Source: Terriglobus roseus (GTDB lineage: Bacteria; Acidobacteriota; Terriglobia; Terriglobales; Acidobacteriaceae). Taken from it: 64,000 nt of DNA. A model generated the notes under the pieces. That model ran no database searches, was not told the DNA's origin, and worked only from the letters and a program-made list of their open reading frames with translations. The stretch covers positions 2,170,001 to 2,234,000 of the forward strand of contig NZ_FNSD01000001.1 of the NCBI RefSeq assembly GCF_900105625.1, given 5' to 3'. Within the stretch, counting starts at the first letter, position 1. Every line of letters starts with the position of its first letter. Both the position numbers and the translations under genes were made by a program. Positions 1 to 64,000 of the stretch are shown here, one piece after another.

Positions 1-620
1 TGGATGCCGTAGTAAGTCAGGTCTAAGGGGAAACCGTCGATGTACTTGCCTGGGCCCCACGTCTCCGCACCGGTCAGATTCTGCGGCCGTTGCTCGTGGC
101 CGTAGCGTAGAGAAGAGCTGCTGAACCATGGGATCTGGCGCGCATCCAGAAGTTTCACGACGGCAATCGCATCTGCCAGCGAACCCGCGAGCGGCTTATC
201 GATGAAGATCGGCTTGCCACATCGAGCCGCTTCCTCCACTTCTTTCAGACGCACACTCACGTCCACGCTCAACAGCAGAAGCGCATCGGAGGTCACGCAG
301 AGGTCGCGGATCGAGGCGACGAAAGGGATCGACCAGGTGTGCTGTAGTGTGTCGGAAAGCTTGGCGATGCGGTCACGACTGATGGAAAGCGTCGCACTGC
401 CCCCACGGTAGGCTGCGGTTACACGTCCGCCACTCACATGATCCTTCGCGGCACTGTCATTCAGAATGCGCGTGAATTCCACAGCATGGGTCGAATCCGT
501 TCCCACGATGCCGAAGCGAAGCTCGCCAGACTGCGCATGGCCCGACACCGACCCCAGCCCAAACATTGCGGCCAGAATCCATGCGGACCATGCGTATCGC
601 GAGTTACTGCCTGACTTCAC
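1..620 (-). CDS. Exported Gfo/Idh/MocA-family oxidoreductase, partial
   Basis: Reading the reverse strand gives about 206 residues; the 3' part lies outside the window. A GTG start at 620 is preferred because AGGAG sits 5 nt upstream; the GTG at 626 overlaps that Shine-Dalgarno. The protein begins with a Sec-type signal (charged start, hydrophobic stretch, Ala-Gln at the end). It then enters a dinucleotide-fold start (FGIVGTDSTH) and later has GKPIFIDKPLAGS, the EKPxA-type motif of the Gfo/Idh/MocA family, which oxidises or reduces sugars with NAD(P). Export is unusual for a nicotinamide-dependent enzyme but is seen in some members of this family. It starts 8 nt after the TonB receptor gene and is probably co-transcribed with it, suggesting a role in processing an imported carbohydrate. 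The substrate cannot be told. Confidence 0.8.
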   Translation of the reverse strand, partial: MKSGSNSRYAWSAWILAAMFGLGSVSGHAQSGELRFGIVGTDSTHAVEFTRILNDSAAKDHVSGGRVTAAYRGGSATLSISRDRIAKLSDTLQHTWSIPFVASIRDLCVTSDALLLLSVDVSVRLKEVEEAARCGKPIFIDKPLAGSLADAIAVVKLLDARQIPWFSSSSLRYGHEQRPQNLTGAETWGPGKYIDGFPLDLTYYGI

Positions 621-628
621 AGACACTC

Positions 629-3600
629 CTAGAAGATCAGTTTCGCACCGAGCTGCAGGATACGTGTCGTCCCGGCGCCGGTGATCTTGCCGAAGGATGC
701 GGCGCCTACTGTCACGCCCGGTGTGTTGTAGCTGGTCAGATTCAGTGCGTTGGTGCCGTCTGCGCGGATCTGCAGGCTGCTCTCTCGGAAGAGTGGAAAC
801 TGACGCATCAGCGACAGGTCCACGTCCTTATAGAAAGGTCCTGTCATCATGTTGCGCGAGGAGTTGCCATCGATGGCTACTCCCGTCGTAGCAGCGTTCT
901 GCTGGAATGCTGCTGTGTTGAACCACTGATTGATGCTGCGATTTGCCAGGTGGAAATCACCGACTAACTGCGCGCGGTCACCCGTGGTGCTGCCGTCCAG
1001 GTTTGCGTCGAGGCCATTCAGGATCGTGTACGGTGTTCCGCTGTGGAACTTGCTGATGGTGGACACCTGCCACTCGTTGAGCACGGAACGCAGAAGCCGG
1101 CGATCGCCACGATATACCGTGGGCTTCCAGACAATGGCGACGGAGGCCATATGGCGGAAGTCATCCGAGGCGCGACCGCGTTCCGCAGCCAGATTGTAGT
1201 TATCCTGCGCGCCGGAGAAACTCGTGGTGCTGCCGAGGTCCACGGTATCGATCGTCTTGCTCCACGTGTAATAGCCGTTCACGCTGAGTGAGCTTCCAAG
1301 CCGCTGCCGCACTTCAACCTGCAGCGAATCGTAATACGCGCTCTGTGTCGAGTCGATCAGGTTCACTGGGCCATAGATCGGGTTCGGCCGGCGTGATAAC
1401 ACATTCGCCGCAGTGGTCGTAGCCGTAGCATTGGGTCGCGGCGCGTTGACGTCCGGCCCATAGGGAAGGTGCTTACCCAACGAACCGACATACGCCACCT
1501 GCACACCAAGGCTCTTTGTGACCTGCTGCTGGATGGAGAAGTTCGTCTGATACGTATAGGGCCACTTGAAATTCTGCCCGATGCCGGATGCGGCAGCGCC
1601 CGTCACGAAGCCGAAGCTGAAGGGAAACGGATTCGCGATGTTGCCGGTCGTGTTGGTTCGGTACGGGTTAGCAAGCGTCGCTCCCGTGATCACACCTGCA
1701 TTGGGATAGCTGTAACTCAGGGCGAAGGGCTGGTAGTTCTGCGGAATATTCCACTCGTTGCCGGACACACTACCGAAGTACATACCAAAGCTGCCGCGGA
1801 TGGATGTGGTCCCGCGTCCGCTGGGATCGAACGCGAAACCAAAGCGTGGCGAAACGTGCCCATACTTGACCGCTACGATGCCGCGTGTGATGCCCGGATC
1901 CCCCGGGAAGAGCTGGCCTACGGGTGCATTCGGATACACGATCGATTTGGCTCCCGGAACGTACGTGGTGTTCTTATTCTGCGGATCGGTGGGTGGCGTC
2001 TGGATGTCCCATCGCACGCCCATGTTCAGCGTTAGCTGGCGCGTCGCTCGATAGTCATCCTGCACAAAGAAAGCCGTATTGAAGCTGTTGGTATACCCAT
2101 AAGTTGGGGAAGCCTGCACGATGGATGCTGGCGAACCGATGATAAAGCTTGCCAGGGCGTTTCCCGCGTACTTTACCGCTGGGCCTGTCGTACCGGGAGC
2201 AACGGTACTGCCGGCAGTGATCGTTGAGTTGAAGGTGAACGTGCCATAGTTCGGTTGAGTCGCTACCTGGATATCCTTGTCCAGCGCGAACTCTCCACCC
2301 ATGCGCAGCGAGTGCTTCGCGCGCGTGTACGTGATGAGATCGCGTACCGAATAGAAGTTGGTGCCAGCCTTAGGCCCGGCGATGCCTTCGGCCAGGCTGA
2401 AGAAACCCGTTACCGCGATAGCCGGGAGCGCCTTCGGTCCCTGGATCGTGTAGGTGCTGCCAAGGTCGCCGAGCGAAGTCTCCGGGGTGTTCAGGCGGCC
2501 CGCAAGGTTACGTGTGTAGGCAAGCCAAACCTGGTTCACGATGTTCGGTGTGGCGACCGTCGTCAAGCTGACGATGGCATTCTGTTGCCGCCACTGGTAG
2601 TTGATCGTCGACCACGGAATATTCGGGCTGCCGGACTGCTGCGACGTGTTGCCGCTGGTGTTGAAGTACTCCACCATCACCTTGTTCCGTTCGCTGAGCG
2701 TCTGATCCACCTTGGCAAGAAATTCATCGGTGGTGTACTGCGTCGGAAAGTATCCCTTCCATTGATTGGTGCCAACATTGGCCTGGGGAAGGTATTGATC
2801 GATCACGCGGCGTGCCACTGCATCCTGCCGGTTCGCGCAGATAACGCCCGAGACACCGTTACAAGTGAAGAACGTGCCGGTCACCGGATCGATCGGTCGC
2901 TGCGCGATGGGATCGGCGGAGAAGTCGCCGTTGCGCTCTGCGGCGGTCGGTACGCCTGCGCCGGTGAGGAAGTTGCTCGAGGTCTGCCGCAGGCCCGCAT
3001 AGGAGCCGAAGAAGAAGGTTCTGTCCTTGCGGATGGGGCCACCAACGGCCGCGCCAAACTGGTTGCGATTCAGCGGTGCCTTCGGCAGCGCGGACGAGCC
3101 CCAGTCGCGCGCCTTGAGCGCGTCGTTACGGAAGAACTCAAAGAGCGAGCCATGGAAGGCGTTGGTTCCGGAGCGAGTCACTACGTTGATGACGCCGCTT
3201 GAGAAGCGTCCCTGGTCTGCCCCGTAGCCGCTCGTCTGCACGCGGAACTCCTGCGTCGCATCTGGATTCGGAACGATGTTGCCGGTATTGCGCAACGCAG
3301 TCATGTTCGTGGCGCCGTCCAGATAGTAGTTCACAGACCCGGTGCCGGCATCCACGCCGCCGTTGATCTTGGTACGCTGCTCGGGGAAGCCCAGCACGAT
3401 AGAGTTCGCGTTCGACTGCACGCCCGGCGTGATGTCCAGCAGGGTATACGGATTGCGATCCACCAGGGGCAGTTCCGTGATCTGGCGACGCTCGATCGTG
3501 GTGCCGATCTCGGCGCTGGCCGTGTTCACCGTCGCCGAGCCTGCGATCACATCCACCTGTTCGCTCGCGGCACCCATCTGCAGCTTCGTGTCCAGTGTGG

Positions 3601-3901
3601 AAGCCACTCCTGCAAAGAGCGTGATGTCTTTCTGAACCTGGGTCTTGAAGCCCGCCGCGGTGACGGTCAACTGATAGTGTCCTGACGGCAGCAGGTTGAT
3701 GCGGAACTCGCCCTGCTCGTTCGCAGTGGCCGTATAGGTCTGGTTGCGGTCCACATCCAGCAACACCACGGAGGCCTTTGCTACGGCAGCACCTGACGCG
3801 TCCGTCACCACACCGACAGCAGAAGTGTTCGTGACTTGTCCGTAGGCCGCGCTCGCGAGAACCGCAACGGCTGCAAGGGGAAATAAAGTCCTGGTGCGCA
3901 T
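629..3901 (-). CDS. TonB-dependent receptor with N-terminal carboxypeptidase-regulatory-like domain
   Basis: This 1090-residue outer-membrane protein has a signal peptide (residues 1-21, ending AAYG-Q). A beta-sandwich carboxypeptidase-regulatory-like domain follows (about 25-110), then a plug with the ITELPLVDRNPYTLLDITPG stretch, and a long beta-barrel that ends in a terminal Phe (LGAKLIF). This architecture is typical of the Oar/SusC-like receptors that are abundant in Acidobacteria and take up large substrates. GGAGA precedes the ATG. It is divergent from a GntR regulator, and the gap holds a palindrome that also occurs before the neighbouring GlcNAc operon. I therefore infer uptake of chitin oligosaccharides or a related glycan. 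No TonB/ExbB genes are nearby. Confidence 0.9.
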   Translation of the reverse strand: MRTRTLFPLAAVAVLASAAYGQVTNTSAVGVVTDASGAAVAKASVVLLDVDRNQTYTATANEQGEFRINLLPSGHYQLTVTAAGFKTQVQKDITLFAGVASTLDTKLQMGAASEQVDVIAGSATVNTASAEIGTTIERRQITELPLVDRNPYTLLDITPGVQSNANSIVLGFPEQRTKINGGVDAGTGSVNYYLDGATNMTALRNTGNIVPNPDATQEFRVQTSGYGADQGRFSSGVINVVTRSGTNAFHGSLFEFFRNDALKARDWGSSALPKAPLNRNQFGAAVGGPIRKDRTFFFGSYAGLRQTSSNFLTGAGVPTAAERNGDFSADPIAQRPIDPVTGTFFTCNGVSGVICANRQDAVARRVIDQYLPQANVGTNQWKGYFPTQYTTDEFLAKVDQTLSERNKVMVEYFNTSGNTSQQSGSPNIPWSTINYQWRQQNAIVSLTTVATPNIVNQVWLAYTRNLAGRLNTPETSLGDLGSTYTIQGPKALPAIAVTGFFSLAEGIAGPKAGTNFYSVRDLITYTRAKHSLRMGGEFALDKDIQVATQPNYGTFTFNSTITAGSTVAPGTTGPAVKYAGNALASFIIGSPASIVQASPTYGYTNSFNTAFFVQDDYRATRQLTLNMGVRWDIQTPPTDPQNKNTTYVPGAKSIVYPNAPVGQLFPGDPGITRGIVAVKYGHVSPRFGFAFDPSGRGTTSIRGSFGMYFGSVSGNEWNIPQNYQPFALSYSYPNAGVITGATLANPYRTNTTGNIANPFPFSFGFVTGAAASGIGQNFKWPYTYQTNFSIQQQVTKSLGVQVAYVGSLGKHLPYGPDVNAPRPNATATTTAANVLSRRPNPIYGPVNLIDSTQSAYYDSLQVEVRQRLGSSLSVNGYYTWSKTIDTVDLGSTTSFSGAQDNYNLAAERGRASDDFRHMASVAIVWKPTVYRGDRRLLRSVLNEWQVSTISKFHSGTPYTILNGLDANLDGSTTGDRAQLVGDFHLANRSINQWFNTAAFQQNAATTGVAIDGNSSRNMMTGPFYKDVDLSLMRQFPLFRESSLQIRADGTNALNLTSYNTPGVTVGAASFGKITGAGTTRILQLGAKLIF

Positions 3902-3943
3902 GGGTTCTCCAAGGTGAAGACGGAATAAATTTTAGGTGACATT

Positions 3944-3959
3944 TACTGAAATATCAGTA
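3944..3959. promoter_or_regulatory. Putative GntR operator shared with the nag operon
   Basis: TACTGAAATATCAGTA is an inverted repeat with 6-bp arms (TACTGA/TCAGTA). It lies 43 bp before the TonB receptor start and 75 bp before the GntR start. The same core, TACTGAwATATCA, recurs at 10695-10707 in front of the SSS-nagB-nagA-GH20 operon. Size, symmetry and position fit an operator for the adjacent GntR protein; that assignment is inference. Confidence 0.55.
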
Positions 3960-4033
3960 TTGGGCAGTAGTGTCAATTGGTTATTTTGCGGCCATCTCGC
4001 GGCGGACGCAGGATTAGACTGGGGCTGAATCCT

Positions 4034-4837
4034 ATGACCGTCACCACTCACGTCCCTTTCGGCGCCAGCCTCTCGCACGAAGCCTATCTACAGATTCGCG
4101 AAAAGATCCTGCGCGGTCAGATTCCCATGGGTGGTGTGCTCTCGCGCCGCCAACTGGCGGAAGAACTTGGCATGAGCTTCCTGCCCGTGACGGAAGCGGT
4201 ACAGCGCCTTGAGAGCGAAGGCCTGGTGGAGAGTAAGCCGCGCGTGGGGACGCGTGTCCGCATTCCTACGCCCAATGACATTCGCGATCGCTACATCATC
4301 CGCGAGGCGCTGGAAACGCAGTCCGCCAGGCTGTTCTGCGAGCGTGCCAGCCAGTTGGAACGGCGTGGCCTGCAGGACATGGCACATCGCCTGGATGAAG
4401 AGGCAGGTCGTGTTTCGCCGGATCCCTCGTCGCAGTACGCCTATCAGTCTTTCCACCTGCAGTTCCACATGCAGATCGCGCATTGGGCTGGCAGCACCCT
4501 GCTCTGCGAGATGTTGGAAAAGAATCAATTGCTCGTCTTCAACTGGCTCTTCGACATCAACGCAGAGTCGTCGATGCCCGCGGGCCGGCATACGGAACTC
4601 GCGACCGTACTCACAGGCGATGATCCGGACGCTGCAAGCCTCGCCATGGGCAATCACATCCGGTGGGGCATGAGCGAGATCCAGGAAGCGATTGCGCGGC
4701 GATTCAGTGTGAGCCTCCCGCCCATCGGCCGAATGGCGCGTGAGACACCCGCGTCGCAGCGAGCAGCAGTTGTAAAGCCAAAGAAACAGACCGCGAAGAA
4801 GGCTGCAAAGAAAGCCAGCAAACGTAAGTCCGCATAG
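4034..4837 (+). CDS. GntR-family transcriptional regulator (FadR/FCD type)
   Basis: The 267-residue protein has an N-terminal winged helix-turn-helix (about residues 15-85; ILRGQIPMGGVLSRRQLAEE and VTEAVQRLESEGLV are GntR-typical). A helical FCD effector domain follows (about 90-230), with the usual metal/ligand-binding Asp and His residues. The C-terminus is a Lys/Ala-rich basic tail that may add non-specific DNA binding. I place the start at the ATG at 4034, because an upstream TTG (3977) would add sequence outside the HTH fold. It is divergent from the TonB receptor and convergent with the GlcNAc operon. Both transcription units carry the same palindrome, so it probably senses a chitin-derived metabolite. 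It is not a NagC (ROK) or NagQ (HutC-type GntR) homologue by architecture. Confidence 0.85.
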   Translation: MTVTTHVPFGASLSHEAYLQIREKILRGQIPMGGVLSRRQLAEELGMSFLPVTEAVQRLESEGLVESKPRVGTRVRIPTPNDIRDRYIIREALETQSARLFCERASQLERRGLQDMAHRLDEEAGRVSPDPSSQYAYQSFHLQFHMQIAHWAGSTLLCEMLEKNQLLVFNWLFDINAESSMPAGRHTELATVLTGDDPDAASLAMGNHIRWGMSEIQEAIARRFSVSLPPIGRMARETPASQRAAVVKPKKQTAKKAAKKASKRKSA

Positions 4838-4839
4838 CG

Positions 4840-4873
4840 CCGTCAGGAGGAGCAATCCTGCTCCTCCTGACGG
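4840..4873. terminator. Bidirectional intrinsic terminator between GntR and GH20 genes
   Basis: A perfect 15-bp stem (CCGTCAGGAGGAGCA pairing with its complement) closes on a 4-nt ATCC loop. It sits between two convergent genes, 2 nt after the GntR stop and 6 nt before the GH20 stop. There is no clear T-tract, but stem strength and position fit termination from both sides. Confidence 0.75.
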
Positions 4874-4879
4874 AGATCA

Positions 4880-7183
4880 CTACCTGGGCGTCGGCTGGAT
4901 GTAGTTCAGCAGCCACACCGTGCCAGGATCTTCTGTGTTCTCCACTGCAAAGCAGAGATCGTGAACTCCCGCTGCACCCGTGATCGCCGCAGGCGGCAAT
5001 GTCACGACGCCATCCTTGCGCCAGGCTGGTGCGAGAGGCACAGTGGTCAGCACTGGCCCCTTGCAGCTGTCCACATGCACCGCGACCTTTGCTGTGGTCA
5101 TGGTGCTGATGGGGGCTGGCATGGGTCGGCTGCCGGAACGGAAGATGTACGGGATGCTGCCCATGCCCAGGGTCACGCCATTGAAGCGATCCAGGTCGGC
5201 CTTGCGATAGATCCAGCAAGGATTCGAATAAACAACGCGAAAGACGGGCCGCTCTGCATTCCGTGGTGGATCCTGTTCCATCTGGATTCCGGCAGAACCG
5301 GTGCAGGCATCCAGTTCGCGGCTGTCACGCCGCATGGTCGAGGCAAGCGTGATCTTCTGCGTCATGGGCAGGCCGAGCGCCGTGGTGCCATCGAACGCAA
5401 GCGCATGGACCTCGGACGGTAGAGAGATCTGCAGATCGCCGTTGAAGACCGGTGAGGTCTTCTTCACCGGGGAGCCATCCAGGGTGTAGTGGATCTCGCC
5501 CAGGTTCCCTTGCGTCGCCAGTTGCAGGCTCGCATGATCACCGGCACCGGTGGGAGTAGCGTGTGCCTGCACTTCAAAGACGCTGAGTGCCGGCTTCACA
5601 CCGGCATCCTCAGTGCGTTGCAGATCTGCGGGCAGCCGGTGCAGAAAGTCCTTGTAGTCACGACGGCCGTCCGGCGACCAGGCCATCTCGGCGAGCGCTG
5701 CAGCGCGTGGAAACAACATATGCTGAACACGATCTTCGGTCAGCACATACTCACTCCAGATGGAGCCCTGCACGCCGAGTACATGGGCCTGCTCGGCCGT
5801 TGTAAGGACCGCAGGCAGCGCCTTGAAGTTATAGACATCAGCCAGTGAATTGACCGGATCGCGACCCGCGGTTTCGTCCGTCGCATCGCTCTGGCGATAG
5901 TTGAAGTACAGCGGGCGGTTCGGCGTCAGGATGGCATCATGGCCCTGCTTCGCGGCCGAGACGGCTCCTTCGATACCGCGCCAGGACATGACGGTGGCAT
6001 TCGGGGAAAGTCCACCCTGCAGGATTTCATCCCAGCCCACCAGCCTGCGGCCGTGCGCGTTGATGAATTTCTCCATGCGTCCCATGAACCAGCTCTGCAT
6101 GGCATCTTCATCATGAATGCCGAGCTCCTTCATCTTTGCCTGGACGGTCGGGTTCGACTTCCACTGATCCTTCAAAGCCTCGTCGCCGCCAACGTGGATG
6201 TACTCACCAGGGAAGAGGTCCATCACCTCGGTCAGCACATTCTGCAAAAATTCAAACGTGGCATCGTCCGTATTGAAAAGTGTGGGATAGATTCCCCAGC
6301 CCACCGGCATCCCCGGAAGCCCCTTCGCGCTGCCCAGTTCCGGATAGGCCACCAGTGCCGCGGTGGCATGGCCCGGCATCTCGATCTCAGGCACCACCGT
6401 GATGTTGCGCTCCTTCGCGTAAGCCACTACATGGCGGATCTGGTCCTGCGTGTAGAAACCACCATAAGGACCTGTCGGCGCGTTGGAACCAGCCTGCCAG
6501 GGTGGCATGGTCTGCGGGCGGAAGCCGCCAACCGACGTAAGTTTCGGGTAGCGCTTGATCTCGATGCGCCAGCCCTGGTCTTCCGTAAGGTGCCAGTGGA
6601 AGGTATTGAGCTTGTGCTCCGCCATGTAGTCGAGCAACTGCAGAATGAACTGCTCGCTCTGCATGTGGCGCGCTGAGTCCAGCATGATGCCGCGCCAACG
6701 AAACCTGGGGCCATCTTCAATGTGAACTGCGCTGATGGATCCCGGCGCATGGGCCATCATCTGCCAAAGGCTGATCGCGCCATACAGATAGCCGGCACGG
6801 CTGCCCGCGGTAATGGTCACGCCGGCTGGGGTGACATCGAGCGCGTAGCTTTCGTCATCACCACCCTTCTCAGGTCTGTGCGCCTCACGATGAACGAACG
6901 TAAGCTGCGGCGCCTTCGTCTTTTCGCCTGTAAGCAGAGCAGGCGTGTGCGTTGTTGCGAGCAAGCCCTGCAGATAGCGCGTTACGGAACTCGCATCAAC
7001 ATCAGACGTCGTCGCACGAACCGCAAGGCCACGCCGAAGGTCAAGTGTTCCTGACGATGCTTCCACACGCGCAGGCGCAGGGATTACTGAGTTGGCAGTC
7101 TGTGCCTGCGAAGTAGCAAAGAGTGAAAGCGAACAGAAAGCGACCGGCAAGAGTGCGTGTTTGGTGCGAGATATCGTCTTCAA
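4880..7183 (-). CDS. Secreted beta-N-acetylhexosaminidase, GH20
   Basis: This 767-residue enzyme removes terminal beta-GlcNAc/GalNAc from chitooligosaccharides. A signal peptide (1-28, ending SQAQ) precedes a GH20b-like N-terminal domain (about 30-155) and the TIM barrel starting near FRWRGIMLDSARH. The catalytic Asp-Glu pair is visible in HVGGDEALKDQW (D334, E335). The distal third is a long beta-rich C-terminal region of unclear role. The start is TTG at 7183 with GGGAG 6 nt upstream. It is the last gene of the SSS-nagB-nagA-GH20 operon, 25 nt after nagA, so periplasmic trimming of chitin fragments would supply free GlcNAc for the pathway. Confidence 0.93.
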   Translation of the reverse strand: MKTISRTKHALLPVAFCSLSLFATSQAQTANSVIPAPARVEASSGTLDLRRGLAVRATTSDVDASSVTRYLQGLLATTHTPALLTGEKTKAPQLTFVHREAHRPEKGGDDESYALDVTPAGVTITAGSRAGYLYGAISLWQMMAHAPGSISAVHIEDGPRFRWRGIMLDSARHMQSEQFILQLLDYMAEHKLNTFHWHLTEDQGWRIEIKRYPKLTSVGGFRPQTMPPWQAGSNAPTGPYGGFYTQDQIRHVVAYAKERNITVVPEIEMPGHATAALVAYPELGSAKGLPGMPVGWGIYPTLFNTDDATFEFLQNVLTEVMDLFPGEYIHVGGDEALKDQWKSNPTVQAKMKELGIHDEDAMQSWFMGRMEKFINAHGRRLVGWDEILQGGLSPNATVMSWRGIEGAVSAAKQGHDAILTPNRPLYFNYRQSDATDETAGRDPVNSLADVYNFKALPAVLTTAEQAHVLGVQGSIWSEYVLTEDRVQHMLFPRAAALAEMAWSPDGRRDYKDFLHRLPADLQRTEDAGVKPALSVFEVQAHATPTGAGDHASLQLATQGNLGEIHYTLDGSPVKKTSPVFNGDLQISLPSEVHALAFDGTTALGLPMTQKITLASTMRRDSRELDACTGSAGIQMEQDPPRNAERPVFRVVYSNPCWIYRKADLDRFNGVTLGMGSIPYIFRSGSRPMPAPISTMTTAKVAVHVDSCKGPVLTTVPLAPAWRKDGVVTLPPAAITGAAGVHDLCFAVENTEDPGTVWLLNYIQPTPR

Positions 7184-7208
7184 TGCGTTCTCCCTCAGGG
7201 TGCGTTCT

Positions 7209-8375
7209 TCAGTTGTTCTGCAATGCCGGCATGGAGCGGCCTTCTACAAGTACTTCGACCAGATGGAACGTGCCGTCTTCAGCGGACCAACGGAAGATCA
7301 GCAGGTCCGCGGACGAACCGACAGCGAGCGTTCCGCACTGCGCATTTAAGAAATTTGCAGGATTCGCAGTAGCCATGCGCACTGCGTCTCCCAGCGAAGC
7401 GCCCTGCAGCCCGGCAACGCGGGTAAGGGCGTCTCTGAGAGCGATGCCGGAACCGGCCAACAGGCCCGTATCGCGCATGCGGATCGAACCATCCCCGCCG
7501 ACCACGACGTCACCGCCGATGGGTGAGCGATACAGTCCCGGCGCGCTACCAGCAAGCGCAACAGAATCCGATATCAACACGGCCCGCTCAACCCCCTTGG
7601 CGCGCAGCATGACGCGAAGGACATCGGCAGGCAGATGGACTCCATCCGCGATGATCGTTGCGGTCAGGCGATCCTCCGCAAGCTGTGTCCAGATCGGGTT
7701 CGGATGACGCGGCAGCTCTGCCGCAATGCCATTGCCCAGGTGCGTCGAAAGTTGTGCGCCGGCATCCACCGCCGTACGAATCTGTTCCGGTGAAGCATGT
7801 GTGTGACCCAGCGCCACCACGACACCACGATCGCAAAGGGCACGGATGTAGGCCGCAGCCTCCGGCCAATGCGGCGAGAGCGTGACCAGCTTGATCAGGC
7901 CGCCCGCGGCTTCTTGGAACTCTTCGAACTCCGCCAACGACGGCGGACGCACGTGCTCCGCAGGATGGGCACCGCGATATCCGTCGATCGGCGAAATGCT
8001 CGGCCCCTCCAGGTGCACGCCCGGCACCGCATGGGCAACGAACGCGGAGTTGCGACGGGCTTCTGCAATGGTTCGCAGTCGAGACAGCATCTCTGCAGGT
8101 GAAGCTGTGATCACCGTCGGAAGATACGTCGTTGTGCCAACCGACGCGAGCAGTAACGTGAGCCGTTCCACCGCTTGCGCATCGCAGGCGGCATCGTTCA
8201 GGTCGATCCCGCCATAGCCGTTTACCTGTAGATCAACGAGACCGGGCGCCAGCCACAGGTCATCGACATCGCCGCTATACGGGCAGATAGACGTGACGCG
8301 CGTATCTACGACCTCAACTTCGATGGACTCGAGTGTGAGGGGATCGCGACCACGGAGATGGCGCACGGTGCTCAC
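7209..8375 (-). CDS. nagA: N-acetylglucosamine-6-phosphate deacetylase
   Basis: The 388-residue amidohydrolase converts GlcNAc-6-phosphate to glucosamine-6-phosphate in the cytoplasm. Family motifs are clear: GVHLEGPSISPIDGYRGAHP (metal-binding Glu), ALGHTHASPEQI, STHLGNGIAAELPRH and the catalytic-Asp segment ISDSVALAGSAPG. The reading frame is open further upstream, but the true start is most likely GTG at 8375. This GTG overlaps the nagB stop as GTGA, giving normal family length and translational coupling. It lies between nagB and the hexosaminidase gene. Confidence 0.93.
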   Translation of the reverse strand: MSTVRHLRGRDPLTLESIEVEVVDTRVTSICPYSGDVDDLWLAPGLVDLQVNGYGGIDLNDAACDAQAVERLTLLLASVGTTTYLPTVITASPAEMLSRLRTIAEARRNSAFVAHAVPGVHLEGPSISPIDGYRGAHPAEHVRPPSLAEFEEFQEAAGGLIKLVTLSPHWPEAAAYIRALCDRGVVVALGHTHASPEQIRTAVDAGAQLSTHLGNGIAAELPRHPNPIWTQLAEDRLTATIIADGVHLPADVLRVMLRAKGVERAVLISDSVALAGSAPGLYRSPIGGDVVVGGDGSIRMRDTGLLAGSGIALRDALTRVAGLQGASLGDAVRMATANPANFLNAQCGTLAVGSSADLLIFRWSAEDGTFHLVEVLVEGRSMPALQNN

Positions 8376-9136
8376 CGTTGTGACAATCCTGCGGCAGATT
8401 CCGCGTCGAGATAGACAGTGCAACCAGCGTGCGTACGCAGGATGGAAGCAGGGCATGACGGATCGACTTCGCCGGTGAAAGCACGCGTGACGGCTGCCTC
8501 TTTCAGCTTGCCCGGCACACAGCAGAACAATTTGTCTGCCCGCAACAACCGCGGGATAGAAAGCGTCACGGCGTGGGTCGGCACATCCTCCAGGTTAGGA
8601 AAGAGCCCCTCCTCCACCTGTTGCACGCGACTCAAACGATCCAGCTCCACGACGCGAACATCTTGAGGCTCGTTGAAATCCGCAGGCGGATCGTTGAAGG
8701 CAATGTGTCCGTTCATGCCGATGCCCAGGCAGACGATGTCGATAGGATGCTGCGACATCAGCCATGCGTACTCTTCGGAGCAACGCTCAGCATCTATCCC
8801 TGGATCGATCAGGTGGACAGCGTGCAGCTTGACCTTCCCGAAGAACTCGCGCGTCAACCATGCTCCGAAACGTTGTGGTGCATCGGCCGGCAGGCCCGTG
8901 TACTCATCCATGTGAAACGCTTCCACACGATCCCAGTCGATTCCTTCTGCCTGTGCGAGCGTTCGCAGCATCTCACTTTGGCTGGGTGCCGCGGCAAAGA
9001 CCACGCGCACCACCGGCTGCGCGCGAAGGCGTGCGCGAAGCTCCCCCGCAACGTCTGAAGCGGCGAGTCGCCCCATCTCCTGGGCCGTGGCTGAAACGTG
9101 AAGGACTGGCTGCCGGACTGGCGTGATCACTGTCAT
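8372..9136 (-). CDS. nagB: Glucosamine-6-phosphate deaminase
   Basis: At 254 residues this is a full-length NagB-type isomerase/deaminase, turning glucosamine-6-phosphate into fructose-6-phosphate and ammonia. Diagnostic motifs are AFHMDEYTGL, with the catalytic Asp and substrate loop, and CLGIGMNGHIAFNDP. The related 6-phosphogluconolactonases lack the latter. The stop overlaps the nagA start by 4 nt. No GlcNAc kinase or PTS gene is in this operon, although the symporter upstream would deliver unphosphorylated sugar; the kinase must be encoded elsewhere. Confidence 0.92.
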   Translation of the reverse strand: MTVITPVRQPVLHVSATAQEMGRLAASDVAGELRARLRAQPVVRVVFAAAPSQSEMLRTLAQAEGIDWDRVEAFHMDEYTGLPADAPQRFGAWLTREFFGKVKLHAVHLIDPGIDAERCSEEYAWLMSQHPIDIVCLGIGMNGHIAFNDPPADFNEPQDVRVVELDRLSRVQQVEEGLFPNLEDVPTHAVTLSIPRLLRADKLFCCVPGKLKEAAVTRAFTGEVDPSCPASILRTHAGCTVYLDAESAAGLSQR

Positions 9137-9178
9137 ACGTGCTTCTTCAACCTTGAAAGAGCGTCTCGGGACGCCCGG

Positions 9179-10657
9179 TTAGCGCATGACCGTGAGCAGG
9201 TCGTCGGCGCGTGGATTGTGGACCGGACGCAACACGCCGGTGAGGATATAGACAAAGAGCGAGACCATGACGGGACCACCCACCGCCAGCATAAGGCTGC
9301 CACCGTTCCCGTCCATGCTGGCAGGTATCAACCAGCGAATCGCGGCAAAGGCAACCACGCCGGAGAGCCATGAGGTGATGGCAGAGAACGCTCCGCATCG
9401 CGCGAACAGCGGCAGCATACCCAGCAGCATAGGGACAGCAATAGGACCAACCAGGGCACCGTACCAGAGAAGGATCAGTCCGAGCACACCACCCATGTGG
9501 TTCGCAAGCAGGGCGATCACCATGCTGCCGCCCAGGAAGAACAGCGTGCACAAACGGCCTGCCAGCAGTTGCTGCTTCTCCGTCGCGAGCAGCCGCTGCG
9601 GCAGAAAGGCCGGCGCAATATCCCGCACCACAACAGCAGAGACGGCATTCGCATCGGACGACGTCATCGCCATGGAGTGCGCGAACAATCCCGCGAGGAC
9701 CAGTCCGACCAGGCCGGCAGGCAGGTACAGTTGCGCCATCGTCGCATAGCTCTGCGAAGGGTCTCCAATGTGCGGCAGCAGCAGCGGTGCGGCCCACATG
9801 GGATAGAACAGCACCACCGGCCACACCAGGTATAAGACAGCGGAAAGCTGCGCCGATCGCCGCGCGGACGCTTCGTCCGGGGATGCCATAAAGCGTTGTG
9901 CCAGGCTCCAGGTTCCACCGTTGTAGGACAGAAAGTTGACCAGCAGATACGTCAATGCAAAGCCCAGCGTGTACTGCCCGTGGAAGAACTGGCGATGCTC
10001 GGGCGGCAGCCGGAACCACATGCCACTGACCGCAGACACTCCGCCCAGCCGGTACAGCACCACCGCACACATGGCGATGCCAGAGATCAACTGGATGATG
10101 AATTGGCTCAGGTCGGTCGCCGCATCAGCCCACAGGCCACCCATCACGGAATAGATGAGCGTCACGCCGCCGGTCAGCAGCACGCCCCACTTCAGGTCCA
10201 CATGCGCAAACATCTGCAGCAGTAGTGCCGACGCCGTCCACTTGGCGCCGACGTCAAAGATCTTCAGCAGCGACCCGCTCAGCGCGAGGCAGAGCTTGGT
10301 GCGATGCCCATACCGTACAGTCAGGTATTCCAGCGGCGAGATCATGCCGGTATGCACGCGCAGCCGCACCCACCGTGGCGCAAACACAAACGATCCAATC
10401 AGCAGAGCCAGCGCGATGCTGCAGGCCCACCAGATGTAAATGCTGAAGCCATCGGAATAAGCAATCGCCGCATAGCCCACGAAGACAGCCGCGCTGTAGC
10501 CCGACATATGGTGCGATATCCCGGAGAGCCACCATGGCATCTTGCCGCCGGCTGTGAAGAAATCGCGGGCATTCTTCACCTTCCGGCGGATGCCAATCCC
10601 AACCGCCAGCATCAGCAGAAAATAGAGAGCCAACGCCACTTGGTCGAGAGTTCGCAT
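9179..10657 (-). CDS. Sodium:solute symporter (SSS family), probable amino-sugar transporter
   Basis: The 492-residue protein has about 13 hydrophobic helices. It begins with the SSS-type N-terminus (LALYFLLMLAVGIGIRRK, then the ARDFFTAGGKMPWWLSG segment), a standard signature of sodium/sugar symporters. GGAG stands just before the ATG. It is the first gene of the operon with nagB, nagA and GH20, and its promoter carries the shared palindrome. I infer import of GlcNAc or chitobiose across the inner membrane. Substrate specificity is from context only. Confidence 0.85.
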   Translation of the reverse strand: MRTLDQVALALYFLLMLAVGIGIRRKVKNARDFFTAGGKMPWWLSGISHHMSGYSAAVFVGYAAIAYSDGFSIYIWWACSIALALLIGSFVFAPRWVRLRVHTGMISPLEYLTVRYGHRTKLCLALSGSLLKIFDVGAKWTASALLLQMFAHVDLKWGVLLTGGVTLIYSVMGGLWADAATDLSQFIIQLISGIAMCAVVLYRLGGVSAVSGMWFRLPPEHRQFFHGQYTLGFALTYLLVNFLSYNGGTWSLAQRFMASPDEASARRSAQLSAVLYLVWPVVLFYPMWAAPLLLPHIGDPSQSYATMAQLYLPAGLVGLVLAGLFAHSMAMTSSDANAVSAVVVRDIAPAFLPQRLLATEKQQLLAGRLCTLFFLGGSMVIALLANHMGGVLGLILLWYGALVGPIAVPMLLGMLPLFARCGAFSAITSWLSGVVAFAAIRWLIPASMDGNGGSLMLAVGGPVMVSLFVYILTGVLRPVHNPRADDLLTVMR

Positions 10658-10694
10658 AATCTCCAGGGAACGGCAGTACTACAACACTGATACA

Positions 10695-10707
10695 TACTGA
10701 TATATCA
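10695..10707. promoter_or_regulatory. Second copy of the putative GntR operator, before the nag operon
   Basis: TACTGATATATCA lies 38 bp before the SSS symporter start and contains the perfect palindrome TGATATATCA. An extra half-like CACTGATACA directly precedes it (10685-10694). It matches the site at 3944-3959 in TACTGA, four A/T bases and TCA. This links the TonB receptor and the nag operon as one regulon. Confidence 0.5.
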
Positions 10708-10889
10708 CAAGGAAGTGACAATGGTGCGGGGCGTTTCTCTGCACCGCAACGTCACATCGTCGCTCGGCCCCTGGGAGAGCAGTTCCGCACTCTCCTGCTT
10801 GAGGCCTGCAGCCGGACTCCGGTCGCCGATCTCCTTGAAACGCTTTGCGGGTCTAGCAGAATCAACAAGTTAGACATAGCTAATCCAAC

Positions 10890-10932
10890 GGCATGGAAGA
10901 GGTCACCAGTTCGATCCCGGTCAGGTCCGCCA
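10890..10932 (+). pseudogene. 3' fragment of a tRNA-Ala(GGC) gene, possible attachment-site remnant
   Basis: The sequence from the anticodon GGC through anticodon-stem 3' arm, variable loop, T-arm (CACCAGTTCGATCCCGGT) and acceptor 3' strand to CCA is that of the tail of a bacterial tRNA-Ala. Upstream of GGCAT the tRNA stops: no D-arm, no 5' acceptor strand and no T33 in the loop. One T-stem pair is A-C mismatched. Half-tRNAs ending at CCA typically arise where a tyrosine-recombinase element integrated into a tRNA gene. No integrase is visible here. The rest of the 10708-11021 gap shows nothing I can name. Confidence 0.6.
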
Positions 10933-11021
10933 ACCTCCTTCAAAACTTCACGCCAGGGTCCCGGACCTCATGGGTATCGTTCGGACTGGCGCCCCATGAG
11001 CCGTCGTGCATCCAATACTTC

Positions 11022-11393
11022 ATGACTCCCCGCAGGCCATCCGTCGTCATCATCAACGACCACATCGACACATGCACCGGCCTGGCCGAATTGCTGGAGC
11101 TTGATGGGTTTGAGGCGTATTCCTGCTTTAGCGGTGTGGAAGGTTTGTACCAGGTCACGATTCGCACCCCCGACGCGGTCCTGCTGGACATGAATATGCC
11201 GGGCATGAGCGGTTTAGAGGTATGTGCCGCCATCCGCAACCGGCAATCCATCGCGAACACCGCAATCGTCTTCCATTCCGGCGAACAGAAGCCGGCGAAC
11301 TTGGACGGTGCCGACGCGTTCCTTACCTACCCAGTCCCGCTGGACATCCTTGCCGCAGTCCTTCGCGCCACCATCAGCAAACGCAGCGCATAG
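11022..11393 (+). CDS. Orphan single-domain response regulator (CheY-like, atypical)
   Basis: The 123-residue protein is one receiver domain with no output domain. The phospho-acceptor Asp56 lies in VLLDMNMPG, and the Thr/Ser position is Ser86 (VFHSGE). The N-terminal acidic pair is Asn12-Asp13 rather than Asp-Asp. The normally invariant Lys of the KP motif is Tyr103 (LTYPVP). Loss of that Lys usually weakens or uncouples phosphorylation-dependent switching, so it may be a partly phosphorylation-independent adaptor. The frame is open to 10893, but that extension runs over the tRNA fragment, so I start at ATG 11022. No histidine kinase is adjacent. Confidence 0.8.
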   Translation: MTPRRPSVVIINDHIDTCTGLAELLELDGFEAYSCFSGVEGLYQVTIRTPDAVLLDMNMPGMSGLEVCAAIRNRQSIANTAIVFHSGEQKPANLDGADAFLTYPVPLDILAAVLRATISKRSA

Positions 11394-11408
11394 CTGCCGC
11401 TCGTCGAA

Positions 11409-13031
11409 TCAGGATCCGGAGCCTCCCTTGGAGTCCGGTTCTCCTTGCGCGACGCCTTTCGCAACCTCCCGCAGCCTCTTCAATTTCGGCAGCACATGAC
11501 CGAGGGGCCGAGACGGCGCATTCGACAGCCCCATGGACTGATAGATATCCAGATAGAGCCGGAAGAGTTCTTCCGCGCGCGCTGCTTCGGCTGGCTGCGG
11601 TTCAATGACCTTGTACGGCAGGCAGAGAGCGTCCTGCGCCGTCGTGATGTTGGGATAGGCTCCCGCCGCCTTCATCGCGAAAATGACCGATCCAAGACTG
11701 GTAGGCACGCCGTCCGGCACCAGCACCGGTTTATTCAGCACGTTCGCATAGACCTGGTTCAGCACGGCGCTGTTCTGCGGAATACCGCCCCCATTGATGA
11801 CACGGCGGACCGGTACACCATGCTGCGCCATGCGTTCCAGGATGATGCGCGTTTGAAACGCGGTGCCTTCGATCGCGGCGAAGAGTTCGTCCTGCGGCGT
11901 GCTGCCAAGGTTCCAGCCAAGCGTGACACCGCCCACGTCGGGATTCCCCAGTACCGTGCGATCGCCGTTATCCCAGCACAGGCGCAACAGACCCGTCTGT
12001 CCAACGCGGTAATTCGCAATACCTGCGGCAAGTTCCCGGACGGTCGTGCCGGCTCGGCGAGCGATAGCGTCGAACATGTCTCCGACGGCGGGTATCCCGG
12101 CTTCCACACCGGTCATGGCAGGATCCACGCTGCCGGGTACAACGCCGCTGACACCCGGGATCACGTGGCGGTCGCTCATGACGGCAATCACACAGGTGGA
12201 GGTACCGACGACGTTGACCACATCGCCCTCGCGACAGCCTGAGCCGATCGCGTCCCAGTGCGCATCGAGCGCGCCCACCGGGATCGGGATGCCCGGTCTC
12301 AGTCCGAGACGTTTGGCCCACTGCTGTGTCAGATCTCCATAGATCTCGTCCGATGCGAGGAACGTGCCGGCGATCTTATCGCGGATGCCAGTCAGCAGCG
12401 GATCCACAGAGACAAAGAACTCCTCCGGCGGCAGACCACCCAGCGATGCGTTCCACATCCACTTGTGTCCCATGGCGCAGACGCTACGTTTCAGATCCTT
12501 TGGCGAGGTGACGCCCGTGAGCGTCGCAGCGACCATGTCGCAGTTCTCCAGCGCCGTTGCAAAGCGCTCGCGCTTGGACAGGTCGGCATGACGAAGCCAG
12601 TGCAGCACCTTCGCGAAGCCCCACTCGGGCGAGTAGAAGCCACCGCTCCAGTGGATTGCTTCGAGGTTGCCAGCGTGTGCCGCCGCCGTGATCTGTTGCG
12701 CTTCCACTGAGGCCCTTGTGTCGCACCAGAGGTAGTACTCGTCCAACGGCTGCATCGCTGCATCCACCATCAATACGCTGGACCCGGTGGCATCGATGGC
12801 GATGGATGCGACCTGATCGCCATCGATCCCCGCAGTTTCCAACACATCGCGGCTGGCCTTTGCGAGCGCGTCCATCTGGTCGGCGTGTGACTGCGTGGCA
12901 TAGGCGCCGTCATTGGCGCGGCGATGTAACGGATACTCTGCTGTGGCCGTACCCAGGCGTCCGCGCTCCGAGTCGTAAAGCGTGACGCGAACGCTCAGTG
13001 TGCCAAAGTCCGCGCCCATCACGATCGCCAT
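11409..13031 (-). CDS. FGGY carbohydrate kinase, ribulokinase-like
   Basis: This 540-residue sugar kinase has the FGGY fold: N-terminal ATPase motif GADFGTLSVRVTLYD, then SIAIDATGSSVLMVD, and LDAHWDAIGSGCREGDVVN before the second domain with RRVINGGGIPQNSAVLNQVYA. Length and GALDAH/WNLG motifs match AraB ribulokinases, which phosphorylate 2-ketopentoses with ATP. E. coli AraB is known to accept several ribulose and xylulose isomers. AAGGAG precedes the ATG. No araA or araD is nearby; the only sugar isomerase close by is the fucose-isomerase-like protein at 17313, making a D-arabinose or L-fucose type route possible. It is divergent from the MFS gene with a palindrome between. Confidence 0.87.
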   Translation of the reverse strand: MAIVMGADFGTLSVRVTLYDSERGRLGTATAEYPLHRRANDGAYATQSHADQMDALAKASRDVLETAGIDGDQVASIAIDATGSSVLMVDAAMQPLDEYYLWCDTRASVEAQQITAAAHAGNLEAIHWSGGFYSPEWGFAKVLHWLRHADLSKRERFATALENCDMVAATLTGVTSPKDLKRSVCAMGHKWMWNASLGGLPPEEFFVSVDPLLTGIRDKIAGTFLASDEIYGDLTQQWAKRLGLRPGIPIPVGALDAHWDAIGSGCREGDVVNVVGTSTCVIAVMSDRHVIPGVSGVVPGSVDPAMTGVEAGIPAVGDMFDAIARRAGTTVRELAAGIANYRVGQTGLLRLCWDNGDRTVLGNPDVGGVTLGWNLGSTPQDELFAAIEGTAFQTRIILERMAQHGVPVRRVINGGGIPQNSAVLNQVYANVLNKPVLVPDGVPTSLGSVIFAMKAAGAYPNITTAQDALCLPYKVIEPQPAEAARAEELFRLYLDIYQSMGLSNAPSRPLGHVLPKLKRLREVAKGVAQGEPDSKGGSGS

Positions 13032-13118
13032 GCACCGTCTCCTTCATTGAGCCGGCAACGTGTGCGGCATCATGAGCATGCTACCCGTGCCTCGCCGCGC
13101 CTGTCGAGATTGCATACT

Positions 13119-13130
13119 TATGTCGACATA
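13119..13130. promoter_or_regulatory. Putative GntR operator between kinase and MFS genes
   Basis: TATGTCGACATA is a perfect 12-bp palindrome lying 88 bp from the kinase start and 53 bp from the MFS start. It is the core of the longer palindrome at 15281-15298. FadR-type GntR proteins commonly bind such short GTC/GAC-centred palindromes. The assignment to the GntR protein at 14458-15222 is inference. Confidence 0.6.
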
Positions 13131-13182
13131 GCGTATTCATCAGTGACAGCCCTACCATGGCATCACGACACGGAGACGCAGC

Positions 13183-14457
13183 GTGGCACCCGCGAAAGTC
13201 ATCGCCATCGACGCACCACTCGCCCATAAGGCAGGTCCTGGCAGCTACCGATGGTGGCTGATCGCCATGTTGTGGTGCGTCTGTTTCTGCAATTACGCAG
13301 ACCGTCAGGCGATCTCCTCCATCTTCCCGTTGCTGCGCAGCGACCTGTCACTGAGTGATCTGCAGCTTGGCATCATTGCTTCATCGTTCATGTGGATGTA
13401 CGCGGTCGCGGGACCGGTTGCGGGATGGCTTTCCGACCGCGTCTCACCGCGCAGTGTCATTCTTGGCGCATTGATCTTCTGGTCTGCAGTAACAGCCGGC
13501 ACCGCGGTCTCTCACAGCTTTGGGACGATGGTTTTCTTTCGCACACTGGGCGGCCTGGGCGAGGCCTTTTACTTCCCTGCCGCAATGGCGCTTATCGGCC
13601 TCTATCACTCGACTGCGACGCGTTCCCGCGCCATGGCACTGCACCAGTCGAGTGTTTACGCCGGTACCATTGGCGGTGGCGCTCTGTCAGCCGTCATCGC
13701 GCAGAGCCACGGCTGGCGCACTTCGTTCGTCGTCTTTGGGGTGGCCGGCGTGCTGCTCGGTGTAGTCTTACTGCTGTTCCTGCGCAGACCGCCCGCACGC
13801 GCACTCAAGACGGAGACCACCACCGATCAAAACTTCTTTCACGGCGTTCGTGATGCCCTGCGTTCGGGCCGCGTGATCGCGCTGATCGTCGTCTTCATCG
13901 GTGCGAACTTTGTGGCAGTCGTCTTTCTCACGTGGCTGCCAACCTACCTCTACACAAAGTTCCACCTGAGCCTGGCACACGCGGGCTTCAGCAGCACGGC
14001 ATACCTGCAGATTGCATCGGTCCTGGGCGTACTGCTGGGTGGTGTGCTGGCCGACAAGTTTGCCATGCGTCGCGTGGGCGGACGGCAGATGATCCAGGCA
14101 TTCGGTCTGCTGATGGGTGTGCCCTTCATCTTCCTCACGGGCTGGTCACTCACCATGGCTGGACTCATCGCAGGCATGATCGGCTTCGGCTTCTTCAAGG
14201 GCATGTACGACGCGAACATCTGGGCCTCGCTCTACGACGTCATCCCTGTTGAGCGGCGCGGCGTGGCAGCCGGCACCATGAATTCACTCGGCTGGCTTGG
14301 AGGCGGCTTCGCGCCCATCCTCATCGCGACCGCGGCAGGACGCTTCGGCATGAGCGCCTGCCTGAGCGCGACCTCAGCGATCTATCTCTGCCTTGGATTA
14401 GTGCTGCTCCTGCTGGTTCGGAACATGCGGCGATCGGAGGACGTACTGCCCGCATAA
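13183..14457 (+). CDS. MFS transporter, anion:cation symporter/hexuronate-type
   Basis: The 424-residue protein has 12 predicted membrane segments in two halves with a central loop near residue 215. The N-terminal pattern CNYADRQAISSIFPLLRSDL and the WLSDRVSPR loop (MFS motif A) resemble the ExuT/GudP-like subfamily, which imports sugar acids. GTG is the start, preceded by GGAGA. It is divergent from the FGGY kinase. Its stop abuts the stop of the convergent GntR gene with no spacer. The substrate is unknown, probably a sugar or sugar acid of the same regulon. Confidence 0.85.
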   Translation: MAPAKVIAIDAPLAHKAGPGSYRWWLIAMLWCVCFCNYADRQAISSIFPLLRSDLSLSDLQLGIIASSFMWMYAVAGPVAGWLSDRVSPRSVILGALIFWSAVTAGTAVSHSFGTMVFFRTLGGLGEAFYFPAAMALIGLYHSTATRSRAMALHQSSVYAGTIGGGALSAVIAQSHGWRTSFVVFGVAGVLLGVVLLLFLRRPPARALKTETTTDQNFFHGVRDALRSGRVIALIVVFIGANFVAVVFLTWLPTYLYTKFHLSLAHAGFSSTAYLQIASVLGVLLGGVLADKFAMRRVGGRQMIQAFGLLMGVPFIFLTGWSLTMAGLIAGMIGFGFFKGMYDANIWASLYDVIPVERRGVAAGTMNSLGWLGGGFAPILIATAAGRFGMSACLSATSAIYLCLGLVLLLLVRNMRRSEDVLPA

Positions 14458-15222
14458 CTACATGCGAAAGTGCGCGGCGCGATCCAGCGCGGCAAGATGG
14501 TTCTCGCGCTCCCAAAGATCAAACTCGTCCAGGCGCTCCCGTCCGCTGGCCTGGATATGTTCGCCGAGTAATCGCTTGGCCTCATCCTCATCGCCCTTCA
14601 ACACGGCCTGCAGGATACTGCGGTGGTGCTTGTGGATGCGCTCAAGTTCATCGCGCCGATGGCCGCTGCGCTGGATGGCGAAGATGCGGATCATCAGACG
14701 GGTGTCATTCACTACCTTCAGGATGCGTGCGTTCGAAGCCAGGCGGATGAGCATGGCATGAAAGCCGAGATCTGCCACTGCGAAGCGCTTCATCTGCTCC
14801 GCATTCAGTTCCACCTTGCCGCTCGTTTTCAGCTCCTTCAGCAGGGTTTGCGTCTCATCCAGCAGGCTCTCCAGCTTCTGCCTATCCGCAGGACGAACCC
14901 CCTCGCGCGCCGCTCGTCCGACGGCGAAGACTTCCAGTGCCTCGCGCAGTTCGTAGAGGTCGATGATGCTCTGCCGTGAGAGTTGCGTGACGACCAGTCC
15001 ACCGCCCGGGCTGAGTTCCAGCAGACCCTCTGCCAGCAACTGCCCTGCGGCCTCGCGGACCGGCGTACGGCTGCTGCCCAGTTCCTTCGAAAGGGCAAGC
15101 TCCGAGAGCAGCGATCCGGCCGGCAGATCGCCCGACGCAATCTTTCCCTGGATCAACTGGTACGCCTTCATTCGTACGGACTGGCTTGGACCGGGATGGT
15201 GCGTGCTGGAGCGGCGCGGCAT
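14458..15222 (-). CDS. GntR-family transcriptional regulator (FCD domain)
   Basis: The 254-residue regulator has a winged HTH at about residues 15-80 (KIASGDLPAGSLLSELALSK, SSRTPVREAAGQLLAEGLLE) followed by a seven-helix FCD ligand-binding domain. The PVREA motif is standard for FadR/VanR types. It is divergent from the sialidase-lyase-isomerase-ABC operon and convergent with the MFS gene. Perfect palindromes with the same core in both flanking promoter regions make it the likely regulator of the whole 11.4-23.4 kb block and of itself. The effector is probably a pathway sugar acid or phosphate. Confidence 0.9.
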   Translation of the reverse strand: MPRRSSTHHPGPSQSVRMKAYQLIQGKIASGDLPAGSLLSELALSKELGSSRTPVREAAGQLLAEGLLELSPGGGLVVTQLSRQSIIDLYELREALEVFAVGRAAREGVRPADRQKLESLLDETQTLLKELKTSGKVELNAEQMKRFAVADLGFHAMLIRLASNARILKVVNDTRLMIRIFAIQRSGHRRDELERIHKHHRSILQAVLKGDEDEAKRLLGEHIQASGRERLDEFDLWERENHLAALDRAAHFRM

Positions 15223-15280
15223 GGAAGCAGTCTAATGCAGCCCTGCCAGAAAATGCAGCGAACTCGGTGAAAGGTGGATT

Positions 15281-15298
15281 TCGTATGTCGACATACGA
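15281..15298. promoter_or_regulatory. Putative GntR operator, 18-bp perfect palindrome
   Basis: TCGTATGTCGACATACGA is a perfect palindrome in the 103-bp gap between the divergent GntR gene and the sialidase-like gene. It contains the 12-bp core found at 13119-13130. Such exact symmetry repeated at two divergent promoters of one gene block is strong evidence for a shared operator. Confidence 0.72.
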
Positions 15299-15325
15299 TC
15301 CGCAAATTTGCTAGAGTCGTCCTCG

Positions 15326-16411
15326 ATGAGACTCTCGTTCGCACTTTGCAGTGCCGCCCTCTCGCTGTCGTTCGTGCTTCCCACCGCAGGGCTGTGCCAG
15401 GCGCGGGCCGTTGAGCCGACGAAGCAATTCATCTATAAAGATGCGCCGTTCCCGTCCGCCCATGCGTCGACGATTGTCGAGGTTGGCAAAGGCGAGTTCC
15501 TTGCCGCATGGTTTGGGGGCACCAAGGAGAGCGCGCCGGATGTTGCCATCTGGATGTCGCGCCGATCTGCGGATGGCACATGGTCCGCGCCCGCAGAGAT
15601 GGCGCGCGAGCCCGGCACGCCTACGTGGAATCCCGTTCTGTTCCACGCGAAGACAGGTCGCCTGTGGCTCTACTTCAAGTACGGCCCCCATCCCGCCGAG
15701 TGGACGGCCGCGCGACGCTACAGCGACGATGACGGCAAGACCTGGTCGCAGGTGGAGCACCTGCCTGCTGGCGTTTATGGGCCCATCCGCGCCAAGCCTT
15801 ATGTCGCACCGGACGGCACCATCATCAGCGGCAGTTCCGTTGAGAGCTATCACTCGTGGTCGGTATGGGTCGAGCGCAGCACCGATAACGGGATGACGTG
15901 GACGCGCACCGGCCCCATCACACTGCCGGAGCTGCTGAACGCTCCATCGGCAGCACTGGACCCGGACAAGGCCATCGGACTGATTCAGCCAACGGTGATC
16001 CCCATGAACGATGGCAAGCCAGGGATGCACCTGCGTCTGTACATGCGGTCGTCGATCCAGATCCACAAAATCTGTGTCTCCGATTCAACCGACGGCGGCA
16101 GGACTTGGACCGATGCGCGCAAGCTGGACGTGGATAACCCCAACTCCGGCATCGACATTGTTCGCCTGAAGGACGGCCGCTTCGTCCTCCTCTATAACGA
16201 CACGCCCACGGGCCGAACGCCGCTGAATCTGGCCGTGAGCAAGGATGGCGATCACTTCACGAATTTCGCCGTCGTTGAGAATGAGACACCCGGCGAATTC
16301 TCTTACCCTGCATTGATCCAGGGGACCGACGGCAACCTGCACATGACCTACACGTGGCAGCGTAAGACCATTCGCTACGCAACATTTCCGCTGGCATCGA
16401 TACCGCGGTGA
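15326..16411 (+). CDS. Secreted Asp-box (BNR) sialidase-like protein
   Basis: The 361-residue protein starts at ATG 15326, with a signal peptide ending near AGLCQA. Three Asp boxes are visible (YSDDDGKTW, RSTDNGMTW, DSTDGGRTW), marking a six- or seven-bladed beta-propeller of the BNR/sialidase superfamily. Members include exo-sialidases but also other glycosidases and lyases, and many acidobacterial homologues have no tested activity. It is the first gene after the 18-bp operator. The lyase gene's ATG comes 11 nt after its stop. Absence of nanE/nanK argues against a sialic acid pathway here, so I leave the substrate open. Confidence 0.82.
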   Translation: MRLSFALCSAALSLSFVLPTAGLCQARAVEPTKQFIYKDAPFPSAHASTIVEVGKGEFLAAWFGGTKESAPDVAIWMSRRSADGTWSAPAEMAREPGTPTWNPVLFHAKTGRLWLYFKYGPHPAEWTAARRYSDDDGKTWSQVEHLPAGVYGPIRAKPYVAPDGTIISGSSVESYHSWSVWVERSTDNGMTWTRTGPITLPELLNAPSAALDPDKAIGLIQPTVIPMNDGKPGMHLRLYMRSSIQIHKICVSDSTDGGRTWTDARKLDVDNPNSGIDIVRLKDGRFVLLYNDTPTGRTPLNLAVSKDGDHFTNFAVVENETPGEFSYPALIQGTDGNLHMTYTWQRKTIRYATFPLASIPR

Positions 16412-16422
16412 AGGATATCTCC

Positions 16423-17316
16423 ATGACCCGGTTTTCTGGTGTTTACGCTGCACTTCTAACGCCCCGCAACTCTGTCGGCGAACTTGACCTTGCGTCATTC
16501 CGCGGACAGCTTACGACTCCATGCGCAGACCAACTGGCAGGCTATGCCGTGAACGGCGCGACCGGCGAGTTCACCATCAGCACCGTGCAGGAGCTGTCAG
16601 AGATCGTGATGGCGACGCGCGATGCCGCGCCGAACGCACAGATCCTGTGCGGCATTGGTGCAGGCGATGTGCGGTGCGCCGTAGCACGTGGCCACGCTGC
16701 GACCGACGCCGGTGCAGACGCTGTATTGCTGCCCATGCCGGCGTTCTTCCCCTATCGCCAGGACGACCTGCGCGCCTTCTGCATCGCCGTTGCGTCAGAG
16801 CTTTCGATCCCTGTACTGCTCTACAACCTTCCGCAGTTCACCACCGGCCTTACTGTCGATACGGTGCTCTCTCTGCTGACATCCGGCAGTAACATCGTCG
16901 GCGTGAAGGATAGCAGTGGGTCGCTCGATATCGTGCGCGCCATGACCGAGGCACAGGTCAGCGGGGCACGCATCATCGGCAACGACAGCGCGCTCTGCGA
17001 CGCGATGGAGCAGGGGCTTTGTGATGGCGTGGTGTCCGGTGTGGCGTGTACGCTGCCGGAGCTGATGACATCGCTCTTCGCAACAAAGGGACACGGCAAG
17101 GAGTTCCGCCAATACCGCGACCTGCTCAACGAATTCATCGACCAGTTGGGAGCACTCCCGACGCCGTGGGGTCTGAAGGTGACAAGTGCGGTGCGGGGGT
17201 TCTCAAGCGAGAGCTATCCCTTTCCGCTCTCAAGCGAACGCGCCGAAGAAGCGGCGGTGCTGCGCGGATGGTTCGTGGACTGGATGAAGACGGCAACAGA
17301 AGCAGGTGTGGCATGA
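16423..17316 (+). CDS. DapA/NanA-superfamily aldolase or dehydratase
   Basis: The 297-residue protein is a class I (Schiff-base) TIM-barrel lyase. The motif NGATGEF is the substrate-carboxylate loop, LLYNLP carries the conserved Tyr and VGVKDSSG the Schiff-base Lys. The family covers dihydrodipicolinate synthase, N-acetylneuraminate lyase and 2-keto-3-deoxy-sugar-acid aldolases. Sugar-operon context favours a keto-deoxy-sugar acid role over lysine synthesis. I prefer ATG 16423 with AAGGA upstream; a GTG at 16408 overlapping the previous stop is also possible. Its own stop overlaps the isomerase start. Confidence 0.85.
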   Translation: MTRFSGVYAALLTPRNSVGELDLASFRGQLTTPCADQLAGYAVNGATGEFTISTVQELSEIVMATRDAAPNAQILCGIGAGDVRCAVARGHAATDAGADAVLLPMPAFFPYRQDDLRAFCIAVASELSIPVLLYNLPQFTTGLTVDTVLSLLTSGSNIVGVKDSSGSLDIVRAMTEAQVSGARIIGNDSALCDAMEQGLCDGVVSGVACTLPELMTSLFATKGHGKEFRQYRDLLNEFIDQLGALPTPWGLKVTSAVRGFSSESYPFPLSSERAEEAAVLRGWFVDWMKTATEAGVA

Positions 17317-18899
17317 GCAGGATCTACCTGGTCACAAGCGGCGATCTCCGCCAGAGCGCAAACGAAGTCTGCTGGCCCGCGCAAGCTGAACTTGAAGCCG
17401 CGCTTGCAAAGGCTTTTGCGGCGGCAGGACATGAGCTAGTCCGCGCATTCCCCGTCGACGCGAAGCTGGGCCATGGCTTCATCAGCAGCCAGCGCATGGG
17501 GATGGATGTCTTCGCAAAGATTCCACCGGACGCTCCACTGGTCTTCGCAACAGCCGCATGGCAGTACACGCACCACGTGTTACCGGGCATGCGGTCGCAT
17601 CGCGGGCCGATCCTCACCGTCGCCAACTGGTCGGGCCAGTGGCCGGGGCTGGTGGGCCTGCTGAACCTGAATGGATCACTCGTGAAGGCGGGCGTGGCTT
17701 TCTCGACGCTTTGGAGCGAAGACTTCACCGACGACTTCGCTCTGCGTGGTTTGAGGGACTGGATAACAACCGGCAGGCTCGCGCATGACCTGTCGCATGT
17801 AACGCCACTCGCATCCTCGGCCCTCCCTGCAGAAGCGAGGACGCTCGGCGATGATCTTGCGCTGGATCTGCAGACGCGCAAGATCATCCTCGGCATCTTC
17901 GACGAAGGCTGCATGGGCATGTACAACGCCATCATCGACGATGAGCCGTTGAATCGGGCGGCCTTCTTCAAGGAGCGGCTCAGCCAGTCGGCCCTCTACG
18001 CTCGTATGCGGACCATCACCGACGCAGACGCACAGGCCGTACGCACATGGCTGGATACGAAAGGCCTGAAGTTTAATACCGGCACCGACGAAGCAACGGA
18101 ACTTACCGACGCGCAGATTCTCGCGCAGTGCCGCATGTATGTGGCGTCGGTGCGCATCGCGGATGAGTTTGGCTGCGACAGCATTGGCATTCAGTACCAG
18201 CAGGGTCTGAAGGACCTGGCACCCGCTTCGGATCTGGTGGAAGGTTTGTTGAACAATCCGGATCGCCCCCCGGTCTTCTCTGAAAACGGACGTGAACTCT
18301 TCGCTGGAGACGCGTTGCCACACTTCAATGAAGTGGATGAGTGCGCGGGGGTGGATGGCGTGGTGACGAACCGCGTGTGGAAGGCTCTTGGCCTTGATCC
18401 GTCGACAACACTGCATGACGTTCGCTGGGGCAAGACGTTTGGCGATGATTTTGTATGGCTGTGGCAGATCAGCGGCGCTGCGCCTGCAAGCCACTTCATC
18501 GGTGGCTACGCAGGCGCTGAGAGTGATCGCCAGCCGCCCATGTACTTCCCACTGGGCGGCGGCACACTGAAAGGCATTGGACGGCCGGGCGACATCGTCT
18601 GGAGCCGCGTGTTCGTCGAAGCAGGAGCACTGCATATCGATATGGGCCTGGCAAAAGTAGTGTCGCTTCCCGCCGACGAGACTTCCGCACGTTGGAATGA
18701 AGTGACGCGGCAATGGCCCATGGTGAGCGTGGTAACGGAGGGCGTTGGACGCGATGCCTTCATGGCGCGCCACCGTGCAAACCACGTCAGCATTGCTTAC
18801 GCCGGCAGCCGCGACCAGGCGATGCATGCGCTGCAGACTAAGGCTGCGATGTGTGCCGCGCTCGGCATCCGCGTAAATCTTTGTGGTGTGACGGTGTAG
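17313..18899 (+). CDS. L-fucose/L-arabinose isomerase-family protein
   Basis: The 528-residue protein resembles the L-fucose isomerase superfamily, metal-dependent aldose-ketose isomerases. Supporting stretches are IILGIFDEGCMGMYNAIID, EFGCDSIGIQYQQGLKDL and FNEVDECAGVDG; the conserved acidic residues probably hold Mn2+. L-fucose isomerases also act on D-arabinose, which would give D-ribulose, a substrate for the FGGY kinase at 11409. The frame is open upstream to 17046, but ATG 17313 overlaps the lyase stop as ATGA and begins a typical N-terminus. Gene order is sialidase-lyase-isomerase-ABC importer. Confidence 0.8.
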   Translation: MSRIYLVTSGDLRQSANEVCWPAQAELEAALAKAFAAAGHELVRAFPVDAKLGHGFISSQRMGMDVFAKIPPDAPLVFATAAWQYTHHVLPGMRSHRGPILTVANWSGQWPGLVGLLNLNGSLVKAGVAFSTLWSEDFTDDFALRGLRDWITTGRLAHDLSHVTPLASSALPAEARTLGDDLALDLQTRKIILGIFDEGCMGMYNAIIDDEPLNRAAFFKERLSQSALYARMRTITDADAQAVRTWLDTKGLKFNTGTDEATELTDAQILAQCRMYVASVRIADEFGCDSIGIQYQQGLKDLAPASDLVEGLLNNPDRPPVFSENGRELFAGDALPHFNEVDECAGVDGVVTNRVWKALGLDPSTTLHDVRWGKTFGDDFVWLWQISGAAPASHFIGGYAGAESDRQPPMYFPLGGGTLKGIGRPGDIVWSRVFVEAGALHIDMGLAKVVSLPADETSARWNEVTRQWPMVSVVTEGVGRDAFMARHRANHVSIAYAGSRDQAMHALQTKAAMCAALGIRVNLCGVTV

Positions 18900-18932
18900 G
18901 CAGTCTCGACGGGAAGGAAACCAGCCACTAGG

Positions 18933-20489
18933 ATGGCTGCACAGGTTTCCGGCCTCCGCATGAGTTCTGAACTTACGCACCCCGAACACGCTGAAGTCCT
19001 GCGCGCAACTGCGTTGACGAAGTCCTACGCCGGCGTGCGCGCGTTGCGTTCCGCGTCGCTGGATCTGCGGCGTGGCGAAGTGCATGCACTTATCGGCGAG
19101 AACGGCGCAGGCAAGTCCACGCTGACCAAGATCATCACGGGTGCCATTACCGCAGACCATGGGGACTTGCACGTCTTTGGGGAGCGGGTCAGGGAGAACG
19201 ACCCTAACCGCTCGCGCGAACTTGGCATCTCTGCCATCTATCAGCAACCATCTATCTTCCCGGATCTGTCCGTCGCAGAGAACATCGCGCTGGCCCTGGA
19301 ACAGGGCCGCAGTGGCTGGACGGTTCACTGGAAGTCGCGTCACGCGCGTGCCGGGGAACTGCTCGCATCGATGGGTGCTGACATTGATCCGTCACGCCCC
19401 GCACGCACGCTGAGCATGGCGGAGCAGCAGCTCGTCGAGATCGCCAAAGCCATCGGCGCGGATGCGAAGATCCTGCTGATGGACGAACCGACCGCTCTGC
19501 TGAGTGACCGCGAGACAGACAACCTGTTCGCACTGATCCGGAAGCTGCGTACGAAAGGTGTTGCCATCGTCTACATCTCGCATCGGTTGGAAGAGATCCT
19601 CTCTATCGCCGACCGCATCACGGTACTGCGTGATGGCGAGACCATCGCCGTGTGCGACGCGTGTGATGTAAATAAGGCCCAGCTGATCCAGTTGATGGTG
19701 GGCCGTGAGGTCGCGTCGGTCTATCCGAAGCGGCCCGTGCCGCTTGGCGATGTCGCTCTTGAAGTACGTGGTCTGTCGCTTGCCTCTGCAGGTCTTCGCA
19801 ACATCTCGTTCCATGTACGCAGCGGCGAGATCCTCGGTTTCGCCGGTCTTGTCGGATCGGGCCGGACGGAGCTTGCCCGAGCGCTCTTTGGCCTGACGCC
19901 TTCGTCGACCGACATCTTCGTGCATGGCTCTCCCATCCGCATCGACGACCCAAGCGATGCGATCGCTGCGGGCATCGCCTATCTTCCCGAGGACCGGCGG
20001 CAGCATGGCGTGGTCCTGGACATGCCCATCGCACAGAACATCTCCATGGCTGACCTGCGCGAAGTATCGCGGCATGGTCTGATCCGTAGCGACAAGGAAG
20101 ACGCGCTCGCGACCGGTTATCGCGACAACCTGCGCATCAAGGCGGCCAACATCCATGCGCCTGCCGGTACGTTGAGCGGCGGCAACCAGCAGAAGGTGGC
20201 TCTGGCGCGGTGGCTTGCAATCCATCCGAAGATCATGATCCTGGATGAACCGACGCAGGGCGTCGATGTGGGCTCGAAGTCGGAGATTCATGAGCTGATC
20301 ATGGGCCTTGCCGAGCGCGGTATGGCGGTCATTCTGATCTCGTCTGAACTGCCCGAGGTGATGGGCATGAGCGACCGCATTGCAGTCTTCCACGCGGGCA
20401 CCATCGCAGGCTTTGTCGAACGGGAACACGCTACGCAGGAACGCATCATGGCGATGGCCTTTGGCCATGCGGTGGAGACCGCCGCATGA
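18933..20489 (+). CDS. Sugar ABC transporter ATP-binding protein (RbsA/RhaT type, two NBDs)
   Basis: At 518 residues it has the duplicated ATPase layout of carbohydrate CUT2 importers. The first domain has Walker A IGENGAGKSTLT, signature LSMAEQQ and Walker B ILLMDEPTALL. The second has a degenerate Walker A (GLVGSGRTEL, normal for CUT2), signature LSGGNQQKVALARW and Walker B ILDEPTQGVDVG. The start at 18933 is uncertain; ATG 18960 is an alternative. GGAAGGA at 18911 is rather distant. It overlaps the permease start (ATGA). Confidence 0.93.
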   Translation: MAAQVSGLRMSSELTHPEHAEVLRATALTKSYAGVRALRSASLDLRRGEVHALIGENGAGKSTLTKIITGAITADHGDLHVFGERVRENDPNRSRELGISAIYQQPSIFPDLSVAENIALALEQGRSGWTVHWKSRHARAGELLASMGADIDPSRPARTLSMAEQQLVEIAKAIGADAKILLMDEPTALLSDRETDNLFALIRKLRTKGVAIVYISHRLEEILSIADRITVLRDGETIAVCDACDVNKAQLIQLMVGREVASVYPKRPVPLGDVALEVRGLSLASAGLRNISFHVRSGEILGFAGLVGSGRTELARALFGLTPSSTDIFVHGSPIRIDDPSDAIAAGIAYLPEDRRQHGVVLDMPIAQNISMADLREVSRHGLIRSDKEDALATGYRDNLRIKAANIHAPAGTLSGGNQQKVALARWLAIHPKIMILDEPTQGVDVGSKSEIHELIMGLAERGMAVILISSELPEVMGMSDRIAVFHAGTIAGFVEREHATQERIMAMAFGHAVETAA

Positions 20490-21445
20490 AGCAGTACACC
20501 CGCGAGATCGCCATCGGCATCACCAATGTCCTGCTGCTCTTGCTGCTGGCCACGACGACGCATGGCTTCTTCACCGCCGACAACATTGCCGACCTCTTCC
20601 TCGCAAACATGCCGGTGATGCTGATGGCGCTGGGCATGACCGCGATCATCGTCACGGCTCAGATCGACATCTCCATCGGATCGATCTTCGCGTTATGCAG
20701 CATCGTGGCTGGGATCAGCGCCCGCGCCGGCTTGCCATCGCTTGCCTTCCTGCTCATTGCAATTGCCGTGGGTGCAGCCTGTGGTGCTTTGAACGGGGCG
20801 TTGACCGCTTATGTCAAAGTGCCTTCCATCGTCGTGACCCTCGCAACGATGGTGGCGCTGCGCGACGGTCTCCGCTGGGGCACACAGGGAGCGTGGGTGG
20901 GAGATCTGCCTCCAGGCTTTCTGCGTTTCGGTATCGGTCAGAGTGCGTACACGCTCCTGGTCCTGCTACTCACCGTGCTGTTGACGCTCGCCTCCGCCTG
21001 GGGCCTGCAACATCTGCGTGCAGGCCGCGCCGTCTTTGCGACGGGATCGAATGAGGCCGCGGCCACACAGCTTGGCATCAACACAAAGCTGGTTGTCTTC
21101 TCTGTCTTCACACTGACGGGGGCGCTCACCGGCCTGGCCGCAACATTGAACGCCGTGCGCTTTAACCAGGTACCAAGCAACAGCGGCCTTGGGCTTGAGA
21201 TGAAGGTGATCGCAGCCGTCGCGGTGGGTGGCGCGGCCATTACCGGCGGCTCAGCCACGATCACCGGAACGGTGCTGGGCGTGATCCTGCTTGGCACCAT
21301 TGGTCCCGCGCTTACGTTCCTGGGTGTCAGTGCTTATTGGGAGAAGGCTTTGCAGGGCGCGATCATTCTGCTTGCAGTCAGTGCCAATGCGTTGAGCGCC
21401 TACCGCCGGCGCAGAACCGCCGTGGAGGCGCCCGTTGCCGCCTGA
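20486..21445 (+). CDS. Sugar ABC transporter permease (CUT2 family)
   Basis: The 319-residue membrane protein has about ten hydrophobic helices and the CUT2 permease signature around AQIDISIGSIFALCSIVAG and LNGALTAYVKVPSIVVTLATM. The start overlaps the ATPase stop by 4 nt, so the genes are translationally coupled. It would form a heterodimeric channel with the permease half of the following gene, as RhaP/RhaQ or LsrC/LsrD do. Confidence 0.92.
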   Translation: MKQYTREIAIGITNVLLLLLLATTTHGFFTADNIADLFLANMPVMLMALGMTAIIVTAQIDISIGSIFALCSIVAGISARAGLPSLAFLLIAIAVGAACGALNGALTAYVKVPSIVVTLATMVALRDGLRWGTQGAWVGDLPPGFLRFGIGQSAYTLLVLLLTVLLTLASAWGLQHLRAGRAVFATGSNEAAATQLGINTKLVVFSVFTLTGALTGLAATLNAVRFNQVPSNSGLGLEMKVIAAVAVGGAAITGGSATITGTVLGVILLGTIGPALTFLGVSAYWEKALQGAIILLAVSANALSAYRRRRTAVEAPVAA

Positions 21446-23423
21446 CACTCATCGCAAACCATTGCTCTCAACAGGCGAGTCAGCGCTGCTGCTTGCGCTG
21501 ATCGCTGAAATTATCTTCTTCGCGTCGGCCGCACCGAGCTTTGCGTCGTTCGGAAACTTCTTTGAAGTCCTGCGGTTTTCCGTGGAGCTCGGTCTGTTGG
21601 CCGTTGCACTCACGCCCATCCTGATCACCGGCGGCATCGATCTCTCCGTTGGATCGACCATCGGCCTTACGGCTGTGCTCTTCGGTGTGATGACGCAGGC
21701 AATGCATCTGCCGATGCTCGTTGCCGTGCTACTGTCGTTGCTGCTTGGTATCGCAGCGGGAGCGCTGAATGCCGCACTGATTGCGGGCCTGCGGTTGCCT
21801 GCGCTGATCGTCACGCTCGGCACGTTCTCGCTCTATCGCGGCATCGCGGAAGGCATCACACACGGCGCAGTCAGCTTCACCGGTTATCCCGCGGGCTTCC
21901 TGCACTTCGGCCAGGGTTACTTCTGGAAGCTGGTGCCGGTCCAGTTGCCGATCTTCCTTCTGGTTGTGATCGCGTACGGCGTCCTGTTACATCGCTCTGT
22001 CATCGGGCGATCCCTGTATGCCATCGGCTTCAATGCGGAAGGTGCGCGCTATGCGGGCCTGCCCGTGCGTCGTCGGCTTGCGTTGATCTATGTGCTCTCG
22101 GGAGTTGTGGCATCGCTCGCCGCGATCATCTACGTCGCGCATCTTGGACTGGCGAAGAGCGACCTTGGCACCGGCTATGAGCTGCAGGCAATCGCAGCCG
22201 TTGTGCTCGGTGGCACGTCTGTCTTCGGTGGACGGGGCACCATCTTCGGATCGATGCTGGGACTGTTCTTCCTGTCGGTACTGCAGAACGGCATGCACCT
22301 GATGGCGTTGCCGTCGGAACTGTATGGCGTCCTCACGGGCCTTCTCCTGCTGTTGATCGTCTCTGCAGACCGACTGCGCACGAGCGCTGCAACCAAGCCG
22401 GACGAACTGACCGTGACGACGAGCCGCAGGCCGATCTACGCCATCGTCGCAGTTCTCGCAGTCGCGGGCGTCATCTTCGCGCTCCTTCATCGCGGTCACG
22501 CGGGCGGCAGTGGAGGCAAGCAATTAACGATTGCCGTCATGCCGAAGGCGAAGGGCGATCCTTACTTCATCAGCGCGCGCGCCGGTGCCGAAGAAGCAGC
22601 GAAGGAACTTCACATCAACCTGATCTGGGATGGGCCTACGAGTCTGGACGCATCCCAGCAAAACGAACTGGTGGAGAACTGGATCACGCGCGGTGTGAAT
22701 GCCATCGTCGTTGCTGTAGAGAACAAGGGCAGCATCAGCACGGTGCTGCGCAAGGCGCGCGCACACGGGATCCCGGTGATGACATGGGATGCGGATGCGC
22801 AGACCGATGCGCGCGACTACTTTCTGAACCAGGCCACGCCGGAGGGTATCGGCACATCGCTTGCCGACGAGGCCGCTCGGCTGATGCCGCAGGGCGGACA
22901 GTACGCCATCGTGACCGGCGCACTGAGCGCAGAGAATCAGAACGACTGGATTCGCAACATCAAGGCACGCGTCGCAGCAGCGCATCCGAACCTGACGCTC
23001 GCGACCATCCAGCCCAGTGATGACGATCGCGATAAAGCCTTCAACGCAACGCAGACGATCCTGAAGGCCTATCCGCAGGTGAAGATGATCATCGCCATCT
23101 CAGCACCTGCGGTGCCCGGCGCGGCGGAAGCCGTCACGCAGTCCGGCCGCACAGGAGTGGATGTCATCGGACTCTCGCTGCCGTCGATCTGCCGCGCGTA
23201 TATTCATGCCGGATCGGTGCAGACGATCTTCTTATGGAACACACGGGACCTTGGCTACCTCACGGTCTATGCGGGCGCGCTGAAGGCCCAGGGAAAGATT
23301 GCACCGGGCGCAACGTCGGTGCATGTCGGCCGCCTTGGAGACTTGAAAGTCCGCGGCAGCGAGATTGTGCTGGGCGTGCCGCTGAAGATCGACAGGAGCA
23401 ATGTGGACCAACTGAAGTTCTAG
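21435..23423 (+). CDS. Fused sugar ABC permease and substrate-binding protein
   Basis: The 662-residue protein joins two usually separate parts. Residues 1-310 are a CUT2 permease (ILITGGIDLSVGSTIGLTAV; LGTFSLYRGIAEG). Residues 334-351 add a further membrane helix, and 362-662 form a periplasmic binding protein of the LsrB/RhaS/RbsB type (IAVMPKAKGDPYFISARAGA; INLIWDGPTSLDASQQNELV). The order puts the binding protein outside, tethered to its own channel. The TTG start overlaps the previous gene by 11 nt. No free binding protein exists in the operon, supporting a real fusion. RhaS-like sequence hints at a deoxysugar or pentose ligand; this is inference. Confidence 0.88.
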   Translation: MPPDTHRKPLLSTGESALLLALIAEIIFFASAAPSFASFGNFFEVLRFSVELGLLAVALTPILITGGIDLSVGSTIGLTAVLFGVMTQAMHLPMLVAVLLSLLLGIAAGALNAALIAGLRLPALIVTLGTFSLYRGIAEGITHGAVSFTGYPAGFLHFGQGYFWKLVPVQLPIFLLVVIAYGVLLHRSVIGRSLYAIGFNAEGARYAGLPVRRRLALIYVLSGVVASLAAIIYVAHLGLAKSDLGTGYELQAIAAVVLGGTSVFGGRGTIFGSMLGLFFLSVLQNGMHLMALPSELYGVLTGLLLLLIVSADRLRTSAATKPDELTVTTSRRPIYAIVAVLAVAGVIFALLHRGHAGGSGGKQLTIAVMPKAKGDPYFISARAGAEEAAKELHINLIWDGPTSLDASQQNELVENWITRGVNAIVVAVENKGSISTVLRKARAHGIPVMTWDADAQTDARDYFLNQATPEGIGTSLADEAARLMPQGGQYAIVTGALSAENQNDWIRNIKARVAAAHPNLTLATIQPSDDDRDKAFNATQTILKAYPQVKMIIAISAPAVPGAAEAVTQSGRTGVDVIGLSLPSICRAYIHAGSVQTIFLWNTRDLGYLTVYAGALKAQGKIAPGATSVHVGRLGDLKVRGSEIVLGVPLKIDRSNVDQLKF

Positions 23424-23474
23424 AGGTTGCGCTCATGGCGCATCAACGCGGTCGCCAAGGGTGAATGCGGGTTC

Positions 23475-23480
23475 TATAAT
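23475..23480 (+). promoter_or_regulatory. Possible -10 box for the beta-propeller gene
   Basis: TATAAT matches the sigma-70 -10 consensus and lies 130 bp before the lipoprotein gene. No good -35 TTGACA is seen 17 bp upstream, so this is tentative. Confidence 0.25.
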
Positions 23481-23610
23481 CGCGGCGTTGCGGTATGAGA
23501 CGAACCTATCGTCCATGCGCTGAAAAGGCGTGGCGGGAGAACGTTAACGCATTTGGCGTCCGGGTGACCGGACGAAGCGAACTGCACAATTAGATCAACA
23601 AGGACGGACC

Positions 23611-24684
23611 ATGCGGAACACGCGTCACCTGGTACTTTCGGCAAGCCTGCTCGTCGCCCTCACCGGATGCAAGTCCGCACCCAAGTCCGAGGCGCCTGCC
23701 GCGCCCGCGGGTCCAACCATGGAGACGGCCAAGGGACCGCGCATCTACGTTACGGACGAGGTCTCCGGCGAACTGACTGTCATTGACGCGACCACCATGA
23801 AGCAGTTGGAGCAGTTGAAGATCGGCACGCGTCCGCGCGGCATTCATGCCAGCCCGGATGGTAAGACGTTGTACATCGCACTGAGTGGCACGCCCATCGG
23901 CGGTCCGGGCGTGGATGAGAGCACGCTGCCACCCAGCGACCACTCCAAGGACGGCATCGGTGTCTTCGACATCGCAGCGAATAAGCTGCTGAAGATCATC
24001 CCGGGTGGCAGCGATCCGGAAAACTTCGACCTGAGCAAAGACGGCAAGAAGCTCTATGTGTCGAACGAAGATGAGAGCGCTGTTTCCATCATCGACATCG
24101 ACAGCGGCAAGATCGACGCGACCCAGAAGATGGGCGCGCAGCCGGAGGGCGTGAAGACGTCGCCGGACGGCAGCTTTGTCTTTGTCACCTCGGAGGCAGG
24201 CGGAACCATCTCCGTGCTGGATCCGAAGACTGGCAAGATCACCGCGACCTTCCCGGTCGGCCATCGCCCACGCAACGTGGCCTTCACGCCTGACGGCAAG
24301 ACCGCGTATATCAATGCGGAAAACGATGGCACAGTCACTGTCATCGATGTTGCAAAGAAGAAGATCGTGAAGACCATCGAACTCGGCAAGCCGGGTGAGG
24401 TGAAGCCCATGTTCGTGCTGATGTCGCCCGACGCGTCGAAGCTGTACACCAGCACCGGACGCGGTGGTAAGGTGGTCGTCATCGATACAAAGACACAGGC
24501 ACCGGTGGGCGATGTGGCCGTGGGCAAGCGTCCCTGGGGTATCGCACTGTCACCCGACGGCAGCACGCTCTACACGGCCAACGGCCCTTCGAACGATGTG
24601 ACCGCTGTCGACCTGGCCACCATGACCGTCAAGGCCAAGGCGCCCTCGGGCGGAAGCCCCTGGGGTCTGGTGGTTCTACCGTAG
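23611..24684 (+). CDS. YVTN-type beta-propeller lipoprotein
   Basis: The 357-residue protein starts with a lipoprotein signal whose lipobox is LTGC (Cys20). A Pro/Ala linker follows, then seven repeats with the YVTN pattern (for example KLYVSNEDESAVSIIDIDSG and KTAYINAENDGTVTVIDVAK). Such propellers are surface or periplasmic scaffolds and are related to the beta-propellers found with PQQ or cytochrome systems. AAGGA precedes the ATG. A strong terminator separates it from the cytochrome c gene, so the two may be functionally but not transcriptionally linked. Exact role unknown. Confidence 0.85.
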   Translation: MRNTRHLVLSASLLVALTGCKSAPKSEAPAAPAGPTMETAKGPRIYVTDEVSGELTVIDATTMKQLEQLKIGTRPRGIHASPDGKTLYIALSGTPIGGPGVDESTLPPSDHSKDGIGVFDIAANKLLKIIPGGSDPENFDLSKDGKKLYVSNEDESAVSIIDIDSGKIDATQKMGAQPEGVKTSPDGSFVFVTSEAGGTISVLDPKTGKITATFPVGHRPRNVAFTPDGKTAYINAENDGTVTVIDVAKKKIVKTIELGKPGEVKPMFVLMSPDASKLYTSTGRGGKVVVIDTKTQAPVGDVAVGKRPWGIALSPDGSTLYTANGPSNDVTAVDLATMTVKAKAPSGGSPWGLVVLP

Positions 24685-24697
24685 TTTTGCTCCTATG

Positions 24698-24738
24698 AAA
24701 GGCCGCGCCACAGCAGATCAAACGCGGGCGCGGCCTTT
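24698..24738 (+). terminator. Intrinsic terminator after the beta-propeller gene
   Basis: A 12-bp stem, AAAGGCCGCGCC with its exact complement GGCGCGGCCTTT, closes a 17-nt loop 13 nt after the stop codon. The right arm ends in TTT. Confidence 0.75.
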
Positions 24739-24813
24739 GCATCTTATGATTCGTCTTACCGTCGAACCCACTTCTGCCACCGGCCAATGCCGGGGCCAAA
24801 GGATTTACCCAGC

Positions 24814-25152
24814 ATGCGCAACAGCAGCAAGGTTCTCTTCTCCAGCGTGGCCGTTCTTGGCCTGTCGTTCCTGAGCGCGGGCGCGCAGATGAGCGAAGCC
24901 GCCACCCACGGCAAGGCCACCTTCGACTCCAAGTGCGCCATCTGTCACAGCGCCGATACCACCGACAAGAAGATTGGCCCGGGCCTGAAAGGCCTGTACG
25001 CCCGCGGGGTGATGGCGGACGGCACCACCAAGGTTACCGACGAAACGGTGACCGATCGCATCATGAACGGCAAGGTTCCCATGCCGCCATTCAAGGACCA
25101 GTTGAAGCCCGTGGAGATCACGGAAGTCGTCGAGTATCTCAAGACGCTGTAA
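24814..25152 (+). CDS. Small periplasmic c-type cytochrome
   Basis: The 112-residue protein has a Sec signal (ending SAGAQ), a single haem-attachment motif CAICH, and a distal axial Met probably in KVPMPPF. This is the layout of class I monohaem cytochrome c (cytochrome c551/c552-like) used to shuttle electrons in the periplasm. ATG 24814 with AAAGGA 10 nt upstream is preferred over the upstream in-frame ATG 24787. The partner oxidase or dehydrogenase is not in the window. Confidence 0.88.
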   Translation: MRNSSKVLFSSVAVLGLSFLSAGAQMSEAATHGKATFDSKCAICHSADTTDKKIGPGLKGLYARGVMADGTTKVTDETVTDRIMNGKVPMPPFKDQLKPVEITEVVEYLKTL

Positions 25153-25185
25153 TCGGCCTCTTCCCTTCTCGCTTATCGCAGGACC

Positions 25186-25320
25186 TGTCATCCTGAGCGA
25201 AGTCGAAGGACCTGCTTTCTCTTGCAGCGCTACAAATGTGTGTGGGAGTTCCCATGCACATTTCGAGCACCGCAGGCGGAATGCAGGTCCTTTGACTGCG
25301 CGCTGACGCTCAGGATGACA
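25186..25320. repeat. Palindromic intergenic repeat, copy 1 (TGTCATCCTGAGC family)
   Basis: Ends are inverted: TGTCATCCTGAGCGAAGTCG ... GACGCTCAGGATGACA. Inside them lie GAAGGACCTGC and GCAGGTCCTTTGACTGC, again inverted. The 135-bp unit could fold into one long hairpin. Other copies are at 45493, 46851, 48710 and, in part, inside the Lhr helicase gene. It lies between the convergent cytochrome and anti-sigma genes. Confidence 0.85.
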
Positions 25321-25340
25321 AGTCTTTGTGTGTGTGAGGG

Positions 25341-26180
25341 TCAGCGCTCCAGCACTGGCAATCCATCCGCCGCGGCCACCGTGCTCACCGGCCGGTCCGC
25401 ATGGAAGTACTTCTTATAAGCCGCAACCCAGTCCGTTGCCAGCTCATGCTGAGCCGCCGTCAGATCCAGTTGGCCGCCGCAGACCATGCTGTGCAGCTTT
25501 GTCTCCAGCGCGTCTTTCGCCGTCGCATTCCAGACGGTTGAGTGATACGGCTCAGGCCATAAATTTTCGACATCGTCATCACCGCCGAGTTGCGGGTTGA
25601 TCAGGTAATCCACCTGGTATCCGCGAGCCGCACGATCATCCATGCCATAGGCACGGAAGACGGCGCGCTGTTTCTCCACGGGCACCTTCGGATCCAGATC
25701 GTTGTCCGGCAAACTGCATAATTCGGACAACGCCACGGGACGCACGGCACCCGGAGTCAGCGCACGGACTGGCTTCGGGCCGGTCTCCTCATAGGGCCCC
25801 ATCCGGTCCTGCAGTGGCCGGTACGCCTGCTGCCAAGCGATTGAGACTGCCAGCAGAGCGGCCACGGACGCCAGCCGCGCGAGCATTTTTGGTTGCCGCA
25901 ATGTATGCAGCCAGGAAACTTCGCCACGGACAGCAGCAGCCTCCGCCAACCGGGATTGCAGATGGTTGCGCAACGCGTCCTCCGCTGCATCCGCAGGGAC
26001 CACCTTGAGCTCGTCCAGATGCTCCGAAGCTGCCTTCAACGCTGCGTGTTTCGCCTGGCAGATCCTGCAACTGTACAGGTGCTTTGCAAACTCCGTTGCC
26101 TGCTGCTCCGACAACTCCCCCTCCTGCAACAGAAGGATGTCCTGGTCGCGAAGGTGTTGGCCGCGCAGGAAGAGTGTCAT
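25341..26180 (-). CDS. Putative zinc-finger anti-sigma factor, membrane-anchored
   Basis: The 279-residue protein begins QHLRDQDILLLQEGELS and has the ZAS motif H-x3-C-x2-C (HLYSCRIC), typical of anti-sigma factors that hold ECF sigma factors. One membrane helix (near ARLASVAALLAVSIAW) leads to a C-terminal periplasmic domain of unknown type that may sense the signal. The start ATG at 26180 overlaps the sigma gene stop as ATGA. Upstream frame extension is an antisense shadow of the sigma gene region. Confidence 0.8.
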   Translation of the reverse strand: MTLFLRGQHLRDQDILLLQEGELSEQQATEFAKHLYSCRICQAKHAALKAASEHLDELKVVPADAAEDALRNHLQSRLAEAAAVRGEVSWLHTLRQPKMLARLASVAALLAVSIAWQQAYRPLQDRMGPYEETGPKPVRALTPGAVRPVALSELCSLPDNDLDPKVPVEKQRAVFRAYGMDDRAARGYQVDYLINPQLGGDDDVENLWPEPYHSTVWNATAKDALETKLHSMVCGGQLDLTAAQHELATDWVAAYKKYFHADRPVSTVAAADGLPVLER

Positions 26181-26785
26181 CGCGCGTCCATCCTCTGCAG
26201 TCGCTCGAATGAGCGCGCGAGCGACGCTGCGACGGATCCGAGGGAGATGCCGAGCGTACCGGCAATCTCGCGATACCGCATGCCATCCGCGCGCAGCCTC
26301 AGACACATCTGGTCCGTCTCCGGCAGCGCACGAACGACGGCGCGCAGGCGCTCCTGACGTTCGCTGAAAAGCACATGCTCTTCCGGCCCTGGACCGTCGT
26401 CGCACACCTGGATCTGGGCTGTCTCCTCCGGCACGGCAGCGCGATACTCGGCATGCACTGAAGCGCGACGCTTGAGCGAAAGATTGTGAGTCGTCCGGAA
26501 GGCCCAGCCGGAAAGGTTCTCACGCGAGCGACCGGCCTGCAGATGCCGGAAGAGCGCCAGGAAGCACTCCTGCAGAACATCTTCCGCATCATGACGTGCG
26601 ATCCCGAACGACAGGCTGTACCGCAGCAGCCGATCACGCAGATCGTCAAACAGAGCCAGCACTTCAGCCTGCAGCGCCGCAGTGTCCTGCGATGAGACGG
26701 CTTCCACCCCCGGTGCACTCTGCGCGGCAGTGCGGAACAGGCTGATCGGATTGGAGAGGCCGGCCATGGAGAGGATAAGCAGCAT
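26177..26785 (-). CDS. ECF-type RNA polymerase sigma factor
   Basis: The 202-residue protein has sigma region 2 (about 45-110, HDAEDVLQECFLALFRHLQ) and region 4 (about 145-198, ALPETDQMCLRLRADGMRYREIAGTLG HTH). An internal ATG at 26767 could be the true start. It is coupled to a zinc-finger anti-sigma and divergent from a TonB receptor gene, suggesting the receptor or its pathway may be in its regulon. The anti-sigma is not FecR-like, so this is not the classical iron-dicitrate transduction set-up. Confidence 0.88.
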   Translation of the reverse strand: MLLILSMAGLSNPISLFRTAAQSAPGVEAVSSQDTAALQAEVLALFDDLRDRLLRYSLSFGIARHDAEDVLQECFLALFRHLQAGRSRENLSGWAFRTTHNLSLKRRASVHAEYRAAVPEETAQIQVCDDGPGPEEHVLFSERQERLRAVVRALPETDQMCLRLRADGMRYREIAGTLGISLGSVAASLARSFERLQRMDAR

Positions 26786-26996
26786 TATGGCGCACGGACG
26801 TAACGCGTGTCATCGCACAAAGCTGCGCAGGGAAGCAGAAACAAACCCGCAAAAAAGGCTGAACAGATTGGTGCGCCCCGGAATATAGATGTGAATCCGC
26901 TCTCTTCTCCGCGATGTGCTCTTCATTCCGTGGAGCACGACATCTCCCGGTATCCACCCGGCCGCAGCACTTGTTTGTCTTGAAGGAATAAGCAGC

Positions 26997-29744
26997 ATGC
27001 CGTTTGTTCGCAGTACCTTACTTCTGCCCGTTCTGCTCTCAGCCGCTGCATCTGCGATCGCGCAGGAGCCCATGAGTAGCATCCACCTGCAGGTGAACGA
27101 TCCTGCGGGCCGCGCGCTCGTCTCGCACGGCGTGCTCTACGGGCCCAGCCCCAGCCGTCGTGTGCAGACGGAGAGCGATGGATCGCTTACGCTCTCCGAC
27201 CTCGCCTTCGGCCGCTACACGCTGGTGTTGTCTAATAGCGGCTTCGCAGCGCAGACATTGCACTTCAATCTTCGCTCTACTGAGCCGGTGCAGCGCACCG
27301 TCGTGATGACCATCGGCAGCACGAACACCAGCGTGAATGTCATTGCATCCACTCCGATCGGATCGCTGGATGTCCCTCTGAGCGATGTGCCTCTGCCCGT
27401 TCAGACAGTCACCTCGCAGACCATCGAAGACACCAACGCCATTGACCTGACCGACACATTGAAACGCCGTCTGAACGGCGTTTATGTGAACGAGAATCAG
27501 AACAACCCCTTTCAGCCGGACGTGAACTATCGCGGCTACACCGCATCGCCGCTTGTCGGCGCGCCCGCGGGACTGTCGGTCTATCTCGACGGTGTTCGCC
27601 AGAACCAGCCCTTCGGCGATGTCGTGCAGTGGGATCTGATTCCCAAGGTCGCCATCAGCACCACGGAACTCATCCCCGGATCAAACCCTGTCTACGGCCT
27701 CAACACCCTGGGCGGCGCCATCGCGGTGCAGACGAAAGATGGCATCAGCAACAGCGGGTTCTCCATCAGCGGCTATGGCGGCGGCTTCGGCCGACGCGCC
27801 GTCGATGCGGAGTGGGGCGGCAGCAAAGGTCCGTGGAACTGGTTCGCAGCCGGCACGCTCTTTCATGAGGACGGATGGCGCGTTCAGTCGCCATCCAGCG
27901 TGAAGCAGTCCTTCGCAAAGATCGGCTATGCGCACAAAGACACACTGCTCTCGCTCTCCGGCGGCTATTCGATCAACAACCTCATCGGGAATGGCACGCA
28001 GGACTTCCGCGCGATGAATCGCACGACCGGCCTCAATCATGGCTATGGCAGCGTCTACTCGATCCCCGATGCCACTTACCAGCACCAGCCTTTCCTGACG
28101 CTCAACGTGACGCAGACCCTGAGCCACGGCTTGAGCATCAACGGCAATGCCTACATCCGTTCCACACGCACCAACACCAGCAACGGCGATGTCAACGACA
28201 ACAGCTTCGATCAGTCGCTTTACACCCTGAGCACCGGGGACAAGACCGCTCTGACGGCGGCACACATTCCGTTCCCAACAACGCCCATCACCGCGGCGAA
28301 CACTCCGTTCCCTTACCTGCGCTGTGTCGCGCAGACGCTCGAAAAGGCAGAGCCCGCGGAGAAATGTACCGGCGTAGACACGGACACGGTCAATCGTCAG
28401 CATGCCTATGGCGCCAGTGCCGCGCTCTCATGGAACACCACGCACAACAAGCTCGCCGTGGGTGCGGGGTTTGACCGTGGCGGTCTGACCTTCATCCAGA
28501 CGTCGCAGTGGGGCTACCTGAACCCGGACGGCATCACCATCACACGTGTTCCCTCGTTCTCTGACGGCAGCGAGATTGACGATAGCGGCAGCCCGATCGA
28601 CAGCCGCGTCAATCTGCATGGTGTGACGACAACGCCCAGCTTCTACCTCACAGACACGCTGAGCCTGGGCAAGTGGGTCTTCAACGCCGGCGGCCGCTAC
28701 AACCACACCAACATCGACAACACAGACCGGCTGCCACCATCCGCCGCGCACGGTACGCTGACAGCCGTAAACATCTTTCAGCGTTTCAACCCGACTGCGG
28801 GTATGGTCTACAAGCCCAGCGCAATGCTCAATGCCTACTTCGATTACGGCGAAGCAAGCCGCGCACCAACCTCCACAGAGCTTGGCTGCGCCGACCCCGA
28901 CTTTCCCTGCTCGCTGCCCAATGCGCTTGTCAGCGATCCGCCGCTGAAGCAGGTGGTCAGCCGCACCTACGAGTTCGGCTTCCGCGGCAATCCAGACGGC
29001 CGGTACCGCTACTCCGCCGGCTATTTCCACACAATCAATTACGACGACCTGCTCTTCGTCGCATCGCAGGCGACCGGTTTTGGCTACTTTCAGAACTTCG
29101 GCAAGACGCGGCGCCAGGGCGTTGAGGCATCAACCGCAGCACATCTGCGCAACGTGGATCTTGGGGTTGACTACACCTTCCTCGAAGCCACGTATCAGAG
29201 TCCGCAGGTCATCGAGGCCGACAGCAACAGCAGCAACAGCAACGCACTTGCGGGCGAGAAAGGCGTAACGGACGGCGGTCTGATCACCATCCTGCCCGGC
29301 AATCACATCCCGCAGGTGCCGCAACACATGTTCAAGACCTACGTGGACTACCACCCGCTGAAGAAGCTGGGGATCAGCGCCGACTTCAACGCCATCGGCA
29401 GCTCCTTCGTGAAGGGCAATGAAAACAACCTGCACCAGGCGGACGGTCAGTACTACCTGGGCAGCGGTAAGTCGCCGGGCTACGGCGTCGTCAATCTCGG
29501 CTCACGCTACACCTTCAATGCGCACCTGCAGCTCTTTGCAGAGATCAACAACCTGCTCAACCGGCACTACTACACCACCGGTCAGCTCGCCACGACGCCC
29601 TACGACAACAACGGCAACTTCATCGCGCGGCCCTTCACGGCGTATGCCAGCGGAGATTACCCGCTGCGCAACACCACCTACTTCTCGCCCGGTGCACCCA
29701 TCACGCTCTTCGGTGGTGTAAAGGTCAGCTTCGGCACACGCTGA
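26997..29744 (+). CDS. TonB-dependent outer-membrane receptor
   Basis: The 915-residue receptor has a signal peptide (ending ASAIAQ), a carboxypeptidase-regulatory-like N-domain (about 25-105), a plug starting VPLPVQTVTSQTIEDTNAID and a barrel ending in FGGVKVSFGTR. GAAGGA is 7 nt before ATG 26997. The frame is open to 26916 without a signal. Plug wording such as YLDGVRQNQPFGDVVQWDLI is typical of receptors for siderophores or cofactors rather than SusC-type sugar receptors. The 211-bp gap to the divergent sigma gene has a GTGCTC/GAGCAC inverted repeat (26919-26941) but no recognised riboswitch. Confidence 0.9.
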   Translation: MPFVRSTLLLPVLLSAAASAIAQEPMSSIHLQVNDPAGRALVSHGVLYGPSPSRRVQTESDGSLTLSDLAFGRYTLVLSNSGFAAQTLHFNLRSTEPVQRTVVMTIGSTNTSVNVIASTPIGSLDVPLSDVPLPVQTVTSQTIEDTNAIDLTDTLKRRLNGVYVNENQNNPFQPDVNYRGYTASPLVGAPAGLSVYLDGVRQNQPFGDVVQWDLIPKVAISTTELIPGSNPVYGLNTLGGAIAVQTKDGISNSGFSISGYGGGFGRRAVDAEWGGSKGPWNWFAAGTLFHEDGWRVQSPSSVKQSFAKIGYAHKDTLLSLSGGYSINNLIGNGTQDFRAMNRTTGLNHGYGSVYSIPDATYQHQPFLTLNVTQTLSHGLSINGNAYIRSTRTNTSNGDVNDNSFDQSLYTLSTGDKTALTAAHIPFPTTPITAANTPFPYLRCVAQTLEKAEPAEKCTGVDTDTVNRQHAYGASAALSWNTTHNKLAVGAGFDRGGLTFIQTSQWGYLNPDGITITRVPSFSDGSEIDDSGSPIDSRVNLHGVTTTPSFYLTDTLSLGKWVFNAGGRYNHTNIDNTDRLPPSAAHGTLTAVNIFQRFNPTAGMVYKPSAMLNAYFDYGEASRAPTSTELGCADPDFPCSLPNALVSDPPLKQVVSRTYEFGFRGNPDGRYRYSAGYFHTINYDDLLFVASQATGFGYFQNFGKTRRQGVEASTAAHLRNVDLGVDYTFLEATYQSPQVIEADSNSSNSNALAGEKGVTDGGLITILPGNHIPQVPQHMFKTYVDYHPLKKLGISADFNAIGSSFVKGNENNLHQADGQYYLGSGKSPGYGVVNLGSRYTFNAHLQLFAEINNLLNRHYYTTGQLATTPYDNNGNFIARPFTAYASGDYPLRNTTYFSPGAPITLFGGVKVSFGTR

Positions 29745-29806
29745 GCAGCCTCGCAGAGCCGCACGACGCAAGACAAGCATGCTCGAAAAGCCGCATCATA
29801 GAGTTC

Positions 29807-30910
29807 GTGGCGGAGAACTTTCGATCCCAACTCGTGGCATTTGACTGGTCGAAATCCGAACCACTCCATGCATTTCTCTGCCTGCCGGGCATCGCACTGC
29901 CGCTGATCGTCGGCCTGCATTTTGGCTATCCCGGTACAGCCGCACTGATGGTCGGCGGAGCACAGTGCGTCGGCTTCGGATCCTATCAACCGCCACTCTT
30001 CCATCGCTCCGGCGCGATGCTTGCTGCGTCCATCGGCATTGCCATCTCGGCACTGGTCGGAGCGCTCTGCCGGGACAGCACGACTGCGCTGCTGGTCACG
30101 TCCGTCGTGTGGGCTGTGCTCTACGGTCTGTCCAACAGCATCAGCACAGCGACCGCATGGGTCGGCCAGCAGTGCTGTATTTTTCTCGTCGTCTCGTCCG
30201 CAGCGCCAAGCACGCCCGGCACAACGCATGACCTGGTTTATTCCGCGCTGCTGCGTGGAGCGGGCGTGCTGGCGGGTGCCTTGCTCCAATACGCAATCCT
30301 GCTGCTCTGCCGATACTTCGTTGCAGCGGCGCAGACACGTTTCTCAAGCCCGGACTTTGATCCTACGCACTTCCAGCGAGCCTTCCTGCTGGAGCAGTTG
30401 AAGCCCCGCAGTGGCGCCTTTCAGTTCGCACTGCGTATGGGCGTCACAGCAGCGGTTTCCATCGCAATCTACCGGGCGCAGACGTGGACGAGCGCCTACT
30501 GGATCGGCATGACCGCGTTGTTAATCCCGAAACCGGAGTTTTCCGCCACGGCCCTGCGCGCCTTACTACGTGCTGCCGGCACACTCGCGGGCGCCGCACT
30601 CTGCACCGTCATTGTGGTGGAGCTGCAGCCTCGCGGCATGTGGCTCGCACTGCTGGTCCTCGTCTTCCAGTTCGCCGCCTACCTGCTGGCCAACGTGAAC
30701 TATGGCGCTTTCGCGCTCGCGCTGACGGGTTACATCTGCTTTGTACTGGCGGTCGCACATCAGCCACCACGCGAGGTGATGCTGCATCGCGTTCTTGCCA
30801 CGCTGGCCGGCACAGGCATTGCGCTCGCCGTGCACCTGGCGTTCATCCTTGGCCGTAAGGCGCTGAACATCACGCCGCCAACACTCCACTCCCTCGAAGA
30901 GCGGCTGTAA
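29807..30910 (+). CDS. FUSC-family membrane protein
   Basis: The 367-residue protein has two blocks of about five to six membrane helices separated by a cytoplasmic segment (near residues 175-205). This matches the duplicated FUSC/aromatic-acid-exporter fold (YccS/AaeB relatives), here without the large cytoplasmic domains. GTG 29807 is the likely start, with a weak ribosome-binding site. Members are thought to export weak acids; no substrate can be assigned. A hairpin follows its stop. Confidence 0.7.
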   Translation: MAENFRSQLVAFDWSKSEPLHAFLCLPGIALPLIVGLHFGYPGTAALMVGGAQCVGFGSYQPPLFHRSGAMLAASIGIAISALVGALCRDSTTALLVTSVVWAVLYGLSNSISTATAWVGQQCCIFLVVSSAAPSTPGTTHDLVYSALLRGAGVLAGALLQYAILLLCRYFVAAAQTRFSSPDFDPTHFQRAFLLEQLKPRSGAFQFALRMGVTAAVSIAIYRAQTWTSAYWIGMTALLIPKPEFSATALRALLRAAGTLAGAALCTVIVVELQPRGMWLALLVLVFQFAAYLLANVNYGAFALALTGYICFVLAVAHQPPREVMLHRVLATLAGTGIALAVHLAFILGRKALNITPPTLHSLEERL

Positions 30911-30927
30911 CACCACCGATCCGGATG

Positions 30928-30956
30928 CCCGTCCATAAGCGATGCCGATGGACGGG
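30928..30956. terminator. Hairpin between convergent FUSC and KdsC-like genes
   Basis: CCCGTCCAT and ATGGACGGG form a perfect 9-bp stem with an 11-nt loop, 17 nt after the FUSC stop. No T-tract is present. Confidence 0.5.
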
Positions 30957-31060
30957 AGTTTCGCAAAGTGCGGCAGGACTCACGACGGCTTCTGCGCTGA
31001 GTAGAACCCACTCATGCGCAAGAAGGCCGCGCATGAATGGGGCACACCGACGGCGTTGGA

Positions 31061-31663
31061 TTACTGGACGCCGTGGCCGATGTCCGTCGCCGTACCAGCC
31101 TGGCGCAAATACTCCTCCATCGACTCCAGCAGGACGCCCTTCGCATCCAGGATCAGATCAATCGTGTCGCGACCCGCGCCATGTCCACCCGCGCTGGGCG
31201 TGACATAGTGCGCCGCGGCCTTCACCTGCTCACGCGCATTCCACGTCGCGACCGCAAGCCCAACTGCACGCATCGGCGGCAGGTCGATGATGTCGTCCCC
31301 GACATAGGCAATCTCATCCAGCGCGACATCCGCCTCTGCCATGATGGAGCGGATCGCCTCCATCTTCTGCTGCGATCCCTGGTGAATGAACTCAACTTTC
31401 AGGTCGCGCATGCGAACGGCAACCGTGTCGCTCGACCGCTTGGTGATAATGCCGAAGCGCAGCCCGGCAATGCGGCCGATGCCCATGCCCAGGCCGTCAT
31501 GCGCGGAGAAGCCCTTGACCTCAACGGACGCGACAGAGCCATCCTCTTTCTTACCGGTGGGGATGAAGTACAGCATGCCGTCGGTCAGCACACCATCCAC
31601 ATCGAAGACGACAACTTTAATCTTTGCGGCGCGTTCCTGAAGTTCGATTTCCATAACTTCCAT
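31061..31663 (-). CDS. kdsC: KdsC-type HAD phosphatase (probable KDO-8-phosphate phosphatase)
   Basis: The 200-residue protein has the HAD nucleophile motif VVFDVDGVLTDG, motif II around GIITKRSS and motif III YVGDDIIDLPPM. These are the pattern and size of C0-type KdsC, which releases phosphate from KDO-8-P in lipopolysaccharide synthesis. ATG 31663 or 31654 may be the start. The C-terminus HGAGRDTIDLIL matches the KdsC tail (GGxGAxRE). Related sialic-acid or polysaccharide HAD enzymes cannot be excluded. kdsA/kdsB are not nearby. Confidence 0.85.
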   Translation of the reverse strand: MEVMEIELQERAAKIKVVVFDVDGVLTDGMLYFIPTGKKEDGSVASVEVKGFSAHDGLGMGIGRIAGLRFGIITKRSSDTVAVRMRDLKVEFIHQGSQQKMEAIRSIMAEADVALDEIAYVGDDIIDLPPMRAVGLAVATWNAREQVKAAAHYVTPSAGGHGAGRDTIDLILDAKGVLLESMEEYLRQAGTATDIGHGVQ

Positions 31664-31736
31664 CTTCTCAGAGGACCAGATTGCACCAGAATCGAGGCGC
31701 CAAAGCGAACAAAGGACGAAGGCGATAGAATTCGGC

Positions 31737-34700
31737 ATGGCCGCCTTCGCTCCCCTGCCGATTGCCGCAACACTGCCGGAGGTCCCTGCCGCCCTGGCGT
31801 GGGCGCACCCCGTGGTGCAGCGATGGTTCGTGGGAAAATTCGGCACACCGACGGAGCCGCAGATCGAGGGCTGGCCCGCCATTCTGCGCGGCGAACCCAC
31901 ACTGATCTCTGCACCGACCGGCAGCGGCAAGACACTCACGGCCTTTCTCGTCGCCATCAACCGCCTGGTCACGGAGGCGATGGCGGGCACACTGTCGCCA
32001 TACACGCAGATCGTCTACGTCTCACCGCTCAAAGCGCTGAGCAACGATGTGCAGAAGAACCTGGAAGAGCCACTGCGCGAGATCCTGCAACTCGCGATGG
32101 AAGACGGCTATCTCTTCCCAGGCATCCGCACTGGCGTGCGCACCGGCGACACACTGCCAAAAGAGCGCGTGGCCATGCTGAAGCAGCCGCCACACATTCT
32201 GGTCACCACACCGGAGTCGCTCTACCTGTTGCTGACGAGCGCGAAGGCGCGCGAAAACCTGCGCTGCGTGCACACCGTCATCGTCGACGAAATTCACGCC
32301 ATGGCCGACGACAAGCGCGGAGCGCATCTCGCACTCACCCTGGAACGCCTCGACGCACTCGTCACCGGAGAGAATCGCCTGACACCGGGCGCCATGCTGA
32401 TGGGTATGGCCAAAGCACCACAACGCATCGGCCTCTCCGCAACGCAGAATCCGATCGAGCTGGTTGCGGATTTCCTCACGGGAGTGCCGAGTGGAAGGTT
32501 TAGAGAACAGGGAACAGGGAAGAGCGCCCCCTCTGAGATTTGTCATCCTCAGCGAAGCGCAGCGAAGTCGAAAGCCTGCCCTGAGCTTGTCGAAGGGGAC
32601 CTGCATTCCGCGCGCACATCACAAATACCGGAGGAAGCCAGCAACTGTTCCCTGTTCCCTGTTTCCTATCCCCTTTACCGTCGCGCCACCATCGTCCAGG
32701 TAGGACAGCGTCGCACGCTCGATCTCGCCATCGAAATTCCCGCCACCGAACTCGGCAGCGTCCGCGACAGCAAGATGTGGATCGAGATCGTGGATCGCAT
32801 GGCCGAACTTGCGCGCGAACACCGCTCCACGCTCGTCTTCGTCAACACCCGCAGCATGGTGGAACGACTGTGCTGCGCGCTGGGCGAACGGCTCGGGGAA
32901 GAGAACGTCGCAGCACACCACGGCTCCCTCTCGCGAGCACTACGTCTCGACGCGGAGCAGCGCCTCAAAGCCGGCGAGATCCAGTGCCTCGTCGCCACCG
33001 CATCGCTCGAACTGGGCATCGACATCGGTGCCGTCGACCTGGTCATCCAGCTCAACAGCACACGCGCCGTGGCCGTCGCCATGCAGCGTGTGGGACGCGC
33101 AGGCCACTGGCGCGGAGCCATCCCTAAGGGCCGCTTCTTCGCCTCCACGCGCGACGACCTGTTGGAGCAGGCAGCGCTCGTCCGCGCCATGCGCTTGGGC
33201 TCGCTCGACAAGCTGGAGATTCCACCGCAGCCGCGCGATGTATTGATGCAGCAGATGGTCGCCATGTGCGGCGCGGAGCCGTGGGAAGAGGATGCGATGT
33301 TCGCGCTGGTCACCCGCGCGTATCCGTATCGCGACCTCTCACGCACCGAGTTCGACGAGATCGTCACGTTGCTGCACACCGGCATTGAGAACTCTCGCGG
33401 ACGCTACGGCGCGTACCTTCTGCGCGACGGTGTCGCCGGCGTGCTGCATCCACGGCGTGGCGCACGCATGACCGCCATCGGCAACGGTGGCGCCATCCCG
33501 GACACGGCGATGTTCTCCGTGGTCCTAATGCCCGAAGGCCACACCATCGCCACACTCGGCGAACACTTCGCCGTCGACAGCGGACCGGGCGATGTCATCC
33601 AGCTGGGCAACTCAAGCTGGCGCATTCTCACCGTCGAAAAAGAAGGCCGCGTCCTCGTCGAAGATGCGCACGGCGCGCCGCCCTCCGTGCCTTTCTGGGA
33701 TGGTGAGGCACCGCAACGCACGGACGTCCTCAGCGACTTCGTCGGCGACCTCCGCAAAGCCATCAGCGACCGCACGCAAGGCGTGCACCATGAACGTGTC
33801 ATTCCTGAAGATCCCGTCGTCGCGGACGCCGTCGCATGGCTGATGGAAGAATGCGCCGTGTGCCAAAGCGCCGCGATGCAACTGGTGCAATACATCGTCA
33901 GCGGCCGCGCCGTTTTGGGCTGCGTGCCCACCAAGACCACCATCGTCGCCGAGCGCTTTTTCGATGAGGGCGGCGGCATGCAGCTCATCCTGCACGCACC
34001 CTTCGGCGGCCGCATCAACAAGGCGTGGGGACTCGCGCTGCGTAAGCGCTTCTGCCGCGGCTTCAACTACGAGCTGCAAGCAGCCGCGACCGACAACGGC
34101 ATCAACATCTGCCTGGCCGAACAGCACAGCTTCCCGCTCGCCGACGTCTTCCACTTCCTGACAGAACACACCGCGAAAGAGCTGCTCGAACAGGCCTCGC
34201 TCGCCTCCCCCATCTTCAAGACACGCTGGCGCTGGGCTGCGAACCGCTCGCTCCAACTGCTGCGCTTCAGCAAGGGCAAGAAGGTACCGCCGCAGATTCA
34301 ACGCACGCGCGGTGAGGACCTGCTGGCCTCCGTCTTCCCGCAAGCCGCGGCATGCTTCGAGACGATCGTCGGCGACATTCAGATCCCGGATCACCCGCTC
34401 GTCCGTGAGGTGATGCAGGACGTGCTGCAGGAAGCAATGGATCTGGAAGGTCTGCAGCAGATCCTGCGCGCGATGCACGATGGCACCATCGAATGCATCG
34501 CCGTCGACACGCCCGTGCCCTCCCTTTTCTCGCACGAATTACTCAACGCCAACCAGAACGCCTTCCTCGACGAAGCCGACCTGGGCGAGCGCCGCGCCCG
34601 CGCCGTCTCCCTGCGAGGCACCATCCCCGACTCCGTCCTCGGCGAAGCAGGCCGACTCGACCCCGCAGCCATCCGCCAGACCCGCTGCGAGATCTGGCCC

Positions 34701-36554
34701 GACCTCCGCGACGAGCACGAGTTGCACGACCTGCTCTTCAGCACCATCGCTCTGCCGGTGGCACTGTTCAGAGAACAGGGATCAGGGAACAGCGAACAGC
34801 ATCCGCGAGGCGAAAACGACCGGGTGCCCCATTCTTGCGAAGCAAGGGCGGGTTCCGATGCCTGCAATGACGAAGAAGTCCAGGCTCACCGAGCACAAGC
34901 AAGCCGCCACTGGCCGCTCTTCTTCGAGCGCCTGCAAGCACGCGGCCGCGCTCAGATCCTCCGTTTCGGCAAAGAAGACTGCTGGGTCGCAACCGAACGC
35001 CTCGAGCACGCACAGGCACTGCAAGCAATCACCTCAAACGCCGGCCCCGCAGCGAAAGGCGCAGAAACTGTTCTCTGTTCCCTGATCCCTGTTCCCTCTC
35101 ACGAAGAAGCCCTCCGCCTCCTGACCCAGGGCATCCTCCAGATCCTCGGCCCCACCACCGCCCGCAGCATCGCCGCGCTCCTCTCACTCCAGCCACGAGC
35201 CCTCGTACAGCAACTCGTCGCCATGGAGATGCAGGGCCTCGCGCTCCGCGGCATCTTCGAAGCACCCGCCGCGGCCGAGGACGACAAGGACGTCGAGTGG
35301 TGCGAACGCCGTATCCTCCAGCGCATTCACCGCCTCACACTCGGCGCACTGCGCAAGCAGATCGAAGCTGTCACGCCCGCCGTCTTCATGCGCTGGCTTG
35401 TGCGCTGGCAGCATCTCGGGCCGCAGACGCAGCTCGCCGGAGAAGAGGGCGTGCTCGAAGCCCTCCTCCAACTCGAAGGCTTCGAAGCGCCTGCCATCGA
35501 GTGGGAGCGGAACCTGCTGCCGCAGCGCGTCAAGGACTACGACGGCAAGTGGCTCGACCAGCTCTGCCTCAGTGGCGCTGTCGGCTGGGGCCGCATCTCG
35601 CCGCACCCCGCGTGGGCCGCCGGCGACGGTGCCGCACCGCGCCGCGTCATCCCCACCAACATGGCGCCCATCACCTTCTTCCTGCGTGAAAGCGCCGACT
35701 GGCTACCGGCAGCGCTCGCCGCCAAGTGCATCGAAGAAGACAAACTCCAGCAAGCCCTCTCGCCCGAAGCGCTCTCCATCCGCAACACCCTGCGCGAGCG
35801 CGGCGCATGCTTCGCCAGCGACCTGCAGCGCATGTGCGTCCTCAGCAAGCAACAAACACAGACCGCCCTCTGGGAACTCGCCACCGCCGGCATCGCCTCT
35901 GCTGACGGCTTCGACCAGTTGCGCATCATGATGGATCCCAAGCGCAAGCCGCTGGCCGCCGAACCCGTCGTGAACGGCGCGCGCCGCGGCACACGCAGCA
36001 CCGCGGGCCGCTGGTCGCTCTTCACAGAAGAAGAGCACCGCGAACTCTCCGCGCCCGAACGAGCCCGCGAGCAGGAAACCTCCCTAGCCGCCGCCGCACG
36101 CATGTTGCTGGCGCGCTACGGCGTCGTCTTCCGCGACCTTCTGCAACGCGAGGCCAACGTGCCCAAATGGCGCGACCTGGTCCGCATGCTGCGCCGCCTG
36201 GAGGCGCGCGGTGAGATTCGTGGTGGCCGCTTTGTCCACGGCTTCAACGGCGAGCAGTTCGCGCTGCCCGAGGCCGTCGAAAGCCTGCGCGCCACACGTG
36301 ATCTGAAGCAGGACGACGTGGTGACACTCGCCGCCAGCGACCCCGTCAACCTCATCGGCGTCATCGTCCCTGGCGAGCGCACCAACGCCGTCGCCGGCAA
36401 AAAAGTCCACCTGCGCGGCGGCGTGCCGTGTGACGTAGCAGGAGAGCCTCTTGACGCAGTCGCAACACCGCAGGGCATCCGCCGCAACACCGCGCCGCGC
36501 GTAGACAAACCCATCCCCGTCCTCGAGCCTCCACAAAGCGGCCTCTTCGCATGA
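31737..36554 (+). CDS. lhr: Large ATP-dependent helicase Lhr, with in-frame repeat insertions
   Basis: The 1605-residue DEAD/H helicase has Walker A (SAPTGSGKT, residues 58-66), the DEIH box (VIVDEIHAM), motif III (LSAT), motif V (ATASLELGIDIGAVD) and motif VI (QRVGRAGH), followed by the winged-helix and beta-barrel Lhr core. A long C-terminal extension makes it of Lhr type rather than short Lhr-Core. Lhr helicases unwind RNA:DNA hybrids and act in DNA repair. Three stretches do not look like protein-family sequence: residues 256-310, about 1012-1048 and 1112-1121. They are read from GAACAGGGAACAGGG-type and TCATCC-type repeats but keep the frame. The first lies between RecA domains 1 and 2, where a loop is tolerated. 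Confidence 0.9.
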   Translation: MAAFAPLPIAATLPEVPAALAWAHPVVQRWFVGKFGTPTEPQIEGWPAILRGEPTLISAPTGSGKTLTAFLVAINRLVTEAMAGTLSPYTQIVYVSPLKALSNDVQKNLEEPLREILQLAMEDGYLFPGIRTGVRTGDTLPKERVAMLKQPPHILVTTPESLYLLLTSAKARENLRCVHTVIVDEIHAMADDKRGAHLALTLERLDALVTGENRLTPGAMLMGMAKAPQRIGLSATQNPIELVADFLTGVPSGRFREQGTGKSAPSEICHPQRSAAKSKACPELVEGDLHSARTSQIPEEASNCSLFPVSYPLYRRATIVQVGQRRTLDLAIEIPATELGSVRDSKMWIEIVDRMAELAREHRSTLVFVNTRSMVERLCCALGERLGEENVAAHHGSLSRALRLDAEQRLKAGEIQCLVATASLELGIDIGAVDLVIQLNSTRAVAVAMQRVGRAGHWRGAIPKGRFFASTRDDLLEQAALVRAMRLGSLDKLEIPPQPRDVLMQQMVAMCGAEPWEEDAMFALVTRAYPYRDLSRTEFDEIVTLLHTGIENSRGRYGAYLLRDGVAGVLHPRRGARMTAIGNGGAIPDTAMFSVVLMPEGHTIATLGEHFAVDSGPGDVIQLGNSSWRILTVEKEGRVLVEDAHGAPPSVPFWDGEAPQRTDVLSDFVGDLRKAISDRTQGVHHERVIPEDPVVADAVAWLMEECAVCQSAAMQLVQYIVSGRAVLGCVPTKTTIVAERFFDEGGGMQLILHAPFGGRINKAWGLALRKRFCRGFNYELQAAATDNGINICLAEQHSFPLADVFHFLTEHTAKELLEQASLASPIFKTRWRWAANRSLQLLRFSKGKKVPPQIQRTRGEDLLASVFPQAAACFETIVGDIQIPDHPLVREVMQDVLQEAMDLEGLQQILRAMHDGTIECIAVDTPVPSLFSHELLNANQNAFLDEADLGERRARAVSLRGTIPDSVLGEAGRLDPAAIRQTRCEIWPDLRDEHELHDLLFSTIALPVALFREQGSGNSEQHPRGENDRVPHSCEARAGSDACNDEEVQAHRAQASRHWPLFFERLQARGRAQILRFGKEDCWVATERLEHAQALQAITSNAGPAAKGAETVLCSLIPVPSHEEALRLLTQGILQILGPTTARSIAALLSLQPRALVQQLVAMEMQGLALRGIFEAPAAAEDDKDVEWCERRILQRIHRLTLGALRKQIEAVTPAVFMRWLVRWQHLGPQTQLAGEEGVLEALLQLEGFEAPAIEWERNLLPQRVKDYDGKWLDQLCLSGAVGWGRISPHPAWAAGDGAAPRRVIPTNMAPITFFLRESADWLPAALAAKCIEEDKLQQALSPEALSIRNTLRERGACFASDLQRMCVLSKQQTQTALWELATAGIASADGFDQLRIMMDPKRKPLAAEPVVNGARRGTRSTAGRWSLFTEEEHRELSAPERAREQETSLAAAARMLLARYGVVFRDLLQREANVPKWRDLVRMLRRLEARGEIRGGRFVHGFNGEQFALPEAVESLRATRDLKQDDVVTLAASDPVNLIGVIVPGERTNAVAGKKVHLRGGVPCDVAGEPLDAVATPQGIRRNTAPRVDKPIPVLEPPQSGLFA
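32502..32667. repeat. Repeat insertion 1 inside lhr, framed by GAACAGGGAACAGGG inverted arms
   Basis: The left arm AGAGAACAGGGAACAGGGA (32502-32520) pairs with CTGTTCCCTGTTCCCTGTTTCC at 32645-32666. Between the arms is part of the TGTCATCCTGAGC repeat (TGTCATCCTCAGCGAAGCGC and GGGGACCTGCATTCC). No stop codon arises in the helicase frame across it. Confidence 0.8.
34770..35097. repeat. Second inverted pair of GAACAGGG repeats inside lhr
   Basis: AGAGAACAGGGATCAGGGAA begins the left arm at 34770-34792, and its near-complement CTGTTCCCTGATCCCTGTTC begins the right arm at 35075-35097. They flank about 280 bp of helicase coding sequence. Just inside the left arm another repeat motif, CGACCGGGTGCCCCA (34817-34831), with a TTGCGAAGCAA mini-hairpin is translated in frame. 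Confidence 0.75.
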
Positions 36555-36739
36555 GCGACTCGCAGCAGCCCCTGGCCGACGAAGACACCTACTACGACGG
36601 TCCATTCCTCGTTTTCACCGCGGCTTATCTGCGTAAACGCGGTACCTGCTGCAACAACGGCTGCCGACACTGCCCCTACGACGAGAATGGCGAGATCGTG
36701 CCGGGTAAGGGCGAGCGCGATGGAACGCCCGCCCGCTAA
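36551..36739 (+). CDS. Small Cys-rich DUF5522-like protein
   Basis: This 62-residue protein has the compact motif VFTAAYLRKRGTCCNNGCRHCPY, with four Cys and one His that could bind a metal. It matches small DUF5522-type conserved proteins of unknown function. Its ATG overlaps the lhr stop (ATGA), suggesting coupled translation. Confidence 0.8.
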   Translation: MSDSQQPLADEDTYYDGPFLVFTAAYLRKRGTCCNNGCRHCPYDENGEIVPGKGERDGTPAR

Positions 36740-36824
36740 CAGATCGCCCAGCCATGTTGATCCCACAGCACTCCGCCGATCCTGCACCGGTACAATCAGA
36801 GGTGGTTTAGGAGCACGGATCGAC

Positions 36825-37097
36825 ATGGCACACATGGTTTTCTGTTCGAAGTACAAGGCTGAGATGGAAGGGCTGGATGAGCCGCCCTTCGATTCCGATT
36901 TTGGCAACAAGATCTACAACACCGTCAGCAAGAAGGCATGGGGCGAGTGGATTGAGCGTCAGAAGATGCTGCTGAACGAATACCGTCTGCAGCCCTGGAC
37001 ACCGCAGGCGCAGGAGTTTCTCGTCGAGCAGATGAACGACTTCTTCTACGGTTCCGGCGGCGAGCTGCCGAAGGAGTTCGTCGCTCCGACGGCGTAG
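36825..37097 (+). CDS. yggX: Fe(2+)-trafficking / oxidative damage protection protein YggX
   Basis: The 90-residue protein reads MVFCSKYKAEMEGLDEPPF and KAWGEWIERQKMLLNEYRL, the YggX family signature with its single N-terminal Cys. YggX protects iron-sulfur proteins from oxidants in enterobacteria. AGGAG precedes ATG 36825. It lies 3 nt before hemE, a plausible pairing of iron handling with haem synthesis. Confidence 0.92.
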   Translation: MAHMVFCSKYKAEMEGLDEPPFDSDFGNKIYNTVSKKAWGEWIERQKMLLNEYRLQPWTPQAQEFLVEQMNDFFYGSGGELPKEFVAPTA

Positions 37098-37100
37098 CAG

Positions 37101-38198
37101 ATGACCGACGTTTCAACAGTTGTCAAAATGTCAAAACAACGCGCTGACGGCCTGTCTGACAGCCGCTTTGTCCGTGCCTGCCTGTGTCAGCCGGTCGACC
37201 GCACCCCCGTGTGGTTCCTGCGCCAGGCCGGCCGTTACATGCCGGAGTACATGGCCGTACGCCGCAACCATTCGCTGCTGGAGATCTGCCGCACGCCCGA
37301 TGTTGCCGCCGAGGTGACCATCACCGCGGCCGAGCGCCTCGACGTGGACGCCGCCATCATCTTCGCGGACCTGTTGCTGCCCTTCACGCCCATGGGTCTC
37401 GACTTCGAGTTCGTCAACGGCGAAGGTCCCGTGGTGCATCAGCCCATCCGCACCCGCGAGCAGGTCGAAGCGCTGCGGACCGACCGCGCGGATGAGTTGA
37501 ACTACGTCGCGCGCGCGATTGAGCAGGTCGCGAAGCACTTCGCACCAGCCCGTCCGGACGGCGATCGCCTGGGCATCATCGGCTTCATCGGCGCTCCGTT
37601 CACGCTCGCCAGTTACATGATCGAAGGCGGATCCTCTCGCAACTACGTCGAGATGAAGAAGCTGATGTACAGCGACCGCACCGCGTGGTCCATGCTGATG
37701 GACAAGCTGAACACCGTGCTCGCAGCCTACGCCGCACAGCAGGTGCAGGCCGGCGCGGACGTCATCCAGATCTTTGATAGCTGGGCCGGTGCGCTCTCCG
37801 TCGCGGACTATCGTGACTTCGTTCTGCCCTTCACCACCGAGCTTGTGCAGCGCGTCAAGGCACTGGGCGTCCCCGTCATCTACTTCGGTGTCGACACTGC
37901 GTCGCTGCTCAGCACCATGCGCGAGACCGGCGCAGACGTGCTCGGCCTGGACTGGCGCGTGCCGCTCGAGGAAGGCTGGCGTCTCGCGGGCGAAGGCGTC
38001 GCCGTACAGGGCAATCTCGATCCCATTGCACTCTTCGCACCGGAAGACCTGCTGAAGCAGCGTGTGCAGCAGGTACTGGATGCGGCAGGCAATCGTAACG
38101 GTCATATCTTCAATCTGGGACATGGCATCGTTCCCGGCACACCCGTCGACGCCGTCATCAACGTGTCGAAGTGGGTCAAGGAGCTGAGTGCGCGATGA
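37101..38198 (+). CDS. hemE: Uroporphyrinogen decarboxylase
   Basis: The 365-residue enzyme converts uroporphyrinogen III to coproporphyrinogen III. The N-terminal signature VWFLRQAGRYMPEYMAVR, the catalytic-Asp segment FADLLLPFTPMGLDFEF and the GGSSRNYVEMK stretch are all standard. The first 10-15 residues may be an extended start. It begins 3 nt after yggX and overlaps hemH by 4 nt (ATGA). Confidence 0.95.
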   Translation: MTDVSTVVKMSKQRADGLSDSRFVRACLCQPVDRTPVWFLRQAGRYMPEYMAVRRNHSLLEICRTPDVAAEVTITAAERLDVDAAIIFADLLLPFTPMGLDFEFVNGEGPVVHQPIRTREQVEALRTDRADELNYVARAIEQVAKHFAPARPDGDRLGIIGFIGAPFTLASYMIEGGSSRNYVEMKKLMYSDRTAWSMLMDKLNTVLAAYAAQQVQAGADVIQIFDSWAGALSVADYRDFVLPFTTELVQRVKALGVPVIYFGVDTASLLSTMRETGADVLGLDWRVPLEEGWRLAGEGVAVQGNLDPIALFAPEDLLKQRVQQVLDAAGNRNGHIFNLGHGIVPGTPVDAVINVSKWVKELSAR

Positions 38199-39478
38199 TC
38201 AAGGACCTTCCCTATTTTCTGATTGGGCTCGCCGCGGAAAAGCTGAACCTCGAAGAGCAACTTAATCCGAACGACCGGGCGCCCCACGCCTCGCCTCCGA
38301 GACATGGGAGTGATGCTTCCGTAGGTAAGGAGGCTCGCATCCTCGCGCAGTATGAGGTCAGCAACGCCGACCAGATCGCCGCAGCGATGGCCGCGCCCGA
38401 AGTGAAGCAGCCGGAGCCGGAACACTTCGACGCCATCCTTCTGCTGGCACACGGCACCCCCGATGTGCTGGGCGAGATGGATGCGTACCTGAAGCTGGTC
38501 ACCGGTGGACGTGGCGTCCCGCCGCACGTGGTGCACGAACTGCAGGAGCGCTATGCCGAGATCGGTCTGCGCGACGAACCCACCGCAGAAGGTCCGCACC
38601 TGACCCGGTGGACGCTGCTGCAGGGCAAGCTGCTCCAGCAGCGCATCGGCACGCCGGTGTACGTGGGCATGCGCAACTGGAAGCCCTTCATCGCCGACAC
38701 CGTCGCGCAGATGAAGGACGCAGGCGTGAAGAAGATTCGCGCCATCTGCCTCGCGCCGCAGAACTCGCGGACCAGCGTCGGCCTCTATCGCCGAGCGCTG
38801 GAAGATGCGGCAGCAGGTGCGTTTGAGATTGACTTCGTCTCCGGCTGGAGTGAGCACACACTCCTCGTCCGCGCCTTTGCAGAGAAGATGCGCAAGGCCT
38901 ATGAGACCGCACTTGCAACCGGCGGGAAGACGGCCATCCTGTTCACCGCGCATTCGGTTCCCTGCCGCACCATTCAAGCAAAGCCCAGCGAACATCACGG
39001 CATGATGCTGACGACCGATGCTGATACCTACGCCATCGAATGCAAGGCAACGGCGAAGCACATCGCCGAAGAGTTGAGCGACATCCTGGACGAGAAAGAC
39101 TGGTACTTCTGCTTCCAGAGCCAGGGCCTCAGCGGTGGCCCATGGATCGGACCAGGCGTGCCGGACCTGCTGGCTGCGCTGAAGCAGGAAGGCTACACGC
39201 GCGCCGTACTGCAGCCCGTGGGCTTCCTCTGCGATCACGTCGAGATCCTCTACGACATCGACATCGACTTCCAGAAGGTCGCTGCGGAGATCGGCGGCAT
39301 CACCGTCTCCCGTGCCGAGAGCCTGAACGATTCGCCCACGTTGATCGCTGCACTCGCGGACCTTTCCCGGCGCGGCGTGCGGAGCCTCCCGACCCATCCT
39401 GTGCAACAGCCGCACGTTGCTGCAGAGATCCTGCTGACGCTCGCTCCCGTGGAAGAAGCACAGACTGTGAGCGCCTGA
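38195..39478 (+). CDS. hemH: Ferrochelatase (coproporphyrin-type?) with long N-terminal extension
   Basis: The 427-residue protein contains the chelatase fold from about residue 78: LLAHGTPD start, VGMRNWKPF, metal-site His in LFTAHSVPC and catalytic Glu in LCDHVEILYDID. The last two resemble the Gram-positive/actinobacterial CpfC form more than E. coli HemH. The first 77 residues are not usual for the family and include a stretch, residues 26-39, read from a CGACCGGGCGCCCCA repeat. A short protein starting later is possible, but the ATG at 38195 overlaps hemE and no in-frame better start is evident. Gene order hemE-hemH-hemY is that of the coproporphyrin-dependent pathway. Confidence 0.88.
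   Translation: MIKDLPYFLIGLAAEKLNLEEQLNPNDRAPHASPPRHGSDASVGKEARILAQYEVSNADQIAAAMAAPEVKQPEPEHFDAILLLAHGTPDVLGEMDAYLKLVTGGRGVPPHVVHELQERYAEIGLRDEPTAEGPHLTRWTLLQGKLLQQRIGTPVYVGMRNWKPFIADTVAQMKDAGVKKIRAICLAPQNSRTSVGLYRRALEDAAAGAFEIDFVSGWSEHTLLVRAFAEKMRKAYETALATGGKTAILFTAHSVPCRTIQAKPSEHHGMMLTTDADTYAIECKATAKHIAEELSDILDEKDWYFCFQSQGLSGGPWIGPGVPDLLAALKQEGYTRAVLQPVGFLCDHVEILYDIDIDFQKVAAEIGGITVSRAESLNDSPTLIAALADLSRRGVRSLPTHPVQQPHVAAEILLTLAPVEEAQTVSA
38272..38310. repeat. Repeat fragment read within the hemH N-terminus
   Basis: CGACCGGGCGCCCCA (38272-38286) matches the Lhr copy at 34817-34831 in 14 of 15 bases. It continues into an imperfect hairpin (CCCCACGCCTCG...CGAGACATGGG). It remains in the hemH frame without a stop. 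Confidence 0.55.
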
Positions 39479-39481
39479 CCG

Positions 39482-40876
39482 ATGGCTCGCTCCGTTGCTA
39501 TCATCGGCGGCGGCATCGCTGGACTCGCCGCAGCCTACGAACTGCAGCGGATGCGCGAGGCTGGTGCGGATGTCTCCTTCACACTCTTCGAACAATCGAA
39601 TCGTCTCGGCGGCATTGTGGAGACACATCGCCAGGATGGTTTCGTCATTGAGTGCGGCCCCGATGGCTGGGTGACGGACAAGCCGTGGGCACGCGAACTG
39701 GCCGAGGAGCTTGGCCTGGGCGACGAGGTCATCCCGTCCCAAGACGAGGCGCGCGTCACGTGGGTGCTCCGCGATGGCAAGCTGGTCGCCATGCCCGACG
39801 GCATGCGCATGATGGTGCCAGAGCGGCTGGATGCCGTGATGCAATCGCCGCTGTTCAGCGAGACCGCGCGCGCCGCATACGCTGCGGAACCGGGCCGCGC
39901 CGACGAGTTGAAGGCGTCGGCACCAGATCATGATGAGTCCGTTGCAAGTTTCGTAAGGCGTCACTTCGGCGAAGAGGTACTGCGCGTCGTGGGCGCACCG
40001 CTGCTTGGCGGTGTCTTTGGCGGCGACGTCGAAAAGCTGAGCGTGCGTTCGGTCATGGCGCCGTTCGTTGCCATGGAGCGCGAACACGGATCGCTGACGC
40101 TTGCACTTCAGGCCCGCGCAGCAGAGCGGGGCGGCAGGCGTGCGGCGACGGTCTTCACCTCGCTGCGCAGCGGTACGGCGACGCTGATCGATCGCATGGT
40201 CGCCGCAATCTCTCCAGACGCCATCTGGATCGGACGCGGCATTGTCTCGATGGAACGCACGTCCGTGGGATGGCAGCTGCAGGACACGCTGGGCGCCGAA
40301 AAAACATACGACCACGTGATGCTCGCAGCACCTGTCCACGTGGCTGCTTCGCTGCTTGAGCCGGTCAATGCCGAGGCTGCAGCGCTGCTCAATATCCCAT
40401 CAAGCTCCGCCGTCATCGCAGGCTTTGGCTACGCGGCTGACGCCGCACCGAAGCTCCCCGCAGGCTTCGGCTTTCTCTCACCCGATGGCGAAGATTGCCA
40501 ACTACTCGCAGGCACCTTTGCCGATCAGAAGTTCGACGGACGCGTCCCGCCGAGCGGCAAGTCCGTTCGCGCGTACTTCGGTGGCGCCCGCGCCGATGCA
40601 CTGATCCCCTGCAGCGATGAAGAGATCGCCGCGACCGCAAAGCATGAGTTGAAGAAGGTACTGGGTCCGTTGCCTGAAGCCGCTGTAACCATCGTGCGCC
40701 GCTGGCCTGACGCGCTGCCGCAGTATGAAGTGGGCCACGGCGATCGCATGGCGCAGTTGCAGCAGTATGTCGATGCCATTGGTGCGCTGCACCTGCTGGG
40801 CAACGGCTACCGCGGTGTCGGCCTGCCAGACCTGGTCCGCGACGGTCGCGCAGCAGCACGATCCCTTATCGCGTAA
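39482..40876 (+). CDS. hemY: Protoporphyrinogen/coproporphyrinogen oxidase, HemY type
   Basis: The 464-residue FAD enzyme opens with the dinucleotide-binding motif IIGGGIAGLAAAYEL and has the conserved VIECGPDGWVTDKPWA stretch, a GGVFGGDVEKLSVRS segment and the C-terminal second FAD motif LLGNGYRGVGLPDLVRDG. In coproporphyrin-dependent organisms this enzyme (CgoX) oxidises coproporphyrinogen III to coproporphyrin III. The gene starts 3 nt after hemH. No hemQ/chdC decarboxylase is visible here. Confidence 0.93.
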   Translation: MARSVAIIGGGIAGLAAAYELQRMREAGADVSFTLFEQSNRLGGIVETHRQDGFVIECGPDGWVTDKPWARELAEELGLGDEVIPSQDEARVTWVLRDGKLVAMPDGMRMMVPERLDAVMQSPLFSETARAAYAAEPGRADELKASAPDHDESVASFVRRHFGEEVLRVVGAPLLGGVFGGDVEKLSVRSVMAPFVAMEREHGSLTLALQARAAERGGRRAATVFTSLRSGTATLIDRMVAAISPDAIWIGRGIVSMERTSVGWQLQDTLGAEKTYDHVMLAAPVHVAASLLEPVNAEAAALLNIPSSSAVIAGFGYAADAAPKLPAGFGFLSPDGEDCQLLAGTFADQKFDGRVPPSGKSVRAYFGGARADALIPCSDEEIAATAKHELKKVLGPLPEAAVTIVRRWPDALPQYEVGHGDRMAQLQQYVDAIGALHLLGNGYRGVGLPDLVRDGRAAARSLIA

Positions 40877-40911
40877 GTGACGCCGTCACTTGCGAGCAAA
40901 TGCTTGTTTTT
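40875..40911 (+). terminator. Terminator at the end of the haem operon
   Basis: AAGTGAC-GCC-GTCACTT is a perfect 7-bp stem overlapping the hemY stop. A second weak GCAAATGC hairpin and a GTTTTT tract follow. Confidence 0.6.
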
Positions 40912-40912
40912 C

Positions 40913-41045
40913 AGAGGGACATGGCTTCAGCCATGTCGTATCGGTGCAAAAGAAACGCGGCTTTAGCCGCTGAGGCGAATTCTTTAGGGGCTGAAGCCCA
41001 TGCATCACTCGACTAAGAATGGCAGGGCTAAAGCCCTGTCCCTCC
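40913..41045. repeat. Second palindromic repeat family (GGCTTTAGCC type)
   Basis: Nested hairpins of the form GGCTTCAGCC, GCGGCTTTAGCCGC, GGGGCTGAAGCCC and AGGGCTAAAGCCCT recur here. The outer arms GAGGGACA...TGTCCCTC are inverted. The right end supplies the last five codons and the stop of the downstream reverse-strand phosphoesterase gene. Confidence 0.75.
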
Positions 41046-41564
41046 AAAAGCGTTGCTCCGCTCAGCACCCTCGCCAAAGAAGCTGAACCGTTGCATGTAT
41101 TCCCACGGGCCATCGAGATAGCGCCAGAGATCCAGTCCAACCGCACGCACTGGGATCGGCTCAAACCGCACGAGCAGCAATGCCAGCGTCTCCTTCGCAA
41201 CCTCAGGCGTGACCTTGTTTTGCACCACCACGTGCGGCCGGAATCCCTGACGATCCTGCGCGCTCAGGTGCTCCGCAAACGCCACGGACAACCTGCGATG
41301 GAGCAGCACGGCGGACGGCGCGTCGAAGAAGTAAGCTACACCGCGGCCGATGGATTTCGGTGCGGTCATGTCCAAAGAAAAAGCAGCCTGCGAGCCGCTA
41401 ATCTCCCGCAGACGCGCGACTGTCTCGTCCGTCTCCGGCAGCGTATGGAAGAGCGTCAGATGGGCGGGGATGCGATTGCGCGCGATCGGGAAGTGCCGCT
41501 GGCGCAGCGACTCGAAGCGGTCTTGCGCTTCGTCGTCGAGCGCCAGCGTTAGAACACAGCTCAT
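41028..41564 (-). CDS. 2H phosphoesterase (LigT/2'-5' RNA ligase-like)
   Basis: The 178-residue protein has two His motifs of the 2H phosphoesterase fold: AHLTLFH (H-x-T) and RPHVVVQNK (H-x-V, with the second Thr/Ser replaced by Val). The family hydrolyses cyclic or 2'-5' phosphodiesters in RNA metabolism. Its ATG shares one base with the stop of the DUF2059-like gene. The C-terminal GGTGL and stop are encoded by a palindromic repeat, so the native tail may have been altered. Confidence 0.78.
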   Translation of the reverse strand: MSCVLTLALDDEAQDRFESLRQRHFPIARNRIPAHLTLFHTLPETDETVARLREISGSQAAFSLDMTAPKSIGRGVAYFFDAPSAVLLHRRLSVAFAEHLSAQDRQGFRPHVVVQNKVTPEVAKETLALLLVRFEPIPVRAVGLDLWRYLDGPWEYMQRFSFFGEGAERSNAFGGTGL

Positions 41565-42154
41565 TACTTCTTGGTGGCAGGTGCGGCCGGCTTCGCCGTT
41601 GTGGTGGAGGGCTTCGCTGCGGGTGCAGCGGGCGCAGCAGCAGGTGCCGGTGCGGCGGCCTGCATCTTCTTTGCGTAGTCTTCCGTCATGGCGCCCAGCT
41701 TCGGCTGCAGATCCTTGATCTTGTCCTGCACCATCGTCATGGTCTTACCGGCAATCTCCGGGCTCTTGGTCAGCAGCGCCATGCCTGCCGGCGACTTGTA
41801 GAACGCGATGATCCCGTCGAGGTCCGCATCGGTAAAGGTGTCAGCGTAACTCTGTACGACGGCCGGGCGCAGCTTCTCCCAACCAACTTCGTCATTGGTC
41901 AGGTCCTGTACCTGCTTCAGGTAAGTGGTGGTCAGCGTCGTCTGCGCGGGCGTCAGCGTACCCTGGCCGGACTGCTGCTTCGCCATGCCGTTAATGCGCT
42001 CCTGCAGGTTGGAAAGCTGTTCCTTCATCATGCTGTCAGTGTGGGTCAGTTGCAGCATCTGCTCAGCCTTGGCGCGGTGGCTGGCATCATCGGCATGCGC
42101 GAAGGGCGCAGCGGCCAGGCAGAGTGCAACGGCGAGGGTGTGCATGGAACGCAT
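41564..42154 (-). CDS. Periplasmic DUF2059-like protein
   Basis: The 196-residue protein has a signal peptide (ending APFAHA), then a helical domain with AVVQSYADTFTDADLDGIIAFYKSPAGMALL, characteristic of DUF2059, a periplasmic domain of unknown function. The C-terminus is a flexible Ala/Pro/Lys tail. GGAG lies 8 nt before ATG 42154. It is likely co-transcribed with the phosphoesterase. Confidence 0.85.
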   Translation of the reverse strand: MRSMHTLAVALCLAAAPFAHADDASHRAKAEQMLQLTHTDSMMKEQLSNLQERINGMAKQQSGQGTLTPAQTTLTTTYLKQVQDLTNDEVGWEKLRPAVVQSYADTFTDADLDGIIAFYKSPAGMALLTKSPEIAGKTMTMVQDKIKDLQPKLGAMTEDYAKKMQAAAPAPAAAPAAPAAKPSTTTAKPAAPATKK

Positions 42155-42297
42155 GAGTCGATCTCCAATGTTGTTGCTGGGGCTGGCGCAGAACATCGCG
42201 CGTGAGTGCTGCTGGGCGTTGGACGGAGCGCGCTGCAAATTGGCTCTCATCCCCTCCAGACAGGATACGCGTTCCCGGCCCATGTACCCTCAGGAAC

Positions 42298-43530
42298 ATG
42301 GCACTGTTGTCCTGTTCTGACGCGTTACAAATCGTTGCTTCCAAGATGCCGTCCCAGGCCCTGAGTACTGCGACGGAGCGTATCCCGCTCACATCCGCCC
42401 GCGGCCGCGTCCTGGCGCAGGCGATCATGGCAGACCGTGACCAGCCCCCCTTTCCACGATCGACGCGCGACGGTTTCGCCCTGCGATCCAGCGATGCAAA
42501 CTCGCCCATGCGATTAATCGGTGCAATCCGCGCCGGCGAGCAGTGGACCGGAGCGCCTCTGCAGCCGGGGGAGGCGCTTGAGATCATGACCGGCGCTCCC
42601 GTCCCCGAAGGCGCCGACGCCGTGGTGATGGTGGAACACGTCACTATCGAAGACGCGATGCTGACGCTGCAGCCGGGCCGCACCCTGTCCGTCGGCGAGA
42701 ACATCGTCCCGCGTGCCGCCGAGGCCCGCGCCGGAGATGTCCTGCTCCAGGCCGGCGTGTGTATGGGTGCTGCGGAGATTGCATTGGCCGCATCGGTCGG
42801 GGCGGCAGAGATCGCGGTCTTCGCGCAACCGGTCGTAGCCGTGCTTGCCACCGGCGATGAACTGGTCGCGCTCGACATCACTCCGGATGCGATGCAGATC
42901 CGCAACTCCAACTCACACGCACTCGCCGCGCTGGTGCAGGAACATGGCGGGGTCGCGCGTATCCTGCCACCCGCGGCGGACACGCGCGAGTCGCTGCATG
43001 CCGCCATCACCGGAGCGCGCGATGCCGCGATGCTGGTGCTCTCCGGCGGCGTCTCCGCAGGCAAGTACGACTTTGTGGAGGACGTCCTGCTCTCGCTGGG
43101 CGCGGAGTTCTTCTTTACGGGCGTCGCCATGCAGCCCGGCAAACCAGCCGTCTTCGGCCGCATCCCACCGACCGCGGAATTCCCCGAGCAGTGGCTCTTC
43201 GGCCTGCCCGGCAACCCCGTCTCCACGCAGGTGACGGCACTGCTCTTCGCCATGCCTATGGTCCGCGCGCTCGCCGGGGAAGCCGAAGCGCAAGCCAATT
43301 TTGCATTGGCGAAGCTGACCGTTGAAGTCAAAGTCAGGCCGGGCCTTACGCGATTTCTTCCCGCGCGCATGGACTCGTCCCTGGCCGGTGCGACCGTGAA
43401 GCCCACGGGCTGGCAAGGTTCCGGCGACCTGAACGCGAACGCCCGCGCCAACTGCTACCTGGTCGTACCGCCGGACGCCACCGCGCTGCAGCCGGGCGAC
43501 GTCGTGACGGTCCTGCTGCGTTCGCGGTAA
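42298..43530 (+). CDS. moeA: Molybdopterin molybdotransferase
   Basis: The 410-residue enzyme inserts molybdate into adenylated molybdopterin. It shows the MoeA layout: PPFPRSTRDGFALRSSD near the start, ITGAPVPEGADAVVMVE-like motif, the MoCF-binding segment VLSGGVSAGKYDFVEDV and GLPGNPVSTQV, then the C-terminal domain. AGGA is just before ATG 42298. It heads a tight set moeA, two small membrane proteins, moaC. Confidence 0.95.
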   Translation: MALLSCSDALQIVASKMPSQALSTATERIPLTSARGRVLAQAIMADRDQPPFPRSTRDGFALRSSDANSPMRLIGAIRAGEQWTGAPLQPGEALEIMTGAPVPEGADAVVMVEHVTIEDAMLTLQPGRTLSVGENIVPRAAEARAGDVLLQAGVCMGAAEIALAASVGAAEIAVFAQPVVAVLATGDELVALDITPDAMQIRNSNSHALAALVQEHGGVARILPPAADTRESLHAAITGARDAAMLVLSGGVSAGKYDFVEDVLLSLGAEFFFTGVAMQPGKPAVFGRIPPTAEFPEQWLFGLPGNPVSTQVTALLFAMPMVRALAGEAEAQANFALAKLTVEVKVRPGLTRFLPARMDSSLAGATVKPTGWQGSGDLNANARANCYLVVPPDATALQPGDVVTVLLRSR

Positions 43531-43540
43531 GCTCGTCCGC

Positions 43541-43774
43541 ATGAGGCCGGATCGCACCAACCCGGAACCGCGCGAACTCACGGCAAGCGAGCGCGCCGGC
43601 GCCATGCTGATCGTAGCGGCCATCGTGCTGCCGGTGCTGTGTACCGTGGCCATCCTCGTCACAAAGCACTTCCTCTGGGTGCACTACAACACGCACACCA
43701 TCGAACTGTGGCTGGTACTCGACGCAGCCATGCTGATCACAGGTGTCCTGCTGCGCGGTGAACAGCACTCCTGA
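43541..43774 (+). CDS. Small two-helix membrane protein A in the moeA-moaC unit
   Basis: The 77-residue protein has two hydrophobic segments (AGAMLIVAAIVLPVLCTVAI and ELWLVLDAAMLITGVLL) and ends LLRGEQHS. I recognise no family. It starts 10 nt after moeA. The next gene has the same layout and ending, so the two look like a diverged tandem duplication. Confidence 0.6.
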   Translation: MRPDRTNPEPRELTASERAGAMLIVAAIVLPVLCTVAILVTKHFLWVHYNTHTIELWLVLDAAMLITGVLLRGEQHS

Positions 43775-43798
43775 AGCTCACTGCGGTACGCTGAAGTC

Positions 43799-44017
43799 AT
43801 GAGCACGGAACGCCGACACACCATGCGGGGCACCATCGCAAAAGCAATGATCGCACTGGCAGTGCTGGCGCCGGCCCTGCTGCTGCTGAGTGTCTTCATT
43901 GCCCGCAACTTCGGGCGTAATGTCGTCTGGAGCCGCAGCTTCGTGCAGACGATGTTTATCGTCTCCGCAGGACTGCTGGGTGCGGGCCTGCTGCTGCACC
44001 GTGGAGAAGACCTGTGA
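43799..44017 (+). CDS. Small two-helix membrane protein B in the moeA-moaC unit
   Basis: The 72-residue protein has two hydrophobic segments (MIALAVLAPALLLLSVFIAR and FIVSAGLLGAGLLLH) and ends LLLHRGEDL, resembling the previous protein. It overlaps the moaC start (GTGA), which supports real translation. Function unknown. Confidence 0.6.
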   Translation: MSTERRHTMRGTIAKAMIALAVLAPALLLLSVFIARNFGRNVVWSRSFVQTMFIVSAGLLGAGLLLHRGEDL

Positions 44018-44532
44018 GTACACACCGAGACGGCGCAAAACTATCGCACTTCAACGACGCCGGTGAAGCGCACATGGTCGACGTCAGTGACAAGAAGCCA
44101 ACACGCCGCGAGGCTGTCGCCGAGGCCTTCGTCGAACTAAACGCCGACGTGCTCGCCGCACTGCCGCAGAACCCCAAGGGCAATCCGCTGGAGGTCGCAC
44201 GCTTCGCCGGCATCACCGCCGCCAAAAAGACCGCGGACCTCATCCCCATGTGTCACCCGCTGCCGCTCTCGTTCATCGATGTCGAAGCGACCATCGTGCA
44301 TCCGGCCGCGCTGCTCAAGACCGGCGGTGGCGTTCGCATCCGCGCAACCGCCGCGACCGTCGCAGGCACCGGCGTCGAGATGGAAGCGATGACCGCCGCA
44401 GCCGTCGCCGCACTCACCGTCTATGACATGACGAAGGCGCTGGACAAGGGCATCCGCATCCGCGAGATCGTTCTGCTCAGCAAGAAGGGCGGGAAGAGTG
44501 GGGACTACGTACGCAGCGCCGAGCCGCTATAG
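44014..44532 (+). CDS. moaC: Cyclic pyranopterin monophosphate synthase accessory protein
   Basis: The 172-residue protein reads LSHFNDAGEAHMVDVSDKK, GITAAKKTADLIPMCHPLPL and GTGVEMEAMTAAAVAALTVYD, the full MoaC signature. It catalyses the second step of molybdopterin precursor Z formation. The GTG start overlaps the upstream stop. Its stop overlaps the convergent LytTR gene stop in CTATAG, a shared 6-bp palindrome providing TAG on both strands. Confidence 0.96.
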   Translation: MSTHRDGAKLSHFNDAGEAHMVDVSDKKPTRREAVAEAFVELNADVLAALPQNPKGNPLEVARFAGITAAKKTADLIPMCHPLPLSFIDVEATIVHPAALLKTGGGVRIRATAATVAGTGVEMEAMTAAAVAALTVYDMTKALDKGIRIREIVLLSKKGGKSGDYVRSAEPL

Positions 44533-45366
44533 ATTGAAGAGTTCGCGCAGCCGTTTGATCTGCGCGCGTGCCACGGGAATCTCCGTGGCCTTGCGATCGT
44601 CCATCCGCAGCAGGTAGCTCGACTTGAACCACGGCACCACCTCGCGGATATGCTGGATATTCACGACAAAGCTGCGATGCGCGCGCCAGAATGTCTCCGG
44701 ATCCAGCTGGTCTGTCAATTCTTCCAGTGTGCGGACGTTGCTCATGCCTTCGATCGCCGGTGTCACAACGGAGATCGCGCCCTCTTCAATTGAAGCAAAG
44801 CAGATCTCACGCTGATCGACCAGCAACAACCGCTGCGCGGAACGCACGACCACCTTGCCGGAACGCGGACGCGTCTGCGTTGCGGCAGCGGTCGCCTGTG
44901 TCTCCAGTAGCTTCAGCAGTGACTCCAGCCGCTCCTCCGCGCTTGCCTGGGGCACGGTCTCAATCGCAGTTTCGGACTGCGCCGTCGATGCGGCGGCGCG
45001 GCGCATCCTTGCCTTCTCGATCGCCAGTGCCACACGCTTTTCTTCAAAGGGCTTCAACAGGTAATCAATCGCGTTCACTTCAAACGCGCGCACCGCGTAC
45101 TGATCGTAGGCCGTGGCGAAAATAACCTCCGGCATCACGAATTCGCGATTTTCCATCAACCGCTTCAACACGGCGAAGCCGTCCAGCCCCGGCATCTGCA
45201 CATCCATGAAAACCACATCCGGCGCATGACTGCGAACCGTCTCAACGGCCTCGATACCATTGGAGGCCTCGGCAACCACCTCCACCTCGCCCACCCGATC
45301 CAGCAGGTAACGAAGCTCGCGCCGCGCAAGCGCCTCATCATCGACGATGACTGCAGATAAACCCAT
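44527..45366 (-). CDS. LytTR-type response regulator
   Basis: The 279-residue protein has a receiver domain (phospho-Asp in VVFMDVQMPG, KP motif in LLKPFEEK), a linker rich in Ala/Thr/Gln and a LytTR DNA-binding domain (from about 175; FWRAHRSFVVNIQHIREV). LytTR regulators usually pair with a LytS/5TM-type kinase, but none is adjacent. ATG 45366 gives the correct receiver start; the longer frame upstream is not coding. Confidence 0.9.
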   Translation of the reverse strand: MGLSAVIVDDEALARRELRYLLDRVGEVEVVAEASNGIEAVETVRSHAPDVVFMDVQMPGLDGFAVLKRLMENREFVMPEVIFATAYDQYAVRAFEVNAIDYLLKPFEEKRVALAIEKARMRRAAASTAQSETAIETVPQASAEERLESLLKLLETQATAAATQTRPRSGKVVVRSAQRLLLVDQREICFASIEEGAISVVTPAIEGMSNVRTLEELTDQLDPETFWRAHRSFVVNIQHIREVVPWFKSSYLLRMDDRKATEIPVARAQIKRLRELFNL

Positions 45367-45492
45367 CGAGAGAAGTATAGGCGCGTAGGAATCCAGCAGT
45401 ATTCTCAGGGCATGATCGACGCCGTCGCATGCATCGGCCTCCTGCTCATCGGCGGCGTCTTCGGCAGAAGCCTTCCTGCTCCAACCCTGATC

Positions 45493-45692
45493 TGTCATCC
45501 TGAGCGAAACAAAGCGCAGCGTCGTGCAATCGAAGGACCTGCATTTCGCTTCGCGGTTTCACAAATGTGGAGGGCGCTCCAGCCATATTTGTGCCGCCAC
45601 CAGCAGGATGCGGGTCCTTCGACTTCGCTGCGCTTCGCTCAGGATGACAGCTCCTAGTGAGGCGGTCCGTTCTGCGCTTCGCTCAGGATGAC
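45493..45692. repeat. Palindromic intergenic repeat, copy 2 plus extra half
   Basis: TGTCATCCTGAGCGAAACAA at the left and CTTCGCTCAGGATGACA (ending 45649) at the right form the family ends. Inside are CGAAGGACCTGCATT and GGGTCCTTCGACTTC. A second right end, TGCGCTTCGCTCAGGATGACA, follows at about 45672-45692. The whole 45367-45750 gap holds only this repeat; a short open frame through it (45412-45657) is not considered a gene. Confidence 0.85.
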
Positions 45693-45750
45693 AGCGCGAG
45701 CAAGGGAACGATCCGGCCCTGAAAGCAACGCAATCTGGCTCTGAAACCAA

Positions 45751-46692
45751 CTACATGTTCGTGTGGCCGCCGCGCATCTCTTCGTTAAAGGTGGGACGCG
45801 TGAAGGCAAGTGCCTCGGCCATACGCTCCTCGTACTCGCCGTGGTGGCTCATCAGAGGCTCGGTGCTCGCGGCAAACTCGAACTTCGGATCGAGCTTCAG
45901 GATGCCCTCGCCGGCCAGTGCCTCAGCCGTCTTCTTCAACGACTCAACCGTTGTGTTGAGGTACTGCGCATCGCGCGGATCTGCAATCCACACCGGCTCA
46001 CCGCCGCCCAGGATGCCGCTGGCCCAGTAGACCTTGGCCGCAAGGAAATCCGCGCGCTGCTGCTCGTCGGTGTCATTGAAGATGAAGCGGCCCTGCTTCG
46101 CCGAGTAGTAGCGCGTCGTCACCGGCACCGGCTGGCGGTTGCCGCTCTTCGTCAGTTCGATCTGGCCCTGATCCAGGATCTTGCGGACGGCGTTGTAGAT
46201 AAAGCTCTCCGCAAAGATCTGCTCAGGCGCCGGAACGACCTCGGCAAACGTGACCGTCATGCTGGCCGAAACCTTGGCCTTGAGCTGCTGATCGGCGGGC
46301 GTCTTGCCGTCTTCCAGCTTGGTGTCGCCGTGCACGATGTAGGTGTCGGCGCCGCTGGTGGACAGGTGGAACGGCCACTGCCAGCCGCTCATGCTCATGG
46401 GCAGGCCGCCCAGCGTGACGTAAACATCAGGCCGAGGATTGCGCAGACGCTGCGCGACTTCCAGCAGGAAAGTATGCACGGGCTTGCTGCAGACAGGGTT
46501 CGCCAGGTCGAAGCCAACACCCAGTTCCAACTGCAGGGTCTTCTCCGGCGCGGACGGCAGCGCCAACGTGTACTTCTCGGTCGGCGCGCCGTTAAAGCCA
46601 GAACTGACGACACCATCCAACACGGCCAGACCGGCCTCTTGCGCAGCCTTCTGCACACCCTGCGACAACTTCGTATCCAATGCGATTGCCAT
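45751..46692 (-). CDS. Conserved hypothetical protein
   Basis: The 313-residue protein has no signal peptide or membrane helix and no motif I recognise. Features are a VHTFLLEVAQRLRNPRPDVYV stretch, a mixed alpha/beta pattern and a C-terminus ending FNEEMRGGHTNM. Normal codon use and clean ends support a real cytoplasmic protein. It is isolated between two repeat-filled gaps, so context is uninformative. Confidence 0.7.
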   Translation of the reverse strand: MAIALDTKLSQGVQKAAQEAGLAVLDGVVSSGFNGAPTEKYTLALPSAPEKTLQLELGVGFDLANPVCSKPVHTFLLEVAQRLRNPRPDVYVTLGGLPMSMSGWQWPFHLSTSGADTYIVHGDTKLEDGKTPADQQLKAKVSASMTVTFAEVVPAPEQIFAESFIYNAVRKILDQGQIELTKSGNRQPVPVTTRYYSAKQGRFIFNDTDEQQRADFLAAKVYWASGILGGGEPVWIADPRDAQYLNTTVESLKKTAEALAGEGILKLDPKFEFAASTEPLMSHHGEYEERMAEALAFTRPTFNEEMRGGHTNM

Positions 46693-46850
46693 TGCTGCTC
46701 TAAGCCCTCTTGCGGTTTCCGTACGCAGCCCTCACAGGGCCGCGCCAAATCTGAAATTTCGTGACACTCCATGGTAACGCGACGGGCCGGACGGGCCTAA
46801 ACCGGCCGGTCTCCACGAGATCGTCCCGATGCCGGGTGCCCCCTCAGAGT

Positions 46851-47006
46851 TGTCATCCTGAGCGGAACGGAGCGTGGCGTAGTGCAGTCGAAGGACCTGC
46901 ATTCTGTTTGTCGTTGCACACAGGTTGACGGCAGACCTCGCACATCTTTGCCGCTGCAAGCGGAATGCAGGTCCTTCGACTCCTCTACGCTCCGCTCAGA
47001 ATGACA
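46851..47006. repeat. Palindromic intergenic repeat, copy 3
   Basis: TGTCATCCTGAGCGGAACGG on the left and CTCCGCTCAGAATGACA on the right are inverted. CGAAGGACCTGCATTC and GAATGCAGGTCCTTCGACT repeat the inner palindrome. Flanked by GGGTGCCCC at 46834, the motif seen in the lhr and hemH insertions. Confidence 0.85.
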
Positions 47007-47019
47007 AATCCAGGAGGAG

Positions 47020-47092
47020 GACAACTCGAGATGATGACAACTCACTCAGGAGGAAACATCGAGAGAATGACAACTCGCTCGGACGACAACTC
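47020..47092. repeat. Four spaced GACAACTC direct repeats before rnc
   Basis: GACAACTC begins at 47020, 47036, 47069 and 47085, spacing 16, 33 and 16. The set lies 62 bp before the rnc start. It could be repeat debris or a binding array; the pattern is exact but short. Confidence 0.4.
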
Positions 47093-47153
47093 GAGGGGAT
47101 CGCCATTCAGGCCCATTGAGTCCCGCTCCCGCGAACCCGTACCATGGAGGACG

Positions 47154-47993
47154 ATGGCAAAGCGCCCCACCAAGACGGCAACTGCGGACGATTCGCTGGA
47201 AGTGCGCCTCCGCTACCGCTTCCGCGACGCCGCTCTGCTGCAACTGGCGCTTACGCACAGCTCCCTTGCCTTTGAAGCGGGAGACGGCCGTACCAACGCT
47301 ACCGGCGAAGACAACGAACAGCTCGAATTCCTGGGCGACGCCGTCGTCGGCCTGCTCATCACGGAATTGCTCGTCCGCCACTTCCCGGAGCGCCGCGAGG
47401 GCGACCTGACCCGCATGCGCGCCATGCTGGTCAGCGGCAAGGGCATGGGCGAGGTGGGCGTCCGGCTGGGCCTTGGACGCGATCTGCATCTGGGCAAGGG
47501 TGAGGACGCCAGCGGCGGACGCACCAAGTCTGCCTTGCTGGCCGACGCCGTCGAGGCACTCGTCGCCGCAATCTATCTCGATGCGAACGCAGCCACACCC
47601 GGCGGCAACGGTGGCGCCGGCCTGAAGGCCGCGCGATCGTTCGTCGAACGAGAGATCTTCCAGCCGCGCCTGGCCGAACTGAAGTCTGCCGCGCAGCAGG
47701 GCGCACGTTTCGGCGGCATCGTCGGCGATTGGAAATCGGCACTGCAGGAGCTGCTGCAGGCGCGCGCAGCCGGCCAGCCGCTCTACCGGACGGTGGAAGA
47801 GATCGGCAACGACCATAACAAACGCTTCCGCGTGGAGGTTCTGCTGGGCGACCGCGTCCTCGCCGAAGGTGAAGGCACCAGCAAGAAGTCTGCGCAGCAG
47901 GCTGCCGCGCGCGTGGCGTACGACGTCCTCTCTCCTGCAGTGGGCGAACTCGCGGACGACTCCGGCATTCCGGCTACGGGCACGCAGGGATGA
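47154..47993 (+). CDS. rnc: Ribonuclease III
   Basis: The 279-residue endonuclease cleaves double-stranded RNA in rRNA and mRNA processing. The signature NEQLEFLGDAVVGLLI holds the catalytic acidic residues and ADAVEALVAAIYLD the second set. A double-stranded RNA-binding domain occupies about 170-245 (DWKSALQELLQ; GTSKKSAQQAAARVAYD). The N- and C-termini are longer than usual by about 20 residues each. GGAGG is just before ATG 47154; the upstream open frame is repeat DNA. Overlaps lepB by 4 nt. Confidence 0.95.
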   Translation: MAKRPTKTATADDSLEVRLRYRFRDAALLQLALTHSSLAFEAGDGRTNATGEDNEQLEFLGDAVVGLLITELLVRHFPERREGDLTRMRAMLVSGKGMGEVGVRLGLGRDLHLGKGEDASGGRTKSALLADAVEALVAAIYLDANAATPGGNGGAGLKAARSFVEREIFQPRLAELKSAAQQGARFGGIVGDWKSALQELLQARAAGQPLYRTVEEIGNDHNKRFRVEVLLGDRVLAEGEGTSKKSAQQAAARVAYDVLSPAVGELADDSGIPATGTQG

Positions 47994-48682
47994 TGGCCCG
48001 TATGGGCAATGCGTTCGCGGACGCCCTGGGGCAGGTGGTGGGATCGCTTGCGCGCCTGACGGTGGTCTCACTCTTCATCATCACGTTCCTCGTGCAGCCC
48101 TCGCAGATCCCCACCAGCTCCATGGAACCGACGATGCTTGTCGGCGACTTCGTCCTGGTGAACAAGCAGGTCTTTGCAACACCCGGCCACTGGCGCTGGC
48201 TGCTGCCCTACCGCGAGCCGCGCCGCGACGACATCATCGTCTTCCACTACCCGGTCGACCCATCGGAACTGCTGGTGAAACGTGTCATCGCCACGCCGAC
48301 AGACCGCATCCACCTTCGCCGAGGGGCTGTCGTCCTCAATGGCAGGCCCGTCGCTGAGCCCTTTGCCGCGTACTCTCCTGCGGAACGCTCCGCCTACCGC
48401 GATGAGTTCCCTAACCTGCAGCGTGCCGACCCGGCAGCCGAAGCGACATGGTGGATCGAGCTGCGGCATCGCATTCGCGGAGCCGATCTACCAATCCCGG
48501 ACAGCCGCTACTTTGCCATGGGCGACAACCGCAACAACAGCCAGGACAGCCGCTTCTGGGGCTTCGTGCCCCGCGAAAACATCGTGGGCGAACCACTGAT
48601 GGTCTACCTGAGCACCGAACGCACGACCGGATCTGCACGAGGGCGGCTGCGCTGGGATCGCATCGGCATGGTGCTGCGATAG
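47990..48682 (+). CDS. lepB: Signal peptidase I
   Basis: The 230-residue inner-membrane protease has one N-terminal helix (LTVVSLFIITFLV), the Ser motif IPTSSMEPTM, the Lys motif DIIVFHYPVDPSELLVKRVIA and the C-terminal GDNRNNSQDSRFWG box. All catalytic boxes B-E are present. It cleaves Sec signal peptides. Start ATGA overlaps rnc, an rnc-lepB pairing also seen in other bacteria. Confidence 0.95.
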   Translation: MMARMGNAFADALGQVVGSLARLTVVSLFIITFLVQPSQIPTSSMEPTMLVGDFVLVNKQVFATPGHWRWLLPYREPRRDDIIVFHYPVDPSELLVKRVIATPTDRIHLRRGAVVLNGRPVAEPFAAYSPAERSAYRDEFPNLQRADPAAEATWWIELRHRIRGADLPIPDSRYFAMGDNRNNSQDSRFWGFVPRENIVGEPLMVYLSTERTTGSARGRLRWDRIGMVLR

Positions 48683-48709
48683 GCAGCCGGATGCCGACCC
48701 CACCAGACT

Positions 48710-48904
48710 TGTCATCCTGAGCGGAGCGTAGCGAGGTCGAAGGACCTGTATTCCGGTTGCAGCCACAGAGGTGCCAGGCATGCCTTCCATATGTTTGCCG
48801 CCATTAGGCAGAATGCAGGTCCTTCGACTGCACTCCGCTGCGCTGCGTTCCGCTCCGGATGACAAACTCTCTTTTCGACTTCGCTACGCTTGCTCAGGAT
48901 GACA
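48710..48904. repeat. Palindromic intergenic repeat, copy 4
   Basis: Starts TGTCATCCTGAGCGGAGCG and includes CGAAGGACCTGTATTC and GAATGCAGGTCCTTCGACTG. It has a first right end at CGCTCCGGATGACA (48866) and an additional right end TGCTCAGGATGACA at 48904. The 48683-49015 gap holds only this. Confidence 0.85.
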
Positions 48905-49015
48905 AGTCGGTGGGGGCTCGAGGAAGCGCCGGGACACGAATCTGCCCGGCCCCTCGTAATTCCCACTAACCGGCAATGCATCGCCGCCACGGCTCCGGTA
49001 ATCTAAGAGCACACT

Positions 49016-49396
49016 ATGCGCCTCTTCCGCGCCACCATTGCCGCTCTCTTCGGCGCTTTTATCGCACTCGCGTTCTACCTTGCGTGGTTCTTCCGGATCA
49101 CGCACCACGACACGCCATGGGATGGCGCGCCGGTAGGATTCATTGCGCTGACAGCGGTAATCGCGGTGATCTGCGGCCTGATTGGCGGCTACCTGGCTGC
49201 TGTGCTCGCGCCGGAGACACCGCGCGGATCGGCAGAGGGCGCTGCTGGCTTCATCGCACTGGCAGCGCTGTTTGCGGAGACGCACACGCCCGGCCAGCAT
49301 CACTACGCGCAGATGGTCGCGCTGCTGGCACTCGCTCCCGCAGCTTATGTCATCGGCCGCACGCGCCAGCCCAGGCTCGCAGACACGTCCTCGTAA
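49016..49396 (+). CDS. Small four-helix membrane protein
   Basis: The 126-residue protein has four hydrophobic segments (starting FRATIAALFGAFIALAFYLA) and a short His-rich loop (HTPGQHHYAQ). No family recognised. It lies alone before the secreted glycosidases. Confidence 0.6.
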   Translation: MRLFRATIAALFGAFIALAFYLAWFFRITHHDTPWDGAPVGFIALTAVIAVICGLIGGYLAAVLAPETPRGSAEGAAGFIALAALFAETHTPGQHHYAQMVALLALAPAAYVIGRTRQPRLADTSS

Positions 49397-49463
49397 ACAG
49401 ACTGACCCGGGTCAAACCGTTCCAAACTTCTGGCGCTCCGCGTGCGGTGCTATGTTTTGAGCG

Positions 49464-51014
49464 ATGAGCTTCCGACCCTCGCGCCGCCGCTTCCTTGAGA
49501 CATCCTCCCTCGCTGCTGCGGCCCTTGCGCTGCCGTCTATCTTGCACGCGCAGGACGCTGGGCCCTCTCCAGTCACGCTGAAGATCGGCTCGGGGGTTGG
49601 TCCGAAGGTGCCGGTGGACTTCATCGGCCTCTCGTACGAGAACATGCAGCTTGAGGATCCGACGTTCTTCGCACCGGAGAATATCGGGCTGGTGCAGCAG
49701 TTCCGCAACATGAGCGCACGCGGCGTCCTGAGGCTTGGCGGCAACACCAGTGAGTTCGGATGGTGGCAGCCCACGCCGGAGACACCCGCTCCCAAGCGAG
49801 TCGATTCGCCCTGGAAGCATGAAGGCGAGCCGACCTCTGCAACGGTCTTCGCCATCACGCCCAAGGCCATCGACAACCTGGACGGCTTTCTGAAGGCGAC
49901 AGGATGGACCTGCATCTACGGCCTGAACCTGGGCTATGGCACACCGGAGACCGACATCGCCGAGGCGACGTACGTCTTCCACAAGCTGGGTTCGCGGCTG
50001 CAATACTTTCAGGTGGGCAACGAGGTCGACCTGTTCAAAGGCCACCTTCGTGATCCCGAGACATGGAACGTGGACGCCTACCTGGCGGAGTGGCTGAAGA
50101 TCGCGCGCGCTGTGCAGAAGGCGCTGCCGGCCGCGAAGTTCGGCATCCCGGACGTAGCCAGCGATGTGACCTGGCTGCCGCAGATCGCCGAACGCTGGGC
50201 CGGCCTTGAGGACAAGCCGAACGTCATCACCCTGTCGCACCACTACTACTGGAGCGGCCCGCCCTCAAATCCCGCAGCCAACATCGAGAACCTGCTGAAG
50301 ATCGACCCGAAGGTCGCGAAGCATGCGGCTATGACGAAAGAGGCTGCGGTAAAGATGGGCCCATCGGTCACCTGGCGCATGACCGAGGGCAACACCGTCT
50401 ATCGCGGCGGCAAGAGTGGCGTGAGCGACGTGCTGGCAGCCGCCCTGTGGGGCGCGGACTACCTCTTCCAACTGATGAGCGATGGCTATTGCGGAGTGAA
50501 CCTGCATGGCGGGTCGGGCCACGCACAGGCCGTCTCAGTCGGCGGCGTCTTCCATGGTGAGGCCCTGATGAAGGACCCGACCGCCCCTCACCCCAAGCCC
50601 TTCTACACGCCCATCGCCAACGAGGGTACGCTGGCCGGAGCAGGTGTCGACGGCAAGCTGAACGGCAAGTACGTCATGGAGCCGGCGGGCTACGGCATGA
50701 AGTTCGCCGCAGCCTTCGCAGGGTCTACGATGCTTCCGGTCGAGTTCGATCCGGGCGGTAAGAACGCCGTTGCCTACGCGGCAAAGCGGCCCGACGGCAA
50801 GACGATCGTCGCCATCCTGAACAAGGAAGCAAGTGAGCCGATCCGAATCACGGCTCCGCAATTTGAGACGATTCACGTCCTGACCGGATCCGCTCTTGAT
50901 TCCCCGGAAGCCCATGTAAATACAGTAGTTAGAGAGACAAGCAGCAGACGCTCGGCGACCGGCCAAATCTTCACACTTCCGCCGCACATGGCGACGCTGA
51001 TCGTGCTGAACTAG
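49464..51014 (+). CDS. Secreted glycoside hydrolase, GH79-like
   Basis: The 516-residue protein has a Tat signal (RRRFLETSSLAAAALALPS), then a clan-A TIM barrel. The putative acid/base Glu187 lies in FQVGNEVDL and the nucleophile Glu308 in WRMTEGN. GLSYENMQL and LRLGGNTSE resemble GH79 (beta-glucuronidase/heparanase-like) enzymes; a small beta-domain follows. Substrate may be glucuronic acid-containing glycans. It is followed 45 nt later by a GH125 gene, and both are probably co-expressed for glycan breakdown. Confidence 0.8.
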   Translation: MSFRPSRRRFLETSSLAAAALALPSILHAQDAGPSPVTLKIGSGVGPKVPVDFIGLSYENMQLEDPTFFAPENIGLVQQFRNMSARGVLRLGGNTSEFGWWQPTPETPAPKRVDSPWKHEGEPTSATVFAITPKAIDNLDGFLKATGWTCIYGLNLGYGTPETDIAEATYVFHKLGSRLQYFQVGNEVDLFKGHLRDPETWNVDAYLAEWLKIARAVQKALPAAKFGIPDVASDVTWLPQIAERWAGLEDKPNVITLSHHYYWSGPPSNPAANIENLLKIDPKVAKHAAMTKEAAVKMGPSVTWRMTEGNTVYRGGKSGVSDVLAAALWGADYLFQLMSDGYCGVNLHGGSGHAQAVSVGGVFHGEALMKDPTAPHPKPFYTPIANEGTLAGAGVDGKLNGKYVMEPAGYGMKFAAAFAGSTMLPVEFDPGGKNAVAYAAKRPDGKTIVAILNKEASEPIRITAPQFETIHVLTGSALDSPEAHVNTVVRETSSRRSATGQIFTLPPHMATLIVLN

Positions 51015-51059
51015 GCCTCGGACAATCACCCCAAGACAACCGCTCCGACATCTGTTCGA

Positions 51060-52556
51060 ATGCTCATCGTGAATGCATTCGTCGAAGCAGGCTCTCTGAA
51101 CCGCCGCAAGCTGCTGAAGTCCGCAGCGATGCTGGGCGCTGCGCAGGTTGCGCAGACGCTGTTACCCGCGCCCATGCTGGGCCAATACACCAAGCGCGAC
51201 CTGACGACTCGTCCCGCGCCTGAGGCCCGTCTCTTCCGCTCCGCAGCGGTCGAAGAAGCGATCACGGTCGTCGGCCGGTCGATGGTTGATTCGGAGCTGC
51301 GAACGATCTTCGCCAACTGCCTGCCGAACACGCTGGACACGACCGTCTTCCACGGCACACGCGGCGGCAAGGCGGATACCTTCGTCATCACCGGCGACAT
51401 CGACGCGCTGTGGCTGCGCGACTCCTCCGCGCAGATGCACCCCTACCTGCCCTTCGTAAAGCAGGACGCTGCGCTGGCTCGCCTGATCGTAGGGCTGATC
51501 CACAGGCATGCGCAGTGCATCCTGCTGGATCCTTATGCCAATGCGTTCCGCCGCAACCCGAACGACTCCCCGCTGGACTGGGCCGTGAAGGATGCCACGG
51601 ATCACAAGCCCGGCGTGGGCGAACGAAAGTGGGAGGTCGATTCGCTCTGCTACCCCATTCGCCTGGCACATGGCTACTGGAAGGCGACGGGCGACACCAA
51701 GGCCTTCGACAGCGAGTGGGTCGCCGCCGCAACGCTGACCATCAAGACCTTTCGCGAACAGCAGAGGCAGCATGACCGCGGTCCTTATCATTTTCAGCGG
51801 TCGGCGAAGAGTCCCACGGACACCGTAATGCTCGATGGCTACGGCGCGCCCACGCGGCCCAATGGCATGTTGCATTCCATCTTCCGTCCTTCGGATGATG
51901 CGTGTACCTATCCACTGTTTGTTCCGGCGAACCTGTTTGCGGTGGTCGCCCTGCGGATGTTGGCGGAAATCGCATCCGCGATTCACAACGTCAAACTCGC
52001 AGGCGATGCCACCGCGCTTGCGGACGAGGTACTCGTTGCAACGGCTCATCATGGCCGCGTGACGCATCCTCGCATGGGCGAGATCTGGGCTTACGAGATC
52101 GATGGTTTCGGCAACGTAAACCTGATGGACGATGCCAATGCACCCGGACTGCTCTCCATCGCGTACCTGGGCGCGACGGGCCGAGACAGCAACGGCCAGC
52201 CCGAAGATGCACTCTACGCAAGGACCCGTGCTTTCGCGCTGAGCGATGAGAATCCCTACTTCTTCAAGGGCCGCGCCGCAGAAGGCATCGGCGGTCCGCA
52301 CGTCGGTCTGGGCTTCATCTGGCCGATGAGCATCACGATGCGGGCGCTGACCAGTACGGACGACGCAGAGATCCGCACCTGCCTGCGCACGCTGCGCGAC
52401 TGCACAGCTGGCACCCATTACATGCATGAGGCCTTCCACAAAGACGACCCCACGAAGTTTACGAGGCCGTGGTTCGCATGGGCGAACACGCTCTTCGGTG
52501 AGCTGATTCTCAAGCTCCATCGCGAACGCCCGGCGGTCCTGCGCGAGCCTCTCTAG
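51060..52556 (+). CDS. Secreted GH125 metal-independent exo-alpha-mannosidase
   Basis: The 498-residue protein starts with a Tat-like signal ([20 protein letters not shown]). The (alpha/alpha)6 barrel has the GH125 motifs [19 protein letters not shown] and [17 protein letters not shown], and [20 protein letters not shown] near the end. GH125 enzymes trim alpha-1,6-mannosides without calcium. A short GCGGAC hairpin directly follows. Together with the preceding GH79-like enzyme it suggests degradation of a fungal or plant heteroglycan. Confidence 0.92.
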
Positions 52557-52572
52557 CGGACCAGAAGTCCGC
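52556..52572 (+). terminator. Short hairpin after the GH125 gene
   Basis: GCGGAC-CAGAA-GTCCGC overlaps the stop codon's last base. It is short and lacks a T-tract, so termination is only possible. Confidence 0.3.
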
Positions 52573-52634
52573 CGAATGCCCTGTCCCCGGCCATTTGCTC
52601 ATTCGCCCCCGGCAGGCGCGTCTAAACTGAAGCT

Positions 52635-53855
52635 ATGAGCCTCAAGGAACGCCGTGATGTCGTGGGACTGTGCCAGGCAGCCGGGTCCGGCGCGAGCGGC
52701 GTGCTGTTCAGCCTGGTGGCTGTACGTGGATCGTCCTACCGGCGATCCGGCGCACGGCTGCTGGCGCTGCCGGATGGACGCGCTGCCGGAACCTTGAGCG
52801 GTGGCTGCCTGGAAGCGGAACTACTGCGGCGTTCCGCCTGGTTCATTCGCGATGGCGCGCGCCTGGAACACTTCAGCACATCCTTCGATGACACTGCGGA
52901 GATTCCGTACGGCCTGGGCTGCGGCGGCGAGTTGGACCTGCTGGCAGAGCCACTCCATGCACCCGAAGCCGTCGCGCTCGCAGACGCCCTGCATGCCACC
53001 TTAAACGGCGAGCATCGCACCATCGCCACGCTGCTCCCGCAGGACGGTCAGCCGCTACAGCGCTTCGTGATGGATGCGCATGGCGATGTGCTCTTTGCGA
53101 GTGAATCTATCGAGACAGAAGACATTGTGGAGTACCGCCGAACCGCATTGCGCGCAGCGCACGGGAGTATGACAGGCCGCATCTTCACGGAGCGGATCGA
53201 TCCGGCGCAGCGCCTGGTCATCTTTGGCGCGGGTGAGGATGCTCGCCCGCTGGCTCAACTGGCGCATGCGATGGGATGGGCTGTGGCCGTGGTGGACAGC
53301 CGTGCGGACCGTGCTGCGACCTCCCGCTTTCCTTCAGCAGAACAAGTACTTGTTGCGACCGATGTGGCCTCCGTGCCGGTGCACGCACACGACGCCGCCG
53401 TGCTGATGACGCATTCGTATGAGCAGGACCGGCGACTGCTGGCAGAGCTGCTGCCTCTGCAGCCTCGCTACCTGGGCGTACTGGGCGCGCGCCACCGGTC
53501 TGCTCTGCTGTTATCGGAAGCCGCCGAGCTAGCCGGACTGCCGTTGGCCGATGCACTGGAGCGCACGCATGCTCCCATTGGACTGGAACTGGGCGGGGAC
53601 GGACCAGAGGCTGTGGCCCTCTCCATCGTCGCGCAGTTACAGCGAATCTTCACGCAGGACACGGCACCGCCATATAACCGCAGCGCCGAGACTGTCGCGC
53701 CAAGACGCATGTCTTTGGATGATCTTGAACATCTGCTTGCGGACGGGCCCGCGCGTCCCGCGGTAGAGAACTGCGCGATCTACACGGAAAACGAAATTTA
53801 TGTGGAGACCGTGATTTCAACGTCGCCGGCAGACCGACCTGGGGTTAACGGATGA
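52635..53855 (+). CDS. xdhC: XdhC/CoxI-family molybdenum cofactor maturation protein
   Basis: The 406-residue protein has an N-terminal XdhC/CoxI domain (RGSSYRRSGARLLAL, GTLSGGCLEAELLRRS, GLGCGGELDLL) and a C-terminal Rossmann-like domain (VIFGAGEDARPLAQLAHAMG, LGVLGARHRSALL). XdhC binds sulfurated molybdenum cofactor and loads xanthine-dehydrogenase-type enzymes. Overlaps mocA by 4 nt. The client enzyme is not in the window. Confidence 0.92.
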   Translation: MSLKERRDVVGLCQAAGSGASGVLFSLVAVRGSSYRRSGARLLALPDGRAAGTLSGGCLEAELLRRSAWFIRDGARLEHFSTSFDDTAEIPYGLGCGGELDLLAEPLHAPEAVALADALHATLNGEHRTIATLLPQDGQPLQRFVMDAHGDVLFASESIETEDIVEYRRTALRAAHGSMTGRIFTERIDPAQRLVIFGAGEDARPLAQLAHAMGWAVAVVDSRADRAATSRFPSAEQVLVATDVASVPVHAHDAAVLMTHSYEQDRRLLAELLPLQPRYLGVLGARHRSALLLSEAAELAGLPLADALERTHAPIGLELGGDGPEAVALSIVAQLQRIFTQDTAPPYNRSAETVAPRRMSLDDLEHLLADGPARPAVENCAIYTENEIYVETVISTSPADRPGVNG

Positions 53856-54517
53856 GCCGCAAGGTGGCCGCACTGGTGCTGGCGGCCGGCGGATCTTCGC
53901 GTCTGGGCCAGCCGAAACAACTGGTGGAATATCACGGGGAGCGCCTGATCGATCGCGCCATCCGCATCGCGCGGGAGGCGGGTGCCTCGCCAATCTTCGT
54001 CGTGCTGGGTGCCGAGTACGAAAGCATCCTGAAAGTGCTGACCCCGTTTGACAGCACCATACGCATCCTGATCAACAAGGGATGGAAGCGCGGTATGGCT
54101 TCATCCATTGCGCTGGGTGCATCGGCCGCGGAGCGCGTGGGCGCGGACGATCTGCTGATATTGACCTGTGACCAGGTCTCAGTGACGCGGGAACACCTGA
54201 AGAAACTGATGGAGTCGTCGCGTCGCGAGCATGTGGTGGCCTCGTACTACTGGGAACGGCGCGGCATTCCCGCGCTGTTTCCGGACTTCGCCTTTCACGC
54301 TCTGCAGGAACTGACCGGCGATACGGGCGCACGCGATCTGCTGCAGGACGACGCTGTCTTCACGGTACCGCTGCCCGGCGGCGAATTCGACGTGGATACG
54401 CCGGGAGACCTCGAACGCCTGCGCGCGATGGAGCACGACGCCGGCCACAAACGGGACACCACCAGCCCTGAACCAGAGGGCAATCCGTCAGCGACGGCAG
54501 GCACGTCTGGCTTCTGA
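53852..54517 (+). CDS. mocA: Molybdenum cofactor cytidylyltransferase-type nucleotidyltransferase
   Basis: The 221-residue MobA/MocA-like enzyme starts VAALVLAAGGSSRLGQPKQL, the nucleotide-binding loop, and has the CDQVSV and RGIPALFP segments. The C-terminus is a short Thr/Pro/Gly tail. It adds CMP to molybdopterin for the xanthine-oxidase family, fitting its coupling to xdhC. Confidence 0.88.
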   Translation: MSRKVAALVLAAGGSSRLGQPKQLVEYHGERLIDRAIRIAREAGASPIFVVLGAEYESILKVLTPFDSTIRILINKGWKRGMASSIALGASAAERVGADDLLILTCDQVSVTREHLKKLMESSRREHVVASYYWERRGIPALFPDFAFHALQELTGDTGARDLLQDDAVFTVPLPGGEFDVDTPGDLERLRAMEHDAGHKRDTTSPEPEGNPSATAGTSGF

Positions 54518-54664
54518 CGGGCGACCCTGATGGCAGCTTGCGCCGTACCAACGAAGTGGCCATCTGGTTGCCATGTAATCGAGTGCTATCAAAAAGTATT
54601 GCGTGTGGAGGACACCACGCGCTCTTATGCCTGAATCTGACATACAACACCAGCGTGATCTCCG

Positions 54665-54690
54665 CGCTTCCGCCATTGCTGCCGGAAGCG
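54665..54690 (+). other. Hairpin upstream of the first desaturase gene
   Basis: CGCTTCCG and CGGAAGCG form an exact 8-bp stem, 39 nt before the TTG start. It could end mocA transcripts or lie in the desaturase leader. No clear promoter is seen in 54518-54728. Confidence 0.35.
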
Positions 54691-54728
54691 TAACGTGAAT
54701 CAACTGTTGGATGTATCGAGGGAGCGCG

Positions 54729-56282
54729 TTGGACAAGCGTGTTGTCATAGTGGGTGCGGGACCGGGCGGACTGGCATCTGCCATGTTGCTGGCGTCGTCG
54801 GGCGTTGATGTCACGATCGTTGAGAAGCGCGACCACGTGGGCGGTCGCACCAGTACGTTCGAGCAGGACGGCTTCCACTTCGACTACGGTCCAACTTTCT
54901 TTCTATATCCGCGCGTTCTGCGGGAGATCTTCGCGGCTTCCGGCTACTCGCTGGAGCGTGAAGTACCCATGGTGCGACTGGATCCGCAGTACCGCCTGGT
55001 CTTCGGCCAGGGTGGTGAACTACTTGCGACCGGCGATCAGGAGCGCATGAAGGCCGCAGTCGCGCGGCTGTGTCCTGCCGATGCGAAGAATCTCGACCGC
55101 TTCATGCGGGATAACCGCGACAAGCTGCAGAAGTTCCTGCCCTTCCTGGAGTCGCCCTTCGAAGGCTGGAGTGACCTGCTGAAGCCGGGCATGCTAAAGC
55201 TGCTGCCCATCTTGGCGCCATGGCGTTCGCTGGATGACGAACTGCGGCAGTACTTCAGCGATGAACGCATCCGGCTGGGCTTCTCCTTCCAGTCAAAGTA
55301 CCTGGGCATGTCGCCCTTCCGCTGTCCGGGCCTGTTCTCCATCCTGTCGTTCCTCGAGTATGAGTATGGTGTCTTCCATCCCATCGGCGGCTGCGGCGCC
55401 ATCACGCGCGCCATGGCCCACATCTGCGAAGAAATGGGTGTCAAGATTCTCTGCGACGAAGCTGTCGAAGGCATCGAGTTCACCGGTCGCAAGGCAACGG
55501 GTGTGAAGACCGCAAAGCGTCAACTGAAGGCGGACGCCGTTGTGATGAACGCCGAGTTCGCCGAAGCTGCGCGACGGCTGATTCCACAGCATCTGCGTTC
55601 GCGCTGGTCCGACGACAAGATCGAGAAAAAGGACCATTCCTGCTCGACCTTCATGCTCTACCTCGGTATCGAGGGGCGCTACGACGACGTCTCGCACCAC
55701 ACCATCTACCTGTCGAAGGACTATCGCGGCAACCTGCACGACATTGAAAAGAACCATATGCTGTCGGCTGATCCCTCGATCTATGTACAGAACGCCAGCG
55801 TCAGCGATGACACACTCGCACCGCAGGGTATGAGTTCCCTGTACGTCCTTGCGCCCGTGACACACGGCTGCGATGGCGTGAACTGGGAGCGCGATGTTGC
55901 CCCCTTCCGCGAACGCGTGCTGGACCAGATGGGCAGCATCGGCATGGGCGATGTACGCAAGCGCATCCGCACGGAACGCGTTCTGACACCGGCCAACTGG
56001 GCGGCAGAGTTCGCCCTGCACAAGGGCAGCACCTTCAGCATGGCGCACAGCCTGAAACAGATGCTGCACCTTCGGCCGCACAATCGGTTTGAAGAGACCG
56101 AGGGTGTCTACCTCGCAGGCGGCGGCACGCACCCGGGTTCGGGTCTTCCTGTGATCTTTGAGTCTGCTCGCATCTCCGCGCAGTTGATGCTGGATGACAT
56201 GGGTCTCAAGCACGCGTGGAACTTCGATCGATCCGCCTTCGACCAGTCGCATCTGCAGGACCGCGACCTCGCAGTGCAATAG
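54729..56282 (+). CDS. CrtI-type FAD-dependent desaturase 1
   Basis: The 517-residue protein opens with the FAD motif VVIVGAGPGGLASAMLL and VGGRTSTFEQDGFHFDYGPT. The C-terminal LAGGGTHPGSGLPVIFESAR is the phytoene desaturase signature. GAGGGAG 4 nt before TTG 54729 makes that start likely; an ATG at 54711 lacks a site. The family includes phytoene, diapophytoene and squalene desaturases and related oxidases. A paralogue follows at 56348. No crtB or squalene synthase gene is seen. Confidence 0.85.
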   Translation: MDKRVVIVGAGPGGLASAMLLASSGVDVTIVEKRDHVGGRTSTFEQDGFHFDYGPTFFLYPRVLREIFAASGYSLEREVPMVRLDPQYRLVFGQGGELLATGDQERMKAAVARLCPADAKNLDRFMRDNRDKLQKFLPFLESPFEGWSDLLKPGMLKLLPILAPWRSLDDELRQYFSDERIRLGFSFQSKYLGMSPFRCPGLFSILSFLEYEYGVFHPIGGCGAITRAMAHICEEMGVKILCDEAVEGIEFTGRKATGVKTAKRQLKADAVVMNAEFAEAARRLIPQHLRSRWSDDKIEKKDHSCSTFMLYLGIEGRYDDVSHHTIYLSKDYRGNLHDIEKNHMLSADPSIYVQNASVSDDTLAPQGMSSLYVLAPVTHGCDGVNWERDVAPFRERVLDQMGSIGMGDVRKRIRTERVLTPANWAAEFALHKGSTFSMAHSLKQMLHLRPHNRFEETEGVYLAGGGTHPGSGLPVIFESARISAQLMLDDMGLKHAWNFDRSAFDQSHLQDRDLAVQ

Positions 56283-56347
56283 GCTAAGGCACCGATCTTT
56301 GAAATACCCGTATTACCGTTAAGGGGCTCGGCCCCAGGAGTTCGCAC

Positions 56348-57934
56348 ATGCGCGTTGCAGTCATTGGTTCCGGTCTCGCAGGTCTTGCCGCAGCAGCAAC
56401 ACTTGCGGCACGCGGCTACAACGTTGAAGTCTTCGAGAAGAATCCGTGGCTGGGCGGCAAGGCTGCCGTGCTGCAGGAGCAGGGCTTCCGCTTCGACATG
56501 GGCCCAACCATTCTGATTCAGCCGTCGATGCTTCGCAAGATCTTTGCCGAAGCAGGCCGCAAACTGGAAGACTACCTCGCCATGGTGCGGCTCGACCCTT
56601 CGTGGCGATGCTTCTTCGAAGACGGCACTGTCATCGATCTGAAGGATTCCACACCAGAGATGATCCGCTCGCTGAACCAGAAGCAGGCAGGCCTTGGCGA
56701 CAAGTATGGCGAGTTCCTGAAGGTCAGTGAAGATCTCCACGACATCAGCGACAAGTTCTTCTTCTGGAAGCCAGTCGGCTCCATGCTGGACACGCTCGAC
56801 TGGCGCGGCGCATTCGACATCAACGTGCTGAAAGACGTGATGAAGATGCGCATGGGCAAGACCGTCAGCGGCGTCATCCGCGAGCACATCAGCGACGACA
56901 ACACAGCCCAGATGCTGGACCACTTCGTCCAATATGTTGGTTCTTCCCCGGATGCATCGCCCGCGATCCTTTGTGCGATCGGTCACATGCAGACGCAGGA
57001 GGGCATCTGGTATCCCATGGGCGGCACGCGCGCTGTGCCGGAGGCGCTGGTCAAGCTTGGCGAAGAGCTCGGCGTGAAGTATCACGTGAACGCCGACGTC
57101 GCACGCATCGAAATCAAGCAGGGACGTGAGGCGAAGGAAGTCACCGGCATCACGATGACAACGGGCGAGCGTTACAGCTTTGACGCTGTCGTTTCCAACG
57201 AAGACGCGGTGCGCACCTATCGCGAACTGCTGAAGGACACCGACGCCAGCGCAGCCTTCGACCGGCGCAAGAACTGGGAGCCTGCGTGCAGCGGCGTGGT
57301 GCTCTATCTTGGCCTGAACAAGCGCTACGACCACATCGCACATCATGACTTCGTCTTCTCGCGCGATCCGCACGAGGAGTTCAACGCAATCTACAACCTG
57401 GGTATGCCGGCGCCTGATCCGACGTGCTACCTCGCGTCCACAGCACGGACAGAGCCGGCGACCGCGCCGCCGGGAGGCGATGCTCTGTACGTCCTGGTCC
57501 ACACGCCTTATCTAAGGCCCAATCACGATTGGCGCAAGATGTTCCCGGGCTATCGCCAGGTCATTCTCGACAAGCTCAAGCGCACCGGAGGCATGCCCGA
57601 TATCGAAGACCGCATCGTCTTTGAGCACGCCCTGACGCCGCAGGATATTCACGACCGTTATCGCGTTCTGGACGGAGCCATCTATGGCCTGAGTTCACAC
57701 GGCCGCATGAACGGCGCCTTCAAGCCGTCGAATGTTGTTCGCGGCATTGAGGGTCTGTTCCTTGCAGGTGGAGCGGCGCACCCTGGCCCCGGCATGCCCA
57801 TGGTGATGATGAGCGGATGGATCGCAGCCGATGCGCTCGACCGCCTCTATCAAAAGGGCAGTTCTACTAACCATTTCAGCGCTGCCGATCGAAAAGTGAT
57901 TCAACGCGAAGAGGCAGAGACGATCAGCTTTTAG
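56348..57934 (+). CDS. CrtI-type FAD-dependent desaturase 2
   Basis: The 528-residue protein has the same fold: VAVIGSGLAGLAAAATLAAR, WLGGKAAVLQEQGFRFDMGP at the N-terminus and LAGGAAHPGPGMPMVMMSGW at the C-terminus. It differs enough from its upstream neighbour to have a separate role. Such adjacent pairs in C30 or C40 carotenoid pathways combine a desaturase with a second desaturase or terminal oxidase. A 65-nt gap with no terminator suggests one transcript. Confidence 0.85.
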   Translation: MRVAVIGSGLAGLAAAATLAARGYNVEVFEKNPWLGGKAAVLQEQGFRFDMGPTILIQPSMLRKIFAEAGRKLEDYLAMVRLDPSWRCFFEDGTVIDLKDSTPEMIRSLNQKQAGLGDKYGEFLKVSEDLHDISDKFFFWKPVGSMLDTLDWRGAFDINVLKDVMKMRMGKTVSGVIREHISDDNTAQMLDHFVQYVGSSPDASPAILCAIGHMQTQEGIWYPMGGTRAVPEALVKLGEELGVKYHVNADVARIEIKQGREAKEVTGITMTTGERYSFDAVVSNEDAVRTYRELLKDTDASAAFDRRKNWEPACSGVVLYLGLNKRYDHIAHHDFVFSRDPHEEFNAIYNLGMPAPDPTCYLASTARTEPATAPPGGDALYVLVHTPYLRPNHDWRKMFPGYRQVILDKLKRTGGMPDIEDRIVFEHALTPQDIHDRYRVLDGAIYGLSSHGRMNGAFKPSNVVRGIEGLFLAGGAAHPGPGMPMVMMSGWIAADALDRLYQKGSSTNHFSAADRKVIQREEAETISF

Positions 57935-57957
57935 CCTGCATCTCTGCCCCTCTGCGA

Positions 57958-58779
57958 CTAGCCCTGAATAAACTTCAGGATCTCCGCATTCACCGCATCC
58001 GCATCCACCGCGCACATACCGTGCGGTTGCCCCGGCAGGACGACCAGTGTGGAGCCCGGTACCAGCGTGTGGCCGATCTTCGCCGCGTCGTCGATGGGAA
58101 CGATCTGGTCGTCGTCGCCGTGCAGAAAGAGCACGGGAATCTTCAGGCTCTTCAGGTCTTCGGTGAAGTCCGTCTCGCTGAACGCTTTCACGCAGTCATA
58201 CAGGCCCTTGATGCCGCCCTGCATGCCCTGGTACCAGAAGTTGTCGATGACACCCTGGCTCTTCCTGGCACCGTCGCGGTTGTAGCCATAGAACGGGATC
58301 GCGAGGTCCTTGAAGTACTGTGAACGGTCGCCCAGAGTACCGGCGCGAATGCCGTCGAAGACATCGATCGGCAGGCCACCGGGATTCTTCTCGCTCTTGA
58401 GCATGACAGGCGGAACGGCGCCGATCAGGATCGCCTTCTTCACGCGCGAGGAGCCGTGACGGCCAAGGTAGTGCGCGACCTCCCCACCGCCCGTGGAGTG
58501 GCCGATCATGATGGCGTCCTTCAGATCCAGAGCTTCAAACAGCGCCGCCAGATCGTCCGCATAGGTGTCCATTTCATTGCCGTCCCACGTCTGCGTGCTC
58601 CGGCCGTGGCCGCGACGATCGTGCGCAATCACGCGATAGCCCTTGCTGCCCAGAAACATCATCTGCGGATCCCAGGCATCGGCGTTCAGCGGCCAGCCGT
58701 GGGAGAAAACAACCGGCGTACCGGTACCCCAGTCCTTGTAGAAAATCTCTGCGCCATCTTTGACCTTGATCGTTGGCAT
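57958..58779 (-). CDS. Alpha/beta hydrolase, non-haem haloperoxidase-like
   Basis: The 273-residue protein has the oxyanion start [18 protein letters not shown], nucleophile elbow [18 protein letters not shown], catalytic Asp in [13 protein letters not shown] and His in LPGQPHGM. These match the cofactor-free haloperoxidase/perhydrolase esterase group; in vivo substrates are generally unknown. ATG 58779 is chosen at the conserved N-terminus. It stands alone between divergent or convergent neighbours. Confidence 0.9.
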
Positions 58780-58921
58780 CTGTCTGCTCCTTAGTTGAGG
58801 GTTGAACCCTGAAGATCGCATTCCACGGGCCGCGTGTCCACACGAAGCTGTGTGAAAGTACGACGACCAAAGCTGCCGTCAGTCCACGTCGCCGCGACCG
58901 GATCCTGCATCCAAACCGGCT

Positions 58922-60001
58922 GTGAGTCTGCCTCTGTCATCCCCGATTCTTCCCATGCTCGCTAAGCGCGTGGACGCGATTCCAGGCGAAGGTGCCTGGA
59001 GTTTTGAGCCGAAGTGGGACGGTTTTCGAGCGGTCATCTTTCGCAATGGTGATGAACTGCTGATCCAAAGTCGCGATGGCAAACCTTTGGACCGCTACTT
59101 CCCGGAGCTGCGAGGACCGCTGTTGCAGCAACTGCCGCAGCAATGTGTTCTGGATGGCGAAATCGTCATCAAGCGCGCGAGTGGCCTGGACTTCGACGCC
59201 CTATCGCTGCGCATCCACCCGGCCGCTTCACGCGTGAAGACGCTGGCAGCGCAGATGCCCGCATCCGTTGTCTTCTTCGATCTGCTGTATGCAGACGACC
59301 GCGATCTACGAGACGCGCCCTTTCACGAACGACGTGCGGAATTGGAACGCCTCCTCGCGAAGGCCGAGGCGCCGCTCCACTTGACTCCCGCAACACGTGA
59401 GCAGGCTGTTGCACAGGACTGGTTCACACGCTTCGAAGGTGCCGGGTTGGATGGTGTGATGGCCAAGCCTCTGGAAGGTCCGTATACGCCGGACAAACGC
59501 ACCATGCTGAAGGTGAAGCATGAGCGTGATTGCGACTGCGTCGTAGCCGGTTTCCGCTGGCATAAGGATGGCGAGGGATCGGCAGTCGGATCTTTGCTGC
59601 TCGGACTCTATGACGATGCTGGTGCGCTGCAGCACGTGGGTGTGTGTGCAAGCTTCACAGGAGCGAAGCGCAAAGAGCTCGTTGCATTCCTGGCACCCTA
59701 TCGCGAAGACGCCCTGTCGAATCATCCATGGGCAAACTGGGCCGATGAAGCGGCGCAAGCGAGCGGACGCATGCCCGGCGGGCAGTCGCGCTGGAGCAAT
59801 GGCAAAGATCTAAGCTGGCAGCCGCTGCGCATTGAACTGGTCGTTGAAGTCGCCTATGAGCACATGCAGGGAGATCGCTTCCGGCACCTGGCGCATTTTC
59901 GTCGTTGGCGTCCAGACAAGCCCGTGGGACAGTGCACCTACGCGCAGCTCGAGGTCGTACCACCGCAGGAATTGATGACCATCTTCTCCGGGGAGCGCTG
60001 A
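58922..60001 (+). CDS. ATP-dependent DNA ligase, LigC-like
   Basis: The 359-residue ligase has the nucleotidyl-lysine motif EPKWDGFRA (Lys31), RSRDGKPLDRY-like motif III, LDGEIVIKR, LDGVMAKP and MLKVKHERDCD motifs, then an OB-fold (SLLLGLYDDAGALQHVG). It lacks polymerase and nuclease domains, so it is of stand-alone LigC rather than LigD type. Such ligases back up repair; no Ku gene is nearby. The start is GTG 58922. Confidence 0.9.
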   Translation: MSLPLSSPILPMLAKRVDAIPGEGAWSFEPKWDGFRAVIFRNGDELLIQSRDGKPLDRYFPELRGPLLQQLPQQCVLDGEIVIKRASGLDFDALSLRIHPAASRVKTLAAQMPASVVFFDLLYADDRDLRDAPFHERRAELERLLAKAEAPLHLTPATREQAVAQDWFTRFEGAGLDGVMAKPLEGPYTPDKRTMLKVKHERDCDCVVAGFRWHKDGEGSAVGSLLLGLYDDAGALQHVGVCASFTGAKRKELVAFLAPYREDALSNHPWANWADEAAQASGRMPGGQSRWSNGKDLSWQPLRIELVVEVAYEHMQGDRFRHLAHFRRWRPDKPVGQCTYAQLEVVPPQELMTIFSGER

Positions 60002-60077
60002 ACTCAATAGCGGTTGCGAAACATCCGTTACACGCATCGTGCTTCCCTGTTGCTATCCATACGCGCACAATAAAGCC

Positions 60078-60500
60078 ATGCCCACTTCCGCCAACACTCC
60101 GCTCCTGACGCCGCGCGAGGCAGCCCACATGCTTGGCATCAGTTATCCCACCATCAAGCAGTGGATCCTGAACGGAAAGCTTGCGACTACGGCCACCCCG
60201 GGCGGCCATCATCGTATCGCGTTGAGCAGTCTCAAGCCGCTGTTGCAGCAGGATGCCAGGAAGCCCGCGGCGGAGTCGCGCGAGCGCTTTCGAAAGGTCA
60301 GCGGGCGCAATCAACTCATCGGCAAAATTGTCAGCGTACGGATTGACGGCCTGCTGGCGCAGGTGGTTCTGGCCGTCGGTGATGCGGAAATCACAAGCAT
60401 CATCACCGCCGATGCAGCGCGCGATATGCAACTTAAAAAAGGGGATACAGCCGCTGCCCTGGTCAAGTCGACTGATGTGATGATCGAGCGGATGGACTAA
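60078..60500 (+). CDS. HTH-Mop domain protein, likely molybdate-responsive regulator
   Basis: The 140-residue protein has an excisionase/MerR-like HTH (residues 8-60; LTPREAAHMLGISYPTIKQW, TPGGHHRIAL). A Mop/TOBE domain follows (75-138; SGRNQLIGKIVSVRIDGLLA and EITSIITADAARDM). Mop domains bind molybdate or tungstate, so it may control molybdenum uptake or cofactor genes. Five molybdenum-related genes lie elsewhere in this window. ATG 60078 is used because the upstream extension has no HTH sequence. ModE would have a different HTH. Confidence 0.85.
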   Translation: MPTSANTPLLTPREAAHMLGISYPTIKQWILNGKLATTATPGGHHRIALSSLKPLLQQDARKPAAESRERFRKVSGRNQLIGKIVSVRIDGLLAQVVLAVGDAEITSIITADAARDMQLKKGDTAAALVKSTDVMIERMD

Positions 60501-60635
60501 GTCTGAGCGCAACCTTAAGAACTGCAGGAGATCTCTCCACCTCTGCCTCCATTAGCGCAACCTTTGCGGTTACCGGTGTTTGTAAAGAGGTGAACGACGG
60601 ACGGTCTGACCGCATCTGACGTTCCCGAGGTACGT

Positions 60636-62501
60636 ATGAAGAACTCGATGTTTCGCACATCTGCGCTATTGATCTCCAGCATGAGTTTACTGCTGACCGG
60701 ATGCAAGAACAATCAGGTTGGCCAACCCGCGCCTATTGTCGACGGAAATGCAGCCTTTAGCGATCCCGCCGCGGCGAACCTGATCGGCACACAGGTGGCT
60801 GCAGCCAGCTATGAGAATCAGCCGCAGAGCTCCGCTACCAGCTATGCTCCACTGGCGCCTGCGCCGCCGTACGGGACTTCGCGCCAGAATGAGGCCTACC
60901 AATACAACACCCAGCCAAATCAGGGACAGCCGACGCAGGGCTACCAGCAGGGTTACGCAGGCGATCCGCAAAGCGATGCCGATGAGTACGACCAGTACTC
61001 TCAGTTGTTAGACCCCGGCGACGGCGCAACGCAACCGCCACCCCCGCTGCCCGCTGATTACCAGCAGCCACCGGCTCCCGGCCCGGACTATCTGTGGACG
61101 CCCGGCTACTGGGATTATGCCAACACGGGCTACTACTATGTGCCTGGAACCTGGGTTGCTGCGCCCTACCAGGGTGCTCTGTGGACGCCTGGCTGGTGGG
61201 GTTATGTGGGTCATCGCTATCGCTTCCATCACGGCTATTGGGGACGCCACGTCGGGTACTACGGCGGCATTAATTATGGCTTCGGTTACATCGGCTTCGG
61301 CTACCAGGGTGGTTACTGGAACGGGGACCATTTCTTCTATAACCGGGAGGTCAACCGGGTTGATCCGCGGCGCGTAAACAACTACATCTACAGCCGCAAC
61401 ATCAGCGTGACGAATCGCGAATACATCAACAACACCCGCGTCTCGTACTACGGGCCGGGAGGCCTGAACCGTCGACCCGCACCTCAGGAGTTTGCCGCAC
61501 TGCGAGAGCAGCACACGGCCCCCATGCAGGCGCAGATCGAGAATCGCCGCGTCGCGGAAGGAAACCGCCAGCAGTTCTTCGCGGCCAATAACGGTCGTCC
61601 GGCCACAGTGTTCGCGGCACGTCCACTGCAGGCCGACCGCAACATCGCAGCTCCGCCCCGCACCATGGTCCCGAACTTCGTCAACAACGGCCACCCTGGT
61701 GTGCCGAATGTACAGATGCCTGCAACTGCATCGCCCCAGCAGCGTCAGCAGTTCGAGCAGCAGCGCATGCAGCAACAGCAGGCAAACGTGCAACAGATGC
61801 AACAGCGCAACCTGATGGATCAGCAGCGGCAGCAGAATCTGCAGCAGCGCGGCCAGAACATCCAGCAGCAACAGGCCAACGTCCTGCAGCGTCAACAGTT
61901 CCAACAGCAGCAGCGCGTACAGCAGCAGCAGGCCAACGTGCAGCAGATGCAACAGCGCCAGCAGATGGAACAGCAGAGTAACCAGAATCTGCAGCAGCGT
62001 GGTCAGAACATCCAGCAGCAACAGGCCAACGTCCAGCAGCGCCAACAGCTGGAGCAACAGCGCCAGCAGATGCAACAGCAGCGTCAGCAGGCCGCGAACG
62101 TACAGCAGCAGCAACGACAGCAGCAGACGCAGCAGTTAAATCAGCAGCGTCAACAACAGCAACAGGCCAACGTGCAGCGTGAGCAGCTCGCGAACCAGCA
62201 GCGTCAGCAGCAGGAGCAGCAGCGCGTGCAGCAGCAAGCCAATGTGCAGCGAGAGCAACTCGCGAATCAACAACGCCAGCAACAGATGCAGGCGCAACAG
62301 CAACAACGTGCACAACAGATCCAGCAACAACAGGCACAGCAGCAGCAGCGCGTACAGCAGATGCAACAGCAGCAGCACGTTCAGGAGCAGCATCAGCAAT
62401 CGATGCAGGCACGCCCCGCGGCACCTGCACCGCATTTTGAGGCTCCCCATCCAGGGCCTGCCCCGCATGCGGAAGGACCCCACGGTGGACCGCACCACTA
62501 G
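60636..62501 (+). CDS. YXWGXW-type lipoprotein with long glutamine-rich tail
   Basis: The 621-residue protein has a lipobox LTGC (Cys23). The N-terminal half is Pro/Tyr/Gln-rich, followed by a YXWGXW-like region (PDYLWTPGYWDYANTGYYYV; GYWGRHVGYYGGINYGFGY). From about residue 365 it is a tract of Gln-rich heptad-like repeats (QQQQANVQQMQQR, QNLQQRGQNIQQQ) to about 590, then Pro/His-rich GPHGGPHH. It is probably a surface or periplasmic structural protein that can self-associate. Repeats use mixed CAG/CAA codons. Confidence 0.75.
   Translation: MKNSMFRTSALLISSMSLLLTGCKNNQVGQPAPIVDGNAAFSDPAAANLIGTQVAAASYENQPQSSATSYAPLAPAPPYGTSRQNEAYQYNTQPNQGQPTQGYQQGYAGDPQSDADEYDQYSQLLDPGDGATQPPPPLPADYQQPPAPGPDYLWTPGYWDYANTGYYYVPGTWVAAPYQGALWTPGWWGYVGHRYRFHHGYWGRHVGYYGGINYGFGYIGFGYQGGYWNGDHFFYNREVNRVDPRRVNNYIYSRNISVTNREYINNTRVSYYGPGGLNRRPAPQEFAALREQHTAPMQAQIENRRVAEGNRQQFFAANNGRPATVFAARPLQADRNIAAPPRTMVPNFVNNGHPGVPNVQMPATASPQQRQQFEQQRMQQQQANVQQMQQRNLMDQQRQQNLQQRGQNIQQQQANVLQRQQFQQQQRVQQQQANVQQMQQRQQMEQQSNQNLQQRGQNIQQQQANVQQRQQLEQQRQQMQQQRQQAANVQQQQRQQQTQQLNQQRQQQQQANVQREQLANQQRQQQEQQRVQQQANVQREQLANQQRQQQMQAQQQQRAQQIQQQQAQQQQRVQQMQQQQHVQEQHQQSMQARPAAPAPHFEAPHPGPAPHAEGPHGGPHH
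61728..62404 (+). repeat. CAG/CAA-rich coding repeat
   Basis: Tandem units such as CAGCAGCAACAGGCCAACGT and CAGCGTGGTCAGAACATCCA recur with small changes. The unit with AATCTGCAGCAGCG appears twice, at 61836 and 61986. Length changes by multiples of 3 would keep the frame. Confidence 0.75.
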
Positions 62502-62521
62502 ATGCAGGAACTCTAAACAAG

Positions 62522-62552
62522 AACGCCCCTCGCGAAATGCGAGGGGCGTTTT
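62522..62552 (+). terminator. Intrinsic terminator after the YXWGXW gene
   Basis: AACGCCCCTCGC-GAAAT-GCGAGGGGCGTT is a perfect 12-bp stem with a TTTT end, 20 nt after the stop. It also faces the convergent esterase gene. Confidence 0.85.
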
Positions 62553-62580
62553 CCTTTGCGCTGCTTCTCGTTCTCTGTGG

Positions 62581-63630
62581 CTACCTCCCTAATTGCATGT
62601 TGAAGAAGCTGGCCATATAGCCCCAGGCTTCGCGTGTCTCCGGCAGCGTGCTGTTGTTCCAGAAGACGTGTGGCAGCGCTTCGAAGACGATCAGTCGCGC
62701 ATCCCCACCGGCCTTCAGAAACGCACGATGCATATTGCTGGTGCTGCTCAGCAGCAGGTCTCGCTCACTCGTGATGAAGAGTGTCGGTGGCATACCACGC
62801 AGGTCCGCATAGATTGGCGATAGGACAGGATCCTTCGGATCGGTTGCGCCAACGTACTCACTGTTGATGGCGCCGCTCGCAACAGGGACATAGCCGCGCA
62901 AGCCATCGGTGTTGTAGAGCGACCGCGTGTCACCGCCTTCATCCATCCCGGCCTGTGTTGAGAAAGGTCCCAAGGCTGCAGGCATTGGCAGCTTCAACTG
63001 CTTCAGCTTCACCGCAGTCTCAAGCGTCAGACCGGCCCCCGCAGAGCTGCCAAAAATCCCGATGCGATTCGCTTTATAGGTCTTCAACAGTTCGCGATAC
63101 ACCGCGACTGCATCATCCACAGCCGCAGGGAATGGATGTTCCGGCGCCATGCGGTAGAGCACACTGACCACACGTGTGCCCGTCAGACCCGCAACAGGAA
63201 TCGACTCAGAGTAGGAGCCCGAATCAGCGTTGAAGCCGCCGCCATGCAGGCAGATAAGGACGCGATCGGTGTGCTGCAGCTTCGACGGGATTACGTCCCG
63301 CACCGGAACGCCGGCAACGGTCTTGTCCGTGATGGTAGCCGGGAACATCTTCAACAACTCATCGCGATGTTTGGCCTGCGATGTATCGAGCTGCGAGCGA
63401 CGCTCGGCAAGAGTCTGCGGCACGCTCACATCACCGGCCGGACGGCTGAGCCACGCCTGCGCCTCCGGGCTGATGGTGCGTGGCAGCGGCATTACTCGCT
63501 GCATCCGCACCGTACCATCGGCTTCTGTCACCGCGTGATTCGTTGTGATGGAAGAGGCGGGCGAGCCCTGTTGCGATTGAGCAGTCAGCGTAAACAGAGT
63601 TGCGAGCAGGACGAGATAGGGAGCGCGCAT
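62581..63630 (-). CDS. Secreted alpha/beta hydrolase, HSL-type esterase
   Basis: The 349-residue protein has a Sec signal (ending LTAQSQQ), the HSL oxyanion motif CLHGGGF, nucleophile elbow GSSAGAGL and the downstream catalytic His in EALPHVFWNN. Hormone-sensitive-lipase family members hydrolyse short acyl esters. Convergent with the YXWGXW gene. A GGAG site precedes the ATG. Confidence 0.9.
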   Translation of the reverse strand: MRAPYLVLLATLFTLTAQSQQGSPASSITTNHAVTEADGTVRMQRVMPLPRTISPEAQAWLSRPAGDVSVPQTLAERRSQLDTSQAKHRDELLKMFPATITDKTVAGVPVRDVIPSKLQHTDRVLICLHGGGFNADSGSYSESIPVAGLTGTRVVSVLYRMAPEHPFPAAVDDAVAVYRELLKTYKANRIGIFGSSAGAGLTLETAVKLKQLKLPMPAALGPFSTQAGMDEGGDTRSLYNTDGLRGYVPVASGAINSEYVGATDPKDPVLSPIYADLRGMPPTLFITSERDLLLSSTSNMHRAFLKAGGDARLIVFEALPHVFWNNSTLPETREAWGYMASFFNMQLGR

Positions 63631-63692
63631 TGCGAAGATCTCCTGGAGTAGCAGGAGAACTTTACTTCAGATCCCGTTGCTCTGCAGAGATC

Positions 63693-64000
63693 TCAAGCGC
63701 TGAACATCTGCCAGAGCAGGACACAGTTGAGGCCGATGATAAGCGACGCTACCAACCAGCCTGCATAAGCCGTAAAGCGGTTGTTGCGAAACTCGCGCAT
63801 GACGGTCTTCCTTCCGGTAAGGATCAAAAGCGGCACCAGTGCGAACGGTATGCCGAATGAAAGCACTGCCTGCGACAGCAGCAGCACCTTCAATTCATCC
63901 AGGCCCATGGCGATGACGATGATCGCGGGGATGACGGTAATCAGTCGTCGCAGGTAGATCGGGAATCTCACTTCCAGGAAGCCTTCGATGACGACCTGCC
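63693..64000 (-). CDS. C-terminal part of an Nramp (MntH-type) metal transporter
   Basis: The reverse strand gives about 101 residues with no start inside the window: VVIEGFLEVRFPIYLRRLIT, IVIAMGLDELKVLLLSQAVL and FGIPFALVPLLIL. These are the last helices of Nramp Mn2+/Fe2+ importers. The 5' part is outside the window. Confidence 0.88.
   Translation of the reverse strand, partial: QVVIEGFLEVRFPIYLRRLITVIPAIIVIAMGLDELKVLLLSQAVLSFGIPFALVPLLILTGRKTVMREFRNNRFTAYAGWLVASLIIGLNCVLLWQMFSA

Follow-up and report, generated by a model that had tools for sequence, protein, structure and literature searches.

The lhr gene of a Terriglobus genome provides a well-supported case of repeat DNA, of a known kind, that has turned into tolerated protein loops. 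In the reading favored here, to which we assign a probability of about 0.85, multi-copy non-coding repeats have entered three disordered loops of Lhr and are translated there; the added residues would be near-neutral and only in-frame insertions would survive. The inserts are in frame, they lie where homologues have short variable loops, their flanks are conserved, and they consist of multi-copy repeats. Two classes of repeat appear to be involved: palindromic elements, comprising a ~140-nt GTCATCC inverted-pair element (REP) and a GGGTGCCCC palindrome, and convergent arrays of the heptamer GGGAACA. The window, which is the whole 64,000-nucleotide stretch of DNA that was analysed, corresponds to positions 2170001-2234000 of contig C1 of this 4.81-Mb genome (G000).

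The host gene is an ORF of 1605 amino acids with no interruptions, and its product was identified as Lhr by matches to six Lhr or helicase Pfam models above their cut-offs (DEAD, Helicase_C, WH_Lhr, DEAD_assoc, WH3_Lhr and WH4_Lhr), which cover the RecA core, the Lhr winged helix and the C-terminal domains. This bears out a first-pass annotation of the sequence, which had placed the repeats inside a 1605-codon Lhr gene with its frame unbroken. The closest comparison is with genome G011, which we take to be T. roseus DSM 18391 (NC_018014.1), the sister of G000; the two Lhr proteins are 93-96% identical. The features of the gene are as follows.

31737-36554, plus strand: lhr gene, 1605 codons, intact, with the flanks of the sites under purifying selection
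32499-32678, plus strand: site 1 insert, codons ~255-314, in the linker joining the two RecA domains; absent in G011 and in G003, G007 and G013
32502-32524, plus strand: left heptamer arm of site 1, (GGGAACA)n, from the array scan (32505-32521) and repeat matches
32538-32638, plus strand: GTCATCC palindromic element, left half, which contains an insertion (by eye) and is matched by blastn to other genome copies
32645-32674, minus strand: right heptamer arm of site 1, from the array scan; pairs with the left arm in predicted RNA
34769-34799, plus strand: heptamer arm of site 2, whose last unit coincides with the native GCGAACAG of T. roseus
34822-34853, plus strand: GGGTGCCCC-type palindrome of site 2, within codons ~1013-1043, with other genome copies and, in the G016 loop, a more complete palindrome of this kind
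34866-35036, plus strand: native Lhr codons between the two arms, aligned in the genus rows
35068-35097, minus strand: heptamer arm of site 3, codons ~1111-1121, from the array scan; an inverse match to the site 2 arm

At site 1, convergent GGGAACA-heptamer arms flank half a GTCATCC palindromic element, all in frame, and the loop measures 77 codons in G000 vs 17 in T. roseus. The earlier suggestion that part of an intergenic TCATCC repeat lies inside the gene was correct, as a GTCATCC repeat with one mismatch is found at 32542 (9 in the window vs 0.15 expected) and the half element matches other G000 copies by blastn at 85% over 32538-32590 (53 nt) and at 79% over 32597-32638. Alignments to the solved Lhr structures 7lhl and 5v9x end at residues 250 and 249, respectively, and restart at 318, with just three chain residues of 7lhl in between. 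In addition, residues 254-311 are the sole stretch below pLDDT 50 in an AlphaFold model of this region (model 1; mean pLDDT 81, pTM 0.72).

Site 2 (codons ~1013-1043) is composed of a heptamer arm and a GGGTGCCCC palindrome, and site 3 (codons ~1101-1121) of an opposing heptamer arm that matches the site 2 arm in inverse at 28 of 30 bases. The palindrome, GGGTGCCCCATTCTTGCG at 34822, is a third kind of repeat that was missed in the first-pass annotation; it occurs at 16 places in the genome at up to one mismatch (control, 0). Another GGGTGCCCC-type copy, with 2 mismatches, is located at 31030-31047 (minus strand) of the window, between ORFs ending at 30910 and 31061. Microhomology may have guided the entry of the site 2 arm, whose final GCGAACAG is native in T. 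roseus. Two inverted repeat pairs had been proposed for the gene, and two convergent pairs are indeed present, but the second is not one insert: its arms, spaced 268 nt apart, occupy separate loops and enclose ~170 nt of native Lhr codons, and a single inverted element at 34770-35097 was rejected because native Lhr makes up most of what the arms bracket. The residue ranges first given (256-310, ~1012-1048 and 1112-1121) are refined here to ~255-314, ~1013-1043 and ~1101-1121. In a second AlphaFold model (mean pLDDT 75, pTM 0.55), residues 1017-1039 and 1107-1115 fall below pLDDT 50 and residues 1101-1121 have no secondary structure. However, native residues 920-964 also fall below 50 in this model, so the evidence for disorder is weaker at sites 2 and 3. 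The three sites are thus predicted to be low-confidence coil in models built from 27 and 28 sequences, although a low pLDDT does little to prove disorder. The view that the added residues do not resemble Lhr and fall in likely loops agrees with the presence of repeat DNA where homologues have short variable loops.

The heptamer arrays are well separated from background. All four arrays detected in the window (32505-32521 and 34769-34799 on the plus strand, 32645-32674 and 35068-35097 on the minus strand) are inside lhr, and GGGAACAGGGAACAG gave 11 matches at up to 3 mismatches vs 1.34 expected, a number reached in 0 of 100 shuffles. The array score of lhr is 24, compared with at most 16 in 200 synonymous shuffles and at most 12 in 200 codon-order shuffles, which excludes a chance origin of the arrays; 11 of 12 other window slices scored 7-9, and the twelfth, at 21, overlaps site 1. 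Across 31 rows of this Lhr (those of G004, G012 and G014 partial), an array was found in G000 only, with other rows scoring at most 10. Mutations are present in some of the G-tracts that make up the Lhr arms. In the G000 genome, the heptamer 15-mer matched 23 times at up to one mismatch vs 3 for the reversed control, overlapping matches inside one array being counted separately. The match at 1423890 (L004), which by eye resembles the start of a cold-shock gene, was treated as coding and left aside. The exact 15-mer is present in 7 of 61 genomes (G007 42, G005 10, G001 4, G000 3, G004 1, G017 1 and G056 54) and its control matched once over all 61, in G020. The spread is patchy: G056, from another family of the class, has 54 exact 15-mers together with 23 REP cores, and most genomes in between are without a heptamer match.

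Neighboring arrays tend to face each other. Among 24 loci plus the window, all seven pairs within 500 nt were convergent, namely two in Lhr, two in G000 intergenic regions (rpoA-rplQ and beside prs), two in G056 and one in G007, the gene names being assigned by eye. When exact matches were used, neighbors within 500 nt comprised 4 convergent, 2 same-strand and 1 divergent case, the three exceptions all from G056. The convergent arms of the rpoA-rplQ region (G000:C1:3460153-3460318; L021) are missing in T. roseus, and G005 has different, GGGATTA-like convergent arms there.

The REP core is likewise a multi-copy sequence. At up to two mismatches it was found at 89 places in G000 vs 1 for the reversed control; neighbors within 500 nt were plus/minus in 21 cases, minus/minus in 8, plus/plus in 6 and minus/plus in 0, and 18 of the 21 plus/minus pairs are spaced 134-167 nt apart, as in an inverted pair that forms one unit. 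Seven two-mismatch matches in long ORFs were set aside as chance, six with their context examined (191868, 243246, 2439620, 3130989, 4382579 and 4698877) and the seventh, 1769202, within the range of an Lhr paralogue. Of the remaining 82 copies, at least 3 are intragenic (one in Lhr and two in a lumazine-synthase fusion); this is a lower bound, in that five further long ORFs over REP copies (645862, 723643, 834102, 2384880 and 2942570) were not accepted as host genes for want of any Pfam match. The proposal that these repeats are normally intergenic, with non-coding copies elsewhere, is therefore sustained, as most G000 copies are outside recognized genes. The window itself contains seven cores (up to 3 mismatches) at 45494-48863, several of them in inverted pairs and apparently intergenic. 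At up to one mismatch, the core is present in 41 of 61 genomes, with high counts in the genus and family (G007 237, G016 188, G004 100, G010 54, G000 47, G011 10, G006 and G018 0), and the control count is 0 in all 61.

Comparative analysis of Lhr, by protein alignment and from the nucleotides of 13 genomes, shows that the same three loops are filled in several relatives. Lhr matches were obtained in 58 of 61 genomes (E up to 0.001, paralogues included) and, at 1e-150, in 18 of 19 genus genomes; G009, without an orthologue at this threshold, was not counted, G012, split over two contigs, was left outside the tree and the 16-row block count, the frameshifted G004 gene was represented by its longest frame so that its sites 2 and 3 were unread, and the G014 row is cut at site 1. 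In the 16 genus rows, insertion blocks of at least 10 residues in the protein body (columns with gaps in 40% or more of the rows) occur only at the three sites, all others being at the two ends or no longer than 8 residues. Site 1 is filled in G000, G016, G010 and G004 among 17 readable genomes (G009 and G014 excluded). Among the 17 readable for sites 2 and 3 (G004 and G009 excluded), site 2 is filled in G000 and G016, and site 3 holds heptamers in G000, REPs in G016 and G010, a decayed REP in T. roseus, longer variable sequence in G014, G001 and G018, and at most ~8 extra residues in the rest. The expectation that the segments would be absent in relatives thus holds for site 1 of the sister species, but not for G016, G010 and G004, which carry their own repeats in these loops, nor at site 3 of T. 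roseus, with its decayed REP. The insert common to G010 and G004 offers few sites and differs by 22 changes (dN 0.16, dS 0.22, dN/dS 0.72, vs 0.13 and 0.04 in the flanks), as expected of a sequence that is probably tolerated rather than conserved.

Between G000 and T. roseus, dN/dS of lhr takes values of 0.060 upstream of site 1, 0.020 from site 1 to site 2, 0.102 from site 2 to site 3, and 0.049 downstream of site 3. Since site 1 is empty in T. roseus and purifying selection on the gene is strong, the G000 gene is very probably translated through its inserts. That lhr is instead a dying or frameshifted pseudogene whose inserts are not protein is very improbable: several insertions within one gene and the interrupted copies of two metagenome bins (G004 and G014) would fit, but the gene has 1605 uninterrupted codons, dN/dS since T. 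roseus is 0.02-0.10 to either side of every site, and the insert-bearing orthologues of G016 and G010 are open. Even harder to credit is the notion that the segments are native low-complexity loops which resemble repeats by chance. A native GAACAG at site 2 of T. roseus lends it something, but the array score lies beyond all 400 shuffles, the match to genome copies is 85% over 53 nt and the REP control counts are near zero, so we regard it as refuted by the array, copy and control counts.

The favored explanation supposes that non-autonomous repeats insert widely and that selection purges all insertions except in-frame ones in permissive loops, so that the same loops would be re-used across species; the inserted residues would most likely be near-neutral spacer rather than a new functional domain. 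Three observations sit less easily with it. G007 has the genus maximum of both repeats (237 REP cores and 42 exact 15-mers) and an insert-free Lhr, so repeat copy number alone does not predict insertion; four Lhr arms among about a dozen G000 arrays seem more than neutral scatter would give (an informal count from sampled loci); and site 1 parsimony is tied, since on a tree that joins G000 with G011, then G003/G007/G013, then G016 (support 84), then G010/G004, three gains and one gain plus two losses take three steps each by our count. This tie also suits an alternative that we consider possible though unlikely, in which each loop received one old insertion that was inherited and then diverged or was homogenized by gene conversion. 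The strand and frame of the site 1 REP agree among G000, G016, G010 and G004 (CHPQ/CHPE/RHPE), and site 3 reads VILSEAKD in both G016 and G010, with a decayed VVPSEAKQ in T. roseus. But the site 1 repeats are of differing subtypes, sites 2 and 3 hold unrelated repeat kinds, and the site 3 REPs of G016 and G010 are identical over 24 nt in genes whose synonymous sites differ by 54% (dS 0.96). Only 17 of 555 amino-acid-identical 8-codon windows are also nucleotide-identical between these genes, which favors separate insertion or homogenization over plain descent.

It is improbable that the convergent heptamer arms are kept as an mRNA (or DNA) stem that would tune Lhr expression, with translation incidental. 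The arms are predicted to pair in RNA at 34766-35101 (z -3.9, 0 of 100 shuffles as stable) and at site 1, 32498-32680 (z -3.5, 1 of 200), and for the four G000 pairs the true pairing has the best score of 24. Such arrays often have convergent neighbors, though, so the arms could pair without any role specific to Lhr; the Lhr site 3 arm is a better fit for the left prs arm than that arm's own partner is, only G000 among the 31 Lhr rows (three partial) has an array, and translating ribosomes would melt the stem. A regulatory role of the arms is possible and nothing requires one; the original idea that the inserts alter helicase regulation or mRNA folding is speculative, with predicted arm pairing as its sole support. 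A bolder proposal is a long shot, namely that the loops are true hotspots of insertion or retention, that arms arise paired around a host segment with one copied as the inverse, that a coding mRNA stem regulates this repair helicase, and that the helicase may act on structures by which the repeats spread. The last suggestion comes from the second Lhr paralogues, which also carry arrays: among 18 rows, G017 scored 21, G001 16 and others at most 11. The in-frame G017 array (L205; G017:C4:2881294) accounts for the single exact heptamer match in that genome, the G001 array (L228) is identified by score, and REP-like peptides, recognized by peptide only, are seen in the linker of the paralogue (G014 and G017) and in a late loop (G004).

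To return to repeats that become tolerated loops, a lumazine-synthase fusion (G000:C1:3412569-3413720; L166:1570-2721) appears to be a second gene with the same pattern as Lhr. Its linker holds two in-frame REPs in G000 and a GTGGGGCACCCG palindrome instead in T. roseus; the linker is short and without insert in G003, G013, G010, G004, G018 and G014, and without insert by coordinates in G007 and G016. The first domain is VOC-like by eye and Pfam finds the synthase only. An ORF of G016 that is uvrA-like by eye (L312:615-3695) has a REP at its N-terminal end, which may be 5' untranslated, and was not accepted as a host.

How mobile non-coding repeats become protein can be tested here in a clean and datable way: the loop is empty in one of two sister species and filled in the other, further relatives hold different repeats there, and the enzyme lends itself to assay with or without its insert. 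Such a test bears on a question raised for Rickettsia in passages of one report, whether shared positions reflect an insertion hotspot or one old, diverged insertion (PMC3767692). In addition, the case shows that coding sequence can arise from G-rich heptamer arrays, which are usually intergenic. In line with the initial impression that no such case was known in Acidobacteria, no description of Acidobacteria or Terriglobus with such repeats, or of Lhr with palindromic insertions, was found in open-access PMC papers (supplements excluded), and passages of a survey of two acidobacterial genomes report many short repeats with no in-gene case among them (PMC3174227). As far as found, the phylum is new, as are two unrelated repeat classes that share loops of one gene.

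The Rickettsia palindromic elements (RPEs), to which the inserts were first likened, are said to have been described by Ogata in 2000 and 2002 as intragenic and in frame. The analogy is right in kind: both involve palindromic repeats of ~100-150 nt in frame within genes, in solvent-exposed or disordered segments (disorder in Lhr being predicted from model confidence only), with different groups at the same loci and a debate between hotspot and common origin. Passages of two reports likewise describe RPEs as read in frame in exposed protein parts, with a debate about hotspots (PMC10969869, PMC3767692). In contrast, Terriglobus belongs to another phylum, most of its copies are outside recognized genes and its loops also hold a second, non-palindromic repeat class.

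Two inverted REPs are said to form one short mobile unit, the REPIN. Terriglobus REPs also form inverted pairs, but no Y1 transposase gene flanked by them was found: 0 of 28 Y1_Tnp loci in 8 genomes (two cut by contig ends) had a REP on both sides, and 2 had a single core 1.0-1.5 kb off; a ninth genome, G034, had no such locus. A RAYT-driven REPIN is therefore rejected as far as flanking shows. In-gene REPs are already known in many species, which qualifies the Rickettsia analogy. Sections of a 2013 study describe intragenic GTAG and CGTC REPs in replication and repair genes, with repair genes prominent, helicases among the hosts and some REPs at a roughly shared position across related species (recB), CGTC repeats without an adjacent transposase, and RPE-4/6 counted as CGTC repeats (PMC3733652); its main text lacks the word Terriglobus and mentions T. 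saanensis once, as a transposase host. G000 REPs differ from those in these sections in having no constant CGTC tag, since among 30 distinct cores (up to one mismatch, sampled stretches) 2 were preceded by C, 27 by T and 1 by G; the Lhr inserts of G010 and G004 do read CGTC.

The heptamers resemble not RPEs but the GGGNATC arrays of Xanthomonas and Nostoc, which parts of a 2015 paper present as G-rich 7-nt tandem repeats such as GGGAATC, mostly intergenic, often with convergent neighbors (70 and 75 cases) and with 7-11% overlapping an ORF at least partly (PMC4692102); heptamer repeats described in portions of another report include a few within ORFs (PMC4679880). The Terriglobus arrays share the 7-nt G-tract unit and convergent neighbors, and most of those in G000 outside Lhr appear intergenic by eye; they differ in their unit, GGGAACA or GGGATCA, and in placing four arms in frame in one conserved gene.
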